Part shown: piece after piece, positions 1 through 64,000 of the stretch
How positions within the stretch are numbered: position 1 is the first letter of the stretch
Layout of the letters: every line of letters starts with the position of its first letter
Source: Amycolatopsis sp. FDAARGOS 1241
GTDB lineage: Bacteria > Actinomycetota > Actinomycetes > Mycobacteriales > Pseudonocardiaceae
DNA: 64,000 bases
Assembly: GCF_016889705.1 (NCBI RefSeq)
Contig: NZ_CP069526.1
Coordinates: 3,038,001-3,102,000 of the forward strand
Direction of reading: 5' to 3'
The notes under the pieces: model-generated
The model's database searches: none
What the model was told of the DNA's origin: nothing
Seen by the model: the letters and a program-made list of their open reading frames with translations, nothing else
Program-made: the position numbers and the translations under genes

Positions 1-1021
1 GGGCGACGCCGGAGATGACCGACGGGCCGTCGGCGAAGCAGAGCAGAGCCGCGACCACCGGGGTCAGCTCGCCGACCTCGTGCAGGTCGAGCTCCACACC
101 CGGGATGCGCGGGCCGCCGGTCACGGCGAGGCCGTCGTCGTCCAGCCCGACGGTGGCACCGAGCGCGGGCAGGAGGCTGCGCAGCCAGTCGCCGGGCTGG
201 GTGGTGGTGCGCGGCCAGCCCGCGACGCGCACCGTGCCGCCCGCGGCCACCGCCGCGGCGACGAACGGCGCGGCCGTCGACAGATCCGGCTCCACCACGT
301 ACTCGGGGCAGGAGAGCTTCGACGGCGCGACGTGGAACTCCGCACCCTCACGCTCGACGGTCGCGCCGAAGCGGCGCAGCATGTCGAGCGTCATCGCGAT
401 GTGCGGCTCGCTCGGCGGTGCGTCGCCGACGAGGCGGACGGTCACGCCGCGGTCGAACGCGGGCCCGGCCAGCAGCAGGGCCGAGAGGAACTGGCTCGAC
501 GCCGACGAGTCGAGGTCCACCGCGCCGCCGCGCACGCCACCGGCGCCGTGGACGGTGAAGGGCGGGGCGCCGCGGCCGTCGTCGTCGATGCGCACGCCGA
601 GGCGGCGCAGCGCGGCCAGCAGCGGGCCGATCGGGCGGCGGCGGATGGCCTCGTCGCCGTCGAAGAGCACGGTGCCCTCACCCAGCGCGGCGAGCGCGGG
701 CGTGAAGCGCGCGACCGTGCCGGCGTTGCCGAGCACGACCTGGACCGGCTCGCCGTGGCTGCTGCCGGTCGAACCGAGCGGGTGCACGAGGAATCCGTCG
801 GCCGTCTGCTCGGACCGCCCGCCCAGCGACGCCAGCGCGCCGAGCATGAGGCGGGTGTCGCGGGAGTCGAGCGGCACGCGCACGCGCGTCGGCGCGCTCG
901 CGAGAGCGGCCAGCACGTAGGCGCGGTTCGTGATCGACTTCGAGCCCGGCACGCGCACTCGCGCGTCCAGTGCCGCGGCCGCGACCGGCGCGGCCCAGTG
1001 GTCATCGTGCGCTTCCGTCAC
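1..1021 (-). CDS. aroA: 3-phosphoshikimate 1-carboxyvinyltransferase (EPSP synthase), C-terminus outside the window
   Basis: This enzyme joins shikimate-3-phosphate and phosphoenolpyruvate to make EPSP, the sixth step of the shikimate pathway in the cytoplasm. The minus-strand reading frame opens with GTG at 1021 and shows the family signature VPGSKSITNRA about 25 residues in. The last residues read before the edge are FADGPSVISGVA, which in the family lie just before the HLRGHETDR segment. About 340 residues are visible, so some 85-90 C-terminal residues lie beyond position 1. It diverges from pyrG. A TAGGCT hexamer at 1034-1029 places the predicted transcription start at or next to the GTG, so the mRNA is probably leaderless. 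The identification is secure; the start is supported by the promoter spacing. Confidence 0.95.
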   Translation of the reverse strand, partial: MTEAHDDHWAAPVAAAALDARVRVPGSKSITNRAYVLAALASAPTRVRVPLDSRDTRLMLGALASLGGRSEQTADGFLVHPLGSTGSSHGEPVQVVLGNAGTVARFTPALAALGEGTVLFDGDEAIRRRPIGPLLAALRRLGVRIDDDGRGAPPFTVHGAGGVRGGAVDLDSSASSQFLSALLLAGPAFDRGVTVRLVGDAPPSEPHIAMTLDMLRRFGATVEREGAEFHVAPSKLSCPEYVVEPDLSTAAPFVAAAVAAGGTVRVAGWPRTTTQPGDWLRSLLPALGATVGLDDDGLAVTGGPRIPGVELDLHEVGELTPVVAALLCFADGPSVISGVA

Positions 1022-1116
1022 GCACCGAAGCCTAGCGTGGCGGTCCGCGTCATCGCGCCGCGCCGGGCACGGGCGCGAGCGCGCGGATCCGCGCGCGTGC
1101 GATATGCTGGCGGCCC
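1022..1116. promoter_or_regulatory. Divergent promoter pair for aroA and pyrG, both apparently leaderless
   Basis: The 95-base spacer carries a minus-strand TAGGCT (1034-1029) eight bases before the aroA GTG. It also carries a plus-strand TATGCT (1103-1108) nine bases before the pyrG GTG. Both fit the actinobacterial TANNNT -10 pattern, and neither start codon has a Shine-Dalgarno sequence. Transcription would therefore begin at or within a base or two of each start codon. This is inferred from spacing alone. Confidence 0.55.
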
Positions 1117-2813
<1,697 letters not shown>

Positions 2814-2817
<4 letters not shown>

Positions 2818-3446
2818 CCGAGCCCGGCAAGCACGAGTTCACGGTCGCCGGCTCGCGGGTCGTCCACATCGGACGCGTCGTCGGCCTGCGAGTCGACGAC
2901 GTGGTGATGCCCGGCGGCGAGACGGCCGCCCGCGAGGTCGTCGAGCACCTCGGCGCCGTCGCGATCCTCGCGCTCGACGCCGGTGACGCCATCACGCTCG
3001 TCCACCAGTACCGGCACCCGCTCGGGCACCGCCTGTGGGAGCTGCCTGCGGGCCTGATCGACAAGCCGGGGGAGGACCCCGTCGACGCCGCCAAGCGCGA
3101 ACTCGTGGAGGAGGTCGGGCTGGCGGCGCGCGAGTGGGCGACGCTCGTGGACGTCGCCGCGTCGCCCGGCTTCACCGACGAGGTCGTGCGCGTGTTCCTC
3201 GCGCGCGATCTGTCCGAAGTGGACCGCGACGTGCTCGGTGAGGAGGAAGCCGACCTCGTGGTGAAGAAGTTCTCGCTCGCCGACGCGGTCGAGATGGCGC
3301 TCGCGGGCGAACTGGTCAACGGCGCGACCGTGTCCGGTGTGCTGGCCGCCCACGCCGTGCTCACCGGGGCCGCGAAAACGCGCCCCGCCGACGCGCCGTG
3401 GCGCGACCGGCCGACCCGGTTCGCGCAGCGGCGCGCCCAGGGCTGA
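2814..3446 (+). CDS. NUDIX hydrolase, ADP-ribose pyrophosphatase type
   Basis: The protein (210 residues) most likely hydrolyses ADP-ribose to AMP and ribose 5-phosphate. The NUDIX box runs from [11 protein letters not shown] to [10 protein letters not shown] around residues 80-105. It has one extra residue between the first Gly and Glu, a spacing I recall from the mycobacterial homologue beside pyrG. The upstream WELPAG motif is typical of the ADP-ribose subfamily. The GTG start overlaps the pyrG stop by four bases (GTGA), so expression is probably coupled to CTP synthase. The family is certain; substrate preference is inferred from the motif set and gene order. Confidence 0.9.
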
Positions 3447-3460
3447 GCCCGTCGTCCGCG

Positions 3461-3496
3461 CCTGCCGCGCGTCGGCGGGCGCGGACGCGCGGCAGG
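3461..3496 (+). terminator. Strong GC hairpin after the NUDIX gene
   Basis: Two perfectly complementary 13-base arms (3461-3473 and 3484-3496, CCTGCCGCGCGTC and its complement) enclose a 10-base loop. No U-tract follows, so this would be a U-less actinobacterial-type terminator. Its right arm ends two bases before the xerD -10 box, so it also occupies the xerD core promoter region. Confidence 0.5.
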
Positions 3497-3498
3497 CC

Positions 3499-3504
3499 TA
3501 GAGT
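3499..3504 (+). promoter_or_regulatory. -10 box (TAGAGT) of a leaderless xerD promoter
   Basis: TAGAGT fits TANNNT and lies nine bases before the xerD GTG at 3513, so transcription would start at or next to the start codon. No Shine-Dalgarno sequence is visible. Confidence 0.45.
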
Positions 3505-3512
3505 GTGACCCC

Positions 3513-4448
3513 GTGACGGGCACGGGCAGGACCGCGGTGGTGGACGTGATCGCCGCGTACCTCGACCACCTCGTGGTGGAGCGCGGCACCGCCCGCAACA
3601 CCCTCGACAGCTACGCCCGCGATCTGCGCCGCTACGCCGCCCACCTCGAAGCGGCGGGTGTCACCGAGTTCCCGGCCGTGACGCCGGCGCACGTCACGTC
3701 GTTCGGCGCCGCGCTGCGCGAAGGAGACGAGGAGCACCGGCCGCTGGCGGCGTCGTCGGCCGCGCGGGCGCTGGTCGCCGTGCGCGGGCTGCACAAGTTC
3801 GCGCACGCCGACGGTCTCACGGAGCACGACCCCGCGCGCGAGGTCCGACCGCCGGCCGCGGCGAAGCGGCTGCCCAAGGCACTGCCGGTGACCGACGTGC
3901 TGAAGCTCCTGGAAACCCCGCCGCCCGACGGCGAGCGGCCCCTGCGCGACCGGGCGCTGCTCGAACTCCTCTACTCCACGGGCGCCCGCATCTCCGAAGC
4001 CGTCGGTCTCGACGTGGACGACGTGGACGACGCCGAGCGCACCGTGCTGCTCGACGGCAAGGGCGGCAAGCAGCGCCTCGTGCCCATCGGCCGGCCCGCC
4101 GTGGAGGCGCTGCACGCGTACCTCGTGCGCGCGCGCCCGGTGCTCGCCGCGCACGGCCGCGGCACCGCGGCGATGTTCCTCAACGCCCGCGGCAGCCGCC
4201 TGTCGCGCCAGAGCGCGTGGCAGGTGCTCAAGGACACCGCCGAACGGGCGGGCATCACGGCCGACGTCTCGCCCCACACCCTCCGCCACTCCTTCGCCAC
4301 CCACCTCCTCGAGGGCGGCGCGGACGTCCGCGTCGTCCAGGAGCTCCTCGGCCACGCCTCGGTGACGACGACCCAGGTGTACACGCTCGTCACGGTGAAC
4401 ACGCTGCGGGAGGTCTACGCCACCGCGCACCCGCGAGCCCTGGGCTGA
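3513..4448 (+). CDS. xerD: Tyrosine site-specific recombinase XerD
   Basis: XerD and XerC resolve chromosome dimers at dif near the terminus. The 311 residues are the usual length. The N-terminal SAM-like domain covers residues 10-95 and the catalytic domain the remainder. All catalytic residues are visible: Arg159 in STGARISE, Lys186 in GKGGKQR, His255 and Arg258 in HTLRHSF, His281 in LLGHAS, and the nucleophile Tyr290 in TTQVYT. It lies between the pyrG-NUDIX pair and parA-scpAB, the usual actinobacterial neighbourhood, and not beside an integrase cargo. It is therefore the housekeeping recombinase. The GTG start agrees with the -10 box nine bases upstream. Confidence 0.95.
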
Positions 4449-4531
4449 ACGCCCGAATGCGTTCCCCCGGCCGTGGTGACTCGGCGAACCCCGCCCGGCG
4501 CGGCGCTTTGCCGGGGCTCGGACTCCGCGCA

Positions 4532-4562
4532 TAGGCTGCCGGGGACCTCGCCGAACAAGGAG
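4532..4562 (+). promoter_or_regulatory. parA-operon promoter (-10) and ribosome binding site
   Basis: A TAGGCT -10 box at 4532-4537 would start transcription near 4544, giving a leader of about 29 bases. An AAGGAG Shine-Dalgarno at 4557-4562 lies 10 bases before the ATG of the ParA gene. The operon parA-small gene-scpA-scpB-rluB has no further spacers, so this probably serves all five genes. Confidence 0.5.
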
Positions 4563-4572
4563 CTTTCCCGCT

Positions 4573-5589
4573 ATGTCGACACCGACACCGACACCGAACC
4601 AGCCGGAGCGTCCGGCCGCGTCCGCCGGGTCGGCCGCGGCGAGCCTCTCCCAGGCGACGATCGCCACGCCCGCGGACCACGACGGGGACGAGCCCTCCGG
4701 CGGCGCGCGGCTCAGCCGTGCCGAGAGGGCGCGGGCGCGGGCCAAGGAACGCGAGGAGAGCGGCATCGGGCCGACGGGCCGGCCGTTGCGCGAGATCCCG
4801 GAGCCGCCGCCGCTGGACCACCACGGTCCGGCCCAGGTGCTGGCGATGTGCAACCAGAAGGGCGGCGTCGGCAAGACCACGTCGACGATCAACCTGGGTG
4901 CGGCGCTCGCCGAGTGCGGGCGCCGGGTGCTGCTGGTCGACTTCGACCCGCAGGGTGCGCTGTCCGTGGGCCTGGGCATCCAGCCGCACGAGCTGGACCA
5001 GACGGTCTACAACGTGATCATGGAGCGGTCCGTCGGCATCGAGGACGTGCTGCGCAAAACCCGCGTCGACGGCGTTGACCTGCTGCCGAGCAACATCGAC
5101 CTGTCCGCGGCGGAGGTTCAGCTCGTCGCAGAGGTAGGGCGCGAACACACGTTGTTACGGGTCCTTCGTCCGGTGCTGAACGACTACGACTATGTTCTTG
5201 TCGACTGCCAGCCCTCGCTCGGCCTGTTGACGGTGAACGCATTGACCGCCGCGGACGGTGTGATCATCCCCCTGGAGTGCGAGTTCTTCAGTCTGCGAGG
5301 CGTCGCGCTCCTGATCGACACGATCGAGAAGGTGCAGGAACGCCTCAACCCCAAACTTGACATCACGGGGATTCTCGCCACGATGTACGACCCGAGAACC
5401 CTGCACTCGAAGGAGGTCATGGCTCGCGTGGTGGAGGCATTCGGCGACACCGTGTTCGACACGGTGATCAACCGCACCGTGCGGTTCCCCGAGACGACGG
5501 TCGCGGGTGAGCCGATCACGACCTGGGCCCCCAAATCCGCCGGCGCGGCAGCCTATCGCGCGCTGGCTCGCGAGGTGATCGCTCGGTGA
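4573..5589 (+). CDS. ParA/Soj-family ATPase of the scpAB operon
   Basis: This is a Walker-type ATPase of the chromosome and plasmid partition family (338 residues). A disordered, charged N-terminal tail of about 90 residues precedes the deviant Walker A motif KGGVGKTTS (from residue 96), then LLVDFDPQG and VLVDCQPSLG. It is not the ori-proximal parA, because no canonical parB lies beside it. It heads the scpA-scpB operon, as in mycobacteria. It probably acts on nucleoid-bound condensin or segregation factors, which is inference. The stop overlaps the next GTG (GTGA). The start is fixed by AAGGAG at 4557-4562. Confidence 0.92.
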   Translation: MSTPTPTPNQPERPAASAGSAAASLSQATIATPADHDGDEPSGGARLSRAERARARAKEREESGIGPTGRPLREIPEPPPLDHHGPAQVLAMCNQKGGVGKTTSTINLGAALAECGRRVLLVDFDPQGALSVGLGIQPHELDQTVYNVIMERSVGIEDVLRKTRVDGVDLLPSNIDLSAAEVQLVAEVGREHTLLRVLRPVLNDYDYVLVDCQPSLGLLTVNALTAADGVIIPLECEFFSLRGVALLIDTIEKVQERLNPKLDITGILATMYDPRTLHSKEVMARVVEAFGDTVFDTVINRTVRFPETTVAGEPITTWAPKSAGAAAYRALAREVIAR

Positions 5590-5987
5590 GCAGGCGCGCT
5601 TCCCTGCCCGGAGCGTCGGAGCTCTTCCGCCTCACCTCCAGCCCCACCAGCACGGCACTCGACCGTCCGGCGGCCCCCGCGCCGGCCGAGCCGCTCCCGA
5701 AGAAGCGCGCGGACGCCGACCAGCTGAGCCGCGCCGCGGCGCCCAGCGGGTCCGGCCGCACGAAGCACGACGCGAAGATCACCGTGTACGTCTCGGGCGA
5801 AGAACTCCTCGCGATGGAACAGACCCGGCTGAACCTGCGGGCGAAGCACGACCTCGTGGTCGACCGCGGCCGCCTGGTCCGCGAGGCCGTGGCCGTGCTG
5901 ATTGCCGACTTCGACCAGCGCGGCGACGACTCCGTGCTGGTCCAGCGATTGCGGGCGAACGAGGACGAAGGCGGAACCGAGGGCTGA
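5586..5987 (+). CDS. Small protein between ParA and ScpA, possible ribbon-helix-helix DNA-binding partner
   Basis: I do not recognise a named family for this 133-residue protein. The first 60 residues are low-complexity and basic, including PKKRADAD. The remainder, starting KITVYVSGEELLAMEQ and continuing through LVVDRGRLVREAVAVLIAD, reads as one beta-strand followed by two helices. That is the layout of ribbon-helix-helix DNA-binding proteins that partner small ParA ATPases. The gene is coupled to both neighbours: its GTG overlaps the parA stop and its TGA overlaps the scpA ATG. Translation in fixed ratio with ParA and condensin subunits suggests a DNA-binding adaptor. That role is inferred from context and predicted fold only. 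Confidence 0.8.
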   Translation: MSRRASLPGASELFRLTSSPTSTALDRPAAPAPAEPLPKKRADADQLSRAAAPSGSGRTKHDAKITVYVSGEELLAMEQTRLNLRAKHDLVVDRGRLVREAVAVLIADFDQRGDDSVLVQRLRANEDEGGTEG

Positions 5988-6913
5988 TGGACGGACCGGC
6001 ATCGGCCGACCAGCCGGAGCCGGAACCCACGGCCCCGGACCCCGAGGTGCCCGTCGAGCACGAAACGGTGCACGGCGGGACGATCCCCGAGGGCTACGCC
6101 GAAGAGCTGAGCACCTCGAAGTTCAAGGTGCGCCTGAAGAACTTCGAGGGTCCGTTCGACCTGCTGCTGCAACTCATCTCGCAGCACCAGCTCGACGTCA
6201 CCGAGGTCGCGCTGCACCAGGTCACCGACGACTTCATCGAGTACACCCGCGCGCTCGGCACGGACTGGAACCTCGACGAGACCACGGAGTTCCTGGTCAT
6301 CGCGGCGACCCTCCTCGACCTCAAGGCAGCCCGGCTGCTGCCCGCGGCCGAGGTCGAGAACGAGGACGACCTCGCGCTGCTCGAGGCCCGCGACCTGCTT
6401 TTCGCGCGGGTGCTGCAGTACCGCGCGTACAAGCAGGTGGCCGCCCTGTTCGGCGAGCTGGAGCAGGGCGCGCTGCGGCGCTACCCGCGGTCGGTGGCGC
6501 TCGAGGAGCGCTTCGTGGGCCTGCTGCCCGAGGTGATGCTGGGTGTCACGCCGCAGCGCTTCGCGGAGATCGCGGTGGCCGTGTTCCGGCCGAAGCCGCC
6601 GCCGACCGTGTCGATCGCGCACCTGCACATGGGCCGGGTGTCCGTGCGCGAGCACGCCGCCCTGCTGCGGGTGAAGCTCGCGGAATCGGGGCAGGCCACC
6701 TTCAAGGAGCTCGTCCTCGACTGCGAGCACACCGTGGAGATCGTCGCGCGCTTCCTGGCTTTGCTGGAGCTGTACCGCGAGTCGTCGGTGCAGTTCGACC
6801 AGGAGGAAGCGCTGGCCGAGCTGCACGTTCGCTGGACCGGCGGCAGCGTCGAAGAGGCCTCGGCCGCCGCGGCCCACGACCGCGCGGCGGCCGGAGAAGA
6901 GGAGTACGGGTGA
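5987..6913 (+). CDS. scpA: Segregation and condensation protein A (kleisin)
   Basis: ScpA is the kleisin that bridges the SMC heads and recruits ScpB in the bacterial condensin complex. The protein has 308 residues. The conserved N-terminal core FKVRLKNFEGPFDLLLQLI begins near residue 45, followed by the helical SMC-neck-binding region and a C-terminal winged helix. The ATG at 5987 overlaps the preceding stop (ATGA), and the scpB GTG overlaps its own stop (GTGA). The whole parA-scpB series is therefore translationally coupled. Confidence 0.95.
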   Translation: MDGPASADQPEPEPTAPDPEVPVEHETVHGGTIPEGYAEELSTSKFKVRLKNFEGPFDLLLQLISQHQLDVTEVALHQVTDDFIEYTRALGTDWNLDETTEFLVIAATLLDLKAARLLPAAEVENEDDLALLEARDLLFARVLQYRAYKQVAALFGELEQGALRRYPRSVALEERFVGLLPEVMLGVTPQRFAEIAVAVFRPKPPPTVSIAHLHMGRVSVREHAALLRVKLAESGQATFKELVLDCEHTVEIVARFLALLELYRESSVQFDQEEALAELHVRWTGGSVEEASAAAAHDRAAAGEEEYG

Positions 6914-8169
6914 GCACCGAAGACGACCACGCCGGCGTGGAGGCGATCGACCTCGACCGCGAGATGAACCCGGCCGCGCCGGCACCCGGGGCCGAGACCG
7001 AGTCGCAGGGCGAGGTTGCGGCTGCCGGGGCTCCGGACGTCGCCGAAGCGCCTGCGACGGCGGTCGGCGAAAACGAGCCGGCGAGCACCGAACCGGAGCC
7101 GGCTGACGGACCGAGCGCCGAGCAGCCCGAGAACTCAGCCGCCCCGGCCGCGAATGCCGAGGCGTCCGGGACTTCGGACGGCGAGCTCGCCGAAGCCGAG
7201 CGGCCTGAGGCAGACGGCGACGCAGCCGCGGACGAGGACCAGCCGGCGGATGCCGGGGCGACTGAGGCCGGGCAGCCGGAGACCGTAGCCGCCGGCGCTG
7301 CGGATGCCGAGCAACTGGAGCCGGCGACGGCCGAGGCAGAGCAGCTTCAGGAGCCGGACACCACGGCTGGCGGCGCCGAGCAGCCGGCGTCGCCGGACCC
7401 CGCGGACGCCGAGCAGTCGGAAGCCCCGGATGGTGAAGCCGCCGATGCCAAGCGGGCTGACGCGCCGGATGGCGCAGCCGCCGATGCCGAGCGGGCTGAC
7501 GTGCCAGAGGGCCAAGCCGCCGATGCCGGGCACCCGGAGCCGCCGGAATCTCCGGCGCCGCAGGAACCGGGCGACGACCCCCGGTCCGACCTCGTCGCGG
7601 CCGGGGACGTCAGCGATCTGCCCGACGTCACCTCCGACGAAGCTCTCGAAGCCGCCCTCGAGGCGCTGCTGCTCGTGGTCGATTCGCCCGCCAGTGAGGA
7701 GACGCTGGCGCAGACGGTGGAGCAACCGGTGGCGCGCGTCACCGTCGCGCTCCGGACCATGGCGCAGAAGTTCACCGAGCGGGCCAGCGGGATCGACCTG
7801 CGGCGCGTCGGGGAGGGGTGGCGGTTCTACACTAGGGACACGTACGCCCCGTTCGTGGAGAAGCTCCTGCTCGACGGCCAGCGGTCGAAGCTGACCCGGG
7901 CCGCGCTGGAGAGCCTCGCCGTGATCGCGTACCGGCAGCCGGTGACCCGGGCCAGGGTCGCCGCGGTGCGCGGGGTCAACGTCGACGGCGTGATCCGGAC
8001 CCTGCTGGCCCGTGGCCTCATCGAGGAGATGGGCACCGACCCGGAGACGACGGGCACGCTGTACGTGACGACCGAGCTGTTCCTGGAGCGACTGGGGCTG
8101 TCGTCGCTGAACGACCTGCCCCCGATCGCTCCGCTGCTACCCGAAGTGGACACCATCGATGACATCTAG
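6910..8169 (+). CDS. scpB: Segregation and condensation protein B with a long acidic N-terminal extension
   Basis: ScpB dimers bind ScpA and complete the SMC condensin complex. The protein has 419 residues, about twice the usual length. Its winged-helix core starts near residue 240 (DEALEAALEALLLVVDS) and includes LESLAVIAYRQPVTRARV and IRTLLARGLIEE. The first ~235 residues are Ala/Glu/Asp/Pro-rich and look disordered. They include three 13-residue repeat units of the type GAAADAERADVPE (bases 7432-7548, residues 175-213). The GTG start overlaps the scpA stop and the reading frame is open throughout, so the extension appears genuine. The last 11 bases overlap rluB. Confidence 0.93.
   Translation: MSTEDDHAGVEAIDLDREMNPAAPAPGAETESQGEVAAAGAPDVAEAPATAVGENEPASTEPEPADGPSAEQPENSAAPAANAEASGTSDGELAEAERPEADGDAAADEDQPADAGATEAGQPETVAAGAADAEQLEPATAEAEQLQEPDTTAGGAEQPASPDPADAEQSEAPDGEAADAKRADAPDGAAADAERADVPEGQAADAGHPEPPESPAPQEPGDDPRSDLVAAGDVSDLPDVTSDEALEAALEALLLVVDSPASEETLAQTVEQPVARVTVALRTMAQKFTERASGIDLRRVGEGWRFYTRDTYAPFVEKLLLDGQRSKLTRAALESLAVIAYRQPVTRARVAAVRGVNVDGVIRTLLARGLIEEMGTDPETTGTLYVTTELFLERLGLSSLNDLPPIAPLLPEVDTIDDI
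7432..7548 (+). repeat. Three degenerate 39-bp units inside scpB
   Basis: Units at 7432, 7471 and 7510 each encode 13 residues of the form G-x-A-A-D-A-x-R/H-x-x-x-P-D/E. They keep the frame and sit in the disordered acidic tail, so unit gain or loss would not disrupt the ScpB core. Confidence 0.7.
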
Positions 8170-8911
8170 CGAGCACCCCGACGGCGTCCGGCTGCAGAAG
8201 GTCCTGTCGCAAGCCGGCGTCGCGTCGCGGCGCGCGGCCGAGGACCTGATCGTGGCCGGCCGGGTGGAGGTGAACGGCGAGGTCGTCACCGAGCTCGGCC
8301 GGCGCGTCGACCCGCTCGAGTCGGTGATCCACGTCGACGGCACGCGGGTGAACCTCCGCGACGATCTCGTGTACCTCGCCTTCAACAAACCCAAGGGCGT
8401 CCACTCGACGATGTCGGACGACCGTGGCCGCCCCTGCGTGGGCGACTACCTGCGCGGCCGCTGGGAGGAGACGCCCGGCGTCGTGCACGTCGGCCGGCTC
8501 GACGAGAACACCGAGGGCCTGCTGCTGCTCACCAACGACGGCGACCTCGGCCACCGGCTCATGCACCCGTCCTACCGCGTGCTCAAGACCTACTTCGCCG
8601 AGGTCGAGGGCCTCGTGCCGCGCGGGCTCGGCAAGGAGCTGCGCGCCGGCTGGGAGCTGCCCGACGGCATCGTCAAGGTCGACCAGTTCCGCGTGAAGGA
8701 CATGCACTCCGGCAAGAGCATGATCGAACTCGTGATCCACGAGGGCCGCAAGCACATCGTGCGCCGCCTGATGGCCGCCACCGGGCACCCGGTGCGCAAG
8801 CTCGTGCGCACCGCGGTCGGCGACGTGCAGCTCGGCAACCAGCGCCCCGGCACGATCCGCCGTCTCAACCGCGGCGAGGTCGGCGCGCTGTACCGCAACG
8901 TCGAGCTCTGA
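8159..8911 (+). CDS. 23S rRNA pseudouridine synthase, RluB/RsuA family
   Basis: The enzyme isomerises a specific uridine in ribosomal RNA to pseudouridine. The 250 residues begin with an S4 RNA-binding domain (RLQKVLSQAGVASRRAAEDLI). The catalytic domain carries the signature GRLDENTEGLLLLTNDG, whose Asp is the catalytic residue, and ends with the family motif EGRKHIVRRLM. The ATG at 8159 overlaps scpB by 11 bases, as is common for this pair in actinobacteria. RluB (large subunit) is preferred over RsuA from the gene order, but the exact target cannot be read from sequence. Confidence 0.92.
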   Translation: MTSSEHPDGVRLQKVLSQAGVASRRAAEDLIVAGRVEVNGEVVTELGRRVDPLESVIHVDGTRVNLRDDLVYLAFNKPKGVHSTMSDDRGRPCVGDYLRGRWEETPGVVHVGRLDENTEGLLLLTNDGDLGHRLMHPSYRVLKTYFAEVEGLVPRGLGKELRAGWELPDGIVKVDQFRVKDMHSGKSMIELVIHEGRKHIVRRLMAATGHPVRKLVRTAVGDVQLGNQRPGTIRRLNRGEVGALYRNVEL

Positions 8912-9014
8912 TCCGTTCGGGGGGTTCGCGCTCCGGTCCCCACTTTCCGCCCTGGTGCCGTGCGTCCGCGTCCTCCTAGCTTGATCGACATCCCGATTGA
9001 GCTGGAGGACTGGA

Positions 9015-10910
9015 ATGCGTGTGCTCAGAGGGCTCTGCGCGGCGGCGGTCGTCGCCGCGGGGCTCGTGGTGCCGGTGCAGCAGGCGGCCGCGAGACCCGC
9101 CGGCACCGAACCGGTGTACGACTTCGCCGGAGCGATCCGCGAAACGGTGTGGGTGGACGTCGGCCGCGACGGTGACGGCGACGGCAAGCCCGACCGCGTC
9201 GCAGCGGACATCGTGCGGCCGGCGGAACCGGCGGCGCAGGGCCGCAAGATCCCCGTGATCATGGACGCGAGCCCGTACTACTCCTCGCTCGGGCGCGGCA
9301 ACGAGAGCGAGTTCAAGACCTACGACCAGCAGGGCCGCCCGGTCGGGTTCCCGCTGTTCTACGACAACTACTTCGTGCCGCGCGGCTACGCGGTCGTGCT
9401 CGTGGACCTCGCCGGCACCAACCGGTCCACCGGCTGCGTCGACGTCGGCGGCATGTCCGACGTGCAGTCGGCCAAGAAGGTCGTCGACTGGCTGAACGGC
9501 CGTGCCACGGGCTACAGCGCGAAATCCGGTGGCAGCGAGGTCACGGCGAGCTGGAGTGACGGCGGCGTCGGCATGATCGGCAAGTCCTACGACGGCACGA
9601 TCGCCAACGGCGTGGCCGCCACCGGCGTCGCCGGGCTGAAGACGATCGTCCCGATCTCGGCGATCAGCTCGTGGTACGACTACTACCGCTCCGACGGTGC
9701 GTCGTTCGGCTTCGACCCCGACGGGCTGGCGCGGACCGTGGAGACGCGCAACGGCGGCCAAGACTGCTCGGCGGAGAACGCGAAGCTCGCGAAGGGCGCC
9801 ACCGCGAACGGTGACTACGGTCCGTTCTGGGCGGAGCGCGACTACGTGGCGCAGGCGAAGAAGGTGCTCGCGAGCGTGTTCGTCTCGCACGGCGTGAACG
9901 ACCTCAACGTCAAGACGATCAACTTCGGCCAGTGGTGGGACGCGCTCGCCAAAGCCGGGGTCCAGCGCAAGATCTGGCTCGCGCAGACCGGGCACGTCGA
10001 CCCGTTCGACTACCGCCGCGCGGACTGGGTCGACACACTGCACCAGTGGTTCGACCACTACCTCATGGGCATCGACAACGGCATCGAGAAGCAGCCGATG
10101 GCGACGGTCGAGCGGCAGCCGGACCAGTGGGCCGACCAGTCCTCGTACCCGGCGGCAGGCGCGGAGGCGACGACGCTGCGCCCGCACGCGGGCTCGGTGG
10201 CCGGCGTCGGCACGCTGACCACGGCCGTTTCGTCAGGAATGGCTTCGTTCACGGACAACCCGAAGCTCGGCGAGGACGAGTGGGCGGCGGACCCGGCGGC
10301 GACGTCGGCCGGCCGCGTGCTCTACAGCACCGGCGCGCTTTCCGCGCCGCTGCAGGTTTCCGGGACCTCGTCGATCACCGTGACGGCCACACCCAGCACG
10401 TCGTCGGCGCGCGTGTCGGCGATGCTCGTGGACTACGGTCCCGCCACGATCCGCAACTACTCCGCCGGCGGCGAAGGCATCAAGACCGGCACCGCGGAGA
10501 CGTGCTGGGGTGCGACCGCCCCCGGCGACGACGCCTGCTACAAGGTCACCAGCGCGGACACGGCGAACGTCGGCTACACCGTCATCAGCCGCGGCTGGGC
10601 CGACCTGGCGAACTACCGGTCGCTGAGCCACGAATCGCCGCTGACGCCCGGCAAGGCCTACTCGATGACGTTCCGCCTCGCGAGCACCGACCACGTCGTC
10701 CCCGCGGGCCACGCGCTGGCGTTGATCATCGGCGGCACGGACGGCGACTTCATCACCGGACCGGCGAACGCGCCGACACTGACGGTGGACCTGGCGAAGA
10801 CTTCGGTGCGGGTGCCGCTCGTGGGCACCGCGCCCGCCGATCCGGGCGCGACCCTGCCGGGCACCGCGGTCACCTCGGTCCGCAACGACCCGCGACTCGA
10901 CCTGCGGTGA
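9015..10910 (+). CDS. Secreted Xaa-Pro dipeptidyl-peptidase (S15 family)
   Basis: It is predicted to cleave X-Pro dipeptides from peptide N-termini outside the cell. The 631-residue protein starts with a Sec signal peptide (MRVLRGLCAAAVVAAGLVV, with AAARPAG at the likely cleavage site). An alpha/beta-hydrolase domain follows with the nucleophile Ser191 in GKSYDGT. The C-terminal half is the jelly-roll domain typical of S15/CocE proteins. The ATG at 9015 has GGAGG at 9004-9008, and an in-frame TTG at 8997 is less likely because it would precede the signal peptide. A TAGCTT -10 box lies at 8977-8982. The gene starts the segment that separates rluB from cmk. Confidence 0.9.
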   Translation: MRVLRGLCAAAVVAAGLVVPVQQAAARPAGTEPVYDFAGAIRETVWVDVGRDGDGDGKPDRVAADIVRPAEPAAQGRKIPVIMDASPYYSSLGRGNESEFKTYDQQGRPVGFPLFYDNYFVPRGYAVVLVDLAGTNRSTGCVDVGGMSDVQSAKKVVDWLNGRATGYSAKSGGSEVTASWSDGGVGMIGKSYDGTIANGVAATGVAGLKTIVPISAISSWYDYYRSDGASFGFDPDGLARTVETRNGGQDCSAENAKLAKGATANGDYGPFWAERDYVAQAKKVLASVFVSHGVNDLNVKTINFGQWWDALAKAGVQRKIWLAQTGHVDPFDYRRADWVDTLHQWFDHYLMGIDNGIEKQPMATVERQPDQWADQSSYPAAGAEATTLRPHAGSVAGVGTLTTAVSSGMASFTDNPKLGEDEWAADPAATSAGRVLYSTGALSAPLQVSGTSSITVTATPSTSSARVSAMLVDYGPATIRNYSAGGEGIKTGTAETCWGATAPGDDACYKVTSADTANVGYTVISRGWADLANYRSLSHESPLTPGKAYSMTFRLASTDHVVPAGHALALIIGGTDGDFITGPANAPTLTVDLAKTSVRVPLVGTAPADPGATLPGTAVTSVRNDPRLDLR

Positions 10911-10914
10911 TCGT

Positions 10915-10949
10915 CCGGGTGGTCGCCTGGACACCGGGTGACCACCCGG
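10915..10949. terminator. Hairpin between convergent genes
   Basis: The 10-base arms CCGGGTGGTC (10915-10924) and GACCACCCGG (10940-10949) are perfectly complementary with a 15-base loop. The hairpin fills the 40-base gap between two convergent genes and could end transcription from both sides. No U-tract is present. Confidence 0.5.
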
Positions 10950-10950
10950 C

Positions 10951-12141
10951 TCACGCCGGGGCTTCGCTGGCCTGCTCCCGCGGTTTCCGTTGCAGCGCCT
11001 TGGCGATCGGCTCCACGACGCGGGCGGCGGTGGGGCCGAGGATCGCCATCAGCAGCACGTACGCGGTCGCCAGCGCGGCCAGTTCGCCGTCGACCGCGCC
11101 GGCGGTGACTGCGAGACCGGCGATGACGATCGAGAACTCGCCGCGTGCCACCAGAGCCGCTCCCGCGCGGGCGCGGCCGAGCCTGCCGATCCCTTGTCTC
11201 CGTGCGGCCCACCAGCCGGTGCCGACCTTGGAGAGCGTGGTGATCACGGCGAGCGCGACGGCCCACCCGAGCACCGGCGGGATCGACGCCGGGTTCGTGT
11301 TGAGGCCGAACACCACGAAGAACACGGCCGCGAACAGGTCGCGCAGGGGCTCGAGCAGGCGCGTGGCGTTGTGGGCGGTGGAGCCGGACACGGCGATGCC
11401 GAGCAGGAAGGCCCCGACGGCGGCCGAGACCTGCAGCGCCGACGCGATGCCCGCGACGAGCAGCGCCGCACCGAGGATCTTGAGCAGGAACACCTCGCGG
11501 TCGTCGCTGTCGACGAGCGCGGAGACGTAGCGGCCGAACTTCAGGGCGATCACCAGGACCACGGTGATCACCAGCAGGGAGATGCCCACGGCCTCGAGAC
11601 CGCCGAGGAAGCTGACGCCGCCGAGGATCGCCGTGAGGATCGGCAGGTAGAGGGCCATCACCAGGTCTTCGAACACCAGGATCGACAGCACCACGGGCGT
11701 TTCGCGGTTGCCCAGCCGGCCGAGGTCACCGAGGAGCTTGGCGACGATCCCGGACGACGAGATGTAGGTGACGCCCGCCATTACGATCGCGCCGATCGGG
11801 CCCCAGTCCAGCAGCAACGCGACGGCCACGCCGGGCAGCGCGTTGAGCACGATGTCGACGAGCCCGGCCGTCCACGAGCGGCGCAGGCCCGTGAACAGCT
11901 CCGCCGCTGAGTACTCGAGCCCCAGCAGCAGGAGCAGCAGCACGACGCCGATCTCGCTGGCCAGGTGCGTGAAGTCGCCGATGTCGGCGAGCGGGATCAG
12001 GCCACCGGAGCCGAAGCACAGGCCGCCGAGCAGGTAGAGCGGGATGGGGGAGAGGCCGATCCGGCCGGCGAGCCTCCCCAGCACGCCCAGCACGAAGAAG
12101 ACCCCGCCCAGTTCGATCAGGGACAGCGCGGTGTGGGCCAT
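10951..12141 (-). CDS. Monovalent cation:proton antiporter, CPA2 family (KhtU-like)
   Basis: This is an integral membrane K+(Na+)/H+ antiporter of about 396 residues with roughly 12 hydrophobic segments. They begin with LIELGGVFFVLGVLGRLAG and include the CPA2-type stretch GVVLLLLLLGLEYS. The ATG at 12141 overlaps the stop of the upstream regulatory-subunit gene, so the two are translated as a pair. The protein ends shortly after the last membrane segment and has no TrkA-N domain of its own. Gating would therefore depend on the partner subunit. The KhtTU pair of Bacillus is the closest described arrangement that I recall; the transported ion is inferred. Confidence 0.9.
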   Translation of the reverse strand: MAHTALSLIELGGVFFVLGVLGRLAGRIGLSPIPLYLLGGLCFGSGGLIPLADIGDFTHLASEIGVVLLLLLLGLEYSAAELFTGLRRSWTAGLVDIVLNALPGVAVALLLDWGPIGAIVMAGVTYISSSGIVAKLLGDLGRLGNRETPVVLSILVFEDLVMALYLPILTAILGGVSFLGGLEAVGISLLVITVVLVIALKFGRYVSALVDSDDREVFLLKILGAALLVAGIASALQVSAAVGAFLLGIAVSGSTAHNATRLLEPLRDLFAAVFFVVFGLNTNPASIPPVLGWAVALAVITTLSKVGTGWWAARRQGIGRLGRARAGAALVARGEFSIVIAGLAVTAGAVDGELAALATAYVLLMAILGPTAARVVEPIAKALQRKPREQASEAPA

Positions 12142-12632
12142 CAGCCTTGCTTGAGGATCTTGGCGGCGGCGTCCAGGCCATCGGACGTCCCGACCGCGAC
12201 GAGCAGGTCGCCCGCGGTGAAGGTGAAGTCCGGCGCCGGGGACGGGTGCACCTGGCCCGCCCGCGCCACCGCGACCACCGACACGCCGGTGCGGGTGCGC
12301 ATCGCCGTGTCGCCGAGCGTGCGGCCGTCGAACAGGCCGTCCTCGGCGATCGGCAGCTGCCGGGTGTGGATGCCCGGCAGCTCGCGATGCTCCTCGGTGA
12401 GCTGCGCGACCAGCTGCGGCGCGCCGAGGAGGTTCGCGAGCGCACCCGCTTCGTCCGCGGAAAGCGGCAGAGAGGCCAGGCAGGCGTCGGGGTCGTCGGA
12501 CTTGGAGACGATCAGCTCGATCTTGCCGTCCCGCTGCGTCACGACGCCGATGCGCCGTCCCGCACGGGTGGCGAAGTCCTTGCGGACACCGATTCCGGGC
12601 AAGGGGGTCACTTCGACGTTCACACCGGCCAC
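12141..12632 (-). CDS. Antiporter regulatory subunit with RCK_C (TrkA_C) domain (KhtT-like)
   Basis: The 163-residue cytoplasmic protein has an N-terminal region (VEVTPLPGIGVRKDFAT) and a C-terminal TrkA_C domain covering about residues 85-160 (LPIAEDGLFDGRTLGD, FTFTAGDLLVAVG). In KhtT this domain senses pH or a nucleotide ligand and gates KhtU. It is encoded just upstream of, and overlaps, the antiporter gene. The GTG at 12632 is chosen because VEVTPLPGIG is a conserved N-terminal feature of this group. Confidence 0.87.
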   Translation of the reverse strand: MAGVNVEVTPLPGIGVRKDFATRAGRRIGVVTQRDGKIELIVSKSDDPDACLASLPLSADEAGALANLLGAPQLVAQLTEEHRELPGIHTRQLPIAEDGLFDGRTLGDTAMRTRTGVSVVAVARAGQVHPSPAPDFTFTAGDLLVAVGTSDGLDAAAKILKQG

Positions 12633-12659
12633 GGTAACCCATTGTCCGTTTCGCGAGGC

Positions 12660-13039
12660 TCAGGCGAGTTCGCGCAGGACCGTCGCGACGATCATCACGG
12701 CCGCCGTCGCGCCGTGCACGCCGAACGCAATCGCCCGGTTTCCCTTGTGCCGCGAGATGATCAGCATGTCGACGATCGGGATGAAGGTCTCCGCGAGCAG
12801 GATTCAGCCGAGGACCTGCGGGCCACCTGCCAGCATCGCCGCGCCCGCCACCAGCCCGGACCCGATGTTGCGCGTGCCCTTGATGTGGAAGAACGCCGTC
12901 GTGCCGGTGGGATGGTGGCGAGGCCGAAGCCGGCGGCGCTCTTCTCCGGCGCGAGCAGGTAGCTCAGCCCGACGTAGATGATGCCGAGGGCGACGATGCC
13001 GGCGGTGACGTAGGCGGTGACGTAGGCGCTGACGATCAC
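12660..13039 (-). pseudogene. Broken DUF4267 small membrane protein gene
   Basis: The frame starts at 13039 (GTG) and reads a normal DUF4267 N-terminus with one membrane segment (VALGIIYVGLSYLLAPEKSA). It then loses frame near 12909-12912: after FGLATIP the family sequence TGTTAFFHIKGTRNIGSGL continues in the next frame, consistent with one lost base in a C-run. In the restored frame a TGA at 12804-12806 interrupts a position where Trp would fit (QVLG-stop-ILLAET). The rest (TFIPIVDMLIISRHKGNR) runs to the stop at 12660. Two independent lesions argue for decay, although sequencing error cannot be excluded for the indel. It diverges from a TetR gene that is also frameshifted. Confidence 0.75.
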
Positions 13040-13095
13040 TCGGACCTCCGGGAATCTAGCGATAACAGCTAATCCGTCAACACGAGCTTATCTAC

Positions 13096-13117
13096 GCTAG
13101 ATTATATAGCAGTGCTA
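13096..13117. promoter_or_regulatory. Candidate TetR operator between the DUF4267 and tetR genes
   Basis: The divergent spacer is unusually AT-rich and contains two overlapping inverted repeats. One is GCTA-GATTATA-TAGC (13096-13110) and the other is TAGCA-G-TGCTA (13107-13117). Their position, 12 bases before the tetR start and upstream of the DUF4267 gene, fits an autoregulatory TetR site. Confidence 0.4.
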
Positions 13118-13128
13118 GGACCGGGTCC

Positions 13129-13681
13129 ATGGACCGGCGACTGCGCCGGGAAGGCGACCGGACGGAACGGGAGCGGCGGATCGCCGCCGCCGCGCGGGAG
13201 CTCGCCGAGGCGGAGGGACTGGGAGGCGGTCACCACGCGCCGGGTCGCGGCGCTCATCGAGTACAGCCAGCCGGTGCTCTACAGCCACTTCGCGAGCAAG
13301 GCCGTGATCATGGCGGCCGACGCGCTGGAGGGGTTCGCGGAGTTCACCGAGCACCTGCGCCGCGTGCGGGAAGGCGGAGTCCGCGCGGTGGCCGAGGCCT
13401 ACGTCGCCTTCGCCGAAGAGAAGCCGGCTCTCTACGACGCGATGTTCACGCTGGCCACCGAGCTGCCGTTCGCCGCGGAGGACACCTCGCCGGTGATGCA
13501 CGAGGTGTTCGCGGCGCTGCTGGCGGTGATCGAGCCGGTGGCGGACGGCCAGGACCCGGGGCCGCTGACCGAGTTCTGGGGTGCGCTGCACGGCCTCGTC
13601 ACCCTCGACCGCGGCCGCCGGCTGAGCACGGGGCACTGCCACGACCGCCTGGCTCTGCTCGTCGCGCGCTTCGGGGGCTGA
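13129..13681 (+). pseudogene. Frameshifted TetR-family regulator
   Basis: The frame opens with ATG at 13129 and encodes the start of a TetR HTH (EGDRTERERRIAAAARELAEAEG). It shifts near 13218, and the correct continuation (WEAVTTRRVAALIEYSQPVL and YSHFASKAVIM) lies in the +1 frame. Removing the A at 13218 restores GGC TGG GAG GCG and an unbroken gene of about 183 residues with a ligand-binding domain. The stop is TGA at 13679-13681. The divergent DUF4267 gene is its likely former target and is also broken. Either this locus is decaying or the assembly carries indel errors here. Confidence 0.75.
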
Positions 13682-13768
13682 CCGCACCCGAGCCGCCTGA
13701 CCGGGCGGGACGGGCGACGGGCAGAATGAACGCCGATCAACGCAGAGGACGACGCGAGGAGAGTTTCG

Positions 13769-14512
13769 GTGACGGGAGCCCTACGTGGTGTGGTCGCGCT
13801 GGACGGCCCGTCGGGAACCGGCAAGACCACGGTCGCGCGCAAGCTCGCCGACCGGCTCGGCGCGGGCTACCTCGACACCGGCGCGATGTACCGGCTCGTG
13901 ACGCTCGCGGTGCTGCGGGCGGGCACCGACCCGGCCGACACCGAAGCGGTCGGCCACCTCGCGCACGACGTGCACTTCACCATCGGCACCAGCCCCGACC
14001 GCCCCGACGTGCGGCTCGAGGACGAAGACGTGGCCGCCGAGATCCGCGGGCCCGAGGTCACCCAGGCCGTCTCCGCCGTCTCCGCGGTGCCTCAGGTGCG
14101 TGAGCTGCTTGTGGCGCGCCAGCGCCGGATCATCGCCGACGTGCTCGCCGACACCGGCGGCATCGTGGTGGAAGGCCGCGACATCGGCACCGTCGTGGCG
14201 CCCGAATCGCCGCTCAAGGTCTACCTCACCGCGTCGGCCGACGTGCGGGCCGCGCGGCGCAGCGGCCAGGACACCGCCGCGGGGCGCCGGCTCACCGTCG
14301 AGGCCGCGCGCGAGTCCGTCGAGCGCCGCGACCGCCTCGACTCCACGCGCTCGACGTCGCCGCTGCGCGCGGCCGAGGACGCCGTGCCGGTCGACACGTC
14401 CGAGCTGACCATCGACCAGGTGATCGTCGCCCTGTCCGAGCTGGCCTGCCGCCGCGGCCTGCTCGACGACTGCCCGGCCGAGGCCGACGCCGGGGTCGAG
14501 GTGGCTCCGTGA
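13769..14512 (+). CDS. cmk: (d)CMP kinase (cytidylate kinase)
   Basis: It phosphorylates CMP and dCMP to the diphosphates. The 247 residues show the P-loop GPSGTGKTT at residues 12-20, YLDTGAMYR, the central VVEGRDIGTVV motif, and a C-terminal region with two Arg-rich stretches (ESVERRDRLDSTRSTSPL). A GAGGAGAG Shine-Dalgarno at 13756-13763 precedes the GTG start. The stop overlaps the following acyltransferase GTG. The cmk-acyltransferase-der order is conserved in actinobacteria and here restarts the core block after the 9.0-13.7 kb interruption. Confidence 0.96.
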   Translation: MTGALRGVVALDGPSGTGKTTVARKLADRLGAGYLDTGAMYRLVTLAVLRAGTDPADTEAVGHLAHDVHFTIGTSPDRPDVRLEDEDVAAEIRGPEVTQAVSAVSAVPQVRELLVARQRRIIADVLADTGGIVVEGRDIGTVVAPESPLKVYLTASADVRAARRSGQDTAAGRRLTVEAARESVERRDRLDSTRSTSPLRAAEDAVPVDTSELTIDQVIVALSELACRRGLLDDCPAEADAGVEVAP

Positions 14513-15198
14513 CCGGAGGCGCGCTGCCCGCGGGCGCGAACGGCCTCCTCCACGACGCCGGGCGCATCTTCGCCCGGTACCATCTGCGATCGGCCTTCCG
14601 GATTCGCGTGCACGGCCGCGACCGGATGCCCGCCACCGGCCCGGTCGTGGTGATCGCCAACCACAGTTCCATGATCGAGCCGCAGCTGATCTTCGGAATG
14701 CTGCCGCGCCGGTCGGCGTTCCTCGTCAAAGCCGAGATGTTCAAAGGCGCCGCCGGGTGGTTCCTGAGGGCGATCGGCCAGATCCCGCTCAAGCGGGGCG
14801 AGATCGACCGCAAGCCGCTGATGACGGCCGTCGGGGTGCTCAAGGCCGGCGGGGTCGTCGGCATCTTCCCCGAGGGCACGCGCGGGGCCGGCGACGTCGG
14901 TGCGGCCGAGCGGGGCGCGGCCTGGCTCGTGCGCTCCGCCGGGGCGACCGTGCTGCCGGTCGCGACGCGGGGCACGCTCAAACCCGCGGCGGGGAAGCGG
15001 CGGTGGCGACCGAGGGTGGACATCCTCGTGGGCGAGCCGTTCGCGCCGGCGGTCGGCCCAGGCCGGCGCGGCCTGGAAGAGGGCACCGAAGAGCTGCGCC
15101 TGCGGCTCGCGGAGCTCGTGAAGACTTTGGACGAGTGGCGTGCGGAGAATCGGCTCTCCGGCGCCGTAGGTGGAATGGGAAACGATGACAGGGTTTGA
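14509..15198 (+). CDS. 1-acyl-glycerol-3-phosphate acyltransferase family (PlsC-like)
   Basis: The protein (229 residues) belongs to the PlsC acyltransferase fold that acylates lysophosphatidic acid or related lipids at the membrane. Motif I reads NHSSMIEP, motif [10 protein letters not shown] and motif [10 protein letters not shown]. The canonical motif I is NHx4D, and here the acidic position is Glu instead of Asp. This is chemically conservative, but it is the residue that supports the catalytic His. The GTG start overlaps the cmk stop and the 3' end overlaps der, so the three genes form one coupled unit. The substrate is unknown. Confidence 0.88.
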
Positions 15199-16657
15199 AT
15201 CCTCGGTCGAAGGCGTGGGCGAGGTCGACGGGACCTGGTCCGACGAGACCGAGTTCGCCGCGCTCGACGCGCAGATCGAGGCCGAGGGCGCCGCCGAGGA
15301 GGCGAACCTCGCGCAGCCGGTGCTGGCCGTGGTCGGCCGCCCCAACGTGGGCAAGTCCACGCTGGTCAACCGCATCCTCGGCCGGCGCGAGGCCGTGGTG
15401 CAGGACGTGCCGGGGGTGACGCGCGACCGCGTCTCCTACGACGCGTACTGGGGTGGCCGGCGCTTCACGCTGGTCGACACCGGCGGCTGGGAGCCCGACG
15501 CGACGGGCCTGCAGGCCGCCGTTGCCGCGCAGGCCGAGATGGCGATGCAGACGGCCGACGCCGTGCTCCTCGTGATCGACGCGACCGTGGGTGCGACCGC
15601 GACCGACGAGGCCGTGGCCCGGGTGCTGCGCCGCTCGAAGAAGCCGGTGCTGCTCGCCGCCAACAAGGTGGACGACGACCGGCTGCTGGCCGACACCGCT
15701 TCGCTGTGGTCGCTCGGCCTGGGTGAACCGCGCCCGGTCAGCGCGCTGCACGGCCGCAGCTCGGGTGACCTGCTCGACGCGATCATCGAGGCCCTGCCCT
15801 CGGCGCCGCGGGAGAGCGGTACCGTGACCGCCGGCCCGCGGCGGGTGGCGCTCGTCGGCAAGCCCAACGTGGGCAAGTCGAGCCTGCTCAACAAGCTCTC
15901 GGGCGAGCAGCGTTCGGTGGTCGACGCGGTCGCCGGCACCACCGTCGACCCGGTCGACTCGCTGGTGGAACTCGACGGCGAGGTCTGGCGGTTCGTGGAC
16001 ACCGCGGGCCTGCGCAAGCGCGTGAACTCCGCCAACGGCGCGGAGTACTACGCCTCGCTGCGCACCAAGACGGCGATCGACGCGGCCGAGGTCGCGATCG
16101 TGATGCTCGACGCCGCCGAACCACTGTCCGAACAGGACCTGCGGGTGCTGACGATGGTCGTCGAGGCGGGCCGTGCCTGTGTGCTGGCCTTCAACAAATG
16201 GGACCTGGTGGACGAAGACCGCCGCCACGCGATGGTGCGCGAACTCGACCGTGGTCTGGTCCGCGTGCCGTGGGCGGAGAAGGTGAACATCTCCGCCCTC
16301 ACCGGCCGTTCCGTGCGCAAGCTTGCGCCCGCGCTGCGCACCGCGCTCAAGTCGTGGGACCAGCGCGTGCCCACCGGTCAGCTCAACGGGTGGCTCTCCG
16401 ACCTCATCGCGGCGACCCCGCCGCCGGTGCGCGGTGGCAAGCAGCCGAAGGTGCTCTTCGCCACGCAGGCCGGCATCCGCCCGCCGACGCTGGTGCTGTT
16501 CACGACCGGCTTCCTGGAGGCCGGTTACCGGCGGTTCATCGAGCGCAAGTTCCGCGAGCAGTTCGGCTTCGAAGGCAGCCCCGTGCGGGTGAACGTGCGG
16601 GTGCGGGAGAAGAAGGCGAAGCCGAAGGTCGGCGGCAAGGCGGCGCGGGGCCGCTGA
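15185..16657 (+). CDS. der: Ribosome-associated GTPase Der (EngA)
   Basis: Der is an essential tandem GTPase required for 50S subunit assembly. The 490-residue protein has an acidic N-terminal tail of about 45 residues and a first G domain with GRPNVGKS at 51-58. A second G domain starts with GKPNVGKS at residue 225, and a C-terminal KH-like domain ([10 protein letters not shown]) precedes a Lys-rich tail. The ATG at 15185 (MTGFESS) is preferred over an in-frame GTG five codons upstream, because the upstream start lies deeper in the acyltransferase gene. The alternative cannot be excluded. Confidence 0.96.
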
Positions 16658-16705
16658 CTTCGGCTGGCACCGTATTCCGGCCAAGATCACTGGCGCACCA
16701 ACGGT

Positions 16706-16875
16706 GCGGTTCGAACAACACCGCGGTTCGAACAACACCGCGGTTCGAACAACACCGCGGTTCGAACAACACCGCGGTTCGAACAACACCGCGGTTCGAA
16801 CAACACCGCGGTTCGAACAACACCGCGGTTCGAACAACACCGCGGTTCGAACAACACCGCGGTTCGAACAACACC
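16706..16875 (+). repeat. Ten perfect tandem copies of a 17-bp unit
   Basis: The unit GCGGTTCGAACAACACC is repeated ten times without a mismatch (170 bases), starting 49 bases after the der stop and ending 7 bases before a terminator stem. Each unit contains the 8-bp palindrome GTTCGAAC, so ten evenly spaced palindromes are displayed at 17-bp steps. There are no spacers, so this is a minisatellite and not CRISPR. Seventeen is not a multiple of three, which argues against a coding role. The perfect identity implies recent expansion or active homogenisation. Confidence 0.95.
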
Positions 16876-16882
16876 GCGCAGA

Positions 16883-16915
16883 CGCGCCGGGAACGCCGTT
16901 TCCCGGCGCGTTTTT
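16883..16915 (+). terminator. Intrinsic terminator of the cmk-der operon
   Basis: An 11-bp perfect stem (CGCGCCGGGAA at 16883-16893, complement at 16900-16910) with a 6-base loop is followed by TTTTT at 16911-16915. It is the clearest intrinsic terminator in the window. The transcribed 3' UTR of der would include the whole 17-bp repeat array. Confidence 0.9.
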
Positions 16916-16957
16916 CACGTCGGGATCAGGCCGCTGCACACGGTGACGTCCGGCACT

Positions 16958-17066
16958 CGGCTGTGACCCTTGCGCTATCTGGTGTTCATCTTGGCGTATC
17001 GTCGAGGGCCGCAACGGGCGCCTCATTCGGAGAGCCGGCCCGAATGACGCTCGCGGAAGGTGAGTG
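16958..17066 (+). promoter_or_regulatory. Promoter region and ribosome binding site before the Pls-like NRPS
   Basis: TATCGT at 16997-17002 fits a TANNNT -10 box and would start transcription near 17009. No convincing -35 is present at the right spacing. A GGAAGG Shine-Dalgarno at 17055-17060 precedes the ATG of the short leader ORF (17067), not the NRPS itself. Apart from the repeat and terminator upstream, I see nothing else between 16658 and 17066. Confidence 0.3.
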
Positions 17067-17150
17067 ATGGGCTTGCACGCCCGTGGTACATCCCTGCACG
17101 TCCGGTTCCGCAAGCCCACGGTCACGCACCGTGACGAGGTGGTCCGGTGA
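17067..17150 (+). CDS. 27-residue cationic leader peptide overlapping the NRPS start
   Basis: An ATG at 17067 with GGAAGG six bases upstream opens a 27-codon ORF. It begins MGLHARGTSLHVRFRKP and its TGA overlaps the GTG of the NRPS gene (GTGA at 17147-17150). The peptide is strongly basic (Arg, Lys and His make up over a third of residues) and has no membrane segment. It has a better ribosome binding site than the NRPS start, so it could deliver ribosomes to it by coupling or act as a regulatory uORF. No homologue is known to me and expression is unproven. Confidence 0.4.
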   Translation: MGLHARGTSLHVRFRKPTVTHRDEVVR

Positions 17151-20100
17151 CCCTCACCGCGGACCACGCCGGGAGCACCACCACCGACGACGCCGGCGCC
17201 CTAGTGGCGTGCGTCGCCGAGGTGAGCCACGCCCCGTCTCCGACCCCGGTCGCCGACCGCGCCCTCTTCTGGTCCGGCCTCGGCGCGAGCGAGCGCACGC
17301 TCCTGCAGGTGCTCGCCGAAACGGCCGAGCGCCACCCCAACGCCGCCGCCGTCGACGACGGCACCACCACCCTGACCTACCGCCGCCTGCTCGAAGAGAT
17401 CGACGCCTACGCCCGCCGCCTGCGGGCCCACGGGGTCGGCCTCGGCGACCGCGTCGGTGTGCGCATCTCCTCCGGCACGGCCGAGCTGTACGTCGCGATC
17501 CTCGCCACCCTGTCCGTCGGCGCCGCCTACGTGCCGGTCGACGCGGACGATCCGAACGAGCGTGCCGAGCTGGTGTTCGGCGAAGCCGGCGTAGCCGCCG
17601 TCGCGACCGACGGCACCATCTCCGTCACCGGGGCCCCTGGCGGTCGGGAAGGCAGGCCCGGACCGGCCGACGACGCCTGGATCATCTTCACCTCCGGCTC
17701 CACCGGCAAGCCCAAGGGCGTCGCTGTCACGCACGCCTCGGCCGCGGCCTTCGTCGACGCCGAGGCGCAGCTGTTCCTCACCGACGAGCCCGTCGGCCCC
17801 GGCGACCGCGTGCTCGCGGGCCTGAGCGTCGCGTTCGACGCCTCCTGCGAGGAGATGTGGCTCGCGTGGCGGCACGGCGCCTGCCTGGTGCCCGCGCCGC
17901 GCGCGCTGGTGCGCACCGGCGTCGACCTGGGCCCGTGGCTGATCGCGCAGCGCATCACCGTCGTGTCCACTGTGCCGACGCTCGCCGCGCTGTGGCCGGC
18001 CGACGCGCTCGAGGACGTGCGCCTGCTGATCTTCGGCGGCGAGGCGTGCCCGCCGGAGCTGGCCGAGCGCGTGGCCGTCGAAGGTCGCGAGGTGTGGAAC
18101 ACCTACGGCCCCACCGAGGCCACCGTCGTCGCCTGCGCCGCCCAGCTGACGGGGGAGGGGCCGGTGCGCATCGGCCTGCCGCTCGCGGGCTGGCAGCTGG
18201 CTGTGGTCAACGAGGCGGGCGAGCCGGTCCCCATGGGCGAGACCGGTGAACTCGTGATCGGCGGCGTCGGCCTGGCGCGCTACCTCGACGCCGAGAAGGA
18301 CGCGCAGAAGTTCGCACCGCTGCCCGCTCTGGGCTGGCAGCGCGCCTACCGCAGCGGCGACCTGGTCCGCGCCGAAGCCGAGGGCCTGCTGTTCCTCGGC
18401 CGGCTCGACGAGCAGGTCAAGCTCGGGGGCCGGCGCATCGAGCTCGGTGAGGTCGACGCCGCGCTGCGGGCGCTGCCCGGTGTACAGGGAGCGGCCGCCG
18501 CGATCCGCCGCACCAGGGCGGGCAACCAGGTCCTGGTCGGCTACGTCGTGCCGAGCGCCGGCAGCGAGTTCGCGGCCGACCGCGCCGCGACCCGGCTGCG
18601 CGAGCAGCTCCCGGCCGCGCTGGTGCCGTTGCTCGCGGTGATCGACGACCTGCCCACGCGCACGTCGGGCAAGGTCGACCGCGCCGCGCTGCCCTGGCCT
18701 CTGTCCACTGTGGACGCAAATGAGGCGGGCCTGTCCGCCACCGAGGCGTGGCTGGCCGAAGGCTGGTCGGAGATCCTCGGCGTGACCGCGGCGGACCCGA
18801 AGGCCGACTTCTTCACCCACGGCGGCGGCAGCCTCACGGCCGCGCAGCTCATCGCGCGCATCCGCACGCGCCACCCCGAGGTGTCGGTCACCGACATCTA
18901 CACGCACCCGAAGCTCGGGGCGCTCGCGTCGATGCTCGACGCGCTCAGCGGCGCGGAGACCGAGCGCCGTGACGTCAAGCCCACGCCGCGGCGCGCGGGT
19001 GTGCTCCAGACCCTGCTGATGGTCCCGCTCATGGGCCTCGTCGGCCTGCGCTGGGCGACGCTCGCCGCGGCGCTGTCGAACGTGCTGGCGCTGCTCGGGT
19101 TCGCCTGGGCGCCGACGCTGAACTGGGGCTGGGTCGCGCTCGCGTGGCTGGTGCTGTTCAGCCCGGCCGGTCGCATCGCGATCGCGGCCGGCGGCGCGCG
19201 CGTGCTGCTCTCGGGGGTGCTGCCCGGCAGCTACCCGCGCGGTGGCAGCGTGCACCTTCGCTTGTGGACTGCGGAGAAGCTCGCCGAGTTCAGCGGCGCC
19301 GACAGCATCGCGGGCGCGTCGTGGATGACGACGTATGCGAAGGCGCTCGGCGCCCGCGTGGGCAAGGACGTGGACCTGCACTCGCCGCCGCCAGTCACCG
19401 GTTTCCTCAAGCTGGGCCGTGGCGCCGCCGTCGAGCCCGAGGTGGACCTGTCCGGCCACTGGGTCGACGGCGACCTCGTGCACATCGGCAAGATCCGCAT
19501 CGGCGCGGAAGCCCGCGTCGGTTCGCGCAGCACGCTGTTCCCCGGTGCCCGCATCGGCAAGGGCGCGGAGATCGCCGCCGGGTCGGCCGTGCGTGGCGCC
19601 GTGCCGGCCGGGCAGCGCTGGGCGGGCTCGCCCGCCGTCCGCGCGGGCAAAGACGCGAAGGACGCGCTGAAGTGGCCGTCGAGCCGCCCGCCGCGTTCGC
19701 GGTTCTGGGCGACCGTCTACGGCGCGACGTCGCTCGTGCTCGGCTTCCTGCCCGGGCTGGCGGCGCTACCGGGCGTGGCGGTGCTGGGCTACGCGATCTG
19801 GGGCTCGCCGAACCTGGTCGATGCCGCCAAGAGCGCACTGGCCTTCACCCCGGTCGCGACCGTGGCCTACTTCCTCACCTACGCGCTGCTGGTGCTCGCC
19901 GGCGTGCGCTTGCTGGGCGTGCGCCTGGTCGAGGGATACCACCCGGTGCACGGCCGCGTCGCGTGGCAGGTGTGGGCGACCGAACGGCTCATGGGCATGG
20001 CCCGCGAAGGCTTGTTCCCCTTGTACGCCAGCCTGTTCACGCCGGTGTGGCTGCGGCTGCTCGGCGCGAAGGTGGGCCGGGGCGTCGAAGCTTCGACCGT

Positions 20101-21085
20101 GCTCGCACTGCCGAAGATGACCAAGGTCGACAGCGGCGCGTTCCTCGCCGACGACACGATGGTCGCGACCTACGAGCTCGGGCACGGCTGGCTGCACGTC
20201 GCACCCGCGCGGATCGGCAAGCAGGCGTTCCTCGGCAACTCCGGCATGACCGCGCCGGGCCGGTCGGTGCCGAAACGCGGTCTCGTGGGCGTGCTGTCCT
20301 CGACGCCGGCGAAGGCCAAGAAGGGCTCGTCCTACCTCGGCATGCCGCCGCTGCCCGTGCGCCGCGCGATCGGTGAGGCCGACACGAGCCGCACCTACAC
20401 GCCGGCGCTGCACCTCAAAGCCGCGCGCGCGTTCGTGGAGCTGTGCCGGATCGTGCCGGTGATGTGCGGGGTCGCCCTCACGGCCGGCGTCGCGTTCGGC
20501 CTGCTGGCGATCGCGCGGCAGGCCGGTTTCCTGATCGCCGCGCTGCTGGCCGGGCCGGTGCTGCTGGCCGCCGGGACCGTCGCGGCGCTCACCGCGACCG
20601 TGGTGAAGTGGCTGCTGGTCGGGAAGTTCCGCGAGATCGACCACCCGTTGTGGAGCTCGTTCGTGTGGCGCAACGAGCTGGCCGACACGTTCGTCGAGGC
20701 GCTCGCCGTGCCGTGGCTGATCGGTTCGATCGGCGGCACGCCGCTGCTCACGAGCTGGCTGCGCACCATGGGCGTGAAGATCGGCCGCGGGGTGTGGCTC
20801 GAGACGTACTGGCTGCCCGAGGCGGACCTCGTGCGCCTCGGCGACGGTGCGACGATCAACCGTGGCTGCGTGGTCCAGACCCATCTCTTCCACGACCGGA
20901 TCATGAGCATGTCCCGTGTGGAACTCGGCGAGGGCGCGACGCTGGGCCCGCACGGCATCGTGCTGCCGGGCGCGAGCATCGGCGCCCGCACGACCGTGGG
21001 CCCGGGTTCGCTGGTCACGCGCGGCGACGCGGTGCCCGCCGACACGCGCTGGCTCGGCAACCCGATCTCGGCCTGGCGTCGGTGA
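17147..21085 (+). CDS. Pls/PosA-type membrane NRPS (epsilon-poly-lysine synthetase-like)
   Basis: The 1,312-residue protein matches epsilon-poly-L-lysine synthetase in length and layout. The adenylation domain covers about residues 45-520: IIFTSGSTGKPKG from 179, FDASCEEMW from 230, TYGPTEATV, YRSGDLV near 401 and TSGKVDR near 506. A carrier domain follows with the phosphopantetheine Ser562 in HGGGSL. After ~620 come six hydrophobic segments in three pairs, separating three soluble domains with hexapeptide-repeat character such as LGEGATLGPHGIVLPGASIG. No condensation or thioesterase domain exists. Aligning the binding pocket to GrsA by eye gives DAESIGTVVK, close to the bacitracin lysine code as I remember it. 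The product is therefore probably a short or long homopolymer of Lys or a similar cationic amino acid. The start is coupled to a leader ORF. Confidence 0.9.
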   Translation: MTLTADHAGSTTTDDAGALVACVAEVSHAPSPTPVADRALFWSGLGASERTLLQVLAETAERHPNAAAVDDGTTTLTYRRLLEEIDAYARRLRAHGVGLGDRVGVRISSGTAELYVAILATLSVGAAYVPVDADDPNERAELVFGEAGVAAVATDGTISVTGAPGGREGRPGPADDAWIIFTSGSTGKPKGVAVTHASAAAFVDAEAQLFLTDEPVGPGDRVLAGLSVAFDASCEEMWLAWRHGACLVPAPRALVRTGVDLGPWLIAQRITVVSTVPTLAALWPADALEDVRLLIFGGEACPPELAERVAVEGREVWNTYGPTEATVVACAAQLTGEGPVRIGLPLAGWQLAVVNEAGEPVPMGETGELVIGGVGLARYLDAEKDAQKFAPLPALGWQRAYRSGDLVRAEAEGLLFLGRLDEQVKLGGRRIELGEVDAALRALPGVQGAAAAIRRTRAGNQVLVGYVVPSAGSEFAADRAATRLREQLPAALVPLLAVIDDLPTRTSGKVDRAALPWPLSTVDANEAGLSATEAWLAEGWSEILGVTAADPKADFFTHGGGSLTAAQLIARIRTRHPEVSVTDIYTHPKLGALASMLDALSGAETERRDVKPTPRRAGVLQTLLMVPLMGLVGLRWATLAAALSNVLALLGFAWAPTLNWGWVALAWLVLFSPAGRIAIAAGGARVLLSGVLPGSYPRGGSVHLRLWTAEKLAEFSGADSIAGASWMTTYAKALGARVGKDVDLHSPPPVTGFLKLGRGAAVEPEVDLSGHWVDGDLVHIGKIRIGAEARVGSRSTLFPGARIGKGAEIAAGSAVRGAVPAGQRWAGSPAVRAGKDAKDALKWPSSRPPRSRFWATVYGATSLVLGFLPGLAALPGVAVLGYAIWGSPNLVDAAKSALAFTPVATVAYFLTYALLVLAGVRLLGVRLVEGYHPVHGRVAWQVWATERLMGMAREGLFPLYASLFTPVWLRLLGAKVGRGVEASTVLALPKMTKVDSGAFLADDTMVATYELGHGWLHVAPARIGKQAFLGNSGMTAPGRSVPKRGLVGVLSSTPAKAKKGSSYLGMPPLPVRRAIGEADTSRTYTPALHLKAARAFVELCRIVPVMCGVALTAGVAFGLLAIARQAGFLIAALLAGPVLLAAGTVAALTATVVKWLLVGKFREIDHPLWSSFVWRNELADTFVEALAVPWLIGSIGGTPLLTSWLRTMGVKIGRGVWLETYWLPEADLVRLGDGATINRGCVVQTHLFHDRIMSMSRVELGEGATLGPHGIVLPGASIGARTTVGPGSLVTRGDAVPADTRWLGNPISAWRR

Positions 21086-21167
21086 GCCCGTAACCGTTGC
21101 GGCGGCCGGAGATCCGCGCGATATTTCCGGGAGAAGACGACCACACCGAAAGCGGGGTTCTGCGCGC

Positions 21168-22589
21168 GTGACCTCCTCGAAGGCTGCCGTGCCGGCACCC
21201 GGCGCGGAAACCTCCGGAGACTCGTACCTGCCCGGCCACGGCAACGGTGGCTACCACGTCCGGCACTACGACCTCGACCTCGACTACCGCGTCGCCCCCA
21301 ACCGGCTGTCCGGTACCGCGGTGCTCACCTGCGTCGCGACGCAGGCGCTGTCGCGGTTCACGCTCGACCTCGGCGAGTTCCGCGTCTCCCGGGTGCTCGT
21401 GGACGGCAAGCCGGCGAAGTTCGCGCGGCGGGCGCTGAAGCTGCAGGTGAAGCCGGCCAAGTCCGTGCCCGCGGGCACGGAGTTCCAGGTCGAGGTGCGC
21501 TATGTCGGCAACCCACGGCCGGTGCCCAGCCGGTGGGGCGACATCGGCTGGGACGAGCTCACCGACGGCGCACTCGTAGCGAGCCAGCCGATCGGCGCGC
21601 CGTCGTGGTTCCCGTGCAACGACCACCCGGCGGACAAGGCGAGCTACCGCGTGGCGGTGAGTACGTCGTCGACCTACCTGGTGGCGGTGACGGGGAATCT
21701 CGTGTCGCGCACCCAGTCGGCCAGCACGGCGCAGTGGGTGTTCGAGCGGCCGGAGCCGACGGCGACGTACTTGATGAGCGTGCAGATCGGGCGCTACGAC
21801 GACGTCGAGCTCGTGGCCGGCGCCGGCGCGGGCTGGTTGTCGCACCCCGAGGCGCGTTCGTTCCGGCTGCGCCTGGGGTTCGGCCGCGGCAATGGTGTCG
21901 AGTCCGTGGCGACGACCGTGCCACAGCGGGCGGCGGTGCCGCCGCGGCTGCGCAAGGCGTTCGCGCGGGACTTCGGCCGCCAGGGCCGGATGATGGACGC
22001 GCTGCAGCGCTGGTACGGGCCGTACCCGTTCGGCGAGTACGTGGTGGTCGTGACCGACGACGAGCTCGACGACCCCATCGAAGCGCAGGGCATGGCGATC
22101 TTCGGTGCCAACCACGTGGACGGCAAGCGCACTTACGAGCGGCTCGTGGTGCACGAACTCGCGCACCAGTGGTTCGGCAACAGCCTCACGGTCGCCGACT
22201 GGCGCCACATCTGGCTCAACGAGGGCTTCGCGACCTACACCGAGTGGCTGTGGTCCGAGGAGGCCGGCGGTGAGCCGGCGGCCGCGTTCGCCCGCTGGTG
22301 GCACGCGCGGATCAAGACCAAGCCGGCCGATGTGCGGATCAGCGACCCGGGCGTGGGGCGGATGTTCGACGAGCGCGTGTACAAGCGCGGCGCGCTCACG
22401 CTGCACGCGTTGCGCGGCGAGATCGGCGACGCGGCCTTCTTCGCGCTGGTGAAGGCCTGGGCCGCGGAGCGCCGGCACGCGACGGTGAGCACGGAGCAGT
22501 TCGTGACGGCCGCGGAGGCGTTCGCGGGGCGTTCGCTGCGGGAGTTCTTCACGGGATGGCTGGAGACTCCGGCGCTGCCCCCGCTGTGA
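21168..22589 (+). CDS. M1-family zinc metallopeptidase
   Basis: The 473-residue cytoplasmic enzyme has an N-terminal beta-sandwich (YDLDLDYRVAPNRLSG) and a thermolysin-like catalytic domain. Zinc ligands are His329 and His333 in HELAHQWFG and Glu352 in WLNEGFATY, with the HEXXH-x18-E spacing of gluzincins. The exopeptidase motif GAMEN is replaced by EAQGMAIFG, which is usual for this bacterial subgroup as far as I recall. The protein ends after the catalytic and a short helical region, shorter than full aminopeptidase N. It lies 82 bases after the Pls-like NRPS in the same direction. The epsilon-polylysine-degrading enzyme of Streptomyces albulus is a zinc aminopeptidase, so a role in trimming the polymer or self-protection is a reasonable guess. 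Confidence 0.92.
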   Translation: MTSSKAAVPAPGAETSGDSYLPGHGNGGYHVRHYDLDLDYRVAPNRLSGTAVLTCVATQALSRFTLDLGEFRVSRVLVDGKPAKFARRALKLQVKPAKSVPAGTEFQVEVRYVGNPRPVPSRWGDIGWDELTDGALVASQPIGAPSWFPCNDHPADKASYRVAVSTSSTYLVAVTGNLVSRTQSASTAQWVFERPEPTATYLMSVQIGRYDDVELVAGAGAGWLSHPEARSFRLRLGFGRGNGVESVATTVPQRAAVPPRLRKAFARDFGRQGRMMDALQRWYGPYPFGEYVVVVTDDELDDPIEAQGMAIFGANHVDGKRTYERLVVHELAHQWFGNSLTVADWRHIWLNEGFATYTEWLWSEEAGGEPAAAFARWWHARIKTKPADVRISDPGVGRMFDERVYKRGALTLHALRGEIGDAAFFALVKAWAAERRHATVSTEQFVTAAEAFAGRSLREFFTGWLETPALPPL

Positions 22590-22646
22590 CCGGTTCCGCC
22601 GGAGGCCCGCGGCGGGCACAATGGCGGCCTGACGAAGGGGGCGTCC

Positions 22647-23504
22647 ATGACGTGGCCGGGTCCACCGCGACGAGGTGGGACAACGTGGGTCTGGGTCCTC
22701 GCGGCCGTGGTGGTGCTCGTCACGGCCTTCGGGATCACCGCGTTCGTGACGCCGGGGTTCCTCCGGCCCGCCGCCTCCGTGTCGGGTCTCGGACAGCTCG
22801 TGCGGGGCGCGCACGGGATCACTCCACCGGCCACGCCGCCGGCCACGAGCGAAGGCCCGCCGGTGTCCATCCCGTCGGCGCGCACACCCGAGCCGCACCG
22901 GACGCAGGCGCTGGCGGACCCGTCGGACTGCAGCTACCCGCCCGACCCGGCCGCTGCCGCGGGCAAGACCGCCACTCCGCCGGCCGCCGGGCCGGAGCCC
23001 GCGAGCGGCACCGTCGGCGTCGACCTGCGCACCACAGCCGGCGACATCGGGCTGACGCTCGACCGCGCGCTCGCGCCGTGCACGGTGGCGAGCTTCGTGG
23101 CGCTGGCGAAGCAGGGCTTCTACACCGGCACCAGCTGCCATCGGCTCGGCACGACCGACCTGCAGATGCTGCAGTGCGGCGACCCGCTGGGCGACGGCAC
23201 GGGCGGGCCCGGCTACACCGTGCCGGACGAGTTCTTCCCGGAGCTGACCTACGGCCGCGGCCTTGTCGCGCTCGCCAACACCGGCCAGCCCGGCTCCGGC
23301 GGCAGCCAGTTCTTCATGATGTTCGGCGACACCCCGATCCCACCGTCGTACACCGTCTTCGGCACCATTTCCGACGCCGGCTTGGCGGTCCTGGACAAGA
23401 TCGCGCGCGGCGGCGTGGACACCTCGGGCCCAGGCGCCTACGGCGACGGCACCGGCCCGCCGAACATCCCGGTCGACTTCACCGCGGTGTTCGTTCAGAG
23501 CTGA
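22647..23504 (+). CDS. Membrane-anchored cyclophilin-type peptidyl-prolyl isomerase
   Basis: The 285-residue protein has one N-terminal membrane segment (WVWVLAAVVVLVTAFGITAF) and a Pro/Ala-rich linker to about residue 120. A cyclophilin domain follows: FVALAKQGFYTGTSCHRL, GGPGYTVPDEF, GLVALANTGQPGSGGSQFF. The orientation places the isomerase domain outside the membrane, where it would assist folding of secreted proteins. The active-site Arg normally found in FHRVI is replaced by the context CHRLGTT, which is common in actinobacterial membrane cyclophilins. It is a separate unit downstream of the M1 peptidase. Confidence 0.9.
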   Translation: MTWPGPPRRGGTTWVWVLAAVVVLVTAFGITAFVTPGFLRPAASVSGLGQLVRGAHGITPPATPPATSEGPPVSIPSARTPEPHRTQALADPSDCSYPPDPAAAAGKTATPPAAGPEPASGTVGVDLRTTAGDIGLTLDRALAPCTVASFVALAKQGFYTGTSCHRLGTTDLQMLQCGDPLGDGTGGPGYTVPDEFFPELTYGRGLVALANTGQPGSGGSQFFMMFGDTPIPPSYTVFGTISDAGLAVLDKIARGGVDTSGPGAYGDGTGPPNIPVDFTAVFVQS

Positions 23505-23577
23505 CCACTCGGCGTCACCGGGTCCGTCACGCATCCGGCGGCTGCGGCGCCGGCGCGCGGCGCGGCAGGCTCGCCGG

Positions 23578-25116
23578 ATGGCAAACCGGCTCCGGCAACG
23601 GCAGGTCAACCAGGCGCTCATGGGTATTCCGAGACGCGCGGAGTCCTCGGACCGGGTCACGCTGACGCGGACGTTCGTGGCCGCGGGCTCGTTCTCGGCG
23701 ATGCTGCACTCCAGCGACCACCAGGTCCTCTACGGCCGCCGCGGCGCGGGCAAGACCCACGCGTTGCTGCACCTGAGCGACCTCGTCGACCGTGCCGGCG
23801 ACGTCGCGGTGTACCTCGACCTGCGCACGCTCGGCAGCGCGGGCGGCCTGTACTCCGACAGCGGGCTCCCCGCGGCCGTGCAGGGTACCCAGCTGCTCGT
23901 CGACACGATCGAAGCGGTGCACGAAGAACTGCTCGCGGTGGCCGTCGAACGCGAGCTGGGCGACCCGGACACTCTGCTGCCTGCGCTCGACGCGCTCGCC
24001 GAGGCGGCCACGGCCGTGGAAGTGGTGGGGGAAGTGGAGCGCGAGACGAAGGCGAGCTCCGCCGAAGAGGTGACTCACGGGCTCGAGCTCGGCCTGCCGC
24101 CCACGGCGCGGGTGTCGGTGGGGCACAGGCGTTCTGCCACTGGGGAGAGCCGGCTGCGGCGTTCGGGAACGGAGCGTCACCGGGTGGTGTTCGGCCCGCT
24201 CGGGCGCGCGCTGCGCGCCGTGACGCGGGCGCTGACGGGCCGGCGGATGTGGCTGCTGCTGGACGAGTGGAGCTCGCTGCCGCGGCAGTTGCAGCCGTTG
24301 CTCGCCGACCTGCTGCGCCGTAGCTTCTTGCCCACACCGGGGATCACGGTGAAGATCGCGGCCATCGAACGCCGGTCGCGGTTCCGGGCCGGGCTCGCCG
24401 ACGGTGATCACCTGGGTATCGAAGTCGGGGCGGACGCGGCGTCGGCCGTGAGCCTCGACGACCTCATGATCCTCGACGACGCCCGCACGCGCGCCCAGGA
24501 GTTCTTCGCGCAGCTGTTCTTCAACCACGCCGCCGCGCGGCTGGTGGCGATGCTGCCGTCGCCGCCGGGCGACGCGGCCGCGTTCGTCGCGGAAGCCTTT
24601 CGCGGCAGTGCGTTCGGCGAGCTCGTGCGCGCGGCCGAAGGCGTGCCGCGCGACGCGATCAACATCGCGGCGTTGTCGGCCCAGCACGCGCACGACCAGC
24701 CCATCGGCGTGCGCGACGTGCGCCTCGCCGCGCGGGACTGGTTCCTGCGTGACAAGCAGAGCGCCATCTCCGGCGACGAAGCCGCGACCGCCTTGCTGCG
24801 GAAGCTGGTCGACGAGGTCGTCGGACGGCGCCGCTCCCGCACGTTCCTGCTCGACCGCGCACCCGGTCCGCGCCACGAGCTCATCGCGGACCTCTACGAC
24901 GCGCGGCTGCTCCACGTCCTGCGCCGCGGCTTGGCCGACCAGCACCGCCCCGGGACGTTGTACGACGGGTTCGCCATCGACTACGGCTGCTACGTGGCCT
25001 TGCTGCTGGGCGAGGACTCCCGCCGGCCGCGCGGGTCGTGGCTGACGCTGCCGAAGGGCGTGCCACCGGACGGATTCTGCCTGGCGCGCGAAGCGGTGGA
25101 TCTGGACCGGCTGTGA
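23578..25116 (+). CDS. Orphan P-loop ATPase of unknown function
   Basis: I do not recognise a named family. The 512-residue protein shows a Walker A motif GRRGAGKTHA at 53-62 and a Walker B motif MWLLLDEWSS near 224. A sensor-like stretch (GITVKIAAIERRSRF) and a helical C-terminal region with a winged-helix-like character follow. The general plan resembles ORC1/Cdc6-like or STAND-type AAA+ ATPases. Residues 130-205 form a poorly conserved insert between the A and B motifs. It has no partner gene in the same direction and lies between a cyclophilin and the hydroxyquinol genes. No ribosome binding site is obvious before the ATG. Confidence 0.8.
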   Translation: MANRLRQRQVNQALMGIPRRAESSDRVTLTRTFVAAGSFSAMLHSSDHQVLYGRRGAGKTHALLHLSDLVDRAGDVAVYLDLRTLGSAGGLYSDSGLPAAVQGTQLLVDTIEAVHEELLAVAVERELGDPDTLLPALDALAEAATAVEVVGEVERETKASSAEEVTHGLELGLPPTARVSVGHRRSATGESRLRRSGTERHRVVFGPLGRALRAVTRALTGRRMWLLLDEWSSLPRQLQPLLADLLRRSFLPTPGITVKIAAIERRSRFRAGLADGDHLGIEVGADAASAVSLDDLMILDDARTRAQEFFAQLFFNHAAARLVAMLPSPPGDAAAFVAEAFRGSAFGELVRAAEGVPRDAINIAALSAQHAHDQPIGVRDVRLAARDWFLRDKQSAISGDEAATALLRKLVDEVVGRRRSRTFLLDRAPGPRHELIADLYDARLLHVLRRGLADQHRPGTLYDGFAIDYGCYVALLLGEDSRRPRGSWLTLPKGVPPDGFCLAREAVDLDRL

Positions 25117-25121
25117 AAGAA

Positions 25122-25163
25122 GTCCGCCCGTGGGGCCGGGAAAGGCCGGCTCCACGGGCGGAC
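25122..25163. terminator. Bidirectional terminator hairpin
   Basis: The 12-base arms GTCCGCCCGTGG (25122-25133) and their complement (25152-25163) enclose an inner GGCCGG/CCGGCC-containing loop. On the minus strand the stem is followed by TTCTTT, so it fits the end of the flavin monooxygenase transcript. It may also stop the converging ATPase transcript. Confidence 0.65.
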
Positions 25164-25178
25164 ACACGGGGAGACCGC

Positions 25179-26933
25179 TCAGGCGCGGGCAAGCACCGCC
25201 TTCAGCGCGGCGAGCAGCTTCACCGTGGCCTCGGGCTCCGGCGCCGCCGTCTTGTGGCGCCAGGCGATGTAGCCGTCGGGGCGGACGAGCAGGGCGCCGG
25301 CTTCGTCGATCTCGCTGGTGCGGGTCCAGTCGCCGTAGGAGTCGCGCGCGCCGTCGGCGCCGACGGTCACCACGCGCAGGTCCAGGCCGAGCTCGGCGGC
25401 GGCCTTCTCGGCCGCCACGCGCCACGCGGCGCCCGAGAGCCCGGTGACCACGGTGAACTTGCCGTGGCCCACCAGGTCCAAAGTGGACTCCCGGCGGCCG
25501 TGGGCGCCGACGAGCCACACGTGCGGGATCTTCGCGCCCGGTGTGGTCGTCGCGTGGTGGAACAGCTCCGCGTCGCGGCCGTCGGGCGCCGGGGCGGCGC
25601 CGTCGGGGAGCACGGCGGTGGAGGTGTAGCGCTGGTCGAGCTCGACGCCGTGAGCGTTGAACTCGTAGTTCTTCAGCTCGATCGCCTTCTCCAGCTGCCG
25701 CCGCCGGCGCGCGCCGTCCTCGGTGGCGGCCTCGCAGGCGGCCAGACCGGCCGCGATGCCGTCGGAGTCGGTGTCGCCCGCGATCCCGAGGGTTTCGAAG
25801 ATCGGGCCGAACTGGTCGCGCGAGAGGTTCGCGCGGTCCACGATCTGCTTGCCCACCGGGGCCCGCTCGGCGGAGTACGTCTCCAGCAGCCCCTCGCCGG
25901 CTTCGCCGCGCACGACCATCGCGAGCTTCCACGCGAGGTTGAACGAGTCCTGGATGGACGTGTTGGATCCCAGGCCGTTCGACGGCGGGTGCCGGTGTAC
26001 CGCGTCGCCGGCGCAGAACACGCGGCCGCTCGAGTACTGCGTGGCGTAGGAGTGGTTGACCGTCCACAGTGACGTCGAGGTGATCTCCACCTCGAGCTCG
26101 GGATCGCCGATCAGGTCGCGCACGATCCGCGTGGCCTCGGCGACGTCGACCTCCGGCGGATCACCGGCGATGTCGTAGCCCCACACGAGCAGCCACTCGT
26201 TCCACGGCCGCACCATGCGCACCAGGCCCATGCCGATGCCGCCCATGTGCGCGCCCGGCCGCATGACCCAGTACAGGACGCTCGGGCGGTGCGCGACGTA
26301 CTTCGCGAGGTCGGCCTTGAACGTGATGTTCATCGAGCCTGCCTTGCCGGTCTCGCCGGCGATCGGCAGCCCGGCCTGCTCCGCGACGCGGCTGCGGGCC
26401 CCGTCGGCACCGATCAGGTACCGCGCCCGCAGCGTGAACTCGTCGCCGCGCACGCGGTCGAAGAAGCGAGCGGTGACGCCGTCGGCGTCCTGGGCGTAGT
26501 CGAGGAACTCGGTGTCCAGCCGCAGCTTCGCGCCGCGCTGGGCGGCGTTGGAGACCAGGATCGGCTCGAGGTAGGTCTGCGGCAGGTCGATCATGTGGCA
26601 GGGGCTCGCAGCGCCGTACTCGGTCGCCGAGCGGTCCCCGGTGCCCCAGCTGGCGATGCGGCCGATCTCGTTGCCCGCCAGCGAGGTGCAGAGCACCGTG
26701 TCGCCCATCAGCTCGGGCGGCGTGCCCTGCGCCAGCGCCTGCTCCTCGACGCCGAGGTCACGCAGGACCTCCATGCCGCGCTGGTTGGTGATGTGGGCCC
26801 GCGGCGTGTTGGCCGTCCAGCCGTACTTGGTGGCCAGGACCGTGCGCACACCGTAGGTCGCCAGTGCCAGCGCGGCCGAACCGCCCGCCGGCCCGCTGCC
26901 GACCACGATCACGTCGGTATCGAACTCGCTCAT
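25179..26933 (-). CDS. FAD-dependent aromatic monooxygenase (phenol/resorcinol hydroxylase type)
   Basis: The 584-residue flavoprotein hydroxylates phenolic rings using NAD(P)H and O2. It shows the Rossmann motif VIVVGSGPAGGSAALALA, the DG motif YLIGADGARSRV, and the GD motif RVFCAGDAVHRHPPSNGLG. A thioredoxin-like C-terminal domain completes the TfdB/phenol hydroxylase layout. The gene lies 14 bases after a fused maleylacetate reductase/hydroxyquinol dioxygenase in the same direction. The product is therefore probably hydroxyquinol, from resorcinol or a related substrate. The substrate is inferred from this context and not from active-site residues. Confidence 0.9.
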   Translation of the reverse strand: MSEFDTDVIVVGSGPAGGSAALALATYGVRTVLATKYGWTANTPRAHITNQRGMEVLRDLGVEEQALAQGTPPELMGDTVLCTSLAGNEIGRIASWGTGDRSATEYGAASPCHMIDLPQTYLEPILVSNAAQRGAKLRLDTEFLDYAQDADGVTARFFDRVRGDEFTLRARYLIGADGARSRVAEQAGLPIAGETGKAGSMNITFKADLAKYVAHRPSVLYWVMRPGAHMGGIGMGLVRMVRPWNEWLLVWGYDIAGDPPEVDVAEATRIVRDLIGDPELEVEITSTSLWTVNHSYATQYSSGRVFCAGDAVHRHPPSNGLGSNTSIQDSFNLAWKLAMVVRGEAGEGLLETYSAERAPVGKQIVDRANLSRDQFGPIFETLGIAGDTDSDGIAAGLAACEAATEDGARRRRQLEKAIELKNYEFNAHGVELDQRYTSTAVLPDGAAPAPDGRDAELFHHATTTPGAKIPHVWLVGAHGRRESTLDLVGHGKFTVVTGLSGAAWRVAAEKAAAELGLDLRVVTVGADGARDSYGDWTRTSEIDEAGALLVRPDGYIAWRHKTAAPEPEATVKLLAALKAVLARA

Positions 26934-26947
26934 GGTGGGATTCCTCG

Positions 26948-28870
26948 TCAGTGCTCGGGAGCGGGAGAGATGCGGAAGGTGAAGTCGAGCCGGCGCCAGT
27001 GGGCGGGCTCGCGGCCGTCGGGCGCGGCGCCGGACTGCTCGGCGAAGTCCACGATCAGGCCGTCCTTGACGCCGAACACCGTATCGGAGTCGAGGTAGTC
27101 CCCGCCCTTGACGAACAGCTGCGTCACCAGCGTCCGGTAGCCGGGCTTCGCGATCATGAAATGCACGTGGGGCGCGCGGTAGGGGTGCCGGCCGACCGAG
27201 TCGAGCATCTGCCCGACCGGTCCGTCGGCCGGGATCGGGTAGGCCGAGGGCACGATCGTCCAGAACCGCAGCCGGCCTTCGGCGTCGGTGCGGAAGCGGG
27301 CCCGCAGCACCGGCCCGTCGACGTCGGGCAGCTGCACGTCGTATAAACCGTCCTCATTGGACTGCCACACGTCGACGACCGCATCGGCCACCGGGGTGCC
27401 GTCCGGCTCGGTCACCCGCACGTCGGTCCACAGCGGAGTGCCGGGCAGCCCCTCGGCGAGGTCCGCGCCCTGCGCCGTCTCCGGCGGGCCCTGCACGTAG
27501 AACGGGCCGAGCACCGCGGATGGCGTGGTGTCGGGTGTGCGCGAGTTGGTGAGCACGTCGACCACACTAGACACCCCGAGGGTGTCGGACAGCAGGATGA
27601 ACTCCTGGCGCTTGTCGTCGGTGATGTGCCCGGCGCGCGTCAGGAACTCGATCGCGAACTCCCACTCCTGCTGCGTGAGATCCGTGCGCACCACGTAGGA
27701 GTGCAGTGTGCGCACCAGGTCCTGCAGCAGCTCCCGCAGCCGCGGACTGGGTGTCGAGGAGAAGCTGTCCACGACTTCCTGGGTCAGGGCCCGCAGGTCC
27801 GGCTTGGTGCCTTCGGCCGGCGCCGGGCGGGTGCCGGCCCAGGCCTGGCGCAACAGGTCTTCAATGCCCTCGCGGGTGATCTCGCGCGGGTTCGGGTACG
27901 GCTTGGCCGAGGCGATCTCGGCGGCTTTCGCGATGTCGGCTTCGGCGAAGCCCAGCTCGCCCAGCGAGTGCGGCACCGGAAGGTTCGCGATGAGGTCGTA
28001 CACACCGGTCGCGGCGTCGGGCGCGCCCAGCGCCTCCGCGATCCGTCGCATGGCCTCGGGGGCACCCGGGGCGTTGTAGGCCATGGCGTAGGGCAGCACG
28101 ACGGTGTGGGTCTCCGAATGCGGCAGGCCGAAGCTGCCGCCGAGCGTGTGGCACAGCTTGTGGTGCAGCGCCATGCCGACCGAGCCGAGGCAGGTGCCGG
28201 CGAGCCACGCGGCACGCAGGGCCTCGCCGCGGGCGTCCACATCGGACGCGTCGGCGGCGATGCGCGGTAGCGCGGAGGCCAGCAGGCGGATCGCCTCGAG
28301 CGCGAACTGGTCGACGATCGGGTTGGCGTCGGGCGAGTACAGCGCCTCCACCGCGTGCGCCATCGCGTTGATCCCGCTCGTGAGCGACACCTCGACGGGC
28401 AGCTTCAGGGTCAGGTCGACGTCGTACACGACGACCTCGGGCAGCACCTTCGGCGTGGTCTGCGTGGTCTTGCGCCCCTCGGCCGTCTCGCCGATCACGG
28501 GCGTCATCTCCGACCCGGCGTAGGTGGTCGGCACGATGATCTGCGGCAGGTCCGTGCGCAGCGCGAGAGCCTTGGCGAGCCCGGTCGTCGAACCGCCGCC
28601 GATGGCGAGCACGCAGTCGACGTCGTTCTCGGTCACGACCTTGAGCGCGCGCTCGGTCACGTCCACGGGCGTGTGCATCGCGGCGTCGTCGAACCGGGCG
28701 GCCAGCAGCGGGCCGAGCGCGTCGGCGACGCGGCCCACGGGTCCGGCCAGGGGCGGGCTGCCGAGCAGCAGGACGCGGGCGGCGCCGAGCCGGCGCACCT
28801 CGTCCGGCAGGGTGGCGACGGTGCCGCTGCCGAACACGACCCGGGCCGGGTTGGCGGTGTAGCTGAACAT
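26948..28870 (-). CDS. Fused maleylacetate reductase and hydroxyquinol 1,2-dioxygenase
   Basis: Two consecutive pathway enzymes are joined in one 640-residue chain. Residues 1-355 form an iron-type alcohol dehydrogenase fold of the maleylacetate reductase group (AIGGGSTTGLAKALAL, SGINAMAHAVEALYS, LPHSETHTVVLPY). Residues 365-640 form an intradiol dioxygenase whose iron ligands are visible: Tyr in EDGLYDVQ, Tyr in PSAYPIP, and two His in RAPHVHFMI. The C-terminal half cleaves hydroxyquinol to maleylacetate and the N-terminal half reduces this to 3-oxoadipate. ATG at 28870 with GGAAGGACC upstream is preferred over in-frame starts further upstream. The domain order is the reverse of the reaction order. 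I know of annotated fusions of this kind in actinobacteria, so the fusion is uncommon but not new. Confidence 0.94.
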   Translation of the reverse strand: MFSYTANPARVVFGSGTVATLPDEVRRLGAARVLLLGSPPLAGPVGRVADALGPLLAARFDDAAMHTPVDVTERALKVVTENDVDCVLAIGGGSTTGLAKALALRTDLPQIIVPTTYAGSEMTPVIGETAEGRKTTQTTPKVLPEVVVYDVDLTLKLPVEVSLTSGINAMAHAVEALYSPDANPIVDQFALEAIRLLASALPRIAADASDVDARGEALRAAWLAGTCLGSVGMALHHKLCHTLGGSFGLPHSETHTVVLPYAMAYNAPGAPEAMRRIAEALGAPDAATGVYDLIANLPVPHSLGELGFAEADIAKAAEIASAKPYPNPREITREGIEDLLRQAWAGTRPAPAEGTKPDLRALTQEVVDSFSSTPSPRLRELLQDLVRTLHSYVVRTDLTQQEWEFAIEFLTRAGHITDDKRQEFILLSDTLGVSSVVDVLTNSRTPDTTPSAVLGPFYVQGPPETAQGADLAEGLPGTPLWTDVRVTEPDGTPVADAVVDVWQSNEDGLYDVQLPDVDGPVLRARFRTDAEGRLRFWTIVPSAYPIPADGPVGQMLDSVGRHPYRAPHVHFMIAKPGYRTLVTQLFVKGGDYLDSDTVFGVKDGLIVDFAEQSGAAPDGREPAHWRRLDFTFRISPAPEH

Positions 28871-28982
28871 CGTTGGTCCTTCCACGCGGGTGCCTCGAGT
28901 ATCCGGACGACGCCGGCCGGTTTCCTGCACGTTCCTGCCGCACCGGCAGCACGAAACGCGCGCGCATGGGTGGCCGGGTCCG

Positions 28983-29867
28983 CTAACCGTCGCGGCGGAT
29001 CGCGCCCGGGGTGGTGCCCAGCTGGGTGCGCAGCACGCGCGTGAGGTGCTCCTGGTGGGAGAAGCCGCAGCGGGCCGCGATGTCGGCGATCGGCTCGCTG
29101 CTGGTGCGCAGCAGCAGGCCGGCCTGCTCGACGCGCAGGCGCAGCAGGTACTGGTGCGGGGGCAGCCCGGTGCGGGCCTTGAACCGGCGCGCGAACCGGC
29201 TCACGCTCAGCCCGGTCGCGGCGGCGAGTTCCGGCAAGCCCAGAGGTTCCGACAGGCGCTCGGTCATCAGCTCGCGGACCTGGTCGAACTGCCGGTCCGA
29301 CAGCGCCGACGCGGCGGGCGCGGGCTGACCGGCGGTCCGGCCGGCGCGGTGGCGGCGCGCCAGGTGCGTGGCGACCAGCGCGCACAGCTGGTCGGCGTAG
29401 GTGCGGGCGCTCGGCTCCCAGTCGCGCACCACCCCGTCCAGGGACAGCAGCAGCTGTTCGAGCAAGGGGTCGACGGTGCCGAGCTCCTCCGCGAGCCGCA
29501 CCGGCGCGTCGGTCTCCGCGGCCTCCTGCACGGCGGAGTCGGCGACGTACACGTGCAGCGTGTCGAGCTCACCGCCGAGCTCCACGGCGAGGTCAGCGTG
29601 CGAGGGCTGCAGGAACAGGCCGCCGGCCGGGACGCGGCGCATTTGCTCGGCCGGGGTGCCGAACCGCCGGCGGACCGTCACGGGCCCGGCGAGGTGCAGG
29701 ATCAGCTGGTGCGTCGGCGCCGGCGCGAACAGCCCCCGGTGGGGGCGTTCGTGCTGCTTGGACAGGTACACCGACTCCCAGCCGAGGCCGGCGCTGGTGC
29801 GCTCGGGCCGGATCCAGGGCAGCGCGAGGATGCCGTTGGTGTCGGCGGCCGAGAGCTCACCCACCAC
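28983..29867 (-). CDS. AraC-family regulator of the hydroxyquinol genes
   Basis: The 294-residue protein has a cupin-like sensor domain (HQLILHLAGPVTVRR, VPAGGLFLQPSHADL) and a C-terminal AraC double HTH. The HTH includes LPELAAATGLSVSRFARRFK and IADIAARCGFSHQEHLTRVLR. It is encoded 112 bases upstream of the fused dioxygenase in the same direction, so it is the probable regulator of that pathway, sensing an aromatic ligand. Two GTG codons are adjacent at the start; the outer one (29867) follows GAGGAGGAC. Confidence 0.88.
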   Translation of the reverse strand: MVGELSAADTNGILALPWIRPERTSAGLGWESVYLSKQHERPHRGLFAPAPTHQLILHLAGPVTVRRRFGTPAEQMRRVPAGGLFLQPSHADLAVELGGELDTLHVYVADSAVQEAAETDAPVRLAEELGTVDPLLEQLLLSLDGVVRDWEPSARTYADQLCALVATHLARRHRAGRTAGQPAPAASALSDRQFDQVRELMTERLSEPLGLPELAAATGLSVSRFARRFKARTGLPPHQYLLRLRVEQAGLLLRTSSEPIADIAARCGFSHQEHLTRVLRTQLGTTPGAIRRDG

Positions 29868-29986
29868 GTCCTCCTCGCCTCGACCGACCGGATGATCCGA
29901 GTGTAGGCGTCCCGAACCCCGGCCCGGGACGGGTGACGGCCCGCCGGGCAGGCCGGCGGGCCGTCAGGGCAAGCGGGCGGGCTCGG

Positions 29987-30811
29987 TCAGAGCGGGTTGA
30001 ACACGCCCAGGGGAGCCGTGCAGAACGGCCCGCCGACGAACTCGGCCGCGGCCCCGGTGGGAGCCGGCTGGTCGGCCAACCGGTCGGCGTAGACCTCGGC
30101 GTTGTCGAAGGACTTGTAACCGAGCGCTTCGGCCTCGGCAAGCGAGTACACACGCCGCGTGTTGTCCGAGACGCCCCAGATCAGGCGGTAGCCCGGCGAC
30201 GGGGCGCTCAGGCAGGCCTCGAAGAGGCGCGCGCCGTCGTCGGGGGAGAGCCACGTGGTCAGCCCGCGCGGGCCCAGCGGCAGCGGCGTCTCGAAGCACG
30301 AGCCGATGCGGACCACGATCACGTCCATGGCGAAGCGCGACGCGTAGAGGCTGCCGAGCGCTTCGATGGCCGCCTTGCTCACGCCGTAGTAGGTGTCCGG
30401 GCGCGGGCTCGAGTCGGCGGGCAGGCCGGAGTCGCCGGCGTCGGCGTTGCGGCGGAAGCCGACGGCGTGGTTGCTCGACGCGAGGACCACCCGCTTGATC
30501 CCGGCCTCGCGGGCGGCCTCCAGCACCGTGTGGGTGCCGTTGACATTGACCTCCAGCGTGGCCTCCCACGAGTTCTCGCGGCTGTGCCCGCCGAGGTGGA
30601 TCAGGGCGTCGGCCCCCGCGCAGGCCTCGGCCATGGCGCGGGGGTCGGTGACGGAGCCGGTCACGAGCTCGACGGCTTCGCCCGGTTCCGGTGGGGCCTG
30701 CTCGGCCAGGTCGAGCAGCCGCAGCACCCGGCCGGGTTTGCGCAGCCGCGGACGCATCAGGGTGCCGACGATGCCTGCCGATCCGGTGATCAGCACGCGC
30801 TGGTCTGCCAT
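29987..30811 (-). CDS. udh: NAD-dependent uronate dehydrogenase
   Basis: It oxidises D-galacturonate or D-glucuronate to the aldarolactone with NAD+. The 274-residue SDR protein shows VLITGSAGIVGTLM, the ALIHLGGHSREN segment, VLASSNHAVGF and the catalytic Tyr-x3-Lys in TYYGVSKAA. The length and these motifs fit uronate dehydrogenase better than sugar-nucleotide epimerases. It lies 42 bases downstream of an IclR regulator in one minus-strand unit. The dehydratases that use its product are encoded divergently. Together they give a complete oxidative uronate pathway. Confidence 0.9.
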   Translation of the reverse strand: MADQRVLITGSAGIVGTLMRPRLRKPGRVLRLLDLAEQAPPEPGEAVELVTGSVTDPRAMAEACAGADALIHLGGHSRENSWEATLEVNVNGTHTVLEAAREAGIKRVVLASSNHAVGFRRNADAGDSGLPADSSPRPDTYYGVSKAAIEALGSLYASRFAMDVIVVRIGSCFETPLPLGPRGLTTWLSPDDGARLFEACLSAPSPGYRLIWGVSDNTRRVYSLAEAEALGYKSFDNAEVYADRLADQPAPTGAAAEFVGGPFCTAPLGVFNPL

Positions 30812-30853
30812 GGGGGTCCTCTCGAAACTCAGAAACAGGGGGAAGGGCGGCGA

Positions 30854-31669
30854 TCAGCGGATGCCGGCGCGGCGCAGCTGCTGCCCGAGCTCGGCGGTCG
30901 TCTCGGCCAGCAGTTCGCCGACGCGCCGGACGTCGGCGTCGGTCACCTGCGCGACCGGCATCGAGCAGCTCATGGCGTCGGTACCGGGGATGCGGTAGGG
31001 GATCACGGCGGCGACGCAGCGCACCCCGAGGGTGCCTTCCTCGATCTCGGCGGCGTAACCGACCTCGCGGGTGCGCGCGAGGTCGGCGTGCAGCGCTTCA
31101 CGTGTGGTGATCGTGTTCGGCGTCAGGGGCGCGAGCTTCGCCGGCACCAGGTCTTCGATCTCGTCGTGCGTCAGCTCGGCCAGCAGCGCCTTGCCCAGCG
31201 CCGTGGCGTGGGCCGGCAGCGTGCGGCCGACGCGCGAGACGAGGTGCGTCGAGTGCTGCGACTCGCGGGTTTCGAGGTACACGACCTCGGTGCCGTTGCG
31301 GCGAGCGAAGTGGGCCGTGAAGCCGGTCTTCTCGCGGATGCGCTCCAGCGCCTCGGTGGCGAACGGGACGATCGCGTCGCGGTCGAGGTAGGCGGTACCG
31401 CAGATCAGCGCACGCACGCCGAGGCGGTAGCGCGCGGTGTTGGCGTCGGCCTCGAGCCAGCCGGCTTCGAGGAGGGTGCGCAGGAGGCCGTGGAGGCTGG
31501 AGCGCGGGAACCCGGTGCGCGCGTGCAGGTCCGAGAGCGAGAGCCACACGTCGTTGGCCGCGAAGGTCTCGATGAGGTCGATGGCGCGCCGCGCCGACTT
31601 GACGCCCGCGCTCTCCGCACCGGGCGTGGCGCCGCGCGCCGCGTCCGCGGTGTCCAGCTTCTGCGCCAT
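30854..31669 (-). CDS. IclR-family regulator of uronate catabolism
   Basis: The 271-residue protein has an N-terminal winged HTH (RAIDLIETFAANDVWLSLSD, RTGFPRSSLHGLLRTLLEAG) and an IclR effector-binding domain. The latter includes GRTLPAHATALGKALLAEL and VRCVAAVIPYRIPG. ATG at 31669 is chosen for the GGAGGAC upstream and because residues before it are not IclR-like. The gene is divergent from kdgD and cotranscribed with udh. It probably senses an aldarate or KDG-type intermediate, which is inference. Confidence 0.9.
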   Translation of the reverse strand: MAQKLDTADAARGATPGAESAGVKSARRAIDLIETFAANDVWLSLSDLHARTGFPRSSLHGLLRTLLEAGWLEADANTARYRLGVRALICGTAYLDRDAIVPFATEALERIREKTGFTAHFARRNGTEVVYLETRESQHSTHLVSRVGRTLPAHATALGKALLAELTHDEIEDLVPAKLAPLTPNTITTREALHADLARTREVGYAAEIEEGTLGVRCVAAVIPYRIPGTDAMSCSMPVAQVTDADVRRVGELLAETTAELGQQLRRAGIR

Positions 31670-31886
31670 GTGCGTCCTCCCACCGGGCCGTTGACTTGTG
31701 ACTCCGGCCATATTAGCGTCCCGAACAGCGTTCTTATGGATGAACATAGTCAGCATAACAGACTCCATTCAAGAATATGAACACCGGGAGTACCTCGAGC
31801 GCGGAGGGTGTGCCGGTGGGATCGTCGAACCCGTGGCCGGGCACGCCACCCGGACGCCCCGACGAGGACGGAAAGAGCAGAAACTG
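31670..31886. promoter_or_regulatory. Divergent IclR/kdgD control region with inverted repeats
   Basis: This AT-rich 217-base spacer holds three nested short inverted repeats. They are GAAC-AGC-GTTC (31723-31733), GTTC-TTATGGAT-GAAC (31730-31745) and TTCA-AGAATA-TGAA (31768-31781). On the minus strand, TTGAAT and TATGTT at 18-base spacing form a plausible iclR promoter that overlaps the repeats. The arrangement fits autoregulation and repression of the divergent catabolic operon. Confidence 0.5.
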
Positions 31887-32828
31887 ATGGCACAGCCCAA
31901 GATCGAGCTGGACGGCCTGCTGGCGTTCCCGCTGACGCCGTTCACCGAGGACCTCGAGGTGAACCTCGACGGGTTCGCGGAGAACGTGGAGAGCCACGTG
32001 GCCGCCGGTGCGGGGGCGTTGTTCGTGGCTTGCGGCACGGGGGAGTTCAGCTCGCTGTCGCCGGACGAGGTCTCGGCGTTGCTCGCGCGGGCCAAGGAGG
32101 TCGTGGGCGGGCGGGTGCCGGTGTGGGTCGGAGCCGGCGGTGGCGCCGCCGCGGCTCGCGCGGGCGTCGCGGCCGCGCAGGCGGGCGGGGCCGACGGAGT
32201 GCTGCTGCTGCCGCCGTACCTGGTCACGGGTCCACAGGCGGGGCTGGTCGACTTCGTCCGGCACTCGGTGGGCGACACGTGCGTGCCGGTGATCGTGTAC
32301 CACCGCAGCACCGGGGTGTTCACGGCGCCGGCCGCGGCGCAGCTGCTCGACATCCCGTCGGTGGTGGGGCTCAAGGACGGGTACGGGGACCCGGAGGTGA
32401 TGACGCGGATCGTGACCACGATCCGGTCGCTGGGCACCGAGCGGGCGCGGGAGTTCTTGTTCTTCAACGGGTTGCCCACGGCGGAGGTTTCGGCGAAGGC
32501 CTACGCGGCGATCGGCGTGGCGCGCTATTCCTCGGCGGTGCACTGCTTCGCACCGGAGATCGCGCACCGCTTCCACCGGGCGCTGGCCGCGGGGGACCAC
32601 GAGGTGATGGACGCGCTGCTGGCCGGGTTCTACCTGCCGCTGGTGGCGTTGCGGGACGAGACCCCGGGCTTCGCGGTGTCACTGGTCAAGGCCGCAGCCC
32701 GGCTGCGCGGCGACAAGGTCGGCACGGTGCGCCCGCCGCTGGTGGAGCCGACCGCCGGGCAGATCGACCGGCTCGGTGGGATCGTGGAGCGCGGGTTGGA
32801 GGTCCTGAAGGGGATCGAGGGCCGATGA
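31887..32828 (+). CDS. kdgD: 5-dehydro-4-deoxyglucarate dehydratase
   Basis: This decarboxylating dehydratase turns 5-keto-4-deoxy-D-glucarate into alpha-ketoglutaric semialdehyde. The 313-residue TIM-barrel protein of the DapA family has ACGTGEFSSLS at the phosphate-binding turn, YHRSTG with the catalytic Tyr, and the Schiff-base Lys163 in VVGLKDGYGD. ATG at 31887 (MAQPKIELDG) follows GGAAAGAG. The open frame extends far upstream but without family sequence. The stop overlaps the gudD-like ATG, so the two are coupled. Confidence 0.93.
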   Translation: MAQPKIELDGLLAFPLTPFTEDLEVNLDGFAENVESHVAAGAGALFVACGTGEFSSLSPDEVSALLARAKEVVGGRVPVWVGAGGGAAAARAGVAAAQAGGADGVLLLPPYLVTGPQAGLVDFVRHSVGDTCVPVIVYHRSTGVFTAPAAAQLLDIPSVVGLKDGYGDPEVMTRIVTTIRSLGTERAREFLFFNGLPTAEVSAKAYAAIGVARYSSAVHCFAPEIAHRFHRALAAGDHEVMDALLAGFYLPLVALRDETPGFAVSLVKAAARLRGDKVGTVRPPLVEPTAGQIDRLGGIVERGLEVLKGIEGR

Positions 32829-34084
32829 AGATCCGGGACGTGGTGCTCACGCCGGTCGCGTTCGCGGATCCGCCGCTGCTGAACGTGATGGGCGTGCACG
32901 AGCCCTTCGCCCTGCGCAGCGTCGTGCAGCTGATCTGCGACGACGGGGTGGTCGGGCTCGGCGAATCCTACGGCGACGCGGCGTTCCTGGGCGAGGTGCG
33001 CAAGGTCGTGCCGGAACTGGCCGGGCACGACGTGTTCGACCTGCCCGGCCTCAAGCGCCTGATCGCCCGCTCGCTGGCCGGCACGGTGCTGACCGACGAA
33101 CACGGCTTGATCGGCGGGTTTTCCATCCGCAAGACCATCGCCAGCGTGTATTCACTGTTCGAGGTCGCCTGCCTCGACGCCCAAGGTCACTACCTCAACC
33201 GTCCGGTCGTCGACCTGCTCGGCGGGCGGGCCCGCGACGCCGTGGACTTCTCCGCGTACCTGTTCTACAAGTACGGCCGCCACGTCGATGCGTCCACTGA
33301 GGACAGCTGGGGCGAGGTCGCCACTCCGGACGCGTTGGTGGGCGAGGCCAAGCGGATGATCGAGCGGTACGGGTTCGGTTCGATCAAGCTCAAGGGCGGG
33401 GTGTTCACCCCCGACGAGGAGATCGAGGGCATCCGGGCGTTGGCCGAGGCGTTCCCGGGCCATCCGTTGCGGATCGACCCGAACGCCGCCTGGACGCCTG
33501 ACACGGGCATCCGCGTCGCGCGTGAACTCGACGGCGTCCTGGAATACCTGGAAGACCCCACGCCCGGGATCGACGGAATGGCGAAGGTCGCGGCCGAGGC
33601 GAGCATGCCGTTGGCGACCAACATGTGCGTGGTCAACTTCGGTGACGTCGAACCCGCCTTCCGGGCCCGCGCGATCGGCGTGCTGTTGTCGGACCACCAC
33701 TTCTGGGGCGGGATGCGCGACACCCAAGCCCTCTCGGTCACGTGTGAGACCTTCGGCGTCGGGTTGTCGATGCACTCCAACAGCCACCTCGGCATCAGCC
33801 TTGCCGCCATGGTCCACGTCGCCGCCGCCACCCCGCACCTCACCTACGCCTGCGACACCCATTGGCCGTGGAAGACCACCGACGTCATCGCGCCAGCGGC
33901 GCTCGAGTTCGTCGACGGCGCCGTCGCCGTCCCGGACGAACCGGGTCTGGGTATCGAACTCGACCCGGACGCGCTCGCCCGCGCGCACGAAGACTTCCTC
34001 CGCTGCGGACTCACGAAACGGGACGACGTGACCTACATGCGCCGCTACACCCCCGGCTTCGAACCCAACACGGCGAGGTGGTGA
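32825..34084 (+). CDS. gudD: Glucarate dehydratase-like enolase superfamily enzyme
   Basis: It is predicted to dehydrate D-glucarate (or galactarate) to 5-keto-4-deoxyglucarate, the substrate of KdgD. The 419-residue protein has the enolase N-terminal lid (VGLGESYGD) and a barrel with the KxK-like motif SIKLKGG. Metal ligands lie in RIDPNAAWT and EYLEDPTPG, and the His-containing catalytic region is GVGLSMHSNSHLGIS. These agree with the GlucD subgroup. ATG overlaps the kdgD stop (ATGA). Glucarate versus galactarate specificity cannot be settled from sequence alone. Confidence 0.9.
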   Translation: MKIRDVVLTPVAFADPPLLNVMGVHEPFALRSVVQLICDDGVVGLGESYGDAAFLGEVRKVVPELAGHDVFDLPGLKRLIARSLAGTVLTDEHGLIGGFSIRKTIASVYSLFEVACLDAQGHYLNRPVVDLLGGRARDAVDFSAYLFYKYGRHVDASTEDSWGEVATPDALVGEAKRMIERYGFGSIKLKGGVFTPDEEIEGIRALAEAFPGHPLRIDPNAAWTPDTGIRVARELDGVLEYLEDPTPGIDGMAKVAAEASMPLATNMCVVNFGDVEPAFRARAIGVLLSDHHFWGGMRDTQALSVTCETFGVGLSMHSNSHLGISLAAMVHVAAATPHLTYACDTHWPWKTTDVIAPAALEFVDGAVAVPDEPGLGIELDPDALARAHEDFLRCGLTKRDDVTYMRRYTPGFEPNTARW

Positions 34085-34088
34085 CGCC

Positions 34089-35237
34089 GTGAAGGTCACC
34101 GGATACGCCTACCCCTGGGACGTCCTCGGCGATCCGGGCTTCCTCTCTCGGGTGCGGGATCTCGAGGCCGACGAGGTCGCCGTCGCGCTGGCTTACCACA
34201 GCACGCGCGCGGCAACGCCGTACTCGGCCCAGCGCACGTCCGTGATCGCGCGCACCGCGGCGAGCTACCGCCCCTTGCGCGAGGAAGCGTGGCGCGGCCG
34301 CGAACTTCGGCCGGCGGCGCCGGATTGGGTCGCGCAGCCCGACAGCGGCGGCGACGCCGTGCGCCTGCTCAACGCCACCGGCGTGCCCGCCGCCGCCTGG
34401 CTCGTGCTCACGCACAACTCACAGCTGGGCACCGAGTTCCCGCAGTACAGCGTGCGCAACTGCTTCGGCGAGTCCTACCCGTGGGCGCTGTGCCCGGCGC
34501 AGCCGGCCGTGCGCGAATACGCGGCGACGTTGACCGCCGAGGCCGTCGCGGGGCTGGAGCTCTCCTCGGTGATCCTCGAAGCGTGCGGCCCGCTCGGCGC
34601 CGTGCACCAGCACCAGCACGAGAAGACCGACGGCGTCTGGGCGCCCGCGGTCGCGCGGCTGCTGTCGATCTGCTGCTGCGAAGCCTGCGCCGAAGACTGG
34701 GCCGGCTTCGAGCCGGCTGAGGTGCGCGAGACGCTGCGCACCGAGGTGCGGCGGTTGCTCGACACGGCCGACCTCGGCGTGACCGGCGACCGGCTGCCCG
34801 CGAAGCTCAAGGACGTCGTCCTGGCCACGCGGCAGCGCGCCACCGACGAGCTGCGCGCCGCGGTGCTCGCCGAGCTCGAACCGGGCACCCGGATCGTGCT
34901 GCACGGCGCGCTCGACCCGTGGGTGACCGGCGCGCTGCCGGGCCTCACGCCGACCGCGGCCCACGACGCGGCTTCGGTCGTGCTGCAGAACTGGGCCCCG
35001 GGCCAGGGCAGCGTCGACGCCGTGGCCGCGGCCCGCCGGGTGCTGCCCGGCGACGTCGCGATCGGCAGCTACGTCACCGCGGTCGCCGCGAGCCCCGTGC
35101 CAGACATCGAGGCCTACGTGACCGAGCTCGGCAAGGCCGGGGCCGCCGAGCTGCACCTTTACCATCTGGGCCTGGCAGGCCCCGGCCGGTGGCCGGACCT
35201 GCACGCCGCCACGGCGGCGGCGCACTCCGTGCGGTGA
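34089..35237 (+). CDS. Unknown protein of the uronate operon, probable TIM-barrel
   Basis: I do not recognise a named family. The 382-residue, Ala-rich protein begins VTGYAYPWDVLGDP and contains an early segment with VAVALAYHSTRAATP. A Cys-rich stretch (LLSICCCEACAEDWAG) lies near residues 195-210, and a C-terminal part includes GSYVTAVAASPVPDIE and AELHLYHLGLAG. Alternating beta-strand and helix patterns suggest a barrel related to glycoside hydrolase or sugar-isomerase folds. It follows gudD by four bases and precedes the semialdehyde dehydrogenase. It is therefore probably part of sugar-acid or polysaccharide use. No signal peptide is present, so it acts in the cytoplasm. Confidence 0.75.
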   Translation: MKVTGYAYPWDVLGDPGFLSRVRDLEADEVAVALAYHSTRAATPYSAQRTSVIARTAASYRPLREEAWRGRELRPAAPDWVAQPDSGGDAVRLLNATGVPAAAWLVLTHNSQLGTEFPQYSVRNCFGESYPWALCPAQPAVREYAATLTAEAVAGLELSSVILEACGPLGAVHQHQHEKTDGVWAPAVARLLSICCCEACAEDWAGFEPAEVRETLRTEVRRLLDTADLGVTGDRLPAKLKDVVLATRQRATDELRAAVLAELEPGTRIVLHGALDPWVTGALPGLTPTAAHDAASVVLQNWAPGQGSVDAVAAARRVLPGDVAIGSYVTAVAASPVPDIEAYVTELGKAGAAELHLYHLGLAGPGRWPDLHAATAAAHSVR

Positions 35238-35291
35238 CGCACGGACCCGCTGGGCCCTGAACCCGATCCACCCGAGGAGACACGTCCCACC

Positions 35292-36746
35292 ATGAGCCGA
35301 GAAACCTCCGCCGAAGAGCTCGAGCGCACCCTCGCCGCCGCGGCCGCGGCCGCCCGCCCGTTCGCGGCGGCCACGCCAGCCGAACGCGCCGGCTGGCTGG
35401 AAGCCGTCGCCGACGCCCTCGACGCCGACGCCGAGGAGCTCGTCGCCCTCGCCCACACCGAAACCCACCTGCCCGCCGCGCCGCGGCTCAAGGGCGAGCT
35501 CGCCCGCACCACGTTCCAGCTGCGCCTGTTCGGCCAGGTCTTGCGCGACGGCGCGTTCCTCGGCGCCACCGTCGACCACGCCGACGCCGAGTGGCCCATG
35601 GGCCCGCGCCCCGACATCCGCCGCGTGCTCGTGCCGATCGGGCCGGCGCTGGTGTTCGCGGCCAGCAACTTCCCGTTCGCGTTCAGCGTCGCGGGCGGCG
35701 ACACCGCGTCGGCGCTGGCCGCCGGATGCCCGGTGATCCTCAAGGCGCACCCGGGCCACGAAGAGCTCTCGACGCGCACCGGCGACCTCGTCGTGCGCGC
35801 GCTGGCCGCCGCGGGCGCGCCCGACGGTGCGTTCGCCGTGATCCACGGGTTCGAGCAGGGCGTGACCGCGCTCAAGAACCCGCGCATCCAGGCCGCCTCG
35901 TTCACCGGTTCCGTGCCGGGCGGGCGCGCGCTGTTCGACATCGCCGTCTCCCGGCCCACGCCGATCCCGTTCTACGGCGAGCTCGGCAGCGTGAACCCCG
36001 TCGTCGTCACGCCGGGTGCGGTCGCCAAGCGCGGCGAGGAGGTCGCGAAGGCGTACGCGGGTTCGTTCTCGCTGGGCGCGGGCCAGTTCTGCACCAAGCC
36101 GGGCTTGCTGTTCCTGCCGGAGGGCCACGGCCTCGACGACGCGCTGCGCGAGGCCGTCTCGGGTGTCGCCAAGCAGCCGATGCTCAACGAGCGCATCGCT
36201 CAGGGCTTCGCGCACAAGCTCTCGGAGCTGCGCCAGGCGCCGGGGGTGACCACGGTCGTCGACGGCACGCACCAGGGTGAGGCGTTCGCGCCGAGCCTGC
36301 TCGCCACCACGGCCAAGGAGTTCCTGGCCGGCGGCGAAGCGGTGCGCGAAGAGCACTTCGGGCCCGCGTCGCTGATCGTCACCTACACCGACGCCGACGA
36401 ACTGGCCGGCGTGCTCGACACGCTGGAGCCGGGTCTCACCGCGACCGTGCAGGGCGAAGAGGACGAAGCCGACTACGTGCGCCCGCTGCTGCCGTCGCTG
36501 ACGCGCATCGCGGGCCGGCTGCTGTGGAACGACTGGCCCACCGGCGTCACCGTCAGCTGGGCGCAGCAGCACGGCGGCCCGTACCCGGCCACCACCGCCC
36601 CCACGACCACGTCGGTCGGCACCGCGGCCATCGAGCGGTTCCTGCGCCCGGTGGCGTGGCAAGGCTTCCCCGACGCCCTGCTGCCCGAGCCGCTGCAGGA
36701 AGCCAACCCGTGGCAGCTGCCCCGGCGCACAGACGGGGAGCGCTGA
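35292..36746 (+). CDS. Alpha-ketoglutaric semialdehyde dehydrogenase
   Basis: It oxidises the KdgD product to 2-oxoglutarate with NAD(P)+ and so feeds the TCA cycle. The 484-residue aldehyde dehydrogenase shows FAASNFPFAFSVAGGDT, FTGSVPGG, the general-base Glu in YGELGSVNPV, and the nucleophile Cys267 in GAGQFCTKPG. The Ser-Val-Asn-Pro context and missing N-terminal extension fit the KGSADH group that partners KdgD. A GAGGAG Shine-Dalgarno precedes the ATG. It is the last gene of the divergent uronate operon. Confidence 0.92.
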   Translation: MSRETSAEELERTLAAAAAAARPFAAATPAERAGWLEAVADALDADAEELVALAHTETHLPAAPRLKGELARTTFQLRLFGQVLRDGAFLGATVDHADAEWPMGPRPDIRRVLVPIGPALVFAASNFPFAFSVAGGDTASALAAGCPVILKAHPGHEELSTRTGDLVVRALAAAGAPDGAFAVIHGFEQGVTALKNPRIQAASFTGSVPGGRALFDIAVSRPTPIPFYGELGSVNPVVVTPGAVAKRGEEVAKAYAGSFSLGAGQFCTKPGLLFLPEGHGLDDALREAVSGVAKQPMLNERIAQGFAHKLSELRQAPGVTTVVDGTHQGEAFAPSLLATTAKEFLAGGEAVREEHFGPASLIVTYTDADELAGVLDTLEPGLTATVQGEEDEADYVRPLLPSLTRIAGRLLWNDWPTGVTVSWAQQHGGPYPATTAPTTTSVGTAAIERFLRPVAWQGFPDALLPEPLQEANPWQLPRRTDGER

Positions 36747-36834
36747 GTTTTCCCTCAACCCAACCGATAACTGAATTCCTGGTCCCCGAAAATCCCGCAA
36801 GCCAAGGATGTCTTGATTCCTGGGAGGGTTCGTC

Positions 36835-39201
36835 ATGCCCGTAAACCGGAGAACTGCCCTGCGCGGCGGCGCCGTCGCGGCCGCCTCGGTCGCCCTGACC
36901 GCCGCCGCGCGCCCGGCCTTCGCGGCGGGCGCGGCGCCCACCGCACCCACCGCAAGCGCCGATCCGCTCAAAGCGATCGTCACGGGCTACCGTGAGCTGC
37001 AGACCGGGATCAACCGGCCCTCCCCCGAGCGCGCGGCCGCGCTGAAGAACCTCGGCCGCGTCGCGAAGGCGTACAACGACACGATGACCGTCACCGGCGG
37101 TCCACTGTGGAGTGACCTGCCGCTGGGCCCGGGCAGCGACTACACGACGTCGATGTACGCGCGGTTGCGCGCCATCGCCGTCGACTGGGGCACACCGGGC
37201 GGCACGCTGTCGGGCGACCCGCAGGTGCTCGACCGGATCAAGCAGGCCCTCGAGCTGATCTACGCGAGGCAGTACAACCCGCAGGTCGGCGAGATCGGCA
37301 ACTGGTACACCTATGAGATCGGTGTGCCGTACTACGTCCTGCACACGCTCGTCACGGTTGCCGACGAGCTGACGCCCGACGAGCTCGCGCGTTATGTCAG
37401 CCCGATCAAGCGCTTCGTGGGCAACCCCAACGTGCGGGCCAGCAGCCCGAGCACCGTCGAGACCGGCGCCAACCGCGCTGACAAGGCGTTGATCTCCATC
37501 GTCTCCGGCGCGCTCGTCGGCGACACCGAATGGATCCGGACGGGTATCGACGCGCTCACCGACGTCGCGGGCGGCGGCGCGGCGAGCCTCGTGGCCAAGC
37601 TGGACAAGTCGGGCAGCGACGGCTTTCATGTCGACGGCTCGTTCATCCAGCACGACACCATCCCGTACCCCGGGCACTACGGCATCGTGCTGCTGACCGC
37701 GCTGTCCGGCGCGATCCACGTGACCGAGGGCACCGAGTACGCGCTGCCCGAGGACCTCAAGCAGAAGATCTACGCGCTCGTGCCCGACACGTTCGCGCCG
37801 TGGGTCTACGCCGGCGCGCTGATGGAGCCGGTGCGCGGGCGCATGCTGTCGCGCCAGGGGGAGACGGGGCACGACATCGGCCACCAGCTCACCGTCGCGA
37901 CCCTGGTGCTCGCGCGCTCGGCCACGGGCGCGGCCAAGGACCAGCTGTCGGGGCTCGCGGCGAAGTGGATCTCCGAAGGCACCTACGCGCCGTTCCTGGA
38001 GATCCCGGACCCCGAACGGTTCGCGCCCGGACCGGATCTCGTCGCGACGCCGGGCATCGAGTTCGCGCAGGAGATGCTCGCGACGCACGTGCGACCGACG
38101 CCGATCACGGCCACGCACCGGATCTTCGCGCAGCAGGACCGGATGCTGCACGTGACCGAGGGCTGGTCGAGCGCGCTCGCCGTGGGGTCGACGCGGATCT
38201 CGCGCTACGAGTCGATCAACGGCATGAACCAGCACGGCTGGTACGTCGGCGACGGCGTGTTGTACGTGTTCCTGCCGAACGCCAAGGGGCACTACTCGGA
38301 CGCATACTGGCCGACGGTCGACCCGCTGCTGCTGCCCGGCGCGACCACGAAGACCGGCCCGACGGGCGCGCTGCAGTCCACGCCGATGTCGACCAAGGCC
38401 CACGTCGGCGGCGTCCGCTGGGACGCGCGCCACGGCGCGTGGGCGATGGACTTCGTCTCCCTCGACGGCACGCTCACCGCCAAGAAGTCGTGGTTCTTCA
38501 CCCCGGCGGGCATCGTCTGCCTCGGCGCCGGGATCACCGACGCGTCGGGCCGGCAGGTGCGTACCACGATCGAGAACCGCAACCTGGGGGAAAACGGCGG
38601 CGGTGTCCTGCTCGCCGACGCGCGGGTCATCTCCTCGCAGCCGGGCAAGACCACGGCGCTGCGCAACCCGCGGTGGCTGCACCTCGACGACGTCGGTGGC
38701 TACGTGCTGCTCGACAACGCGAACGTCACCGCTCTGCGTGAGGACCGCACCGGCGTGTGGCGCGACATCGACACGGGCGCGAACACCAAGGGCACGACCG
38801 ACCCGTACACGCGGCGTTATCAGAAGCTTGTGATCGAGCACGGGGTGAAGCCGACGGACGCGAAGTACGCGTACGCGGTGTTGCCCGCGGCGTCGATGGT
38901 CGGGACCGTCGCTTCGGTGCTCGCTTGGCGCGTCCGGGCGAACACATCCACCGTTCAGGCGATTCGGCTGTGGGACAACACACTCCTCGCAAACTTCTAC
39001 AAGGCGGATACTGTCGATGAGGTGACTGTCTCAGGACCGGCTTCCGTGGCTCTGGGGCGCAGCGGCTCGGGCTGGCAGCTCGCCGTCTCGGATCCGACAC
39101 AGCTGCAGGACAGCGTGCGGGTGACGGTGCGGCGCCAGACCGTGGAGGTGCCGCTGAAGGGCACCTTCGGCGCGACGCAGGTGGTGCACCTGCCGCGCTG
39201 A
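36835..39201 (+). CDS. Tat-exported polysaccharide lyase family 8
   Basis: PL8 lyases cleave uronic-acid polysaccharides (hyaluronan, chondroitin, xanthan) by beta-elimination. The 788-residue protein begins with a twin-arginine signal (NRRTALRGGAVAAASVALT, cleavage near AFA-AG). The alpha-toroid domain holds the catalytic Asn213 in ETGANR, and His273 and Tyr282 in the segment HDTIPYPGHYG. These keep the nine-residue His-Tyr spacing I recall for streptococcal hyaluronate lyase. Arg residues follow in PVRGRMLSR. The C-terminal half is the antiparallel beta-sandwich domain. GGGAGGG precedes the ATG. Its neighbours oxidise uronates, but no unsaturated-uronyl hydrolase lies nearby. Confidence 0.93.
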   Translation: MPVNRRTALRGGAVAAASVALTAAARPAFAAGAAPTAPTASADPLKAIVTGYRELQTGINRPSPERAAALKNLGRVAKAYNDTMTVTGGPLWSDLPLGPGSDYTTSMYARLRAIAVDWGTPGGTLSGDPQVLDRIKQALELIYARQYNPQVGEIGNWYTYEIGVPYYVLHTLVTVADELTPDELARYVSPIKRFVGNPNVRASSPSTVETGANRADKALISIVSGALVGDTEWIRTGIDALTDVAGGGAASLVAKLDKSGSDGFHVDGSFIQHDTIPYPGHYGIVLLTALSGAIHVTEGTEYALPEDLKQKIYALVPDTFAPWVYAGALMEPVRGRMLSRQGETGHDIGHQLTVATLVLARSATGAAKDQLSGLAAKWISEGTYAPFLEIPDPERFAPGPDLVATPGIEFAQEMLATHVRPTPITATHRIFAQQDRMLHVTEGWSSALAVGSTRISRYESINGMNQHGWYVGDGVLYVFLPNAKGHYSDAYWPTVDPLLLPGATTKTGPTGALQSTPMSTKAHVGGVRWDARHGAWAMDFVSLDGTLTAKKSWFFTPAGIVCLGAGITDASGRQVRTTIENRNLGENGGGVLLADARVISSQPGKTTALRNPRWLHLDDVGGYVLLDNANVTALREDRTGVWRDIDTGANTKGTTDPYTRRYQKLVIEHGVKPTDAKYAYAVLPAASMVGTVASVLAWRVRANTSTVQAIRLWDNTLLANFYKADTVDEVTVSGPASVALGRSGSGWQLAVSDPTQLQDSVRVTVRRQTVEVPLKGTFGATQVVHLPR

Positions 39202-39211
39202 GTCCCGGCTC

Positions 39212-39250
39212 CCCCGCCGGACCGGTGATTCCCGACCCGGCCCGGCGGGG
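39212..39250 (+). terminator. GC hairpin after the PL8 gene
   Basis: Nine-base arms CCCCGCCGG (39212-39220) and CCGGCGGGG (39242-39250) are fully complementary. There is no U-tract, and a candidate -10 box for the next gene (TACGAT, 39263-39268) follows. Confidence 0.45.
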
Positions 39251-39294
39251 CCCCACTTGCCGGTACGATCGAGGGCACGCTCGAGCCGGGGAGA

Positions 39295-40779
<1,485 letters not shown>

Positions 40780-41003
40780 CACCACCACCGCAAGGCGGCC
40801 CCCGCCCGCCACCTCCAACAGCGACAGCCCCGCAGGCACGTTATCTGTCACTTACGCACGATTTCTGTCCCCGGCTTCCCTGTCGCGCGGCCGCCTGCGC
40901 AAGCTGCAGCGGCTCGGACCTGCGCATGCGCGAGGTCAACCTCACCGAAGCAGACCTCACCCCGAGATCGGGACCGCCCCGAAGATCCGGCAGGATTCGG
41001 GGC

Positions 41004-41633
41004 ATGCTCTTGCCCAGAAGACTCATCGCCGTCGCCTTCGTGGCGGCGGCTGCCGCGGGGTGTTCGGCCCCCGCGGCGAAGGAACCTGTTGCCACGCCGA
41101 GCACGGTGAGTGCGGCGGCCACGACGAAGGCGACAACGAAGACCAGCGCACCGCCGTCGACGGTGTCGACGTTCGTGCCGGCGGTGTCGCCGGCGAAGCT
41201 GAGTGCGGCGTGTCCGTTCATGGACATCGCGGAGTACAAGCGGGCGTTCCTCGTGAACTCGGAGTTGAGCACGAGCGAAGAACCGCCGGACAACAGCAAC
41301 GGCATCACCTGGTACACGTGCGACTACCTCTTCGCCAGCAGCCACCAGACGAAGTCCGGCAATCTGCTCGTCTTCGCTTCGCCGGGGGAGAAGTCTGTGA
41401 AGGCTTCGCTCAAGATCTCCGCCGAGTCCTGCTTGGACAAGCCGACGTACCTCAGTGAAAACGCGTTCTACTGCACCGAAAACGACGACCAGTTCAAGAA
41501 CACCCGCCTGGTGGTCACCAGGATCAGCCGCGGTCAGATGCGGACCGCGATGGTGACCGCCGGGCCGCCGCCCGATTTCGCGCACCCGGACGCCTACGCC
41601 GCCCTCGAGAAAACCCTCTTGGACCGGCTGTGA
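41004..41633 (+). CDS. Secreted lipoprotein of unknown function
   Basis: The 209-residue protein starts with a lipoprotein signal (LPRRLIAVAFVAAAAAGCS) whose lipobox Cys is at residue 20. A Thr/Ala/Ser-rich linker of about 45 residues follows. A globular domain comes after it with four Cys (AACPFMD, YTCDYLF, AESCLD, FYCTEND) that could make two disulphides. This layout resembles the small actinobacterial lipoproteins such as DUF3558, but I cannot assign it firmly. ATG at 41004 is chosen because the signal peptide begins there. It has no operon partner. Confidence 0.8.
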   Translation: MLLPRRLIAVAFVAAAAAGCSAPAAKEPVATPSTVSAAATTKATTKTSAPPSTVSTFVPAVSPAKLSAACPFMDIAEYKRAFLVNSELSTSEEPPDNSNGITWYTCDYLFASSHQTKSGNLLVFASPGEKSVKASLKISAESCLDKPTYLSENAFYCTENDDQFKNTRLVVTRISRGQMRTAMVTAGPPPDFAHPDAYAALEKTLLDRL

Positions 41634-42050
41634 GGGATCAGGACCTGCGGTGGTCCGGCGCGGTCGCCTTTGTGGTGGCGGGTGCCACGCCCCCACCCCG
41701 CTGCCCGTAGCCCCCGCCGAACACCTCGCGCGGGCGGGGCCGGGTGACAACTGACGTGCCTCATCACGGCGGGCACCAGCCCGCGCTCATGCGGCATCCG
41801 AACAGCAAGCTTCCACCCGGCCGCCGACCCCGCGTCAACGCACGCTTTCCCGCCTTGACACGGGGTCAGCGGCCGTCGTCACACTCGAGCTTCGGGGTCA
41901 ATACACCCCGCAACACGGCCTCGCGCAGAACCGCATCACAGCCGCTCGCACCCACAACACGGACCCGCTTCAGCACCAAAGACCAACCCCACACACCAGA
42001 AGCGCCGCCCATCTCCCAGAGACGGACGGCGCCACAAGCCTCTACTCAGA
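41634..42050. other. 417-base gap without a recognisable gene
   Basis: No convincing coding frame is visible on either strand. A GC-rich stem (near 42005-42036) lies just after the 3' end of the minus-strand bL36 gene. It could act as a weak terminator for that gene, but it lacks a U-tract. Otherwise I see nothing in this stretch. Confidence 0.5.
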
Positions 42051-42173
42051 TCAACCCTGCCGAGCCTTGATCCGCGGGTTGTTCCGGTTGATCACGAAAA
42101 TCTTCCCGTGCCTGCGAACCACCTGCGCACCAGGCTGACGGGCCAGGGACCGAACCGAAGCGCGTACCTTCAT
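42051..42173 (-). CDS. rpmJ: 50S ribosomal protein bL36, zinc-free paralog
   Basis: The 40-residue protein begins [19 protein letters not shown] and ends [11 protein letters not shown], which matches the alternative bL36 form. It contains no Cys, whereas the standard form binds zinc through a Cys3His set. Such C-minus paralogs replace the zinc protein under zinc limitation in several bacteria. The gene stands alone, far from the ribosomal operons. No obvious Zur-type palindrome lies in the 70 bases upstream, so zinc control here is unproven. GGGGTGAG precedes the ATG at 42173. Confidence 0.93.
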
Positions 42174-42241
42174 CGCTCACCCCATCCTCTCCGAAGCCCT
42201 CGCCGGAGCTTCTGTCCTCTTCAACAGCATGACCGGTCGGT

Positions 42242-43411
42242 TTAATCCCCGAGGGCGGTCGAGGCCCAGCGGCCCAGGTCGTCGCGGCGCAGCGCCGCGG
42301 CCATGAGGTCCGGGAAGAGGTCGGGGGTGCAGGCGAAGGCCGGCACGCCGAGCTCGGCCAGGGCGGCCGCGTTGTCGTGGTCGTAGAAGGGTGCGCCCGA
42401 GTCGGACAGGGCGAGCAGGGTGACGACCTGCACACCCGAGCCGACCAGTTCGCCGACGCGGCGCAGCAGCTCCTCGCGCACGCCGCCCTCGTACAGGTCG
42501 CTGATGAGCACCAGCAGCGTCTGCTCGGGGCGCTCGACGAGCTGCTGGCAGTAGGTCAGCGCGCGGTTGATGTCCGTGCCGCCGCCGAGCTGGGTGCCGA
42601 AGAGGAGGTCGACGGGGTCGTCGAGGTGCTCGGTGAGGTCGACGACGGCCGTGTCGAACGCGACGAACTTCGTGCTCAGCGCCCGCATCGACGCCAGCAC
42701 GGCGCCGAACAGACCGGAGTACACCACCGACTCGGCCATCGACCCGGACTGGTCGACGGCGAGGATCACCTCGCGCTGCACGCTGTGCTGCCGCCGCCCG
42801 AAGCCGACGAGCTTCTCGGGCACGATGGTCTTCAGCTCGGGGGAGTAGTGCTTCAGGTTCGCGTGCACGGTGCGGCCCCAGTCGATGTCCGCGGCGCGCG
42901 GGCGTTGCGCGCGTGCCGCGCGGTCGAGCGCCCCGCGCACCGCCGCACGCGTCGGCTCGGCCAGCCGCGCCTCGAGCTCGGCGACGACCGTGCGCACCAC
43001 CGAACGTGCGGTTTCCTTCGTCTCCTCGGGCAGCACACCGTTCAGCGACAGCAGAGTGCCGACGAGGTGCACGTCCGGTTCGACGGCGCTCAGCAGCTCC
43101 GGTTCCATCAGCATGCGTGTGAGTCCCAGCCGGTCGACGGCGTCGCGCTGCATCACCTGGACCACGGACCCGGGGAAGTACCGGCGGATGTCGCCCAGCC
43201 ACCGGGCCACCCGCGGCGCCGACGCGCCCAGGCCGCCGCCGCGCCGGTCGCCGCTGCGGGGCTCTTCGCGCTGGTCGTACAGCGCCGCCAGCACGCCGTC
43301 CACGGAACCGTCCTCTTCGGACAGTGGGAACCCGGTGCCCTCCGCGCCGCTGCCACCGCCGAGCACGAGCCGCCAGCGGCGGAGCCGGTCGGGGTCGTTC
43401 GCCTGCGTCAT
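42242..43411 (-). CDS. VWA-domain protein of the MoxR/DUF5682 cluster
   Basis: The 389-residue protein has an alpha-helical N-terminal half and a von Willebrand A domain from about residue 210. The metal-site motif is complete in VDQSGSMAES (D-x-S-x-S), with the Thr in GGGTDINRAL and the Asp in VLISDLYEGG. VWA proteins next to MoxR ATPases are usually substrate adaptors in metal-dependent protein assembly. It is the last gene of a minus-strand series in which each start overlaps the previous stop (ATGA at 43408-43411). Stoichiometric production with DUF5682 is therefore likely. No membrane segment is seen. The target is unknown. Confidence 0.88.
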   Translation of the reverse strand: MTQANDPDRLRRWRLVLGGGSGAEGTGFPLSEEDGSVDGVLAALYDQREEPRSGDRRGGGLGASAPRVARWLGDIRRYFPGSVVQVMQRDAVDRLGLTRMLMEPELLSAVEPDVHLVGTLLSLNGVLPEETKETARSVVRTVVAELEARLAEPTRAAVRGALDRAARAQRPRAADIDWGRTVHANLKHYSPELKTIVPEKLVGFGRRQHSVQREVILAVDQSGSMAESVVYSGLFGAVLASMRALSTKFVAFDTAVVDLTEHLDDPVDLLFGTQLGGGTDINRALTYCQQLVERPEQTLLVLISDLYEGGVREELLRRVGELVGSGVQVVTLLALSDSGAPFYDHDNAAALAELGVPAFACTPDLFPDLMAAALRRDDLGRWASTALGD

Positions 43412-45588
43412 GACGGGGCTCCGATCAGGGTCGCGAGGACGGGCAGCGCGCTCTCCGCGCGGGTTTCGTCCACCTCGGCGGCGGGCCGGCGGTCCACCGG
43501 CGCCTTGCCGGACAACGTGGCCGCGCGTTCCCCGATGGCGCGCTTCTCCGGGCCGGCGAAGGCGCCGAAGGTGCGCCGCAGCAGGGGCAGCACTTCGGTG
43601 AACACGTCGGGCGGGATCGTGCCGAGCCAGGTGTCGACCACGCGCAGCATGCGTTCGTCGTGCACGAGCAGGAGCGCCCCGCCCGCGAAGAAGCCTTCCA
43701 CGTAGGCCGCGCCGCTCACCGGCGGAATACCCGGGGTGAGTGCGCGGCCGAGGCGCAGCTCGACCTCCGCGCTGTCGAACCGGTCGGCGTCGTGCAGCAG
43801 CCGCGCGACGCGCCCGGCCAGCAGCGGCGGCAGCGAATCGAGCCCGGACAGCCTCTCCAGCGCGACCAGCCAGCGCTCCCGCGCCGCGTCGCCGAGCAGC
43901 GTGGTGGCTTCGTGGACGTCGCCGACCAGCTCGCAGAACTTCGCGGCTGCTTCTTCGTCGATGCCGTGGGTCGCCGGCGGCAGGCCGGCGCACACCCGCA
44001 TGAGCATGCGGTCCGCGACCTCGCGCAGCCGGTCGGTGTCCGTGCCGCGGACGTCGCCGTAGCGCGTCGCGCGCGCCAGCGGCGGCAACGCGGCCATCAG
44101 TTCGGCGACGTCGGTCACGGCCGCCCTCGCGTCGAGCGCCCCGAGCACGTCGGGCAAGGCGTCGCCGAGGTCACCCAGCAGGCACCCTTCGACCGCCGTG
44201 GTGATGTCGGCCATCGGGGGATCGCTCGCCATCACTTCCCGCACCCGCGCGGCCGCGGCCGACGGCACGGTGGTGCCGTGCACACCGGCGGCGATCAGGT
44301 CGACTTCGTACTCCGGCTCCCAGCTCAGCGTCCACGTCTCGCGGAACGTGCCCTTGCTGCGCACGGCCGAGTCCTCCGGCAGCCCCCAGGGGATGTCGAG
44401 CATCAGGAGCCGGTGCAGCAGCCGCGACCGCTCGAGCCCGCCGGCGGTGCGCAGGTCGAGATCGAGCTCGCGCGTGGCCGGCTCGCGTTTGAGCCGCAGC
44501 CGCCGCGCGGTCGCGACCAGGTCGGCCGCCAGTGGCGCCTGCGGGACGCTCTCGGGCACCTCACCGAGAAGCTCGCCCACGACGAGCCGGCGCGTGACGA
44601 GGTCCGCCTGCACGTCGTCGCCCGCGCACAGCACCGCGCGCGTCGTCGCGTCGACCTCCGCCAGCCCGGCCGAGGACCGCCCGCGCAGCGCCGCCAGCGT
44701 TTCGGCGAGCCGCACGGCTTCGATCACGTGCGCGGTCGAAACCGGCAGGTCCTCCTCGCGCAGCACGCCCGCGACGGCGGTGAGCCAGCGCGTGGTGACG
44801 TCGTCGGCCGTGGTGAACAGGTGGTGGTACCAGCCGGGGGAGCGCACGCCCGCGCCGTAGCCGCTGGCCGTGGCGAGCCGGCCGTGGGTCCACGGCACCC
44901 ACGTGCACACCACCTTGCGCTTCGGGAGTCCTTTGAGGACGGTCTGGTCGCGGCTCGCCGGCGGCAGCGGGTCGGCCAGCGCGGGCACGTGCCACGCCCC
45001 GCACACGACGGCGATGCGTTCGAAGCCGTCCTTGCGGGTCTTGCGCAGCACGCCGCGCATGTAGGCCTCGCGGCGCTGCTCGTGCGGATCCGTCGGCTGT
45101 TCGCCCTCGCGCAACGCGGTCATCGCGTCGGCGATCACTTCGAACGGCGATTCGGCGCCGCGCCGCGATTCGATGACGTCGTCCCACCAGCGTTCCGGGT
45201 CGTCGTACCCGCCGGCGGCGGCGAGCTCCGCGAGCGGATCGGCGCGCGGCACGCGAGCCTCGCCGCCGGCCGCGAACTGGTGTGCGGCCGGCAGGTCGCA
45301 AAAGCGCACCGGCACGCCCTCCTCCGTGGCCCACCGCAGTGCTTGCCACTCGGGGCTGAACACCGCGAAGGGCCAGAACGCCGCGCGGGACACGTCGTCG
45401 GCCGCGTACGCGAGCAGCGCGACCGGTGGCCGCAGATCCTTGTCGGCGGCGAAGTCCACAAGGTTGTCGGCTTCCGGCGGGCCCTCGATGAGCACCACAT
45501 CGGGCTGCAGCTCGGCGAGCCGCCTGACCACCGCCCGCGCCGAACCCGGCCCGTGGTGCCGGATCCCGAGCAGGTGGGTGGTGGTCAT
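43408..45588 (-). CDS. DUF5682 protein, TraB/ChaN-like N-terminal domain (inferred)
   Basis: The 726-residue protein begins HLLGIRHHGPGSARAV, continues VVLIEGPPEADN near residues 33-44, and has VVCGAWHVPAL near 195-205. The pattern of early His-His, Glu-Gly-Pro, then Gly-x-x-His resembles the active site of the TraB/ChaN/EreA (Tiki) hydrolase superfamily. This is my inference from motif order. The C-terminal two thirds are helical and lack known motifs. It lies between MoxR and VWA genes with ATGA overlaps at both ends. DUF5682 seems restricted to this kind of cluster in my recollection. It could be the effector enzyme of the system. Confidence 0.85.
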   Translation of the reverse strand: MTTTHLLGIRHHGPGSARAVVRRLAELQPDVVLIEGPPEADNLVDFAADKDLRPPVALLAYAADDVSRAAFWPFAVFSPEWQALRWATEEGVPVRFCDLPAAHQFAAGGEARVPRADPLAELAAAGGYDDPERWWDDVIESRRGAESPFEVIADAMTALREGEQPTDPHEQRREAYMRGVLRKTRKDGFERIAVVCGAWHVPALADPLPPASRDQTVLKGLPKRKVVCTWVPWTHGRLATASGYGAGVRSPGWYHHLFTTADDVTTRWLTAVAGVLREEDLPVSTAHVIEAVRLAETLAALRGRSSAGLAEVDATTRAVLCAGDDVQADLVTRRLVVGELLGEVPESVPQAPLAADLVATARRLRLKREPATRELDLDLRTAGGLERSRLLHRLLMLDIPWGLPEDSAVRSKGTFRETWTLSWEPEYEVDLIAAGVHGTTVPSAAAARVREVMASDPPMADITTAVEGCLLGDLGDALPDVLGALDARAAVTDVAELMAALPPLARATRYGDVRGTDTDRLREVADRMLMRVCAGLPPATHGIDEEAAAKFCELVGDVHEATTLLGDAARERWLVALERLSGLDSLPPLLAGRVARLLHDADRFDSAEVELRLGRALTPGIPPVSGAAYVEGFFAGGALLLVHDERMLRVVDTWLGTIPPDVFTEVLPLLRRTFGAFAGPEKRAIGERAATLSGKAPVDRRPAAEVDETRAESALPVLATLIGAPS

Positions 45589-46670
45589 CCGCTGATCTCC
45601 TGCCCCGCGCGGTAGAAGTCGGCCCAGCCGTCGCGTTCGCGCACCACGGTCTCGAGGTACTCGATCCAGATCGCGCGGTCGGCGACCGGGTCCTTCACGA
45701 CAGCCCCGTGGATGCCCGCCGCGACGTCCTGCGCGCGCAGCACCCCGTCGCCGAAGTGCGCGGCCAGCGCGAGCCCACCGGTGAGCACGCTGATCGCCTC
45801 GGCCGTCGAGAGCGTGCCCGACGGCGTCTTCACGGCCGTGCGCCCGTCCTCGGTCCGGCCCGCGCGCAGCTCGCGGAACACCGTGACCACGCGGCGGATC
45901 TCGTTGAGCTCCACGGCTTCCGCGGGCAGCGCCAGCGACGCACCCAGCTGGGCGACGCGGCGGCTGACGATCTCCACCTCGGCGTCGGCGGTGTCCGGCA
46001 GCGGCAGCACGACGGTGTTGAACCGGCGGCGCAACGCGCTCGACAGCTCGTTCACCCCCTTGTCGCGGTTGTTCGCCGTGGCGACGAGCGTGAACCCGGG
46101 CCGCGCCTGCACCTCCGTGCCGAGCTCGGGGATCGGCAGGGTCTTCTCCGACAGGATCGTGATCAGCGAGTCCTGCACGTCGGCCGGGATGCGCGTGAGC
46201 TCCTCGAGCCGGGCGACCTTGCCGTCGCGCATCGCGCGCAGGATCGGGCTCTCCACGAGCGCGCGGTCGCTCGGACCTTCGGCGATCAGGCGCGCGTAGT
46301 TCCAGCCGTAGCGGATCTGTTCCTCGGCCGTGCCCGCCGTGCCCTGCACGAGCAGGGTCGAGTCGCCGCTGACGGCCGCCGAGAGGTGCTCGGAGACCCA
46401 CGTCTTCGCAGTGCCCGGCACGCCGAGCAGCAGCAGCGCGCGGTCGGTGGCGAGCGTGGCGACGGCGACCTCGATGAGCCGGCGCGGGCCCACGTACTTC
46501 GGGGTGATCTCGGTGCCGTCGGGCAGCGTGCCGCCCAGCAGGTACGTGACCACCGCCCACGGCGACAGGTGCCACGAAGGCGGCTTCGCCCGGTCGTCGG
46601 CCGCGGCGAGCGCGGCGAGTTCGGCGGCGTACTCCTGCTCGGCGTGGGGCCGGAGGACTGCGGGCGTCAT
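45585..46670 (-). CDS. MoxR-type AAA+ ATPase
   Basis: The 361-residue ATPase has Walker A in LLLLGVPGTAKTWVSEHL and the MoxR insert GWNYARLIAEGP. Walker B is in DGKVARLEELTRIP, sensor 1 in TLVATANNRDKG, and Arg-rich LSSALRRRFN follows. MoxR proteins use ATP to remodel protein or metal-cofactor complexes together with VWA partners. The gene overlaps DUF5691 upstream (46667-46670) and DUF5682 downstream by four bases. Walker B carries Glu-Glu in place of Asp-Glu, which may still bind Mg. Confidence 0.92.
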   Translation of the reverse strand: MTPAVLRPHAEQEYAAELAALAAADDRAKPPSWHLSPWAVVTYLLGGTLPDGTEITPKYVGPRRLIEVAVATLATDRALLLLGVPGTAKTWVSEHLSAAVSGDSTLLVQGTAGTAEEQIRYGWNYARLIAEGPSDRALVESPILRAMRDGKVARLEELTRIPADVQDSLITILSEKTLPIPELGTEVQARPGFTLVATANNRDKGVNELSSALRRRFNTVVLPLPDTADAEVEIVSRRVAQLGASLALPAEAVELNEIRRVVTVFRELRAGRTEDGRTAVKTPSGTLSTAEAISVLTGGLALAAHFGDGVLRAQDVAAGIHGAVVKDPVADRAIWIEYLETVVRERDGWADFYRAGQEISG

Positions 46671-48109
46671 GAGAGCTCCTCGTGCATTTCGCGGCGGAAG
46701 GTCAGGGTTTCGGCGACACCCCGCCGCCACGGGGCGGCCTCGCCGGGGTGCGGGATCGCGGTCAGGCGGTGGCGCAGGCACGCGGGTGGCACGGCTTTGG
46801 CGATGAGCGCGGCGGCGTGGGCCACCAGCCGGTGGTCCTGCTGCGCGGCGACCCAGTCGAGCAGCACGCGGCCCAGCTCTTCGGGCCACGGCTGCGGCAG
46901 GTCGAGGATCAGGCGCGTGAGCGCCTCGATCTTGAGGCCCCGCGCCAGTTTCGCGACGGTGGCGGCCTGCTTCGCCGGTGGCAGCACCCCGATCAGAGCG
47001 GCCGTGCCCCGGCTGCCGGGTTCGGCTTCGACGAGCGCCTGCGCCCACGCTTCGTCGCGCTGCCGGATCGCCGCCGTGGCCCAGCTCTCCCGGATGACCG
47101 CCAGCGGCGCGCCCTCCACGAGCAGGCCCACGAGATCGGCCGGTGTGCCGAACTCCGCCCAGAACGCCAGGGGAGTCGCGGCGACGATCGCCCGCAGCCG
47201 CGCCGTGTCCTGGCCCGGCCCGTGGGGCACGCGGACGCCGTCGCGCACCAGCGTTTCGTCGGCTCCGGGCGGGGTGAAGACCAGGACGCCCGCTCGCCGC
47301 GACCGCTGCCGCACGGTGACGCACTGGCGCAGGCGCGCCGCCATCCGCTCGCCGAACCCGGTGCCCGGCAACGCGCCCAGCAGCCGCACGGCCGTGTCCC
47401 GCACGGCGGCCGCGCGATCGCCGAGCGCCGCGTCGAGGAACCGCTCGTCGTCCGGGGTCAGGTGCCCGCCCAACAGCGTGAGGAACGTCGCCCGCAGGTC
47501 CGCCGGCTCGCTGCGCCACGTGGCCGTCAGCGCCTCCCGCGCGGCCGCCGGCTCCTTCGCCAGCGCGCGCTCGAGCCATGCCTGCCGCTGCGCCGGCGTG
47601 CCGTACTGCCACGCGTCGTCCCCGGCGTCGTCCGCCACCGCGACGAGGAACGCCCAGTCGGAGTTGCGCTCGCCCAGCCACGCACCGACCGGCCCCGCCA
47701 GCTCCGCCAGCGGTGCGCGCAGCGCCACCCGCGCCCGCGCGGCGTCGGCCAGCACCGGGATCTGCTCGGGCGCCACGCGGAAACCTCTGCGCGCCGCAGT
47801 CTGCAGCCACTCCTCCAGCAGTTCCGGGCGGTTGGTGTGCACCAGCCGCGCCAGCCGTTCCCGCGCCAGTGGCGGCACGAACGGTCGTGCGTCCGGTTTC
47901 GCCGGCTCTTCCCGGCGGATGCCGGTCAGCGGTTGCCGACCCGCGCGCCGGTAGTTGGTGAGCAGCGCCGCCGTGGTGAGCACGGCGTCGGCCTGGTCTC
48001 CGGGTCCACGCGCCACGGCGCGCACCGCGTCCGGGAGCCCGGACGGATCGAGGGCGCGGCGCCGGGTGCCGAGCAGCGCGGTGCCGACGAGGTCTTCCCA
48101 TGCCTTCAT
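46667..48109 (-). CDS. DUF5691 helical-repeat protein
   Basis: The 480-residue protein opens AWEDLVGTALLGTRRRALD and is almost entirely helical. Several stretches resemble HEAT-like repeats, for example LRATFLTLLGGHLTPDDERF and AAAVRDTAVRLLGALPG. It contains no catalytic motif that I can see, so a scaffold or substrate-recognition role is likely. Its stop overlaps the MoxR start, and its own ATG lies 50 bases after the SWIM gene. It therefore belongs to the same transcription unit. Confidence 0.82.
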   Translation of the reverse strand: MKAWEDLVGTALLGTRRRALDPSGLPDAVRAVARGPGDQADAVLTTAALLTNYRRAGRQPLTGIRREEPAKPDARPFVPPLARERLARLVHTNRPELLEEWLQTAARRGFRVAPEQIPVLADAARARVALRAPLAELAGPVGAWLGERNSDWAFLVAVADDAGDDAWQYGTPAQRQAWLERALAKEPAAAREALTATWRSEPADLRATFLTLLGGHLTPDDERFLDAALGDRAAAVRDTAVRLLGALPGTGFGERMAARLRQCVTVRQRSRRAGVLVFTPPGADETLVRDGVRVPHGPGQDTARLRAIVAATPLAFWAEFGTPADLVGLLVEGAPLAVIRESWATAAIRQRDEAWAQALVEAEPGSRGTAALIGVLPPAKQAATVAKLARGLKIEALTRLILDLPQPWPEELGRVLLDWVAAQQDHRLVAHAAALIAKAVPPACLRHRLTAIPHPGEAAPWRRGVAETLTFRREMHEELS

Positions 48110-48158
48110 CGGACGACCGCCGTCCGGAGTTCTTCGCGCGATGGCCGGGGGAGCACAG

Positions 48159-49472
48159 TCACAGGCGCACCACACCGTTCTGGTGCCAGCACGTGAGTGG
48201 ACGCAAGCCGGCGGACGTGAGCTCCGCGGCGAGTGTCACGGGGTGGTCGGCGGCGAGGGCGAGCAGCGGCCAGGGATCGGCCGAGGGCAGCAGGGGCAGC
48301 GCGGCACCGTCCACATCGGACAGGGCCCAGCCGTCGGGGTGACGGGCCGGGGTGAGGTCGGACAGGAGCACCGGCCAGCGGTCCAGCCACGGGTCCGCGG
48401 CGAGCGCGGCGGCGTGCGCGGCCAAGGCGCCCGCGACGGTGTCGCCGCGCGGAGCCGGGGTGGGCACGGCTTCGGTGCGGTCGGCTACGAGCGCCCGCAA
48501 CGGCAGCGCCCCCGGGTAGAAGGCGAGTTCACCCGGCACGACGTAACCGGGCGGCAGTGAGCTGTCGAGCGGCCGCCCGGGCGGGGCGAACGACAGGACG
48601 AGCGCCACGCGGCCGGAGTTGCGCCCGCGCAGCCACGTGCGGCGGCTGCGCAACGCGTCCTGCTCCTCGTCGACGGCACCGGCCACGAGCCACTGGTCGG
48701 CCACGCGCTCGCCCGACTCCAGCACCTGCGCCGTGCCCGCCGGGAAGCCCACGCGCGAGCGCACCGTGTCGGCCAGCCCAGCCGGCAGCTCGTCCAGCCG
48801 CGCCGCCGCCCCGGCGAGCACGTAGAGCAGCGCCAGTTCGGCCAGCAGCTCACCCGGCCAGTCGCGGCCACGGCCGATCAGCCCGGACGCGCGCCGCAGG
48901 CCGCTCGCCAGCCCCGGTGCCTGCGCGTCGACCATTCGCGCGGCGACCGCGCGCAGTTCGTCTCCACCGCCGCGTTCGAAGCCGGCGAACCCGGCGCCGA
49001 CGCGGTCGGTGAGCCAGCCGCGCAGCTCGGCCGCTCCTGCCGTGACGCGCGCGAGCCGTTCCTGCGCGCGCTTCGCCGCGGCTTCGAGGTCCTTCGGCCC
49101 GTCGGTCTTCCGCTCGGTGCGCGCCACCCGCGCGGAGCGCTCGTCGAGCCAGGCCCGCACGTGGTCGGGTTCGTCCGCGGCGTCGGGTACCTGCCCCGCC
49201 GACCACAGCAGCAACAGGCCCAGTGCGTGCTTGCACGGGAACTTCCTGCTGGGACACGAGCACCGGAAAGCGGGCCCGGCCAGCTCCACCGCCGTCTGGT
49301 ACGGCTTCGCGCCACTGCCCTGGCACGCACCCCACACCGCGCGCGCCGACGCGCCGGTGCGCGACCACTTCGCCGGCGTCGCGAGCCCGCGCCCAGCCTT
49401 GGCCGACGCCGGGTCCGGCGCCAGTCCGGCGACCCGCCCGGGGTCCCAGCGCGCTGCCACCTGTTCGGCCAC
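48159..49472 (-). CDS. SWIM zinc-finger protein heading the MoxR/DUF5682 cluster
   Basis: The 437-residue protein carries the SWIM motif C-x-C-x-n-C-x-H in FRCSCPSRKFPCKHALGLLL near residues 69-88. SWIM fingers bind DNA, RNA or protein. The remainder is helical and Ala-rich, with a C-terminal segment (RHPDGWALSDVDGAALPLLP) of unknown fold. The GTG start at 49472 has AAGGAA upstream. It is transcribed first and could direct the MoxR-VWA-DUF5682 machinery to nucleic acid. That idea is inference. Confidence 0.86.
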   Translation of the reverse strand: MAEQVAARWDPGRVAGLAPDPASAKAGRGLATPAKWSRTGASARAVWGACQGSGAKPYQTAVELAGPAFRCSCPSRKFPCKHALGLLLLWSAGQVPDAADEPDHVRAWLDERSARVARTERKTDGPKDLEAAAKRAQERLARVTAGAAELRGWLTDRVGAGFAGFERGGGDELRAVAARMVDAQAPGLASGLRRASGLIGRGRDWPGELLAELALLYVLAGAAARLDELPAGLADTVRSRVGFPAGTAQVLESGERVADQWLVAGAVDEEQDALRSRRTWLRGRNSGRVALVLSFAPPGRPLDSSLPPGYVVPGELAFYPGALPLRALVADRTEAVPTPAPRGDTVAGALAAHAAALAADPWLDRWPVLLSDLTPARHPDGWALSDVDGAALPLLPSADPWPLLALAADHPVTLAAELTSAGLRPLTCWHQNGVVRL

Positions 49473-49583
49473 GTTTTCCTTGCCGCTTCCGGTTTTCCGA
49501 CCCCTGGCGGGGCTGACCGGAAAAGCATCTCATCCGCCACCGACAGTTTCCGCCCGCACCGGCGCCCCGCTGAAAAACGCACA

Positions 49584-49619
49584 AAAACGCCGGGCCGCAG
49601 GGGAGCGGCCCGGCGTTTT
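49584..49619 (-). terminator. Intrinsic terminator of the sulfoquinovose synthase-like gene
   Basis: Arms of 15 bases (49584-49598 and 49605-49619) are perfectly complementary around a 6-base loop. The outer A-T pairs give a U-tract on both strands. It separates the upstream minus-strand gene from the SWIM cluster. Confidence 0.85.
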
Positions 49620-49640
49620 CAGCGTGCGGGAGCAAGCGCG

Positions 49641-50795
49641 TCAGGACTTGATCGCACCGCGCCAGCGAACGGTCGGGCGCAGGCGCTCGTCGTTCACGCG
49701 GTGCTTGTTCGAGCCGACGATGTCGAACAGCGACTCGATGAGCGTGTCCGACAGCAGGTGCGGCTGCAGACCCAGCTCCACGAGGCCGGTGTGCTTCACG
49801 TTGTAGTAGTGCTCGGCCTGCTCCACCCGCGGGTTGTCCAGGTTCTCGATCTGGACCGGGCCGGGGAAGGTGTTCGCCACGATCTCGGCGATCTTCGCCA
49901 CCGAGTAGCTCTCGGTCATCTGGTTGAACACGCGGAACTCGCCGCGGTCGGCCGGGTTCTCCACGGCGAGCCGGATGCACTCCACGGTGTCGCGGATGTC
50001 GAGCAGGCCGCGCGTCTGCCCGCCCTTGCCGTACACGGTCAGCGGCTGGCCCAGCACCGCCTGGATGACGAAGCGGTTGAGCACGGTGCCGAACACCGCG
50101 TCGTAGTCGAACCGGGTCGCCAGGCGCGGGTCGAGCGCGGTCTGCGGGGTCTGCTGGCCGTACACGACACCCTGGTTGAGGTCGGTGGCCCGCAGGTCCC
50201 AGATCCGGCACGCGAACTCGATGTTGTGGGAGTCGTGCACCTTCGAGAGGTGGTAGAAGGAGCCCGGCTTCTTCGGGTAGAGCACGCGGTCCTTGCGGCC
50301 GTTGTGCTCGACCTCGAGCCAGCCCTCTTCGATGTCGATGTTGGGCGTGCCGTACTCGCCCATGGTGCCGAGCTTCACCAGGTGGATGTCCGGGTTGATC
50401 TCGGCGATCGCGTAGAGCACGTTCAGGTTGCCGACGACGTTGTTCTGCTGGGTGTAGACAGCGTGCTCGCGGTCGATCATCGAGTAGGGAGCGGACCGCT
50501 GCTCGGCGAAGTGCACGATCGTGTCGGGCGCGAAGTCGCGCACGGCCGAGTAGGTGAACTCGGCGTCGCACAGGTCACCCTCGAACACGGTGAGCTTCTT
50601 GCCCGAAACCTCCTCCCACGCCGCGACCCGGGTGGGCAGGTCTTCGATGGGGACGAGACTTTCGGCTTGGAGTTCTTCGTCGTACTTCCGACGGGCGTAG
50701 TTGTCCAGAACAGCCACTTCGTGGCCTTTGTCCGACAAGTGCAACGCCGTGGGCCAGCCGAGGTAGCCGTCACCGCCGAGAACCAGCACTCGCAT
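49641..50795 (-). CDS. UDP-sulfoquinovose synthase-like NAD-dependent enzyme
   Basis: The 384-residue extended SDR protein matches the SQD1 pattern. It shows VLGGDGYLGWPTALHLS at the NAD site, TMGEYGTPNIDIEEG with the catalytic Thr, and SFYHLSKVHDSHN with Tyr-x3-Lys. The downstream sequence LNQGVVYG also fits. SQD1 makes UDP-sulfoquinovose from UDP-glucose and sulfite. No sulfoquinovosyl transferase of the classical SQD2 type is visible nearby. The sulfonated sugar, if made, may go to another glycolipid or glycan through the GtrA and glycosyltransferase genes that follow. The ATG at 50795 is clear. Confidence 0.85.
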   Translation of the reverse strand: MRVLVLGGDGYLGWPTALHLSDKGHEVAVLDNYARRKYDEELQAESLVPIEDLPTRVAAWEEVSGKKLTVFEGDLCDAEFTYSAVRDFAPDTIVHFAEQRSAPYSMIDREHAVYTQQNNVVGNLNVLYAIAEINPDIHLVKLGTMGEYGTPNIDIEEGWLEVEHNGRKDRVLYPKKPGSFYHLSKVHDSHNIEFACRIWDLRATDLNQGVVYGQQTPQTALDPRLATRFDYDAVFGTVLNRFVIQAVLGQPLTVYGKGGQTRGLLDIRDTVECIRLAVENPADRGEFRVFNQMTESYSVAKIAEIVANTFPGPVQIENLDNPRVEQAEHYYNVKHTGLVELGLQPHLLSDTLIESLFDIVGSNKHRVNDERLRPTVRWRGAIKS

Positions 50796-50976
50796 TGAGG
50801 AGCCTTTCCGTATCGTTTACGCGACAAGCACGCTGATTCCTCTTTGTACATGACGCCTTGAACACGTCCGAACCTATCGACCAGGTGCTGATGATCACCT
50901 GGCAGACAGCTGTGAATCTTCTGTGCGTCGGGGGGCCGGACGGCAGGCCGATCGGCCCGGGGGGAAACTGGGGGTC

Positions 50977-51483
50977 ATGACGACGGTAACCAACCCGGTG
51001 AAACCTCGCACGACAGAGGAATCACCCCGGCCCCGGCGTCGCCTCCTCGGCAGGTTCTTCCGCGCGGCCACCAGTTCGGTCGCGGCGACCCTGCTCAGCC
51101 AGGCGGCGTTGCTGACGGTGCTCGCGCTCGGCGGCGCGCCGTGGCTGGCCAGTGCGTTCGCGTTCGCCGCGGGCGCGGTGCTGAACTTCTTCCTCACCCG
51201 CCGCTGGGTCTGGGGCCGGCGCGGCCGCCCCGAGGTGGGCCGGGAACTGCTGCCCTACGTCGTCGTCATCTCGCTCGGTGGGCTCGCGTCCGTGGGCCTG
51301 ACCACGCTGACCGGCCACCTGCTCGCGCCGCTGGCCCTGCCGCACGTCTGGTGGGTCGTGCTGATCGACGGAGCGTACGTGTTCAGTTACGCGCTGGTGT
51401 TCCTGGTGAAGTTCACGATGCTCGACCGCTTCGTGTTCGCCCGCGGCGCAGCACGTATCCCCGCCACCACGTCCCGGTCATGA
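50977..51483 (+). CDS. GtrA-family membrane protein
   Basis: The 168-residue protein has a basic N-terminal tail and four membrane segments (SVAATLLSQAALLTVLAL, LASAFAFAAGAVLNFFL, YVVVISLGGLASVGLTTL, VVLIDGAYVFSYALVFLV). GtrA proteins are thought to flip polyprenyl-phosphate sugars across the membrane. The motif NFFLTRRWVW is typical. ATG at 50977 is preferred over upstream starts because it follows GGGG and the extra residues are not conserved in type. Its last 71 bases overlap the convergent glycosyltransferase gene. Confidence 0.88.
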   Translation: MTTVTNPVKPRTTEESPRPRRRLLGRFFRAATSSVAATLLSQAALLTVLALGGAPWLASAFAFAAGAVLNFFLTRRWVWGRRGRPEVGRELLPYVVVISLGGLASVGLTTLTGHLLAPLALPHVWWVVLIDGAYVFSYALVFLVKFTMLDRFVFARGAARIPATTSRS

Positions 51484-53587
51484 CCCGGGCGTAGTTCGCG
51501 CCGTAGACGACGCTGCCGCCCTTCTTGCTCTTGCCGGCCTTGCGCAACCGCATGCTCATCGGCCGCTCGAGCACCCGGGCGCCGCGCGCCGTGACCCCCA
51601 GCAGCAGTTCCGATGACTGGTACTGCGGTTCGTTGAGCGGGACCGCGCAGGCGAGTTCCGAGCGCATCGACCGGAAACCGAACGACGTGTCGGTGATCTT
51701 GCGCCACGTGAGCACCGAAGCCAGGCACGCGAACACGCGCACGCCGAGCCAGCGCACGCGGCTGTCGGCCTCTTCGTGGCCCAGCCGGCGCGAACCCGTG
51801 ACGAAGTCGGCGGTGCCGTCGAGCAGAGGTGCGACCAGTTCGGCCATTTCGCTGTTGTCGTACTGGCCGTCGCCGTCGGTGGTGACGACGTAGCGCGCGC
51901 CGTGCCGGGCCGCGAGGTGGTAACCGAGGCGCAAAGCCGCGCCCTGGCCCCGGTTCGTCGGCGCGACGCACACGTACGCGCCGTGCTTCTCGGCGATCGC
52001 CGCCGTGTCGTCGGTGCCGCCGTCGACGACCACGAGCACGTCGACCGGCAGGCCGAGGCATTCGTCGGGCATCTTCTCGAGCACCTGGCCGATCCCGCCC
52101 GCTTCGTTGTAAGCCGCGATCACCACGGTCAGCTCGGACAGCTCGGCGCCCGGGTGCCGGTCGTCGAAGTCCTTGACGGCGCCGTGGTCCGTCGCGTCCG
52201 GGTACGCGGCGAGGCGCCGCCGGCTGGCCGCGGTGAGCGTGGTGAAGCCGAGCGCACCGGCGACCGGCAGCAGCACGAGCGCGGGGAGCTGGTAGCGCCA
52301 CGAGAATTCGAACACCGCCGATGCGAAGAGTAGGAACAGCCCGGTGCCGGCGGCGAAAAGCGCACCGCTGCGCGCCTTGTCGCGCGGTTTCTTGCGTCGC
52401 AGCGCGGTGAGCAGCCCCAGCAGCGCGAAGAAGCCCAGTACGGCGCCCGGCACGAACCCGCCGCGGATCTGGTAGTCGCGCAGGAACGTGGCGATCGGCT
52501 CGGTCACGCTCGGGTTCACGCCGTCGTACTGCTGCGTGATCATCGCGATGTCGGGCGGTTCGTTCCACTCCGGGTACGTCTGCTGGAACTGCCAGCGGTC
52601 GATCGGCACGTCGTTGATCGCCGTGGCGCGGGTGAACTGGAAGCTCTTGGAGAAGTCGCCCAGGATGGCCTTCGCGACATCCCACCACTGCACCTTCAGC
52701 ACGGCCATCGAAAACTCGCGCGCGAGCGCGGTCCGGTCGGCGCCGGGCGGCAGCGGGCCCGGCCACGCCGGGTCGAGGTCGGCGTGCGTGTAGTTGTCCA
52801 CGAGCCGAAGCGGCTGCGGTTCGGCGGGGCAGAACACCTGCAGTTCGGGCGAGAGGTGCAGGTTCGCACAGTCCGCGACGGCCGCGGTGCGCCCGTAGAG
52901 CATGCTGCCCGACGGGCCCGTCAGCCCCCACTTCCCGGTCTGCGCCTTGACTTCCGCCGCGTAGGGCACGATGACCACGAGCATCGCGAGCACGCCGATG
53001 CCGGCGTTGCGCCAGCCCCGCCACGTGCGCCACGCGCTGTCCGCGCTGAGCACGTACAGCAGGAACGGCACCGCGAGCGCGACCCCGATCAGCCGCACCA
53101 GCACGGCGAAGCCGACCACGAACCCCGCGAGCGCGATCCGCCGCCAGTTCGGCGCGCCCTTCGCCAGCAGGATCCACAGCAGCCCGAGCAGCAGCGCCTC
53201 GAACAGCACCTCGGACATGATGTTCTGCTCGATCTGCAGCTGGTACGCGTCGAGCAGGATCGGCGCCGTCGCCAGCGCCGAGACCCACCGGCGCGCGCCG
53301 AGGCGCCGGGCGAGAGCGTAGATCCCCACCGCGATGGCCAGCCCGCCGACGTGCTGCACGGCCGCCACCCACGAAAGCCCGCCCACGGCCAGCAGCGGCC
53401 GCAGGATCAGGTCGTAGCCGATGGGGTTGAGCTGGTCGGCGCGCAGCGCGTGCAGGTTGTCGAGGTAGCGGTACGAGTCGATGTACAGCAGGGCCGGCCG
53501 GTAGGCCACCCAGGTGAGGACCCGCAGCACGGTGCCCGCGACGAGCAGCACGAGCAGGAAGGCGTGGCGGCGGAGGAACGAGCTCAC
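51413..53587 (-). CDS. Fusion of a membrane GT-C-type region and a cytoplasmic GT2 glycosyltransferase
   Basis: The 724-residue protein has about 11 membrane segments in its first 455 residues. An early loop, YIDSYRYLDNLHAL, resembles the acidic catalytic loop of polyprenyl-sugar-dependent GT-C enzymes. From about residue 485 a soluble GT2 domain begins (LTVVIAAYNEAGGIGQ), with TTDGDGQYDNSEM as the DxD region and TDTSFGFRSMRS. GT2 domains of this kind make polyprenyl-phosphate sugars. One chain could therefore both charge the carrier and transfer the sugar outside, with GtrA flipping it. The GTG start overlaps the epimerase stop. The 3' end overlaps gtrA on the other strand. Confidence 0.88.
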   Translation of the reverse strand: MSSFLRRHAFLLVLLVAGTVLRVLTWVAYRPALLYIDSYRYLDNLHALRADQLNPIGYDLILRPLLAVGGLSWVAAVQHVGGLAIAVGIYALARRLGARRWVSALATAPILLDAYQLQIEQNIMSEVLFEALLLGLLWILLAKGAPNWRRIALAGFVVGFAVLVRLIGVALAVPFLLYVLSADSAWRTWRGWRNAGIGVLAMLVVIVPYAAEVKAQTGKWGLTGPSGSMLYGRTAAVADCANLHLSPELQVFCPAEPQPLRLVDNYTHADLDPAWPGPLPPGADRTALAREFSMAVLKVQWWDVAKAILGDFSKSFQFTRATAINDVPIDRWQFQQTYPEWNEPPDIAMITQQYDGVNPSVTEPIATFLRDYQIRGGFVPGAVLGFFALLGLLTALRRKKPRDKARSGALFAAGTGLFLLFASAVFEFSWRYQLPALVLLPVAGALGFTTLTAASRRRLAAYPDATDHGAVKDFDDRHPGAELSELTVVIAAYNEAGGIGQVLEKMPDECLGLPVDVLVVVDGGTDDTAAIAEKHGAYVCVAPTNRGQGAALRLGYHLAARHGARYVVTTDGDGQYDNSEMAELVAPLLDGTADFVTGSRRLGHEEADSRVRWLGVRVFACLASVLTWRKITDTSFGFRSMRSELACAVPLNEPQYQSSELLLGVTARGARVLERPMSMRLRKAGKSKKGGSVVYGANYARVMTGTWWRGYVLRRGRTRSGRAS

Positions 53588-54528
53588 GGGGTCGCTTTCA
53601 GGTCCAGATCCGAGAAGTACTTCCAGGCCGTGGCGAGGCCGTCGGCGAGTGAGATCGCCGGGGTGAAGCCGATCGTCGCGGCACTAGCCGACACGTCGAC
53701 GACGACCGCGGGCATCTCGCCCTGCGGAGCGGGCACGTGCTCCACCGGCAGTTCGGCGCCCGTCACCTCGCGCACGGTCTGGACCATCTCCAGCACGGAC
53801 ACCGAGTGGCCCGCACCGACGATCGCCCGCCCGCTGTAACCGCTTTCGAGCGCCAGCGCGATCGCGCGCACCACGTCGTCCACGTGCACGAGGTCGCGGC
53901 GCTGCTCTCCCGTGCCGTACACGCGCACGCCTTCGCCCGCCATCGCGGCGCGCATCATGCGCGGCACGAAGCTGTCCTTGTGCGACATGCCCGGGCCGTA
54001 GACGTTGGTGAACCGCAGGGCGCACGTGGTCATGCCGTAGGCGCCGGAGTAACCCGACAGCAGCATCTCGCACGCGGCTTTCGTGGCGCCGTAGGGCGTG
54101 AGCGGCCGGGTGGGCAGGTCCAGGGTGATGGTGGCCGTGCCGACGTCGCCGATCACGGCGTTGGTCGAGGCCAGCACGAAGGTCTGCACCTCGCGCTGCC
54201 GCGCGAGCTCCAGCAACCCGTGCGTCACCGCGACGTTCTCCTGGTAGGTGTCTTCCGGCAGTTCGACCGACTTCAGCACCGAGGTGAGCGCTGCGAGGTG
54301 GACGATGGCGCCCGTACCCGGAGTGACGGCGGCTTCGCGCACCGCGGCGTCGCGCAGGTCGCCCGTGACCACGCGCACGCCCTGGTCTTCGGTCGCATAC
54401 GGCACCTGGTCCACGACGGTGACGGGGTAGCCGCGCTCACGCAGCTCGCGGACGGCCGCGCGGCCGATGAAGCCGCTTCCACCGGTGACGACGACAGGTG
54501 TCCTTTCAGGACCGTTCTCCAGCACCAT
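53584..54528 (-). CDS. NAD-dependent nucleotide-sugar epimerase/dehydratase
   Basis: The 314-residue extended SDR shows VVVTGGSGFIGRAAVREL, VHLAALTSV, the catalytic Tyr-x3-Lys in TPYGATKAACE, and RFTNVYGPG. It resembles UDP-glucose 4-epimerases and related enzymes; the exact sugar is unknown. The ATG at 54528 follows GGAGG at nine-base spacing. The stop overlaps the glycosyltransferase GTG, so the two proteins are coupled and may supply and use the same nucleotide sugar. Confidence 0.87.
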   Translation of the reverse strand: MVLENGPERTPVVVTGGSGFIGRAAVRELRERGYPVTVVDQVPYATEDQGVRVVTGDLRDAAVREAAVTPGTGAIVHLAALTSVLKSVELPEDTYQENVAVTHGLLELARQREVQTFVLASTNAVIGDVGTATITLDLPTRPLTPYGATKAACEMLLSGYSGAYGMTTCALRFTNVYGPGMSHKDSFVPRMMRAAMAGEGVRVYGTGEQRRDLVHVDDVVRAIALALESGYSGRAIVGAGHSVSVLEMVQTVREVTGAELPVEHVPAPQGEMPAVVVDVSASAATIGFTPAISLADGLATAWKYFSDLDLKATP

Positions 54529-54745
54529 GGCGCACAACCTACCTCCGCAGCCTGTGAGCACGGACAGCGGACGAGGGCCGCTGCTGCGGCGCGCGGGTGA
54601 TCGGTCCCGGGATGTCCGGTAGGTCCGCCCGCTCGCAGCGCCCGCGTATGACCACTCCCAGTGACCACACACGGGCGCCCGTCCCGTTTTCGCGACGTCC
54701 CTCGGCGCGGAGTGTATCGTTCACGGGACGGAAGGTGTCAAGTTT

Positions 54746-54775
54746 TCGTGACAGATATGCTCGGGGCTGTCACGA
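54746..54775. promoter_or_regulatory. Perfect inverted repeat, probable operator of the EspR-like regulator
   Basis: TCGTGACAG (54746-54754) and CTGTCACGA (54767-54775) are perfect 9-base inverted arms 12 bases apart. A further TGTCA at 54736-54740 makes a second, overlapping inverted repeat with TGACA at 54749-54753. Three half-sites thus lie within 60 bases upstream of the regulator start. This fits cooperative autoregulation. Confidence 0.6.
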
Positions 54776-54798
54776 GTGGAGAACGGTTGGGGGCCCTG

Positions 54799-55287
54799 AT
54801 GACCGGGACGCCGGACACACCGGAGACGGCGCACACGACTGACGCGGCGGACGGGGCCGGGGAGACCGGCTTCGCCGAGCGGCTGGTGCACCTGATCGCC
54901 ACCGTGCACCCGCCGGACCGCAAGCCCTACTCCTACCGCGAGATCGCGCAGGGCGTGGCAGACCTGACCGGCGTGAGCATGTCGGCCACCCACGTGCAGC
55001 AGCTCGCCGTCGGCGCCCGGCGCGACCCGAAGCGTTCGCACATCCAGGCGCTGGCGCGCTTCTTCGGCGTGCCTGTCACCTACTTCTTCGACGACGACGT
55101 GGCCGAGCGCGTCGACGGGCAGATCGCGGACGTCGTCGCGTGGCGCGACACCGAAGCCCGCAACCTCGCCGAACGCGCGATGCGGCTCTCGGAGCGCGAC
55201 CGGGAAACCGTTTCGGCGCTGGTGGACCAGCTGGAAAGCTACGACGCCGGGCGCGAGCGCTCCCGCCGCGGGCGCAAACCCGAATAG
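54799..55287 (+). CDS. EspR-like helix-turn-helix regulator
   Basis: The 162-residue protein has an XRE-type HTH whose flanking sequence resembles mycobacterial EspR. Examples are FAERLVHLIATVHPPDRKP, VSMSATHVQQLAVGARRDP and ALARFFGVPVTYFFDDD. EspR-like proteins dimerise and bridge distant sites. ATG at 54799 follows GGGGG; an in-frame ATG at 54757 lies inside the inverted repeat and is less likely. The C-terminal part (SERDRETVSALVDQLESYD) looks like a dimerisation helix. The stop is followed two bases later by an ImmA-like gene. Confidence 0.85.
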   Translation: MTGTPDTPETAHTTDAADGAGETGFAERLVHLIATVHPPDRKPYSYREIAQGVADLTGVSMSATHVQQLAVGARRDPKRSHIQALARFFGVPVTYFFDDDVAERVDGQIADVVAWRDTEARNLAERAMRLSERDRETVSALVDQLESYDAGRERSRRGRKPE

Positions 55288-55289
55288 CT

Positions 55290-55873
55290 ATGCTGATCTT
55301 CGCCGGGGCACCGCGGTGCACCCGGCTGGTCCAGCCGCCGAGCGCACCGGGAGGGGTCATCGACCCGAGCCTGCGAGCGGGGGCCCGCATCCGAATGCGC
55401 GACGTGCTGCGCGACGTGCCGCCGCGGTGCCCGTGGTCGATGAACGCGTGGATCGACCGGCTGGAGCGCCGCCGCCGCCGGGACATCGACCTGATGGCCG
55501 TGGACTACGCACCGGGCCGGCCCTCGGGCGCCTGGCAGCGGCGCGAGGACTACGAGCTCATCGCGTACACGGCGGGCACCTCGCCGATGCACCAGGGCCA
55601 CATCATCGCGCACGAGCTCGGGCACCTGCTGTGCGAGCACCGCGGGGTGTGCCTGGTGTCGGATGCGGGGCGGCGGCGCTGGCGCCCGACCTCAGCGCGC
55701 ACACGCTGTCGCACCTGCTCACGCGTGTGACGACGGACGCGGACGAATACAAGGCCGAGCTCATGGCCGTGCTGCTGATGAGCGCCGCGACGGCCGGGGC
55801 CGAACCGATGAAACCCGGTGCGTCCGGCCGCTCGGCCGAGCGCGCGCGGCGGCTCGCGACGCCGCTCGGGTAG
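55290..55873 (+). pseudogene. ImmA/IrrE-like metallopeptidase gene with a frameshift
   Basis: The frame begins with ATG at 55290 and carries the zinc motif HELGH in GHIIAHELGHLLCEH. It continues to CLVSDAG and then shifts near 55667-55677. The following sequence (ALAPDLSAHTLSHLLTRVTT, then DADEYKAELMAVLLM) lies in another frame and ends at 55873. Restoring one G to the GGGGCGGCGG run gives an unbroken protein of about 194 residues. ImmA-like peptidases next to HTH regulators often relieve repression by cleavage. Either the gene is dead or the G-run is a sequencing error. Confidence 0.7.
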
Positions 55874-55880
55874 CCGCCGG

Positions 55881-56943
55881 ATGATCGACGCGCTGTTCTT
55901 CGGGGTCGGGCTCGTCGCCGTGGCCGCCGGGGCCTGGCGGGCCGTGCGGGCCCGGCGCACCGGCGCGGGCGCGGGGCTCGCGACGAGCCTGCTCGCACTC
56001 GGCGTCGCGCTGTTCCTGCTGGCCGACTGCGCGCAGGCGGTGGAAAGCCGGCTCTACCCCAGCCTCGGGCGGCTGCTGTCGAACCTCGCGACGATGGTGG
56101 CCGCGTACGGCATCGAGGCGACGGTCGCGGAGATCGCCGGCCGTCGGCGGCGCAGCCGGCTCGCCGCCCTGGCGGTGGCGCTCGTCGTGCTCGTGGTGGC
56201 GTTCTTCTCGACGCGCGGGCTGCCGACGGGCATCGGCCTGTTCGACGAGCTGTACCGGACCAATCCGGCGCTCGTCGCATACATCGTCGTGTACACGCTG
56301 TACCTGGGCTTCGCGGTGGTGGACATCGCGATCGTGTCGGCGGGGGCGTTGCGCGCGGGGACCGGTGCGCTGCGAGCCGGGCTCGGAATCGTGCTCGTGG
56401 CCTGCGTGTTCGCGATCGCTTACCTGGCGGGGAAAGTCGCGGACCTCGTCGCCGACGTCACCGCCGAGCGCCCGGTGGCCCGGGTCTGCCATGGCGCGTT
56501 CTCGACGGTGGACTGCGCGCTGAGCGTCGGGTTCCCGGTGATGTCGGTGCTGCTCACCGTCGTCGGGCTGACCCTGCCCGCGCTGCCGGCGGCCGGCCGC
56601 GCGGGCAGGGTCAGCCCGGACCCGCCGCGAGCTGCGGCCGTTGCGCGAGCACCTCGTCGTGCGGTTCCCCGACGTCGTCCGCCTCGGGCGCGCCGGCGAA
56701 ACCGGGCGGGAACGGCTGCTGACGGTGATGAGCGAGATCAACGACGGCTTGCTGCTCGCCGGCATCCCGCCCTCGGCGTCCCCGGCCGCGGCGGCGGAGG
56801 TGCTCGCGGGGGCCGTGCCGGCGGAGGACGTCGCGGACGCCCCGGCCGGCACCGCGTTCGCCGCCGACGTGGTGCGGCTGCGGGCTATCGCGCGGGCGGT
56901 GCGAGGGGCGCGGTCAGGCGGAGCTGCCAGCCCCGCTCGGTGA
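55881..56943 (+). pseudogene. MAB_1171c-like membrane protein gene with a frameshift
   Basis: ATG at 55881 opens a protein with about seven membrane segments (LFFGVGLVAVAAGAWRAV, LAALAVALVVLVVAFF, LVAYIVVYTLYLGFAVVDIA). After LTVVGLTLPALP, around 56585-56620, the cytoplasmic C-terminal domain continues in the +1 frame. There it reads RRELRPLREHLVVRFPDVV and ISALL-type helices, down to the stop at 56943. The family is linked to HTH and ImmA-like genes in actinobacteria as I recall. The 3' end overlaps the convergent 2H phosphoesterase gene by 59 bases. Confidence 0.65.
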
Positions 56944-57406
56944 GCACGATCAGGTGCAGCGCCTCGGCGCGGCCGATCAGGGGGAGCAGGGTCCGGCCGC
57001 GCTCTGCCACCTCGGCGTTCTCCGCCTCCGACCCACCCAGCGCGAGGGAGACGTGGGCGGGCGGGTGCGGCCCGAACCGCCCGCCGTAGGGCCGGACGTC
57101 CGGCCAGCGATCGCACGCCGCGTCGGCCAGGGGTTGCAGCGCGGGCGCCGAGACGGCGACGAACCCGCCGGTGACGACCAGGTCCGTGAGCGGCACGTCG
57201 GTGACCTCGTGCCGCGTGGCCAGTTCGGCCACCGCCGCGTCGACGTCCTCGTCGAGCAGCTCGTCCGGCAGGAACGGGTACAACGCCGTCACGTGCGGCG
57301 GCAAGCCCGGCCGCACCAGGCCCGGGTTCACCGCCGCGGCCACCTCCAGCAACCCCGCCGCGGCGGGGAGTTCGACCACGAGCGCACTGGTTCCGATCAC
57401 GGGCAC
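56885..57406 (-). CDS. 2'-5' RNA ligase/2H phosphoesterase family protein
   Basis: The 173-residue protein has the two H-x-T/S motifs of the 2H superfamily: HVTALYPF near residue 38 and HVSLALGG near 118. Members open cyclic phosphates or join 2'-5' RNA ends. The physiological substrate of this group is not known. The start is GTG at 57406 with GGGAAG upstream. It is convergent with, and overlaps, the broken membrane protein gene. Confidence 0.85.
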   Translation of the reverse strand: MPVIGTSALVVELPAAAGLLEVAAAVNPGLVRPGLPPHVTALYPFLPDELLDEDVDAAVAELATRHEVTDVPLTDLVVTGGFVAVSAPALQPLADAACDRWPDVRPYGGRFGPHPPAHVSLALGGSEAENAEVAERGRTLLPLIGRAEALHLIVLTERGWQLRLTAPLAPPAR

Positions 57407-57566
57407 GAACGTGATCTTCCCGCATCCGTCGATCCCCGCGCTCCCGGCCCGGTTGCTTCACCCGCCGGAATCGAGGCTGATCTCTGTTTCGGGCTCACTC
57501 GAATGGGAACCCTAAGTCTTCCCCAAGTTTTCCGCCGTATTCCCGGCCCGGATCTACACTCGGTGG

Positions 57567-57728
57567 ATGAAGATCGTCCTATGGACCGCATTGTGCGGAT
57601 TGTGTGCCGTCGCCGGCCACGTGCTCCTGGGCGTCGTGGCGGCTTTCCTGCTCCTGGCCTGTGTTCCGGTGCGCCGGGAGGCCGGCCGGGGTGCGGCGGA
57701 AAGGGAATTGATCACCACCCGCGGCTGA
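57567..57728 (+). CDS. Possible 53-residue small membrane protein
   Basis: An ATG at 57567 opens a frame with a strongly hydrophobic stretch (VLWTALCGLCAVAGHVLLGV and VAAFLLLACV) followed by a basic tail (PVRREAGRGAAERE). It looks like one long or two short membrane segments. No good ribosome binding site precedes it and I know no homologue. It is the only coding candidate in the 57407-57757 gap, whose other sequence shows no feature. Confidence 0.35.
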   Translation: MKIVLWTALCGLCAVAGHVLLGVVAAFLLLACVPVRREAGRGAAERELITTRG

Positions 57729-57757
57729 TATTCGCCGTGGTGTCGCCGAAATGAAAT

Positions 57758-58174
57758 TCAGCGGTAATAACCGTCGACGGGGAGCCTTGCTTCGCCGAAC
57801 AGAGCCGGACCCTGCAGGGTGAAACCGGCGGCCGCGGCGGGGGGTTTGAGGCCGTTCAGCTGTTCGGTCGACAAGGCGTAGACCACCGTCCCCAGTCCTG
57901 AACGTTCGATTGCGCCCGTGCACATCCCGCACGGCTGGCAGCTCGTGTACATCGTCGTCACCGCGGCCTGCTCGGGGGTCAGCTCGCGCGCCGCCCAGCG
58001 CGCGAGCTTGAGCTCCGGGTGCGCGGTGATGTCGCGGTCGGTGATCGTCGTGTTCCACTCCTCCAGCAGCACCCGCCCGTCGGCGGCGGCCAGCAGCGAG
58101 CCGAACGGCGGGTTGCCGCTCGCGCGCCCCGTGGCGGCCAGTTCGATGGCACGGCGGAGCAGAGCCTCGATCAT
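57758..58174 (-). CDS. Nucleoside (cytidine/guanine) deaminase family
   Basis: The 138-residue zinc enzyme has the deaminase motifs with an H-P-E variant of HAE (ITAHPELKLARWA) and P-C-x-x-C in SCQPCGMCTGAI. It probably deaminates a purine or pyrimidine base or nucleoside. Guanine deaminase-like proteins share this size. Its ATG overlaps the stop of the upstream LLM oxidoreductase gene (ATGA). Confidence 0.87.
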   Translation of the reverse strand: MIEALLRRAIELAATGRASGNPPFGSLLAAADGRVLLEEWNTTITDRDITAHPELKLARWAARELTPEQAAVTTMYTSCQPCGMCTGAIERSGLGTVVYALSTEQLNGLKPPAAAAGFTLQGPALFGEARLPVDGYYR

Positions 58175-59028
58175 CGTGGTCCCCTTTCGCGGGAATGCTG
58201 TGTCCAGGCGTCCGCGACGGCCGCGAGCGCCCTCCAGGCCGCCGACGGCCGCCGGGTCTCCTCAGGGTCTCCCGAGAACGGATCGAGCACCACGTCTTCG
58301 GCGCCCAGCGAGCGCAACTCCGCCAGATCGCCCGCGACCTGCTCGACGGTGCCCTCGCCCATGCGGCGGTCGGCGGGTGGTTCGCCGGTGATCCGCAGCA
58401 GGATCCGCGGCGCGAACGCGGGCGCCGGTTTGCCCGCGGCCCCGGCGTGCTCCCGCAGCTTCGGCAGCGTCTCGCGCAGCCACGCCGGCCGGAACCGCAG
58501 CGGGTGCCACGCGTCGCCGAAGTTCACGGCCCGGCGCAGCGCTGCGTCGCTCGTGCCGCCGACCCACACGGGCACCCCGCCGGCGCGGTAGTCGCCCTCC
58601 TCGGCCCACGCCGTGCGGATGACGCCCAGGTACTCGTCCGTGAGCGCGCCCCGGCGCTCGAACGGCACACCCAGTGCGGCGAACTCCTCGCGCGCCCAGC
58701 CGACCCCGACGCCGAGCACGAACCGCCCGCCGCTGAGGTCTGCGAGGTTCGCCGCCATCCGCGCGGTCACCAGCGGGTGCCGGTAGGGGACGATCAGCAC
58801 GGTCGTGCCCAGTCGCGCGCGGCTCGTCGCACCCGCCAGCCACGCCAGCGTGGTGAACGGCTCGTAGAACGGGGCCGGGTACTGCCGGGCGACGTCGTTG
58901 GTGACCACGAGGTGGTCCGACACCATGAGCAGGTCGTAGCCGAGGCCCTCGCTCGTCTGCGCCCACGCCCGCACCACACCGGGGTCGGTGCCCGGGCCGA
59001 AGTTGGGGATGTTCACGCCGAGTCGCAC
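58171..59028 (-). CDS. LLM-class F420-dependent oxidoreductase
   Basis: The 285-residue TIM-barrel protein opens VRLGVNIPNFGPGTDPGVVR and contains LMVSDHLVVTND, LGTTVLIVPYRHP and GVGVGWAREEFAALG. These are typical of the actinobacterial F420 branch of the luciferase-like family. It would reduce or oxidise an unknown substrate using F420. The GTG at 59028 lies eight bases after a TAGCGT -10 box (minus strand, 59041-59036) and lacks a Shine-Dalgarno, so the mRNA is probably leaderless. It is divergent from an Lrp regulator that may control it. Confidence 0.87.
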   Translation of the reverse strand: MRLGVNIPNFGPGTDPGVVRAWAQTSEGLGYDLLMVSDHLVVTNDVARQYPAPFYEPFTTLAWLAGATSRARLGTTVLIVPYRHPLVTARMAANLADLSGGRFVLGVGVGWAREEFAALGVPFERRGALTDEYLGVIRTAWAEEGDYRAGGVPVWVGGTSDAALRRAVNFGDAWHPLRFRPAWLRETLPKLREHAGAAGKPAPAFAPRILLRITGEPPADRRMGEGTVEQVAGDLAELRSLGAEDVVLDPFSGDPEETRRPSAAWRALAAVADAWTQHSRERGPR

Positions 59029-59122
59029 GGCGCCAACGCTATCCGTGCGGAGCCGGTACCCGGAAGGGACTACTCCCGGCGTATCGGCCGCTTCGCCGTG
59101 GATCCGCCGGTAAATTGCCGAT
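59029..59122. promoter_or_regulatory. Divergent leaderless promoters of the LLM and Lrp genes
   Basis: Minus-strand TAGCGT (59041-59036) and plus-strand TAAATT (59111-59116) both fit TANNNT. They lie eight and six bases before their start codons, with no Shine-Dalgarno on either side. This is the second divergent leaderless pair in the window. Confidence 0.5.
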
Positions 59123-59572
59123 ATGGCCGAAACTCTCGACGACACCGACTGGGCGATCCTCGCCGAGCTCCAGACGGACGGCCGGCTGCCGCTCACCGAG
59201 CTCGGCAAACGCGTCAGCCTCAGCGCTTCGGCGACCACCGAACGCGTGCGCCGCCTCGAAGCGCTCGGGGTGATCACCGGGTACCGGGCCGAGGTGGACC
59301 TGGGCAAGGCCGGGTACGCCGTGCTCGCCGTCGTGCGCCTGAAGTTCCCCGGCAACCGCCACGAGCCGCTGCGCGCGCTGCTGGCTGAGCAGACCGAACT
59401 GCTCGAATGCCTGCGCACCACCGGCGACGACTGCTACACGCTCAAAGTCGCCGCCACGTCCATGGCGCACTTGGAACAGCTGATGGGCGAGCTGGCGCAG
59501 TTCGGCAGCACGACCACGAACGTCGTCTACAGCCAGACGCTGCCGTACCGGGGACCGCGCAAACCCGCCTGA
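59123..59572 (+). CDS. Lrp/AsnC-family regulator
   Basis: The 149-residue protein has an N-terminal HTH (LDDTDWAILAELQTDGRL, ELGKRVSLSASATTERVRRL) and a C-terminal RAM/ACT-like domain (AVLAVVRLKFPGNRHEP). Such proteins bind amino acids or other small ligands and form octamers. It diverges from the LLM oxidoreductase gene. The ATG is supported by the -10 box upstream and the absence of other starts. Confidence 0.9.
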   Translation: MAETLDDTDWAILAELQTDGRLPLTELGKRVSLSASATTERVRRLEALGVITGYRAEVDLGKAGYAVLAVVRLKFPGNRHEPLRALLAEQTELLECLRTTGDDCYTLKVAATSMAHLEQLMGELAQFGSTTTNVVYSQTLPYRGPRKPA

Positions 59573-59644
59573 GCAGGGGCGTCGAATCCCGCTGGGCTCG
59601 TTCGACGCGTCTTCGGAAGCGACGAAGCGACCGAAGGAGCCGAC

Positions 59645-60367
59645 ATGGGCCGGGCAATCGAAGTGACTTGGGACGGCGTGCTGGCCGGCAGCCCGGAGCA
59701 GGTGTGGGACGCGTTCACGAACCGCACCCGCAGCTGGCTCTGGCAGAGCACGTACGAACCGCGCCGCGGTGGCGCCGAGCGAGGGCTGACTGCGAACGGC
59801 GGGACCGTGCTCGAGTGGGACCCCGCGCGGCGGTTCGTGACGCGCGCCGAGGGTGGCCGCGGGTGGTTCAACCAGCTCGACTACGACTTGGAGCCCGTGC
59901 GCACCGGCACGCGGCTGCACTACACGCACCGCACGGTGCTCGGCGATGACCACGAAGTGCAGCTCGACTCGTGCCTGCACCACACCAAGTTCTACTACCA
60001 CTCGCTCACCGAATACGTCCGCTGTTTCGCCGGCCGTGACGCGACGTACGTCTCGGCGCAGGCGCCCGGGTATTCCACCGAGGGCGGCTTCGACGCGGTG
60101 TGTCACGCGCTCGGCGCCGGGAACGCCGCCGTCGGTGAGCAGGTGGTCGCGAACGGACCGGTGACGCTGGCCGGGGTCGTCGACTACCGCACCGACCGGT
60201 TCCTCGGCATCCGCACGGACAGCGCCCTCTTCCGCGTCTACGGCCGAGATGCCTGGGGCTGGCCGGTCGCCGCCGCGGTGCACGACTTCGCAGCCGGCGC
60301 CGGCGGCACCGAAGAGGACTGGACCACCTGGCTGGCCGGGGTTTTCGGCTCCGGCGAAGGAGCCTGA
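59645..60367 (+). CDS. SRPBCC (AHSA1-like) domain protein
   Basis: The first ~140 residues of this 240-residue protein form the helix-grip fold (VTWDGVLAGSPEQVWDAFTN, LHYTHRTVLGDDHEVQLDSC). The C-terminal part may be a second related domain (VVDYRTDRFLGIRTDSALFR). These proteins bind hydrophobic ligands or assist other proteins. No specific role can be read. It lies 72 bases after the Lrp gene and may share its transcript. Confidence 0.8.
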   Translation: MGRAIEVTWDGVLAGSPEQVWDAFTNRTRSWLWQSTYEPRRGGAERGLTANGGTVLEWDPARRFVTRAEGGRGWFNQLDYDLEPVRTGTRLHYTHRTVLGDDHEVQLDSCLHHTKFYYHSLTEYVRCFAGRDATYVSAQAPGYSTEGGFDAVCHALGAGNAAVGEQVVANGPVTLAGVVDYRTDRFLGIRTDSALFRVYGRDAWGWPVAAAVHDFAAGAGGTEEDWTTWLAGVFGSGEGA

Positions 60368-60479
60368 GCCGACGGACGAGCGTCCGATCCGGCCGCCGAG
60401 TGTTCATCCGCGCGTCGTTGCCGGGCGTGCGCGGCCTCGCCTAGCGTCGGGCCGACTTCGGACCTATGCGGAGGTACGC

Positions 60480-62003
60480 ATGCCCACTGGGGATCTCAGC
60501 CGGCGTAACTTGTTGCGCGTGAGCGGTGCCGTGGCGGCGGGGGCGGCGATGGGCATGCTGCCCGGCGTCGCGTTCGCGGCTCCCGCGCCCGGCACGTCGC
60601 GGCAGACCAAGACGGTCACGGGCACCTTCAAGCCCGACGTGCCGGACTGGTACTACCTGCCGGTCGATGTGCCGCGCGGGGTCAAGCAGATCGACGTGGT
60701 GTACTCCTACGACAGACCGGCCGTGCCGGCCGGGACGCGCGGGAACGCCTGCGACATCGGCATGTTCGGGCCGGAGGGCCACGACCTCGGCAACTCGCGC
60801 GGCTTCCGCGGCTGGTCCGGCGGATTCCGCGACCGCTTCTCGATCAGCGCGTCGGAGGCCACGCCCGGCTACGTCGCCGGCCCCATCAAGCAGGGCCGCT
60901 GGCACGTGATCCTCGGCCCCTACACCGTGGCGCCACAGGGCATGAACTACCGCGTCGACATCACGCTCACGTTCGGCCCGGACGACGCACCGTTCAAGCC
61001 GAACCCGGCGCCGGAAACCGCGCCGGCTCGCCAGCGCGGCCAGTCGTGGTACCGCGGCGACTGCCATCTGCACACCGTCCACTCCGACGGCCGGCGCACG
61101 CCGGACCAGCTCGTCGCCGACGCACGCGCGGCCGGTCTCGACTTCATCGTCTCCACCGACCACAACACCAAGAGCTCGCAGCTCATCTGGGGTGACTACG
61201 CCACCGACGACCTGCTGATCCTCAACGGCGAAGAGGTCACCACGCGCTCGGGCCACTGGCCGGCGATCGGCCTGCCCGCAGGTACCTGGATCGACTGGCG
61301 CTACCGCGCGTCCGACGCGGCGGACTTCCGGCACTTCACCGACCAGGTGCACCGCGCCGGCGGCCTGGTCACCGCGGCCCACCCGTTCGCCAACTGCTTC
61401 GGCTGCACCTACGAGTTCGCGTACGAGATCGCGGACCTCGTCGAGGTGTGGAACGGCCCGTGGACGGCCGACGACGAGGCCAGCGTCACGCACTGGGACG
61501 GCCTGCTGCGCGGCGGCCGCTGGATCCCGGCGATCGGCGACTCCGACGCGCACAACCCGGACCAGGTCGTGGCCCTGCCGCACACCGTGGTGCAGGCGAA
61601 GAGCCTGGGTCGCGCCGACCTGCTGGCGGGCCTCAAGGCCGGCCGCAGCTGGCTGGCCGAGTCGAAGGACGTGAACCTCGAGTTCGGCGTGTCCGGCGGC
61701 GGGCGCAGCGCCGGCATCGGCGAGCGGCTCACCGCGGGTACCGGCACGCCGGTCACGGTCAGCGCGACGGTCAGCGGCGCGCCGGGCACCACGGTCACGT
61801 TCCTCGACCAGCTCGGCCCGGAGCACACCGAGACGGTGCCCGCGAGCGGCACCGCGACCGCGACGTGGACCACCTACCCGCGTTACAGCCGGTGGGTGCG
61901 CGTCGAGGTGCGCCGTCCGTCGGGTGGCCCCAACACCACCACGCCGAACGCCATGGTGGCGATGTCGAACCCGATCTTCCTGGGCGCCGCCGACGGCAAG
62001 TGA
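60480..62003 (+). CDS. Tat-exported CehA/McbA-type PHP metallohydrolase
   Basis: The 507-residue protein starts with a twin-arginine signal (LSRRNLLRVSGAVAAGAA, cleavage near AFA-AP). A beta-rich N-terminal domain of about 150 residues follows. The PHP domain has metal ligands in GDCHLHTVHSDG, VSTDHN, AAHPFAN and GDSDAHN, followed by a C-terminal Ig-like domain. CehA and McbA hydrolyse carbamate and related esters. The natural substrate here is unknown. GGAGGT at 60470-60475 fixes the ATG. Confidence 0.9.
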   Translation: MPTGDLSRRNLLRVSGAVAAGAAMGMLPGVAFAAPAPGTSRQTKTVTGTFKPDVPDWYYLPVDVPRGVKQIDVVYSYDRPAVPAGTRGNACDIGMFGPEGHDLGNSRGFRGWSGGFRDRFSISASEATPGYVAGPIKQGRWHVILGPYTVAPQGMNYRVDITLTFGPDDAPFKPNPAPETAPARQRGQSWYRGDCHLHTVHSDGRRTPDQLVADARAAGLDFIVSTDHNTKSSQLIWGDYATDDLLILNGEEVTTRSGHWPAIGLPAGTWIDWRYRASDAADFRHFTDQVHRAGGLVTAAHPFANCFGCTYEFAYEIADLVEVWNGPWTADDEASVTHWDGLLRGGRWIPAIGDSDAHNPDQVVALPHTVVQAKSLGRADLLAGLKAGRSWLAESKDVNLEFGVSGGGRSAGIGERLTAGTGTPVTVSATVSGAPGTTVTFLDQLGPEHTETVPASGTATATWTTYPRYSRWVRVEVRRPSGGPNTTTPNAMVAMSNPIFLGAADGK

Positions 62004-62095
62004 CGCCGGCCGTCCTCCCTCACCCACACGCTCACCAAACCTGCCCTCCGGGCAGAATTGTCCGGAGAGCTGAGCGAAGGGTGGGGGGAGGACGG

Positions 62096-62929
62096 GTGCG
62101 CGGGTGCGGCGTGAAGGCGGCGATCCTGGCCGTCGTCGTGGTGCTCGCGGTCGTGGTCGTCGTGGTGGTCGTGCTGTCGAACAGCGGCAAGATCGCCACG
62201 CCCGGCTGCACGGTCACGGTGCCGCAGCAGGGTGACCAGTCGGAGCCCACGCAGTTCACGCTGCAGCCCGACCAGATGAGCAACGCCGCGACGATCGCCG
62301 CGGTCGCGTCGAAGGAGGGCCTGCCGGCGCACGCCGTGACCGTCGCCCTCGCGACGGCGCTGCAGGAGTCCAAACTGCGCAACCTCAGCGGTGGTGACCG
62401 CGACTCCGTGGGGCTGTTCCAGCAACGCCCCAGCCAGGGCTGGGGCACACCGGCGCAGCTGCAGGATCCCGTCTACGCGTCGACGGCGTTCTACGAAAAG
62501 CTCGTGAAGCTCGACGGCTGGGAGGCGATGCCCATCACGGAGGCGGCACAGTCCGTGCAGCGCTCCGCCGCCCCCGACGCCTACGCGCAGTGGGAACCCC
62601 AGGCCCGCGCCGCGGCGGCCGCGCTGACCGGGCAGTACCCGGCCGCACTGACCTGCCGCAACATCACCGTCGGCCCGGCCACCGCGGACCTCGTGAAGAC
62701 CGCCACGGCCGAACTGGGCACCGCCCGCCTCAGCGGCGCCCACCCGGCCGCCCAGGGCTGGGCCATCAGCACCTGGCTGGTCGCCCGCGCCCGCACGGTG
62801 GGCGTCGACAAGGTCAGCTTCGCCGGCCAGAGCTGGACCGCGGAGTCCGGCGCCTGGGCCGTCGATCCGAACGCCGGACAGAACCTCTCGCTGCACCAAG
62901 TGCCCGCCACGCCGCCGACCTCCCAGTAG
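62096..62929 (+). CDS. Membrane-anchored lysozyme-fold protein
   Basis: The 277-residue protein has one N-terminal membrane segment rich in Val (LAVVVVLAVVVVVVVVL). The domain near residues 60-185 looks like a transglycosylase-type lysozyme fold: VTVALATALQESKLRN, with the likely catalytic Glu, then DSVGLFQQRPSQGWGT. The C-terminal part (TAELGTARLSGAHPAAQGWA) is unknown. Homologues are often mislabelled as heavy metal transporters. GTG at 62096 has GGAGG five bases upstream; a GTG at 62111 is an alternative. Confidence 0.8.
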   Translation: MRGCGVKAAILAVVVVLAVVVVVVVVLSNSGKIATPGCTVTVPQQGDQSEPTQFTLQPDQMSNAATIAAVASKEGLPAHAVTVALATALQESKLRNLSGGDRDSVGLFQQRPSQGWGTPAQLQDPVYASTAFYEKLVKLDGWEAMPITEAAQSVQRSAAPDAYAQWEPQARAAAAALTGQYPAALTCRNITVGPATADLVKTATAELGTARLSGAHPAAQGWAISTWLVARARTVGVDKVSFAGQSWTAESGAWAVDPNAGQNLSLHQVPATPPTSQ

Positions 62930-62961
62930 CGTCCACTTCGGACAGTGTCTGCTCCGGACGG

Positions 62962-63310
62962 TCAGCGCGCGAAGGCGTCCACGCCCGTCAGCTCCGCGGA
63001 CACCCGCTACGACCGCGCCGCAGCCCCCGTGACGTCGTTGCCCTCCGCGACGTCACAGTCTTCGCAGGAGAGCCCACCGAGGCCGGCCAGCTGCGGTGAG
63101 ATCGCGGCCCACGCCTGCGTCGCCGCGCCTTGCTCCGGGGGTCTCGAACTCCATGTGCATCGTGCCGTGCTCGTCCATCCACCGGCGCTCGACCATCTCC
63201 GCCCGCGCCAAGTGACGCTGCAACGGCGTCATGATCGGCCCTGACACCGTGGGGCTGCAGCAATGCGTCCAGGTGAACAGCGAACAGGACGTTGGCGTGT
63301 TCGCCGTGTC
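62962..63310 (-). pseudogene. C-terminal remnant of a short-chain dehydrogenase gene
   Basis: Pieces of an SDR oxidoreductase are readable in different minus-strand frames. They are NVLFAVHLDALLQPHGVRA (near 63300-63245), then MTPLQRHLARAEMVERRW, then EQGAATQAWAAISPQLAG, LSCEDCDVAE, and finally VSAELTGVDAFAR before TGA at 62964-62962. This order matches the C-terminal third of retinol-dehydrogenase-like SDRs. At least three frame changes and the missing N-terminal two thirds show a decayed gene. Confidence 0.65.
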
Positions 63311-63739
63311 TCCGGCGATGCCCCGAGTCTCCGGGCCGATGGACGGCACGTCGGCAAGGTGACCCGATGAAAGGTGTGGCGACACCGGCGCAGGTCACCG
63401 ACCGGCTGGCTGCGTGGCGTCCTCGGAGTACAGCGCTCGGGAGCGTCGAGGCGAGGAGCGGGGGGCAATGGTTGTGATCGCTTCCGGTGGTTCTCGAGGC
63501 CCTGCGCGGGGGCTGGGCAATGAGGTGGTGGATCACCAGGATGCCGAGCCCGGCGAGCCGCACGTGCGGTACGCGTCGTCGGCGGACATCCCGGGGCGCC
63601 GCGTGCGGCGGAAGCCTCCTTTTGTGCCGGGCCGTCCGATCTTGCAGAATGTTGATCATGGGGCGCGGCAGGAACCGCCGGCGCTCGCGGGTCGTCAGAC
63701 CACGGCGCGAGACGGTGCGGCAGGAAGGCGGAACCGGAG
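63311..63739. other. 429 bases without a recognisable gene
   Basis: No frame on either strand resembles a protein that I know and no repeat or terminator is evident. The stretch lies between two damaged genes and may be degraded coding sequence. Confidence 0.45.
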
Positions 63740-64000
63740 ATAACCTACCCACCAGCCCGGGCAGGGCGGCCGGCCCGACCCCTACGGCCAGGGCTGGCAG
63801 CAACCCGGCCCGGGCGGGCAGCCGGGTGGGTCCCCCACTCTCAGCAGCCAGGTCAGCAGCCCGGGCAGGCTCCGGACACGCGGCAGTACGCACAGCCGTA
63901 TCCGGGAACCGAGCGTCTGGTCATCCCGTCCGGCAAGATCATGTCGTCCTCGGTGAGCCCGGACGGCACCCACGTCGCCGCCTCGCTCACCGACGGCGGG
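63740..64000 (+). pseudogene. Damaged 5' end of a Pro/Gln/Gly-rich, probably beta-propeller protein, running off the window
   Basis: Family-like sequence appears in pieces in several frames. TYPPA follows an ATA codon at 63740 where an ATG would fit (GGAACCGGAG lies before it). GRPDPYGQGWQQPGPGGQ comes next, then PHSQQPGQQPGQAPDTRQYA, and finally LVIPSGKIMSSSVSPDGTHV to the end. Two or more indels in C/G runs separate the pieces. The last part resembles a PD40/WD40-like repeat. It may be an inactive gene or an intact one with assembly errors. Confidence 0.35.

Follow-up and report, generated by a model that had tools for sequence, protein, structure and literature searches.

What is the function of an operon that places a MoxR-type ATPase and a VWA protein beside a SWIM zinc-finger protein and the DUF5691 and DUF5682 families? 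For this gene set, which extends from E. coli K-12 to Amycolatopsis, we found no function in the literature; our search returned no open-licence paper naming DUF5682, and DUF5691 does not occur among the literature matches listed. After analysis of the window (the whole 64,000-nt stretch of Amycolatopsis DNA), we favor, with moderate confidence, an answer in which the operon would encode a DNA-damage-inducible MoxR-VWA remodeling machine equipped with a hydrolase. The operon itself, its conservation, gene fusions, a promoter motif, predicted folds and intact protein motifs are the parts of this answer that have direct support.

The five genes run in one direction, from 49472 to 42242 on the (-) strand, and each product scores above the Pfam cut-off of its family. 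In the order of transcription, the features of the locus are:

49582..49621, (-) strand: terminator-like hairpin with a T run, 17 pairs, in the gap that separates the operon from the gene upstream
49524..49546, (-) strand: CTGTCGGTG-N8-GATGCT, a RecA-NDp motif (DNA-damage promoter of the PafBC type) that agrees with the consensus at 10 of 12 positions and lies 51 nt upstream of the SWIM start
48159..49472, (-) strand: SWIM zinc-finger protein, 437 aa, GTG start, Pfam SWIM 25.3 bits
46667..48109, (-) strand: DUF5691 protein, 480 aa, Pfam DUF5691 401 bits
45585..46670, (-) strand: MoxR-type AAA+ ATPase, 361 aa, Pfam AAA_5 133 bits
43408..45588, (-) strand: DUF5682 protein, 726 aa, Pfam DUF5682 888 bits
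42242..43411, (-) strand: VWA (CoxE-like) protein, 389 aa, Pfam VWA_CoxE 183 bits

A sequence-only reading of this DNA had described four genes overlapping stop to start with a fifth about 50 bases away, in agreement with the three 4-nt ATGA overlaps that link the DUF5691, MoxR, DUF5682 and VWA genes and with the 49-nt spacing between SWIM and DUF5691. The hairpin at 49621-49582 is predicted to set the operon apart from the upstream gene; we judge it on its 17 pairs and not on the count of the terminator-type scan, which gave 3 sites in the region versus 2.1 expected in shuffles.

Of 80 actinobacterial loci fetched, 75 retain the order and strand of the five genes, and the set is therefore more than a chance arrangement. 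These 80 loci are the best-scoring relatives and thus not a random sample, and each of the other five (L046, L050, L058, L065, L075) lacks one end gene because its contig stops there. In a phylum-wide sample of 296 genomes, our own included, DUF5682 is present in 21, which makes the operon an uncommon one. All 18 genomes with DUF5691 above cut-off carry DUF5682 within ~3.3 kb, so that the genes do not occur mostly apart. The same gene order is also found in Deinococcus, Hymenobacter and Rhizobium. SWIM and DUF5691 form a single ORF in 10 of the 80 loci, and in 8/8 Streptomyces genomes, a label that rests on relatives of one SWIM protein (L151), the set is divided into two divergent units, SWIM-DUF5691 and MoxR-DUF5682-VWA. 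The natural fusions are consistent with a fixed-ratio complex of the five proteins, and we consider it likely that all five would work as one joint machine.

Inspection of the individual proteins against the canonical MoxR, MIDAS and SWIM motif definitions fits the proposal that the MoxR and VWA products are parts of an ATP-driven machine. The AAA+ protein has an intact Walker A (GVPGTAKT), sensor (ATAN) and arginine finger (ALRRRF), and the Walker-B Asp is seemingly replaced by Glu (LEEL, versus FEEI in YehL, compared by eye); the VWA protein carries the MIDAS-type motifs DQSGS, GGTD and ISD. The expected SWIM finger is present as CSC-x6-CKH at residues 71-82. DUF5691 is probably a HEAT-type alpha-solenoid scaffold according to structure modeling, in which a fused SWIM-DUF5691 homologue was examined.

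For DUF5682, modeling points to a probable TraB/TIKI fold in the N-terminal domain (about residues 1-240), and the C-terminal part consists of helical repeats. Residues H11/H12, E35, R173 and G197-x-x-H200 are invariant in sets of 60 and of 12 sequences, and the resulting series of His, Glu, Arg and GxxH follows the order of the canonical TraB motif, a correspondence judged by eye. This TraB-like order had been noticed from the sequence and now receives moderate backing from the fold comparison. There is no second catalytic Glu at the position two ahead of the first His, which is I9 or R10; RRSP is described in a passage of PMC6254334 as having a 2His/2Glu catalytic set. The TraB Pfam profile matches none of 16 DUF5682 members, an hhalign comparison with a narrow YbaP profile was negative (1.6%), Foldseek against the PDB found no match under 1e-3, and a structure match in BFVD reached a TM-score of just 0.37 by target. 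That DUF5682 would be a working peptidase appears doubtful to us.

A feature that had not been proposed is that the operon begins behind what reads as a PafBC-type (RecA-NDp) DNA-damage promoter motif. Sites were scored against TTGTCRGTG-N8-TANNNT, used here as the RecA-NDp consensus; the published passages name this motif without spelling out its sequence. Relative to this consensus, the site in the window lacks the initial T in both elements. Of 71 loci, 40 have a site of at least 10/12 at the SWIM start, and these fall under 18 of 29 genus labels; 63 reach at least 9/12, and eight score below that. The corresponding frequencies in 20,547 random slices of the same loci are 0.56% and 4.0%, and the control starts of other genes in those loci reach these scores in 6 and 28 cases out of 567. 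Both divergent Streptomyces units have the motif in 8/8 genomes (12/12 upstream of SWIM-DUF5691, 11/12 upstream of MoxR-DUF5682-VWA), and six of 12 loci with other MoxR-DUF5682 arrangements have a site of at least 11/12 at the operon start or close to it; among those arrangements L183, L185, L190 and L167 have no site of at least 10 near theirs. Of the 17 loci from the phylum sample that have a SWIM gene, six show the motif weakly or not at all. Scores in that sample include 6 and 7 for L160 and L163, and 9 for L159, L161 and L162; L164 scores 10/12 but lacks TGTC, and L156 scores 6 in the scanned stretch because its start was misplaced, an 11/12 site lying further along. SOS-type palindromes at the operon start were found in L039 only. 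For S. venezuelae, a search with the PafBC motif reportedly suggests a lack of conservation (a passage of PMC9380542).

Genome-wide, the strict motif occurs at 37 places in 9.8 Mb, compared with 1 for the reversed pattern. Of 18 genes that lie within 70 nt of a strict motif and were scanned, ten are repair, replication or proteasome-ATPase genes; the motif-linked genes include DinB, UvrA, a dGTPase, a DnaN-like and an AlkA-like protein (the last below cut-off), two PDDEXK_1 proteins, an RNase_T exonuclease with GIY-YIG, an Mpa-type ATPase and an AAA_21 ATPase that matches SMC/RecF marginally. Two WYL matches (G000:C1:4288950 and 4289951) lie ~2.5 kb from, and on the same strand as, a Pup-ligase-family gene (4292642-4293901), and their position and family identify them as the putative PafB and PafC genes. 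A passage of PMC5656591 reports that M. smegmatis without pafBC has less MoxR1 and MoxR2, and less of a von Willebrand protein, which may or may not correspond to members of this operon. One might still read the motif as nothing more than the shape that strong, near-leaderless promoters generally have in high-GC actinobacteria, and the operon as an ordinary housekeeping protein-quality system, given that the motif frequently abuts the start codon and that the other 8 of the 18 scanned genes are not obviously repair genes. We hold this to be improbable in view of the rarity of high-scoring sites ahead of other genes in the same loci, the repair-gene-rich character of the 37 strict places, and the presence of the motif at both Streptomyces units. 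PafBC-type control of the operon is, in our estimation, very probable from these sequence data, and induction by damage in this organism would be expected. Because the gene set stands, in many actinobacteria, behind a promoter of the type used by DNA-repair genes, it may belong to the DNA-damage response.

A role in conflict or stress had been suggested for the system, and the stress part of that suggestion now stands in a specific form, the DNA-damage promoter motif. The conflict part, in which the machine would sense invasion and DUF5682, as the effector, would damage either the invader or the infected cell itself, was not borne out and seems to us rather unlikely. With PADLOC 2023 at E <= 0.01, the SWIM, DUF5691, DUF5682 and VWA proteins had no match, and the ATPase matched just RtcR_PspF1, a CARF/AAA regulator model, at 14.4 bits. 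Flanking genes are common to related Amycolatopsis loci (8/9 on one side, 4/9 on the other), so that the operon lies outside any visible island in Amycolatopsis, and its promoter is of the DNA-repair type. Damage control would nonetheless suit a suicide-type response; the Iodobacter set is carried by a mobilizable plasmid, with type I restriction-modification genes close by, and WYL regulators also govern phage defense (PMC10693628). MoxR-vWA conflict systems exist as well (PMC7159879), and the ATPase has a weak likeness to bpMoxR (24.7 bits, under the cut-off of 27), but the text of that 2020 paper contains none of SWIM, DUF5682, DUF5691, TraB, YehL or WGR.

Outside the actinobacteria, a sister set, yehLMPQ, is present in E. 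coli K-12; DUF4132 is close by and DUF5691 is absent. The gene yehF upstream of it is presumably molR, and its family PF05406 is presumably WGR. LexA-type and RDRM sites were scored against their usual consensus letters: the box ahead of yehF scores 13/20, Deinococcus taeanensis reaches 12/17 only of RDRM, and no convincing LexA-type box was found in Rhizobium, Methylosinus, Allorhizobium or Iodobacter. Because a site inside yehM outscores the yehF box (14/20), we place the weight for LexA control in E. coli on the published assignment, molR being listed as LexA-regulated in passages of PMC11039860 and PMC4576408. When DdrO is depleted in Deinococcus radiodurans, WGR and DUF4132 genes increase in expression, as stated in a passage of PMC8533742. 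In another reading, the operon would encode a chaperone for the maturation of an enzyme with a metal or cofactor, in the manner of NorQD (NOR iron) or CoxD (CO dehydrogenase), with the E. coli branch reflecting an old molR/molybdate link. This reading draws on the VWA_CoxE membership of the VWA protein, on the proposal that NorQD allows metal insertion by twisting the NorD linker (PMC13036017), on CoxD being required for the CO dehydrogenase cluster (passage of PMC3893208), and on the naming of molR for molybdate use (a title cited in PMC8533742). However, the annotated regions read show no metalloenzyme that recurs next to the operon, though single regions have some (such as a ferredoxin and a desaturase, both in Rhizobium), and the window's own neighbors were judged by eye; the Deinococcus moeA and moeB genes did not respond together with the DUF4132/WGR genes (passage of PMC8533742), and the promoter type does not fit; we consider maturation quite unlikely.

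In the damage-inducible machine that we favor, induction here, a joint complex, a nucleic-acid target and hydrolysis are the elements that we infer. In actinobacteria, build-up of single-stranded DNA would switch the operon on through the PafBC (RecA-NDp) pathway. A MoxR hexamer and the VWA protein would then act like NorQ/NorD or RavA/ViaA, in that the VWA protein would contact the ATPase and the ATPase would in turn pull or twist a client. DUF5691 would serve as the scaffold for the SWIM protein, and the SWIM protein would bring the machine to nucleic acid or a nucleic-acid-bound protein. DUF5682, as a putative TraB/TIKI-fold hydrolase on a helical-repeat arm, would act on the client, most likely by peptide-bond cleavage, or be switched on by the remodeling. 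Action on a DNA-bound protein is a tentative element of this scheme. More speculatively, and unlikely as it stands, the operon could be a bacterial machine for repair of DNA-protein crosslinks, with a damage-induced SWIM finder, a MoxR-VWA unfoldase and a TraB/TIKI-fold peptidase as cutter, swappable DUF5691/DUF4132 and a local damage regulator (PafBC, LexA, perhaps DdrO); it would be an unrelated counterpart of p97-SPRTN, the eukaryotic pathway for such crosslinks. The damage promoter motif across several gene arrangements provides a first testable function for the set, which would join the MoxR-VWA class, known chiefly for enzyme maturation, to genome maintenance, and would give DUF5682 and DUF5691 concrete structural roles.

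Among known systems, the MoxR-vWA ternary conflict systems share adjoining MoxR and vWA genes with our operon and differ in their further components and in the below-threshold bpMoxR score obtained here. DUF5682 departs from the TraB/TIKI superfamily (YbaP, TRABD, Tiki and erythromycin-esterase relatives) in its long helical-repeat C-terminus, its lack of the second Glu and its negative Pfam TraB and YbaP comparisons. NorQ-NorD and RavA-ViaA likewise pair a MoxR AAA+ protein and a VWA partner in one operon, and the MIDAS, Walker A, sensor and arginine finger are all present here, whereas our operon adds three conserved proteins and has no recurring respiratory client nearby. The PafBC regulon of mycobacteria matches in its promoter motif, in the repair genes that carry the same motif in this genome and in the WYL gene pair near a Pup-ligase-family gene; PafBC was studied in mycobacteria, not in Amycolatopsis, and the published passages on the regulon do not name the operon as a member. 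The E. coli yehL-yehM-yehP-yehQ cassette (YehL subfamily of MoxR ATPases) has the order MoxR-DUF5682-VWA-SWIM, with YehI (a DUF4132 protein) and yehF upstream and yehH also associated; the E. coli control genome gave no DUF5691 hit, and blastp did not align YehQ to the window's SWIM protein. In both sets, however, VWA, DUF5682 and SWIM genes (the last being YehQ in the cassette) adjoin MoxR, and identities to the window proteins are 41% for MoxR/YehL (359 columns), 29% for DUF5682/YehM and 37% for VWA/YehP.

The sequence-only reading had described four genes overlapping stop to start and a fifth about 50 bases away, and the gene boundaries re-derived from the sequence bore this out, with an ATGA overlap at each of the DUF5691/MoxR, MoxR/DUF5682 and DUF5682/VWA junctions and a 49-nt spacing between the SWIM and DUF5691 genes. 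None of the five proteins reached the cut-off of an NCBIfam model.

Features of the operon region (the five genes re-derived from sequence, each with a Pfam match above cut-off)
49621-49582, terminator-like hairpin between the operon and the upstream gene
49472-48159, minus strand, SWIM gene
48109-46667, minus strand, DUF5691 gene
46670-45585, minus strand, MoxR gene
45588-43408, minus strand, DUF5682 gene
43411-42242, minus strand, VWA gene
42173-42051, minus strand, ribosomal-protein-L36-like ORF of 40 residues, downstream of VWA

The L36-like ORF (rpmJ-like by eye, cysteine-free) starts ~70 nt past the VWA stop and could share the operon transcript.

We compared 80 loci obtained by scanning genome contigs for DUF5682, all of them actinobacterial because the best-scoring relatives were kept. 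The five parts occurred in identical order and strand in 75 of these, and the remaining five loci stop at contig edges. SWIM and DUF5691 matched a single ORF in 10/80 loci (Nocardia, Phytohabitans, Asanoa, Symbioplanes, Actinoplanes), with both domains confirmed by Pfam in the two fusions tested, L072 and L090. A phylum-wide draw of 296 genomes, own genome included, yielded 21 with DUF5682; DUF5691 scored above its cut-off in 18, each of which also carried DUF5682 at most about 3.3 kb away; in the relatives set, 25/40 genomes (own included) had DUF5682. Two Kribbella DUF5682 proteins bear the UniRef name 'BREX-2 system phosphatase PglZ', apparently a mistake of automatic naming. Beyond the actinobacteria, five genes in this order were present in Deinococcus taeanensis, Hymenobacter and Rhizobium; in each of the first two, one further ORF of small or middle size separates MoxR from DUF5682. 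One Hymenobacter record has a single ORF as first gene, matching only DUF5691 in Pfam; the other has separate SWIM and DUF5691 genes annotated and DUF5682 in three pieces. Methylosinus has the first four genes and no annotated VWA in a gene table that leaves out pseudogenes. Gene order, overlaps and fusions together argue for the five genes encoding one machine. DUF5682 matched only 1 of 50,697 phage records (MT835988.1, 28% identity). That record, marked UNVERIFIED, is a faecal scaffold of 14 kb that bears no annotation.

The consensus of the RecA-NDp motif, a PafBC-type DNA-damage promoter motif with 12 scored positions, was set prior to counting. Scores of at least 10/12 occurred in 40/71 loci versus 1.8% of 14,200 random slices (350 nt upstream plus 30 nt downstream). 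In 150-nt windows, scores of at least 9, 10 and 11 and of 12 were reached in 63, 40, 17 and 4 of the 71 loci, compared with 4.0%, 0.56%, 0.11% and 0.01% of 20,547 random slices. Since the 71 loci are mutually related, genus counts are the better guide: 18/29 genus labels (in three cases something other than a proper genus name) included a motif of at least 10/12 in these windows. At 567 other gene starts of the same loci, 28 reached at least 9/12 and 6 at least 10/12; a general promoter shape ahead of a housekeeping operon is, in our estimate, very unlikely.

The strongest single result for the motif is Streptomyces, a genus assigned from how the closest relatives of a single SWIM protein (L151) are named. 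In 8/8 genomes, those for which the phylum sample gave a match (none of this genus was listed without one), the five genes form two divergent units, SWIM-DUF5691 and MoxR-DUF5682-VWA, preceded by a 12/12 and an 11/12 motif, respectively, in all eight; in three (L148, L150, L155) the second-unit site lies beyond the 150-nt window from the nominal MoxR start. Against this result stands a statement in the accessible part of PMC9380542, by which a first search suggested that S. venezuelae does not conserve the PafBC motif of M. smegmatis.

The motif class is real in the window's genome, where the strict pattern occurs 37 times versus once for the reversed control, and the window's own form (ATNNT as second element) 25 times versus once. 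Among 18 scanned genes starting at most 70 nt from a strict site, ten encode DinB, UvrA, a dGTPase, a DnaN-like clamp, two PDDEXK_1 nucleases, an exonuclease that also carries GIY-YIG, the proteasome ATPase, an AlkA-like glycosylase below family cut-off and an AAA_21 ATPase that matches SMC/RecF marginally. The other eight were not obviously repair genes. The proteasome ATPase ORF starts 3 nt past its strict motif, which suggests that the damage response and the Pup-proteasome are linked. A WYL gene pair lies near a Pup-ligase-family gene. Four near-alike strict motifs of the TGTCGGTGGTGGCCG/A-type (L120, L123, L135, L145), with no good ORF downstream, possibly belong to a repeated element, or to RNA genes driven by this type of promoter.

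The reading was extended to twelve more MoxR-DUF5682 loci (L166, L167, L181-L190; L166 is cut by a contig edge). A motif of at least 11/12 lay at or near the operon start in six: L187 and L188, of the DUF4132 type; L189 and L182, where a SWIM-like ORF follows after 21 and 43 nt, respectively; and L181 and L186, placed by likeness to the latter pair, their first gene not being recovered by the ORF filter. No such motif was present there in L183, L185, L190 or L167, and L184 has a 10/12 site of ambiguous position relative to the first gene. L181, L182, L184-L186 and L189 form a third MoxR-DUF5682-VWA arrangement, frequent in Amycolatopsis; its DUF5682 is divergent (about 100 bits), the first protein is SWIM-like in L182 and L189, and several of these loci begin behind the motif.

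For many of the actinobacterial carriers, the promoter evidence points to DNA damage as what triggers the operon. MoxR-VWA pairs remodel protein clients, as the accessible part of PMC13036017 describes for NorQD. Among the other readings, we consider it unlikely that the operon serves against phages, and quite improbable that it matures cofactor enzymes. Joining the one-machine, promoter and remodelling points, we favor as most likely a machine that would act on protein at damaged DNA, where DUF5682 would hydrolyse it; that DUF5682 is a working peptidase is possible, though doubtful. MoxR-VWA systems have been described before, as has the YehL subfamily (PMC3893208, in part). A search of mainly open-licence literature found no earlier description of a DNA-damage promoter at the operon, of its split layout in Streptomyces, of the putative TraB-like fold of DUF5682 or of the DUF5691/DUF4132 exchange.

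This exchange defines a second arrangement, in which DUF4132 is present and the DUF5691 gene absent, carried by E. coli K-12 (yehI...yehLMPQ), Allorhizobium, Iodobacter, an E. coli plasmid and a Streptomyces plasmid, the last with a large 'DNA-binding protein'. The conjugative E. coli plasmid (NZ_CP103756.1) bears a chromosomal-type yehI-to-mlrA stretch; at one edge of the part read, the annotation shows an IS26-family transposase. In E. coli, a LexA-type box beginning 27 nt before yehF, which we take to be molR, scored 13/20. Because a site within yehM outscores it (14/20), the weight falls on the published assignment, molR being listed as LexA-regulated in the accessible parts of PMC11039860 and PMC4576408. 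No such box was seen in the alphaproteobacterial copies. Depletion of DdrO in Deinococcus radiodurans raises the expression of two genes, one of the WGR and one of the DUF4132 type (PMC8533742, in part). The E. coli SWIM protein gave no blastp alignment with that of the window, whereas MoxR, DUF5682 and VWA share 41%, 29% and 37% identity with their window counterparts.
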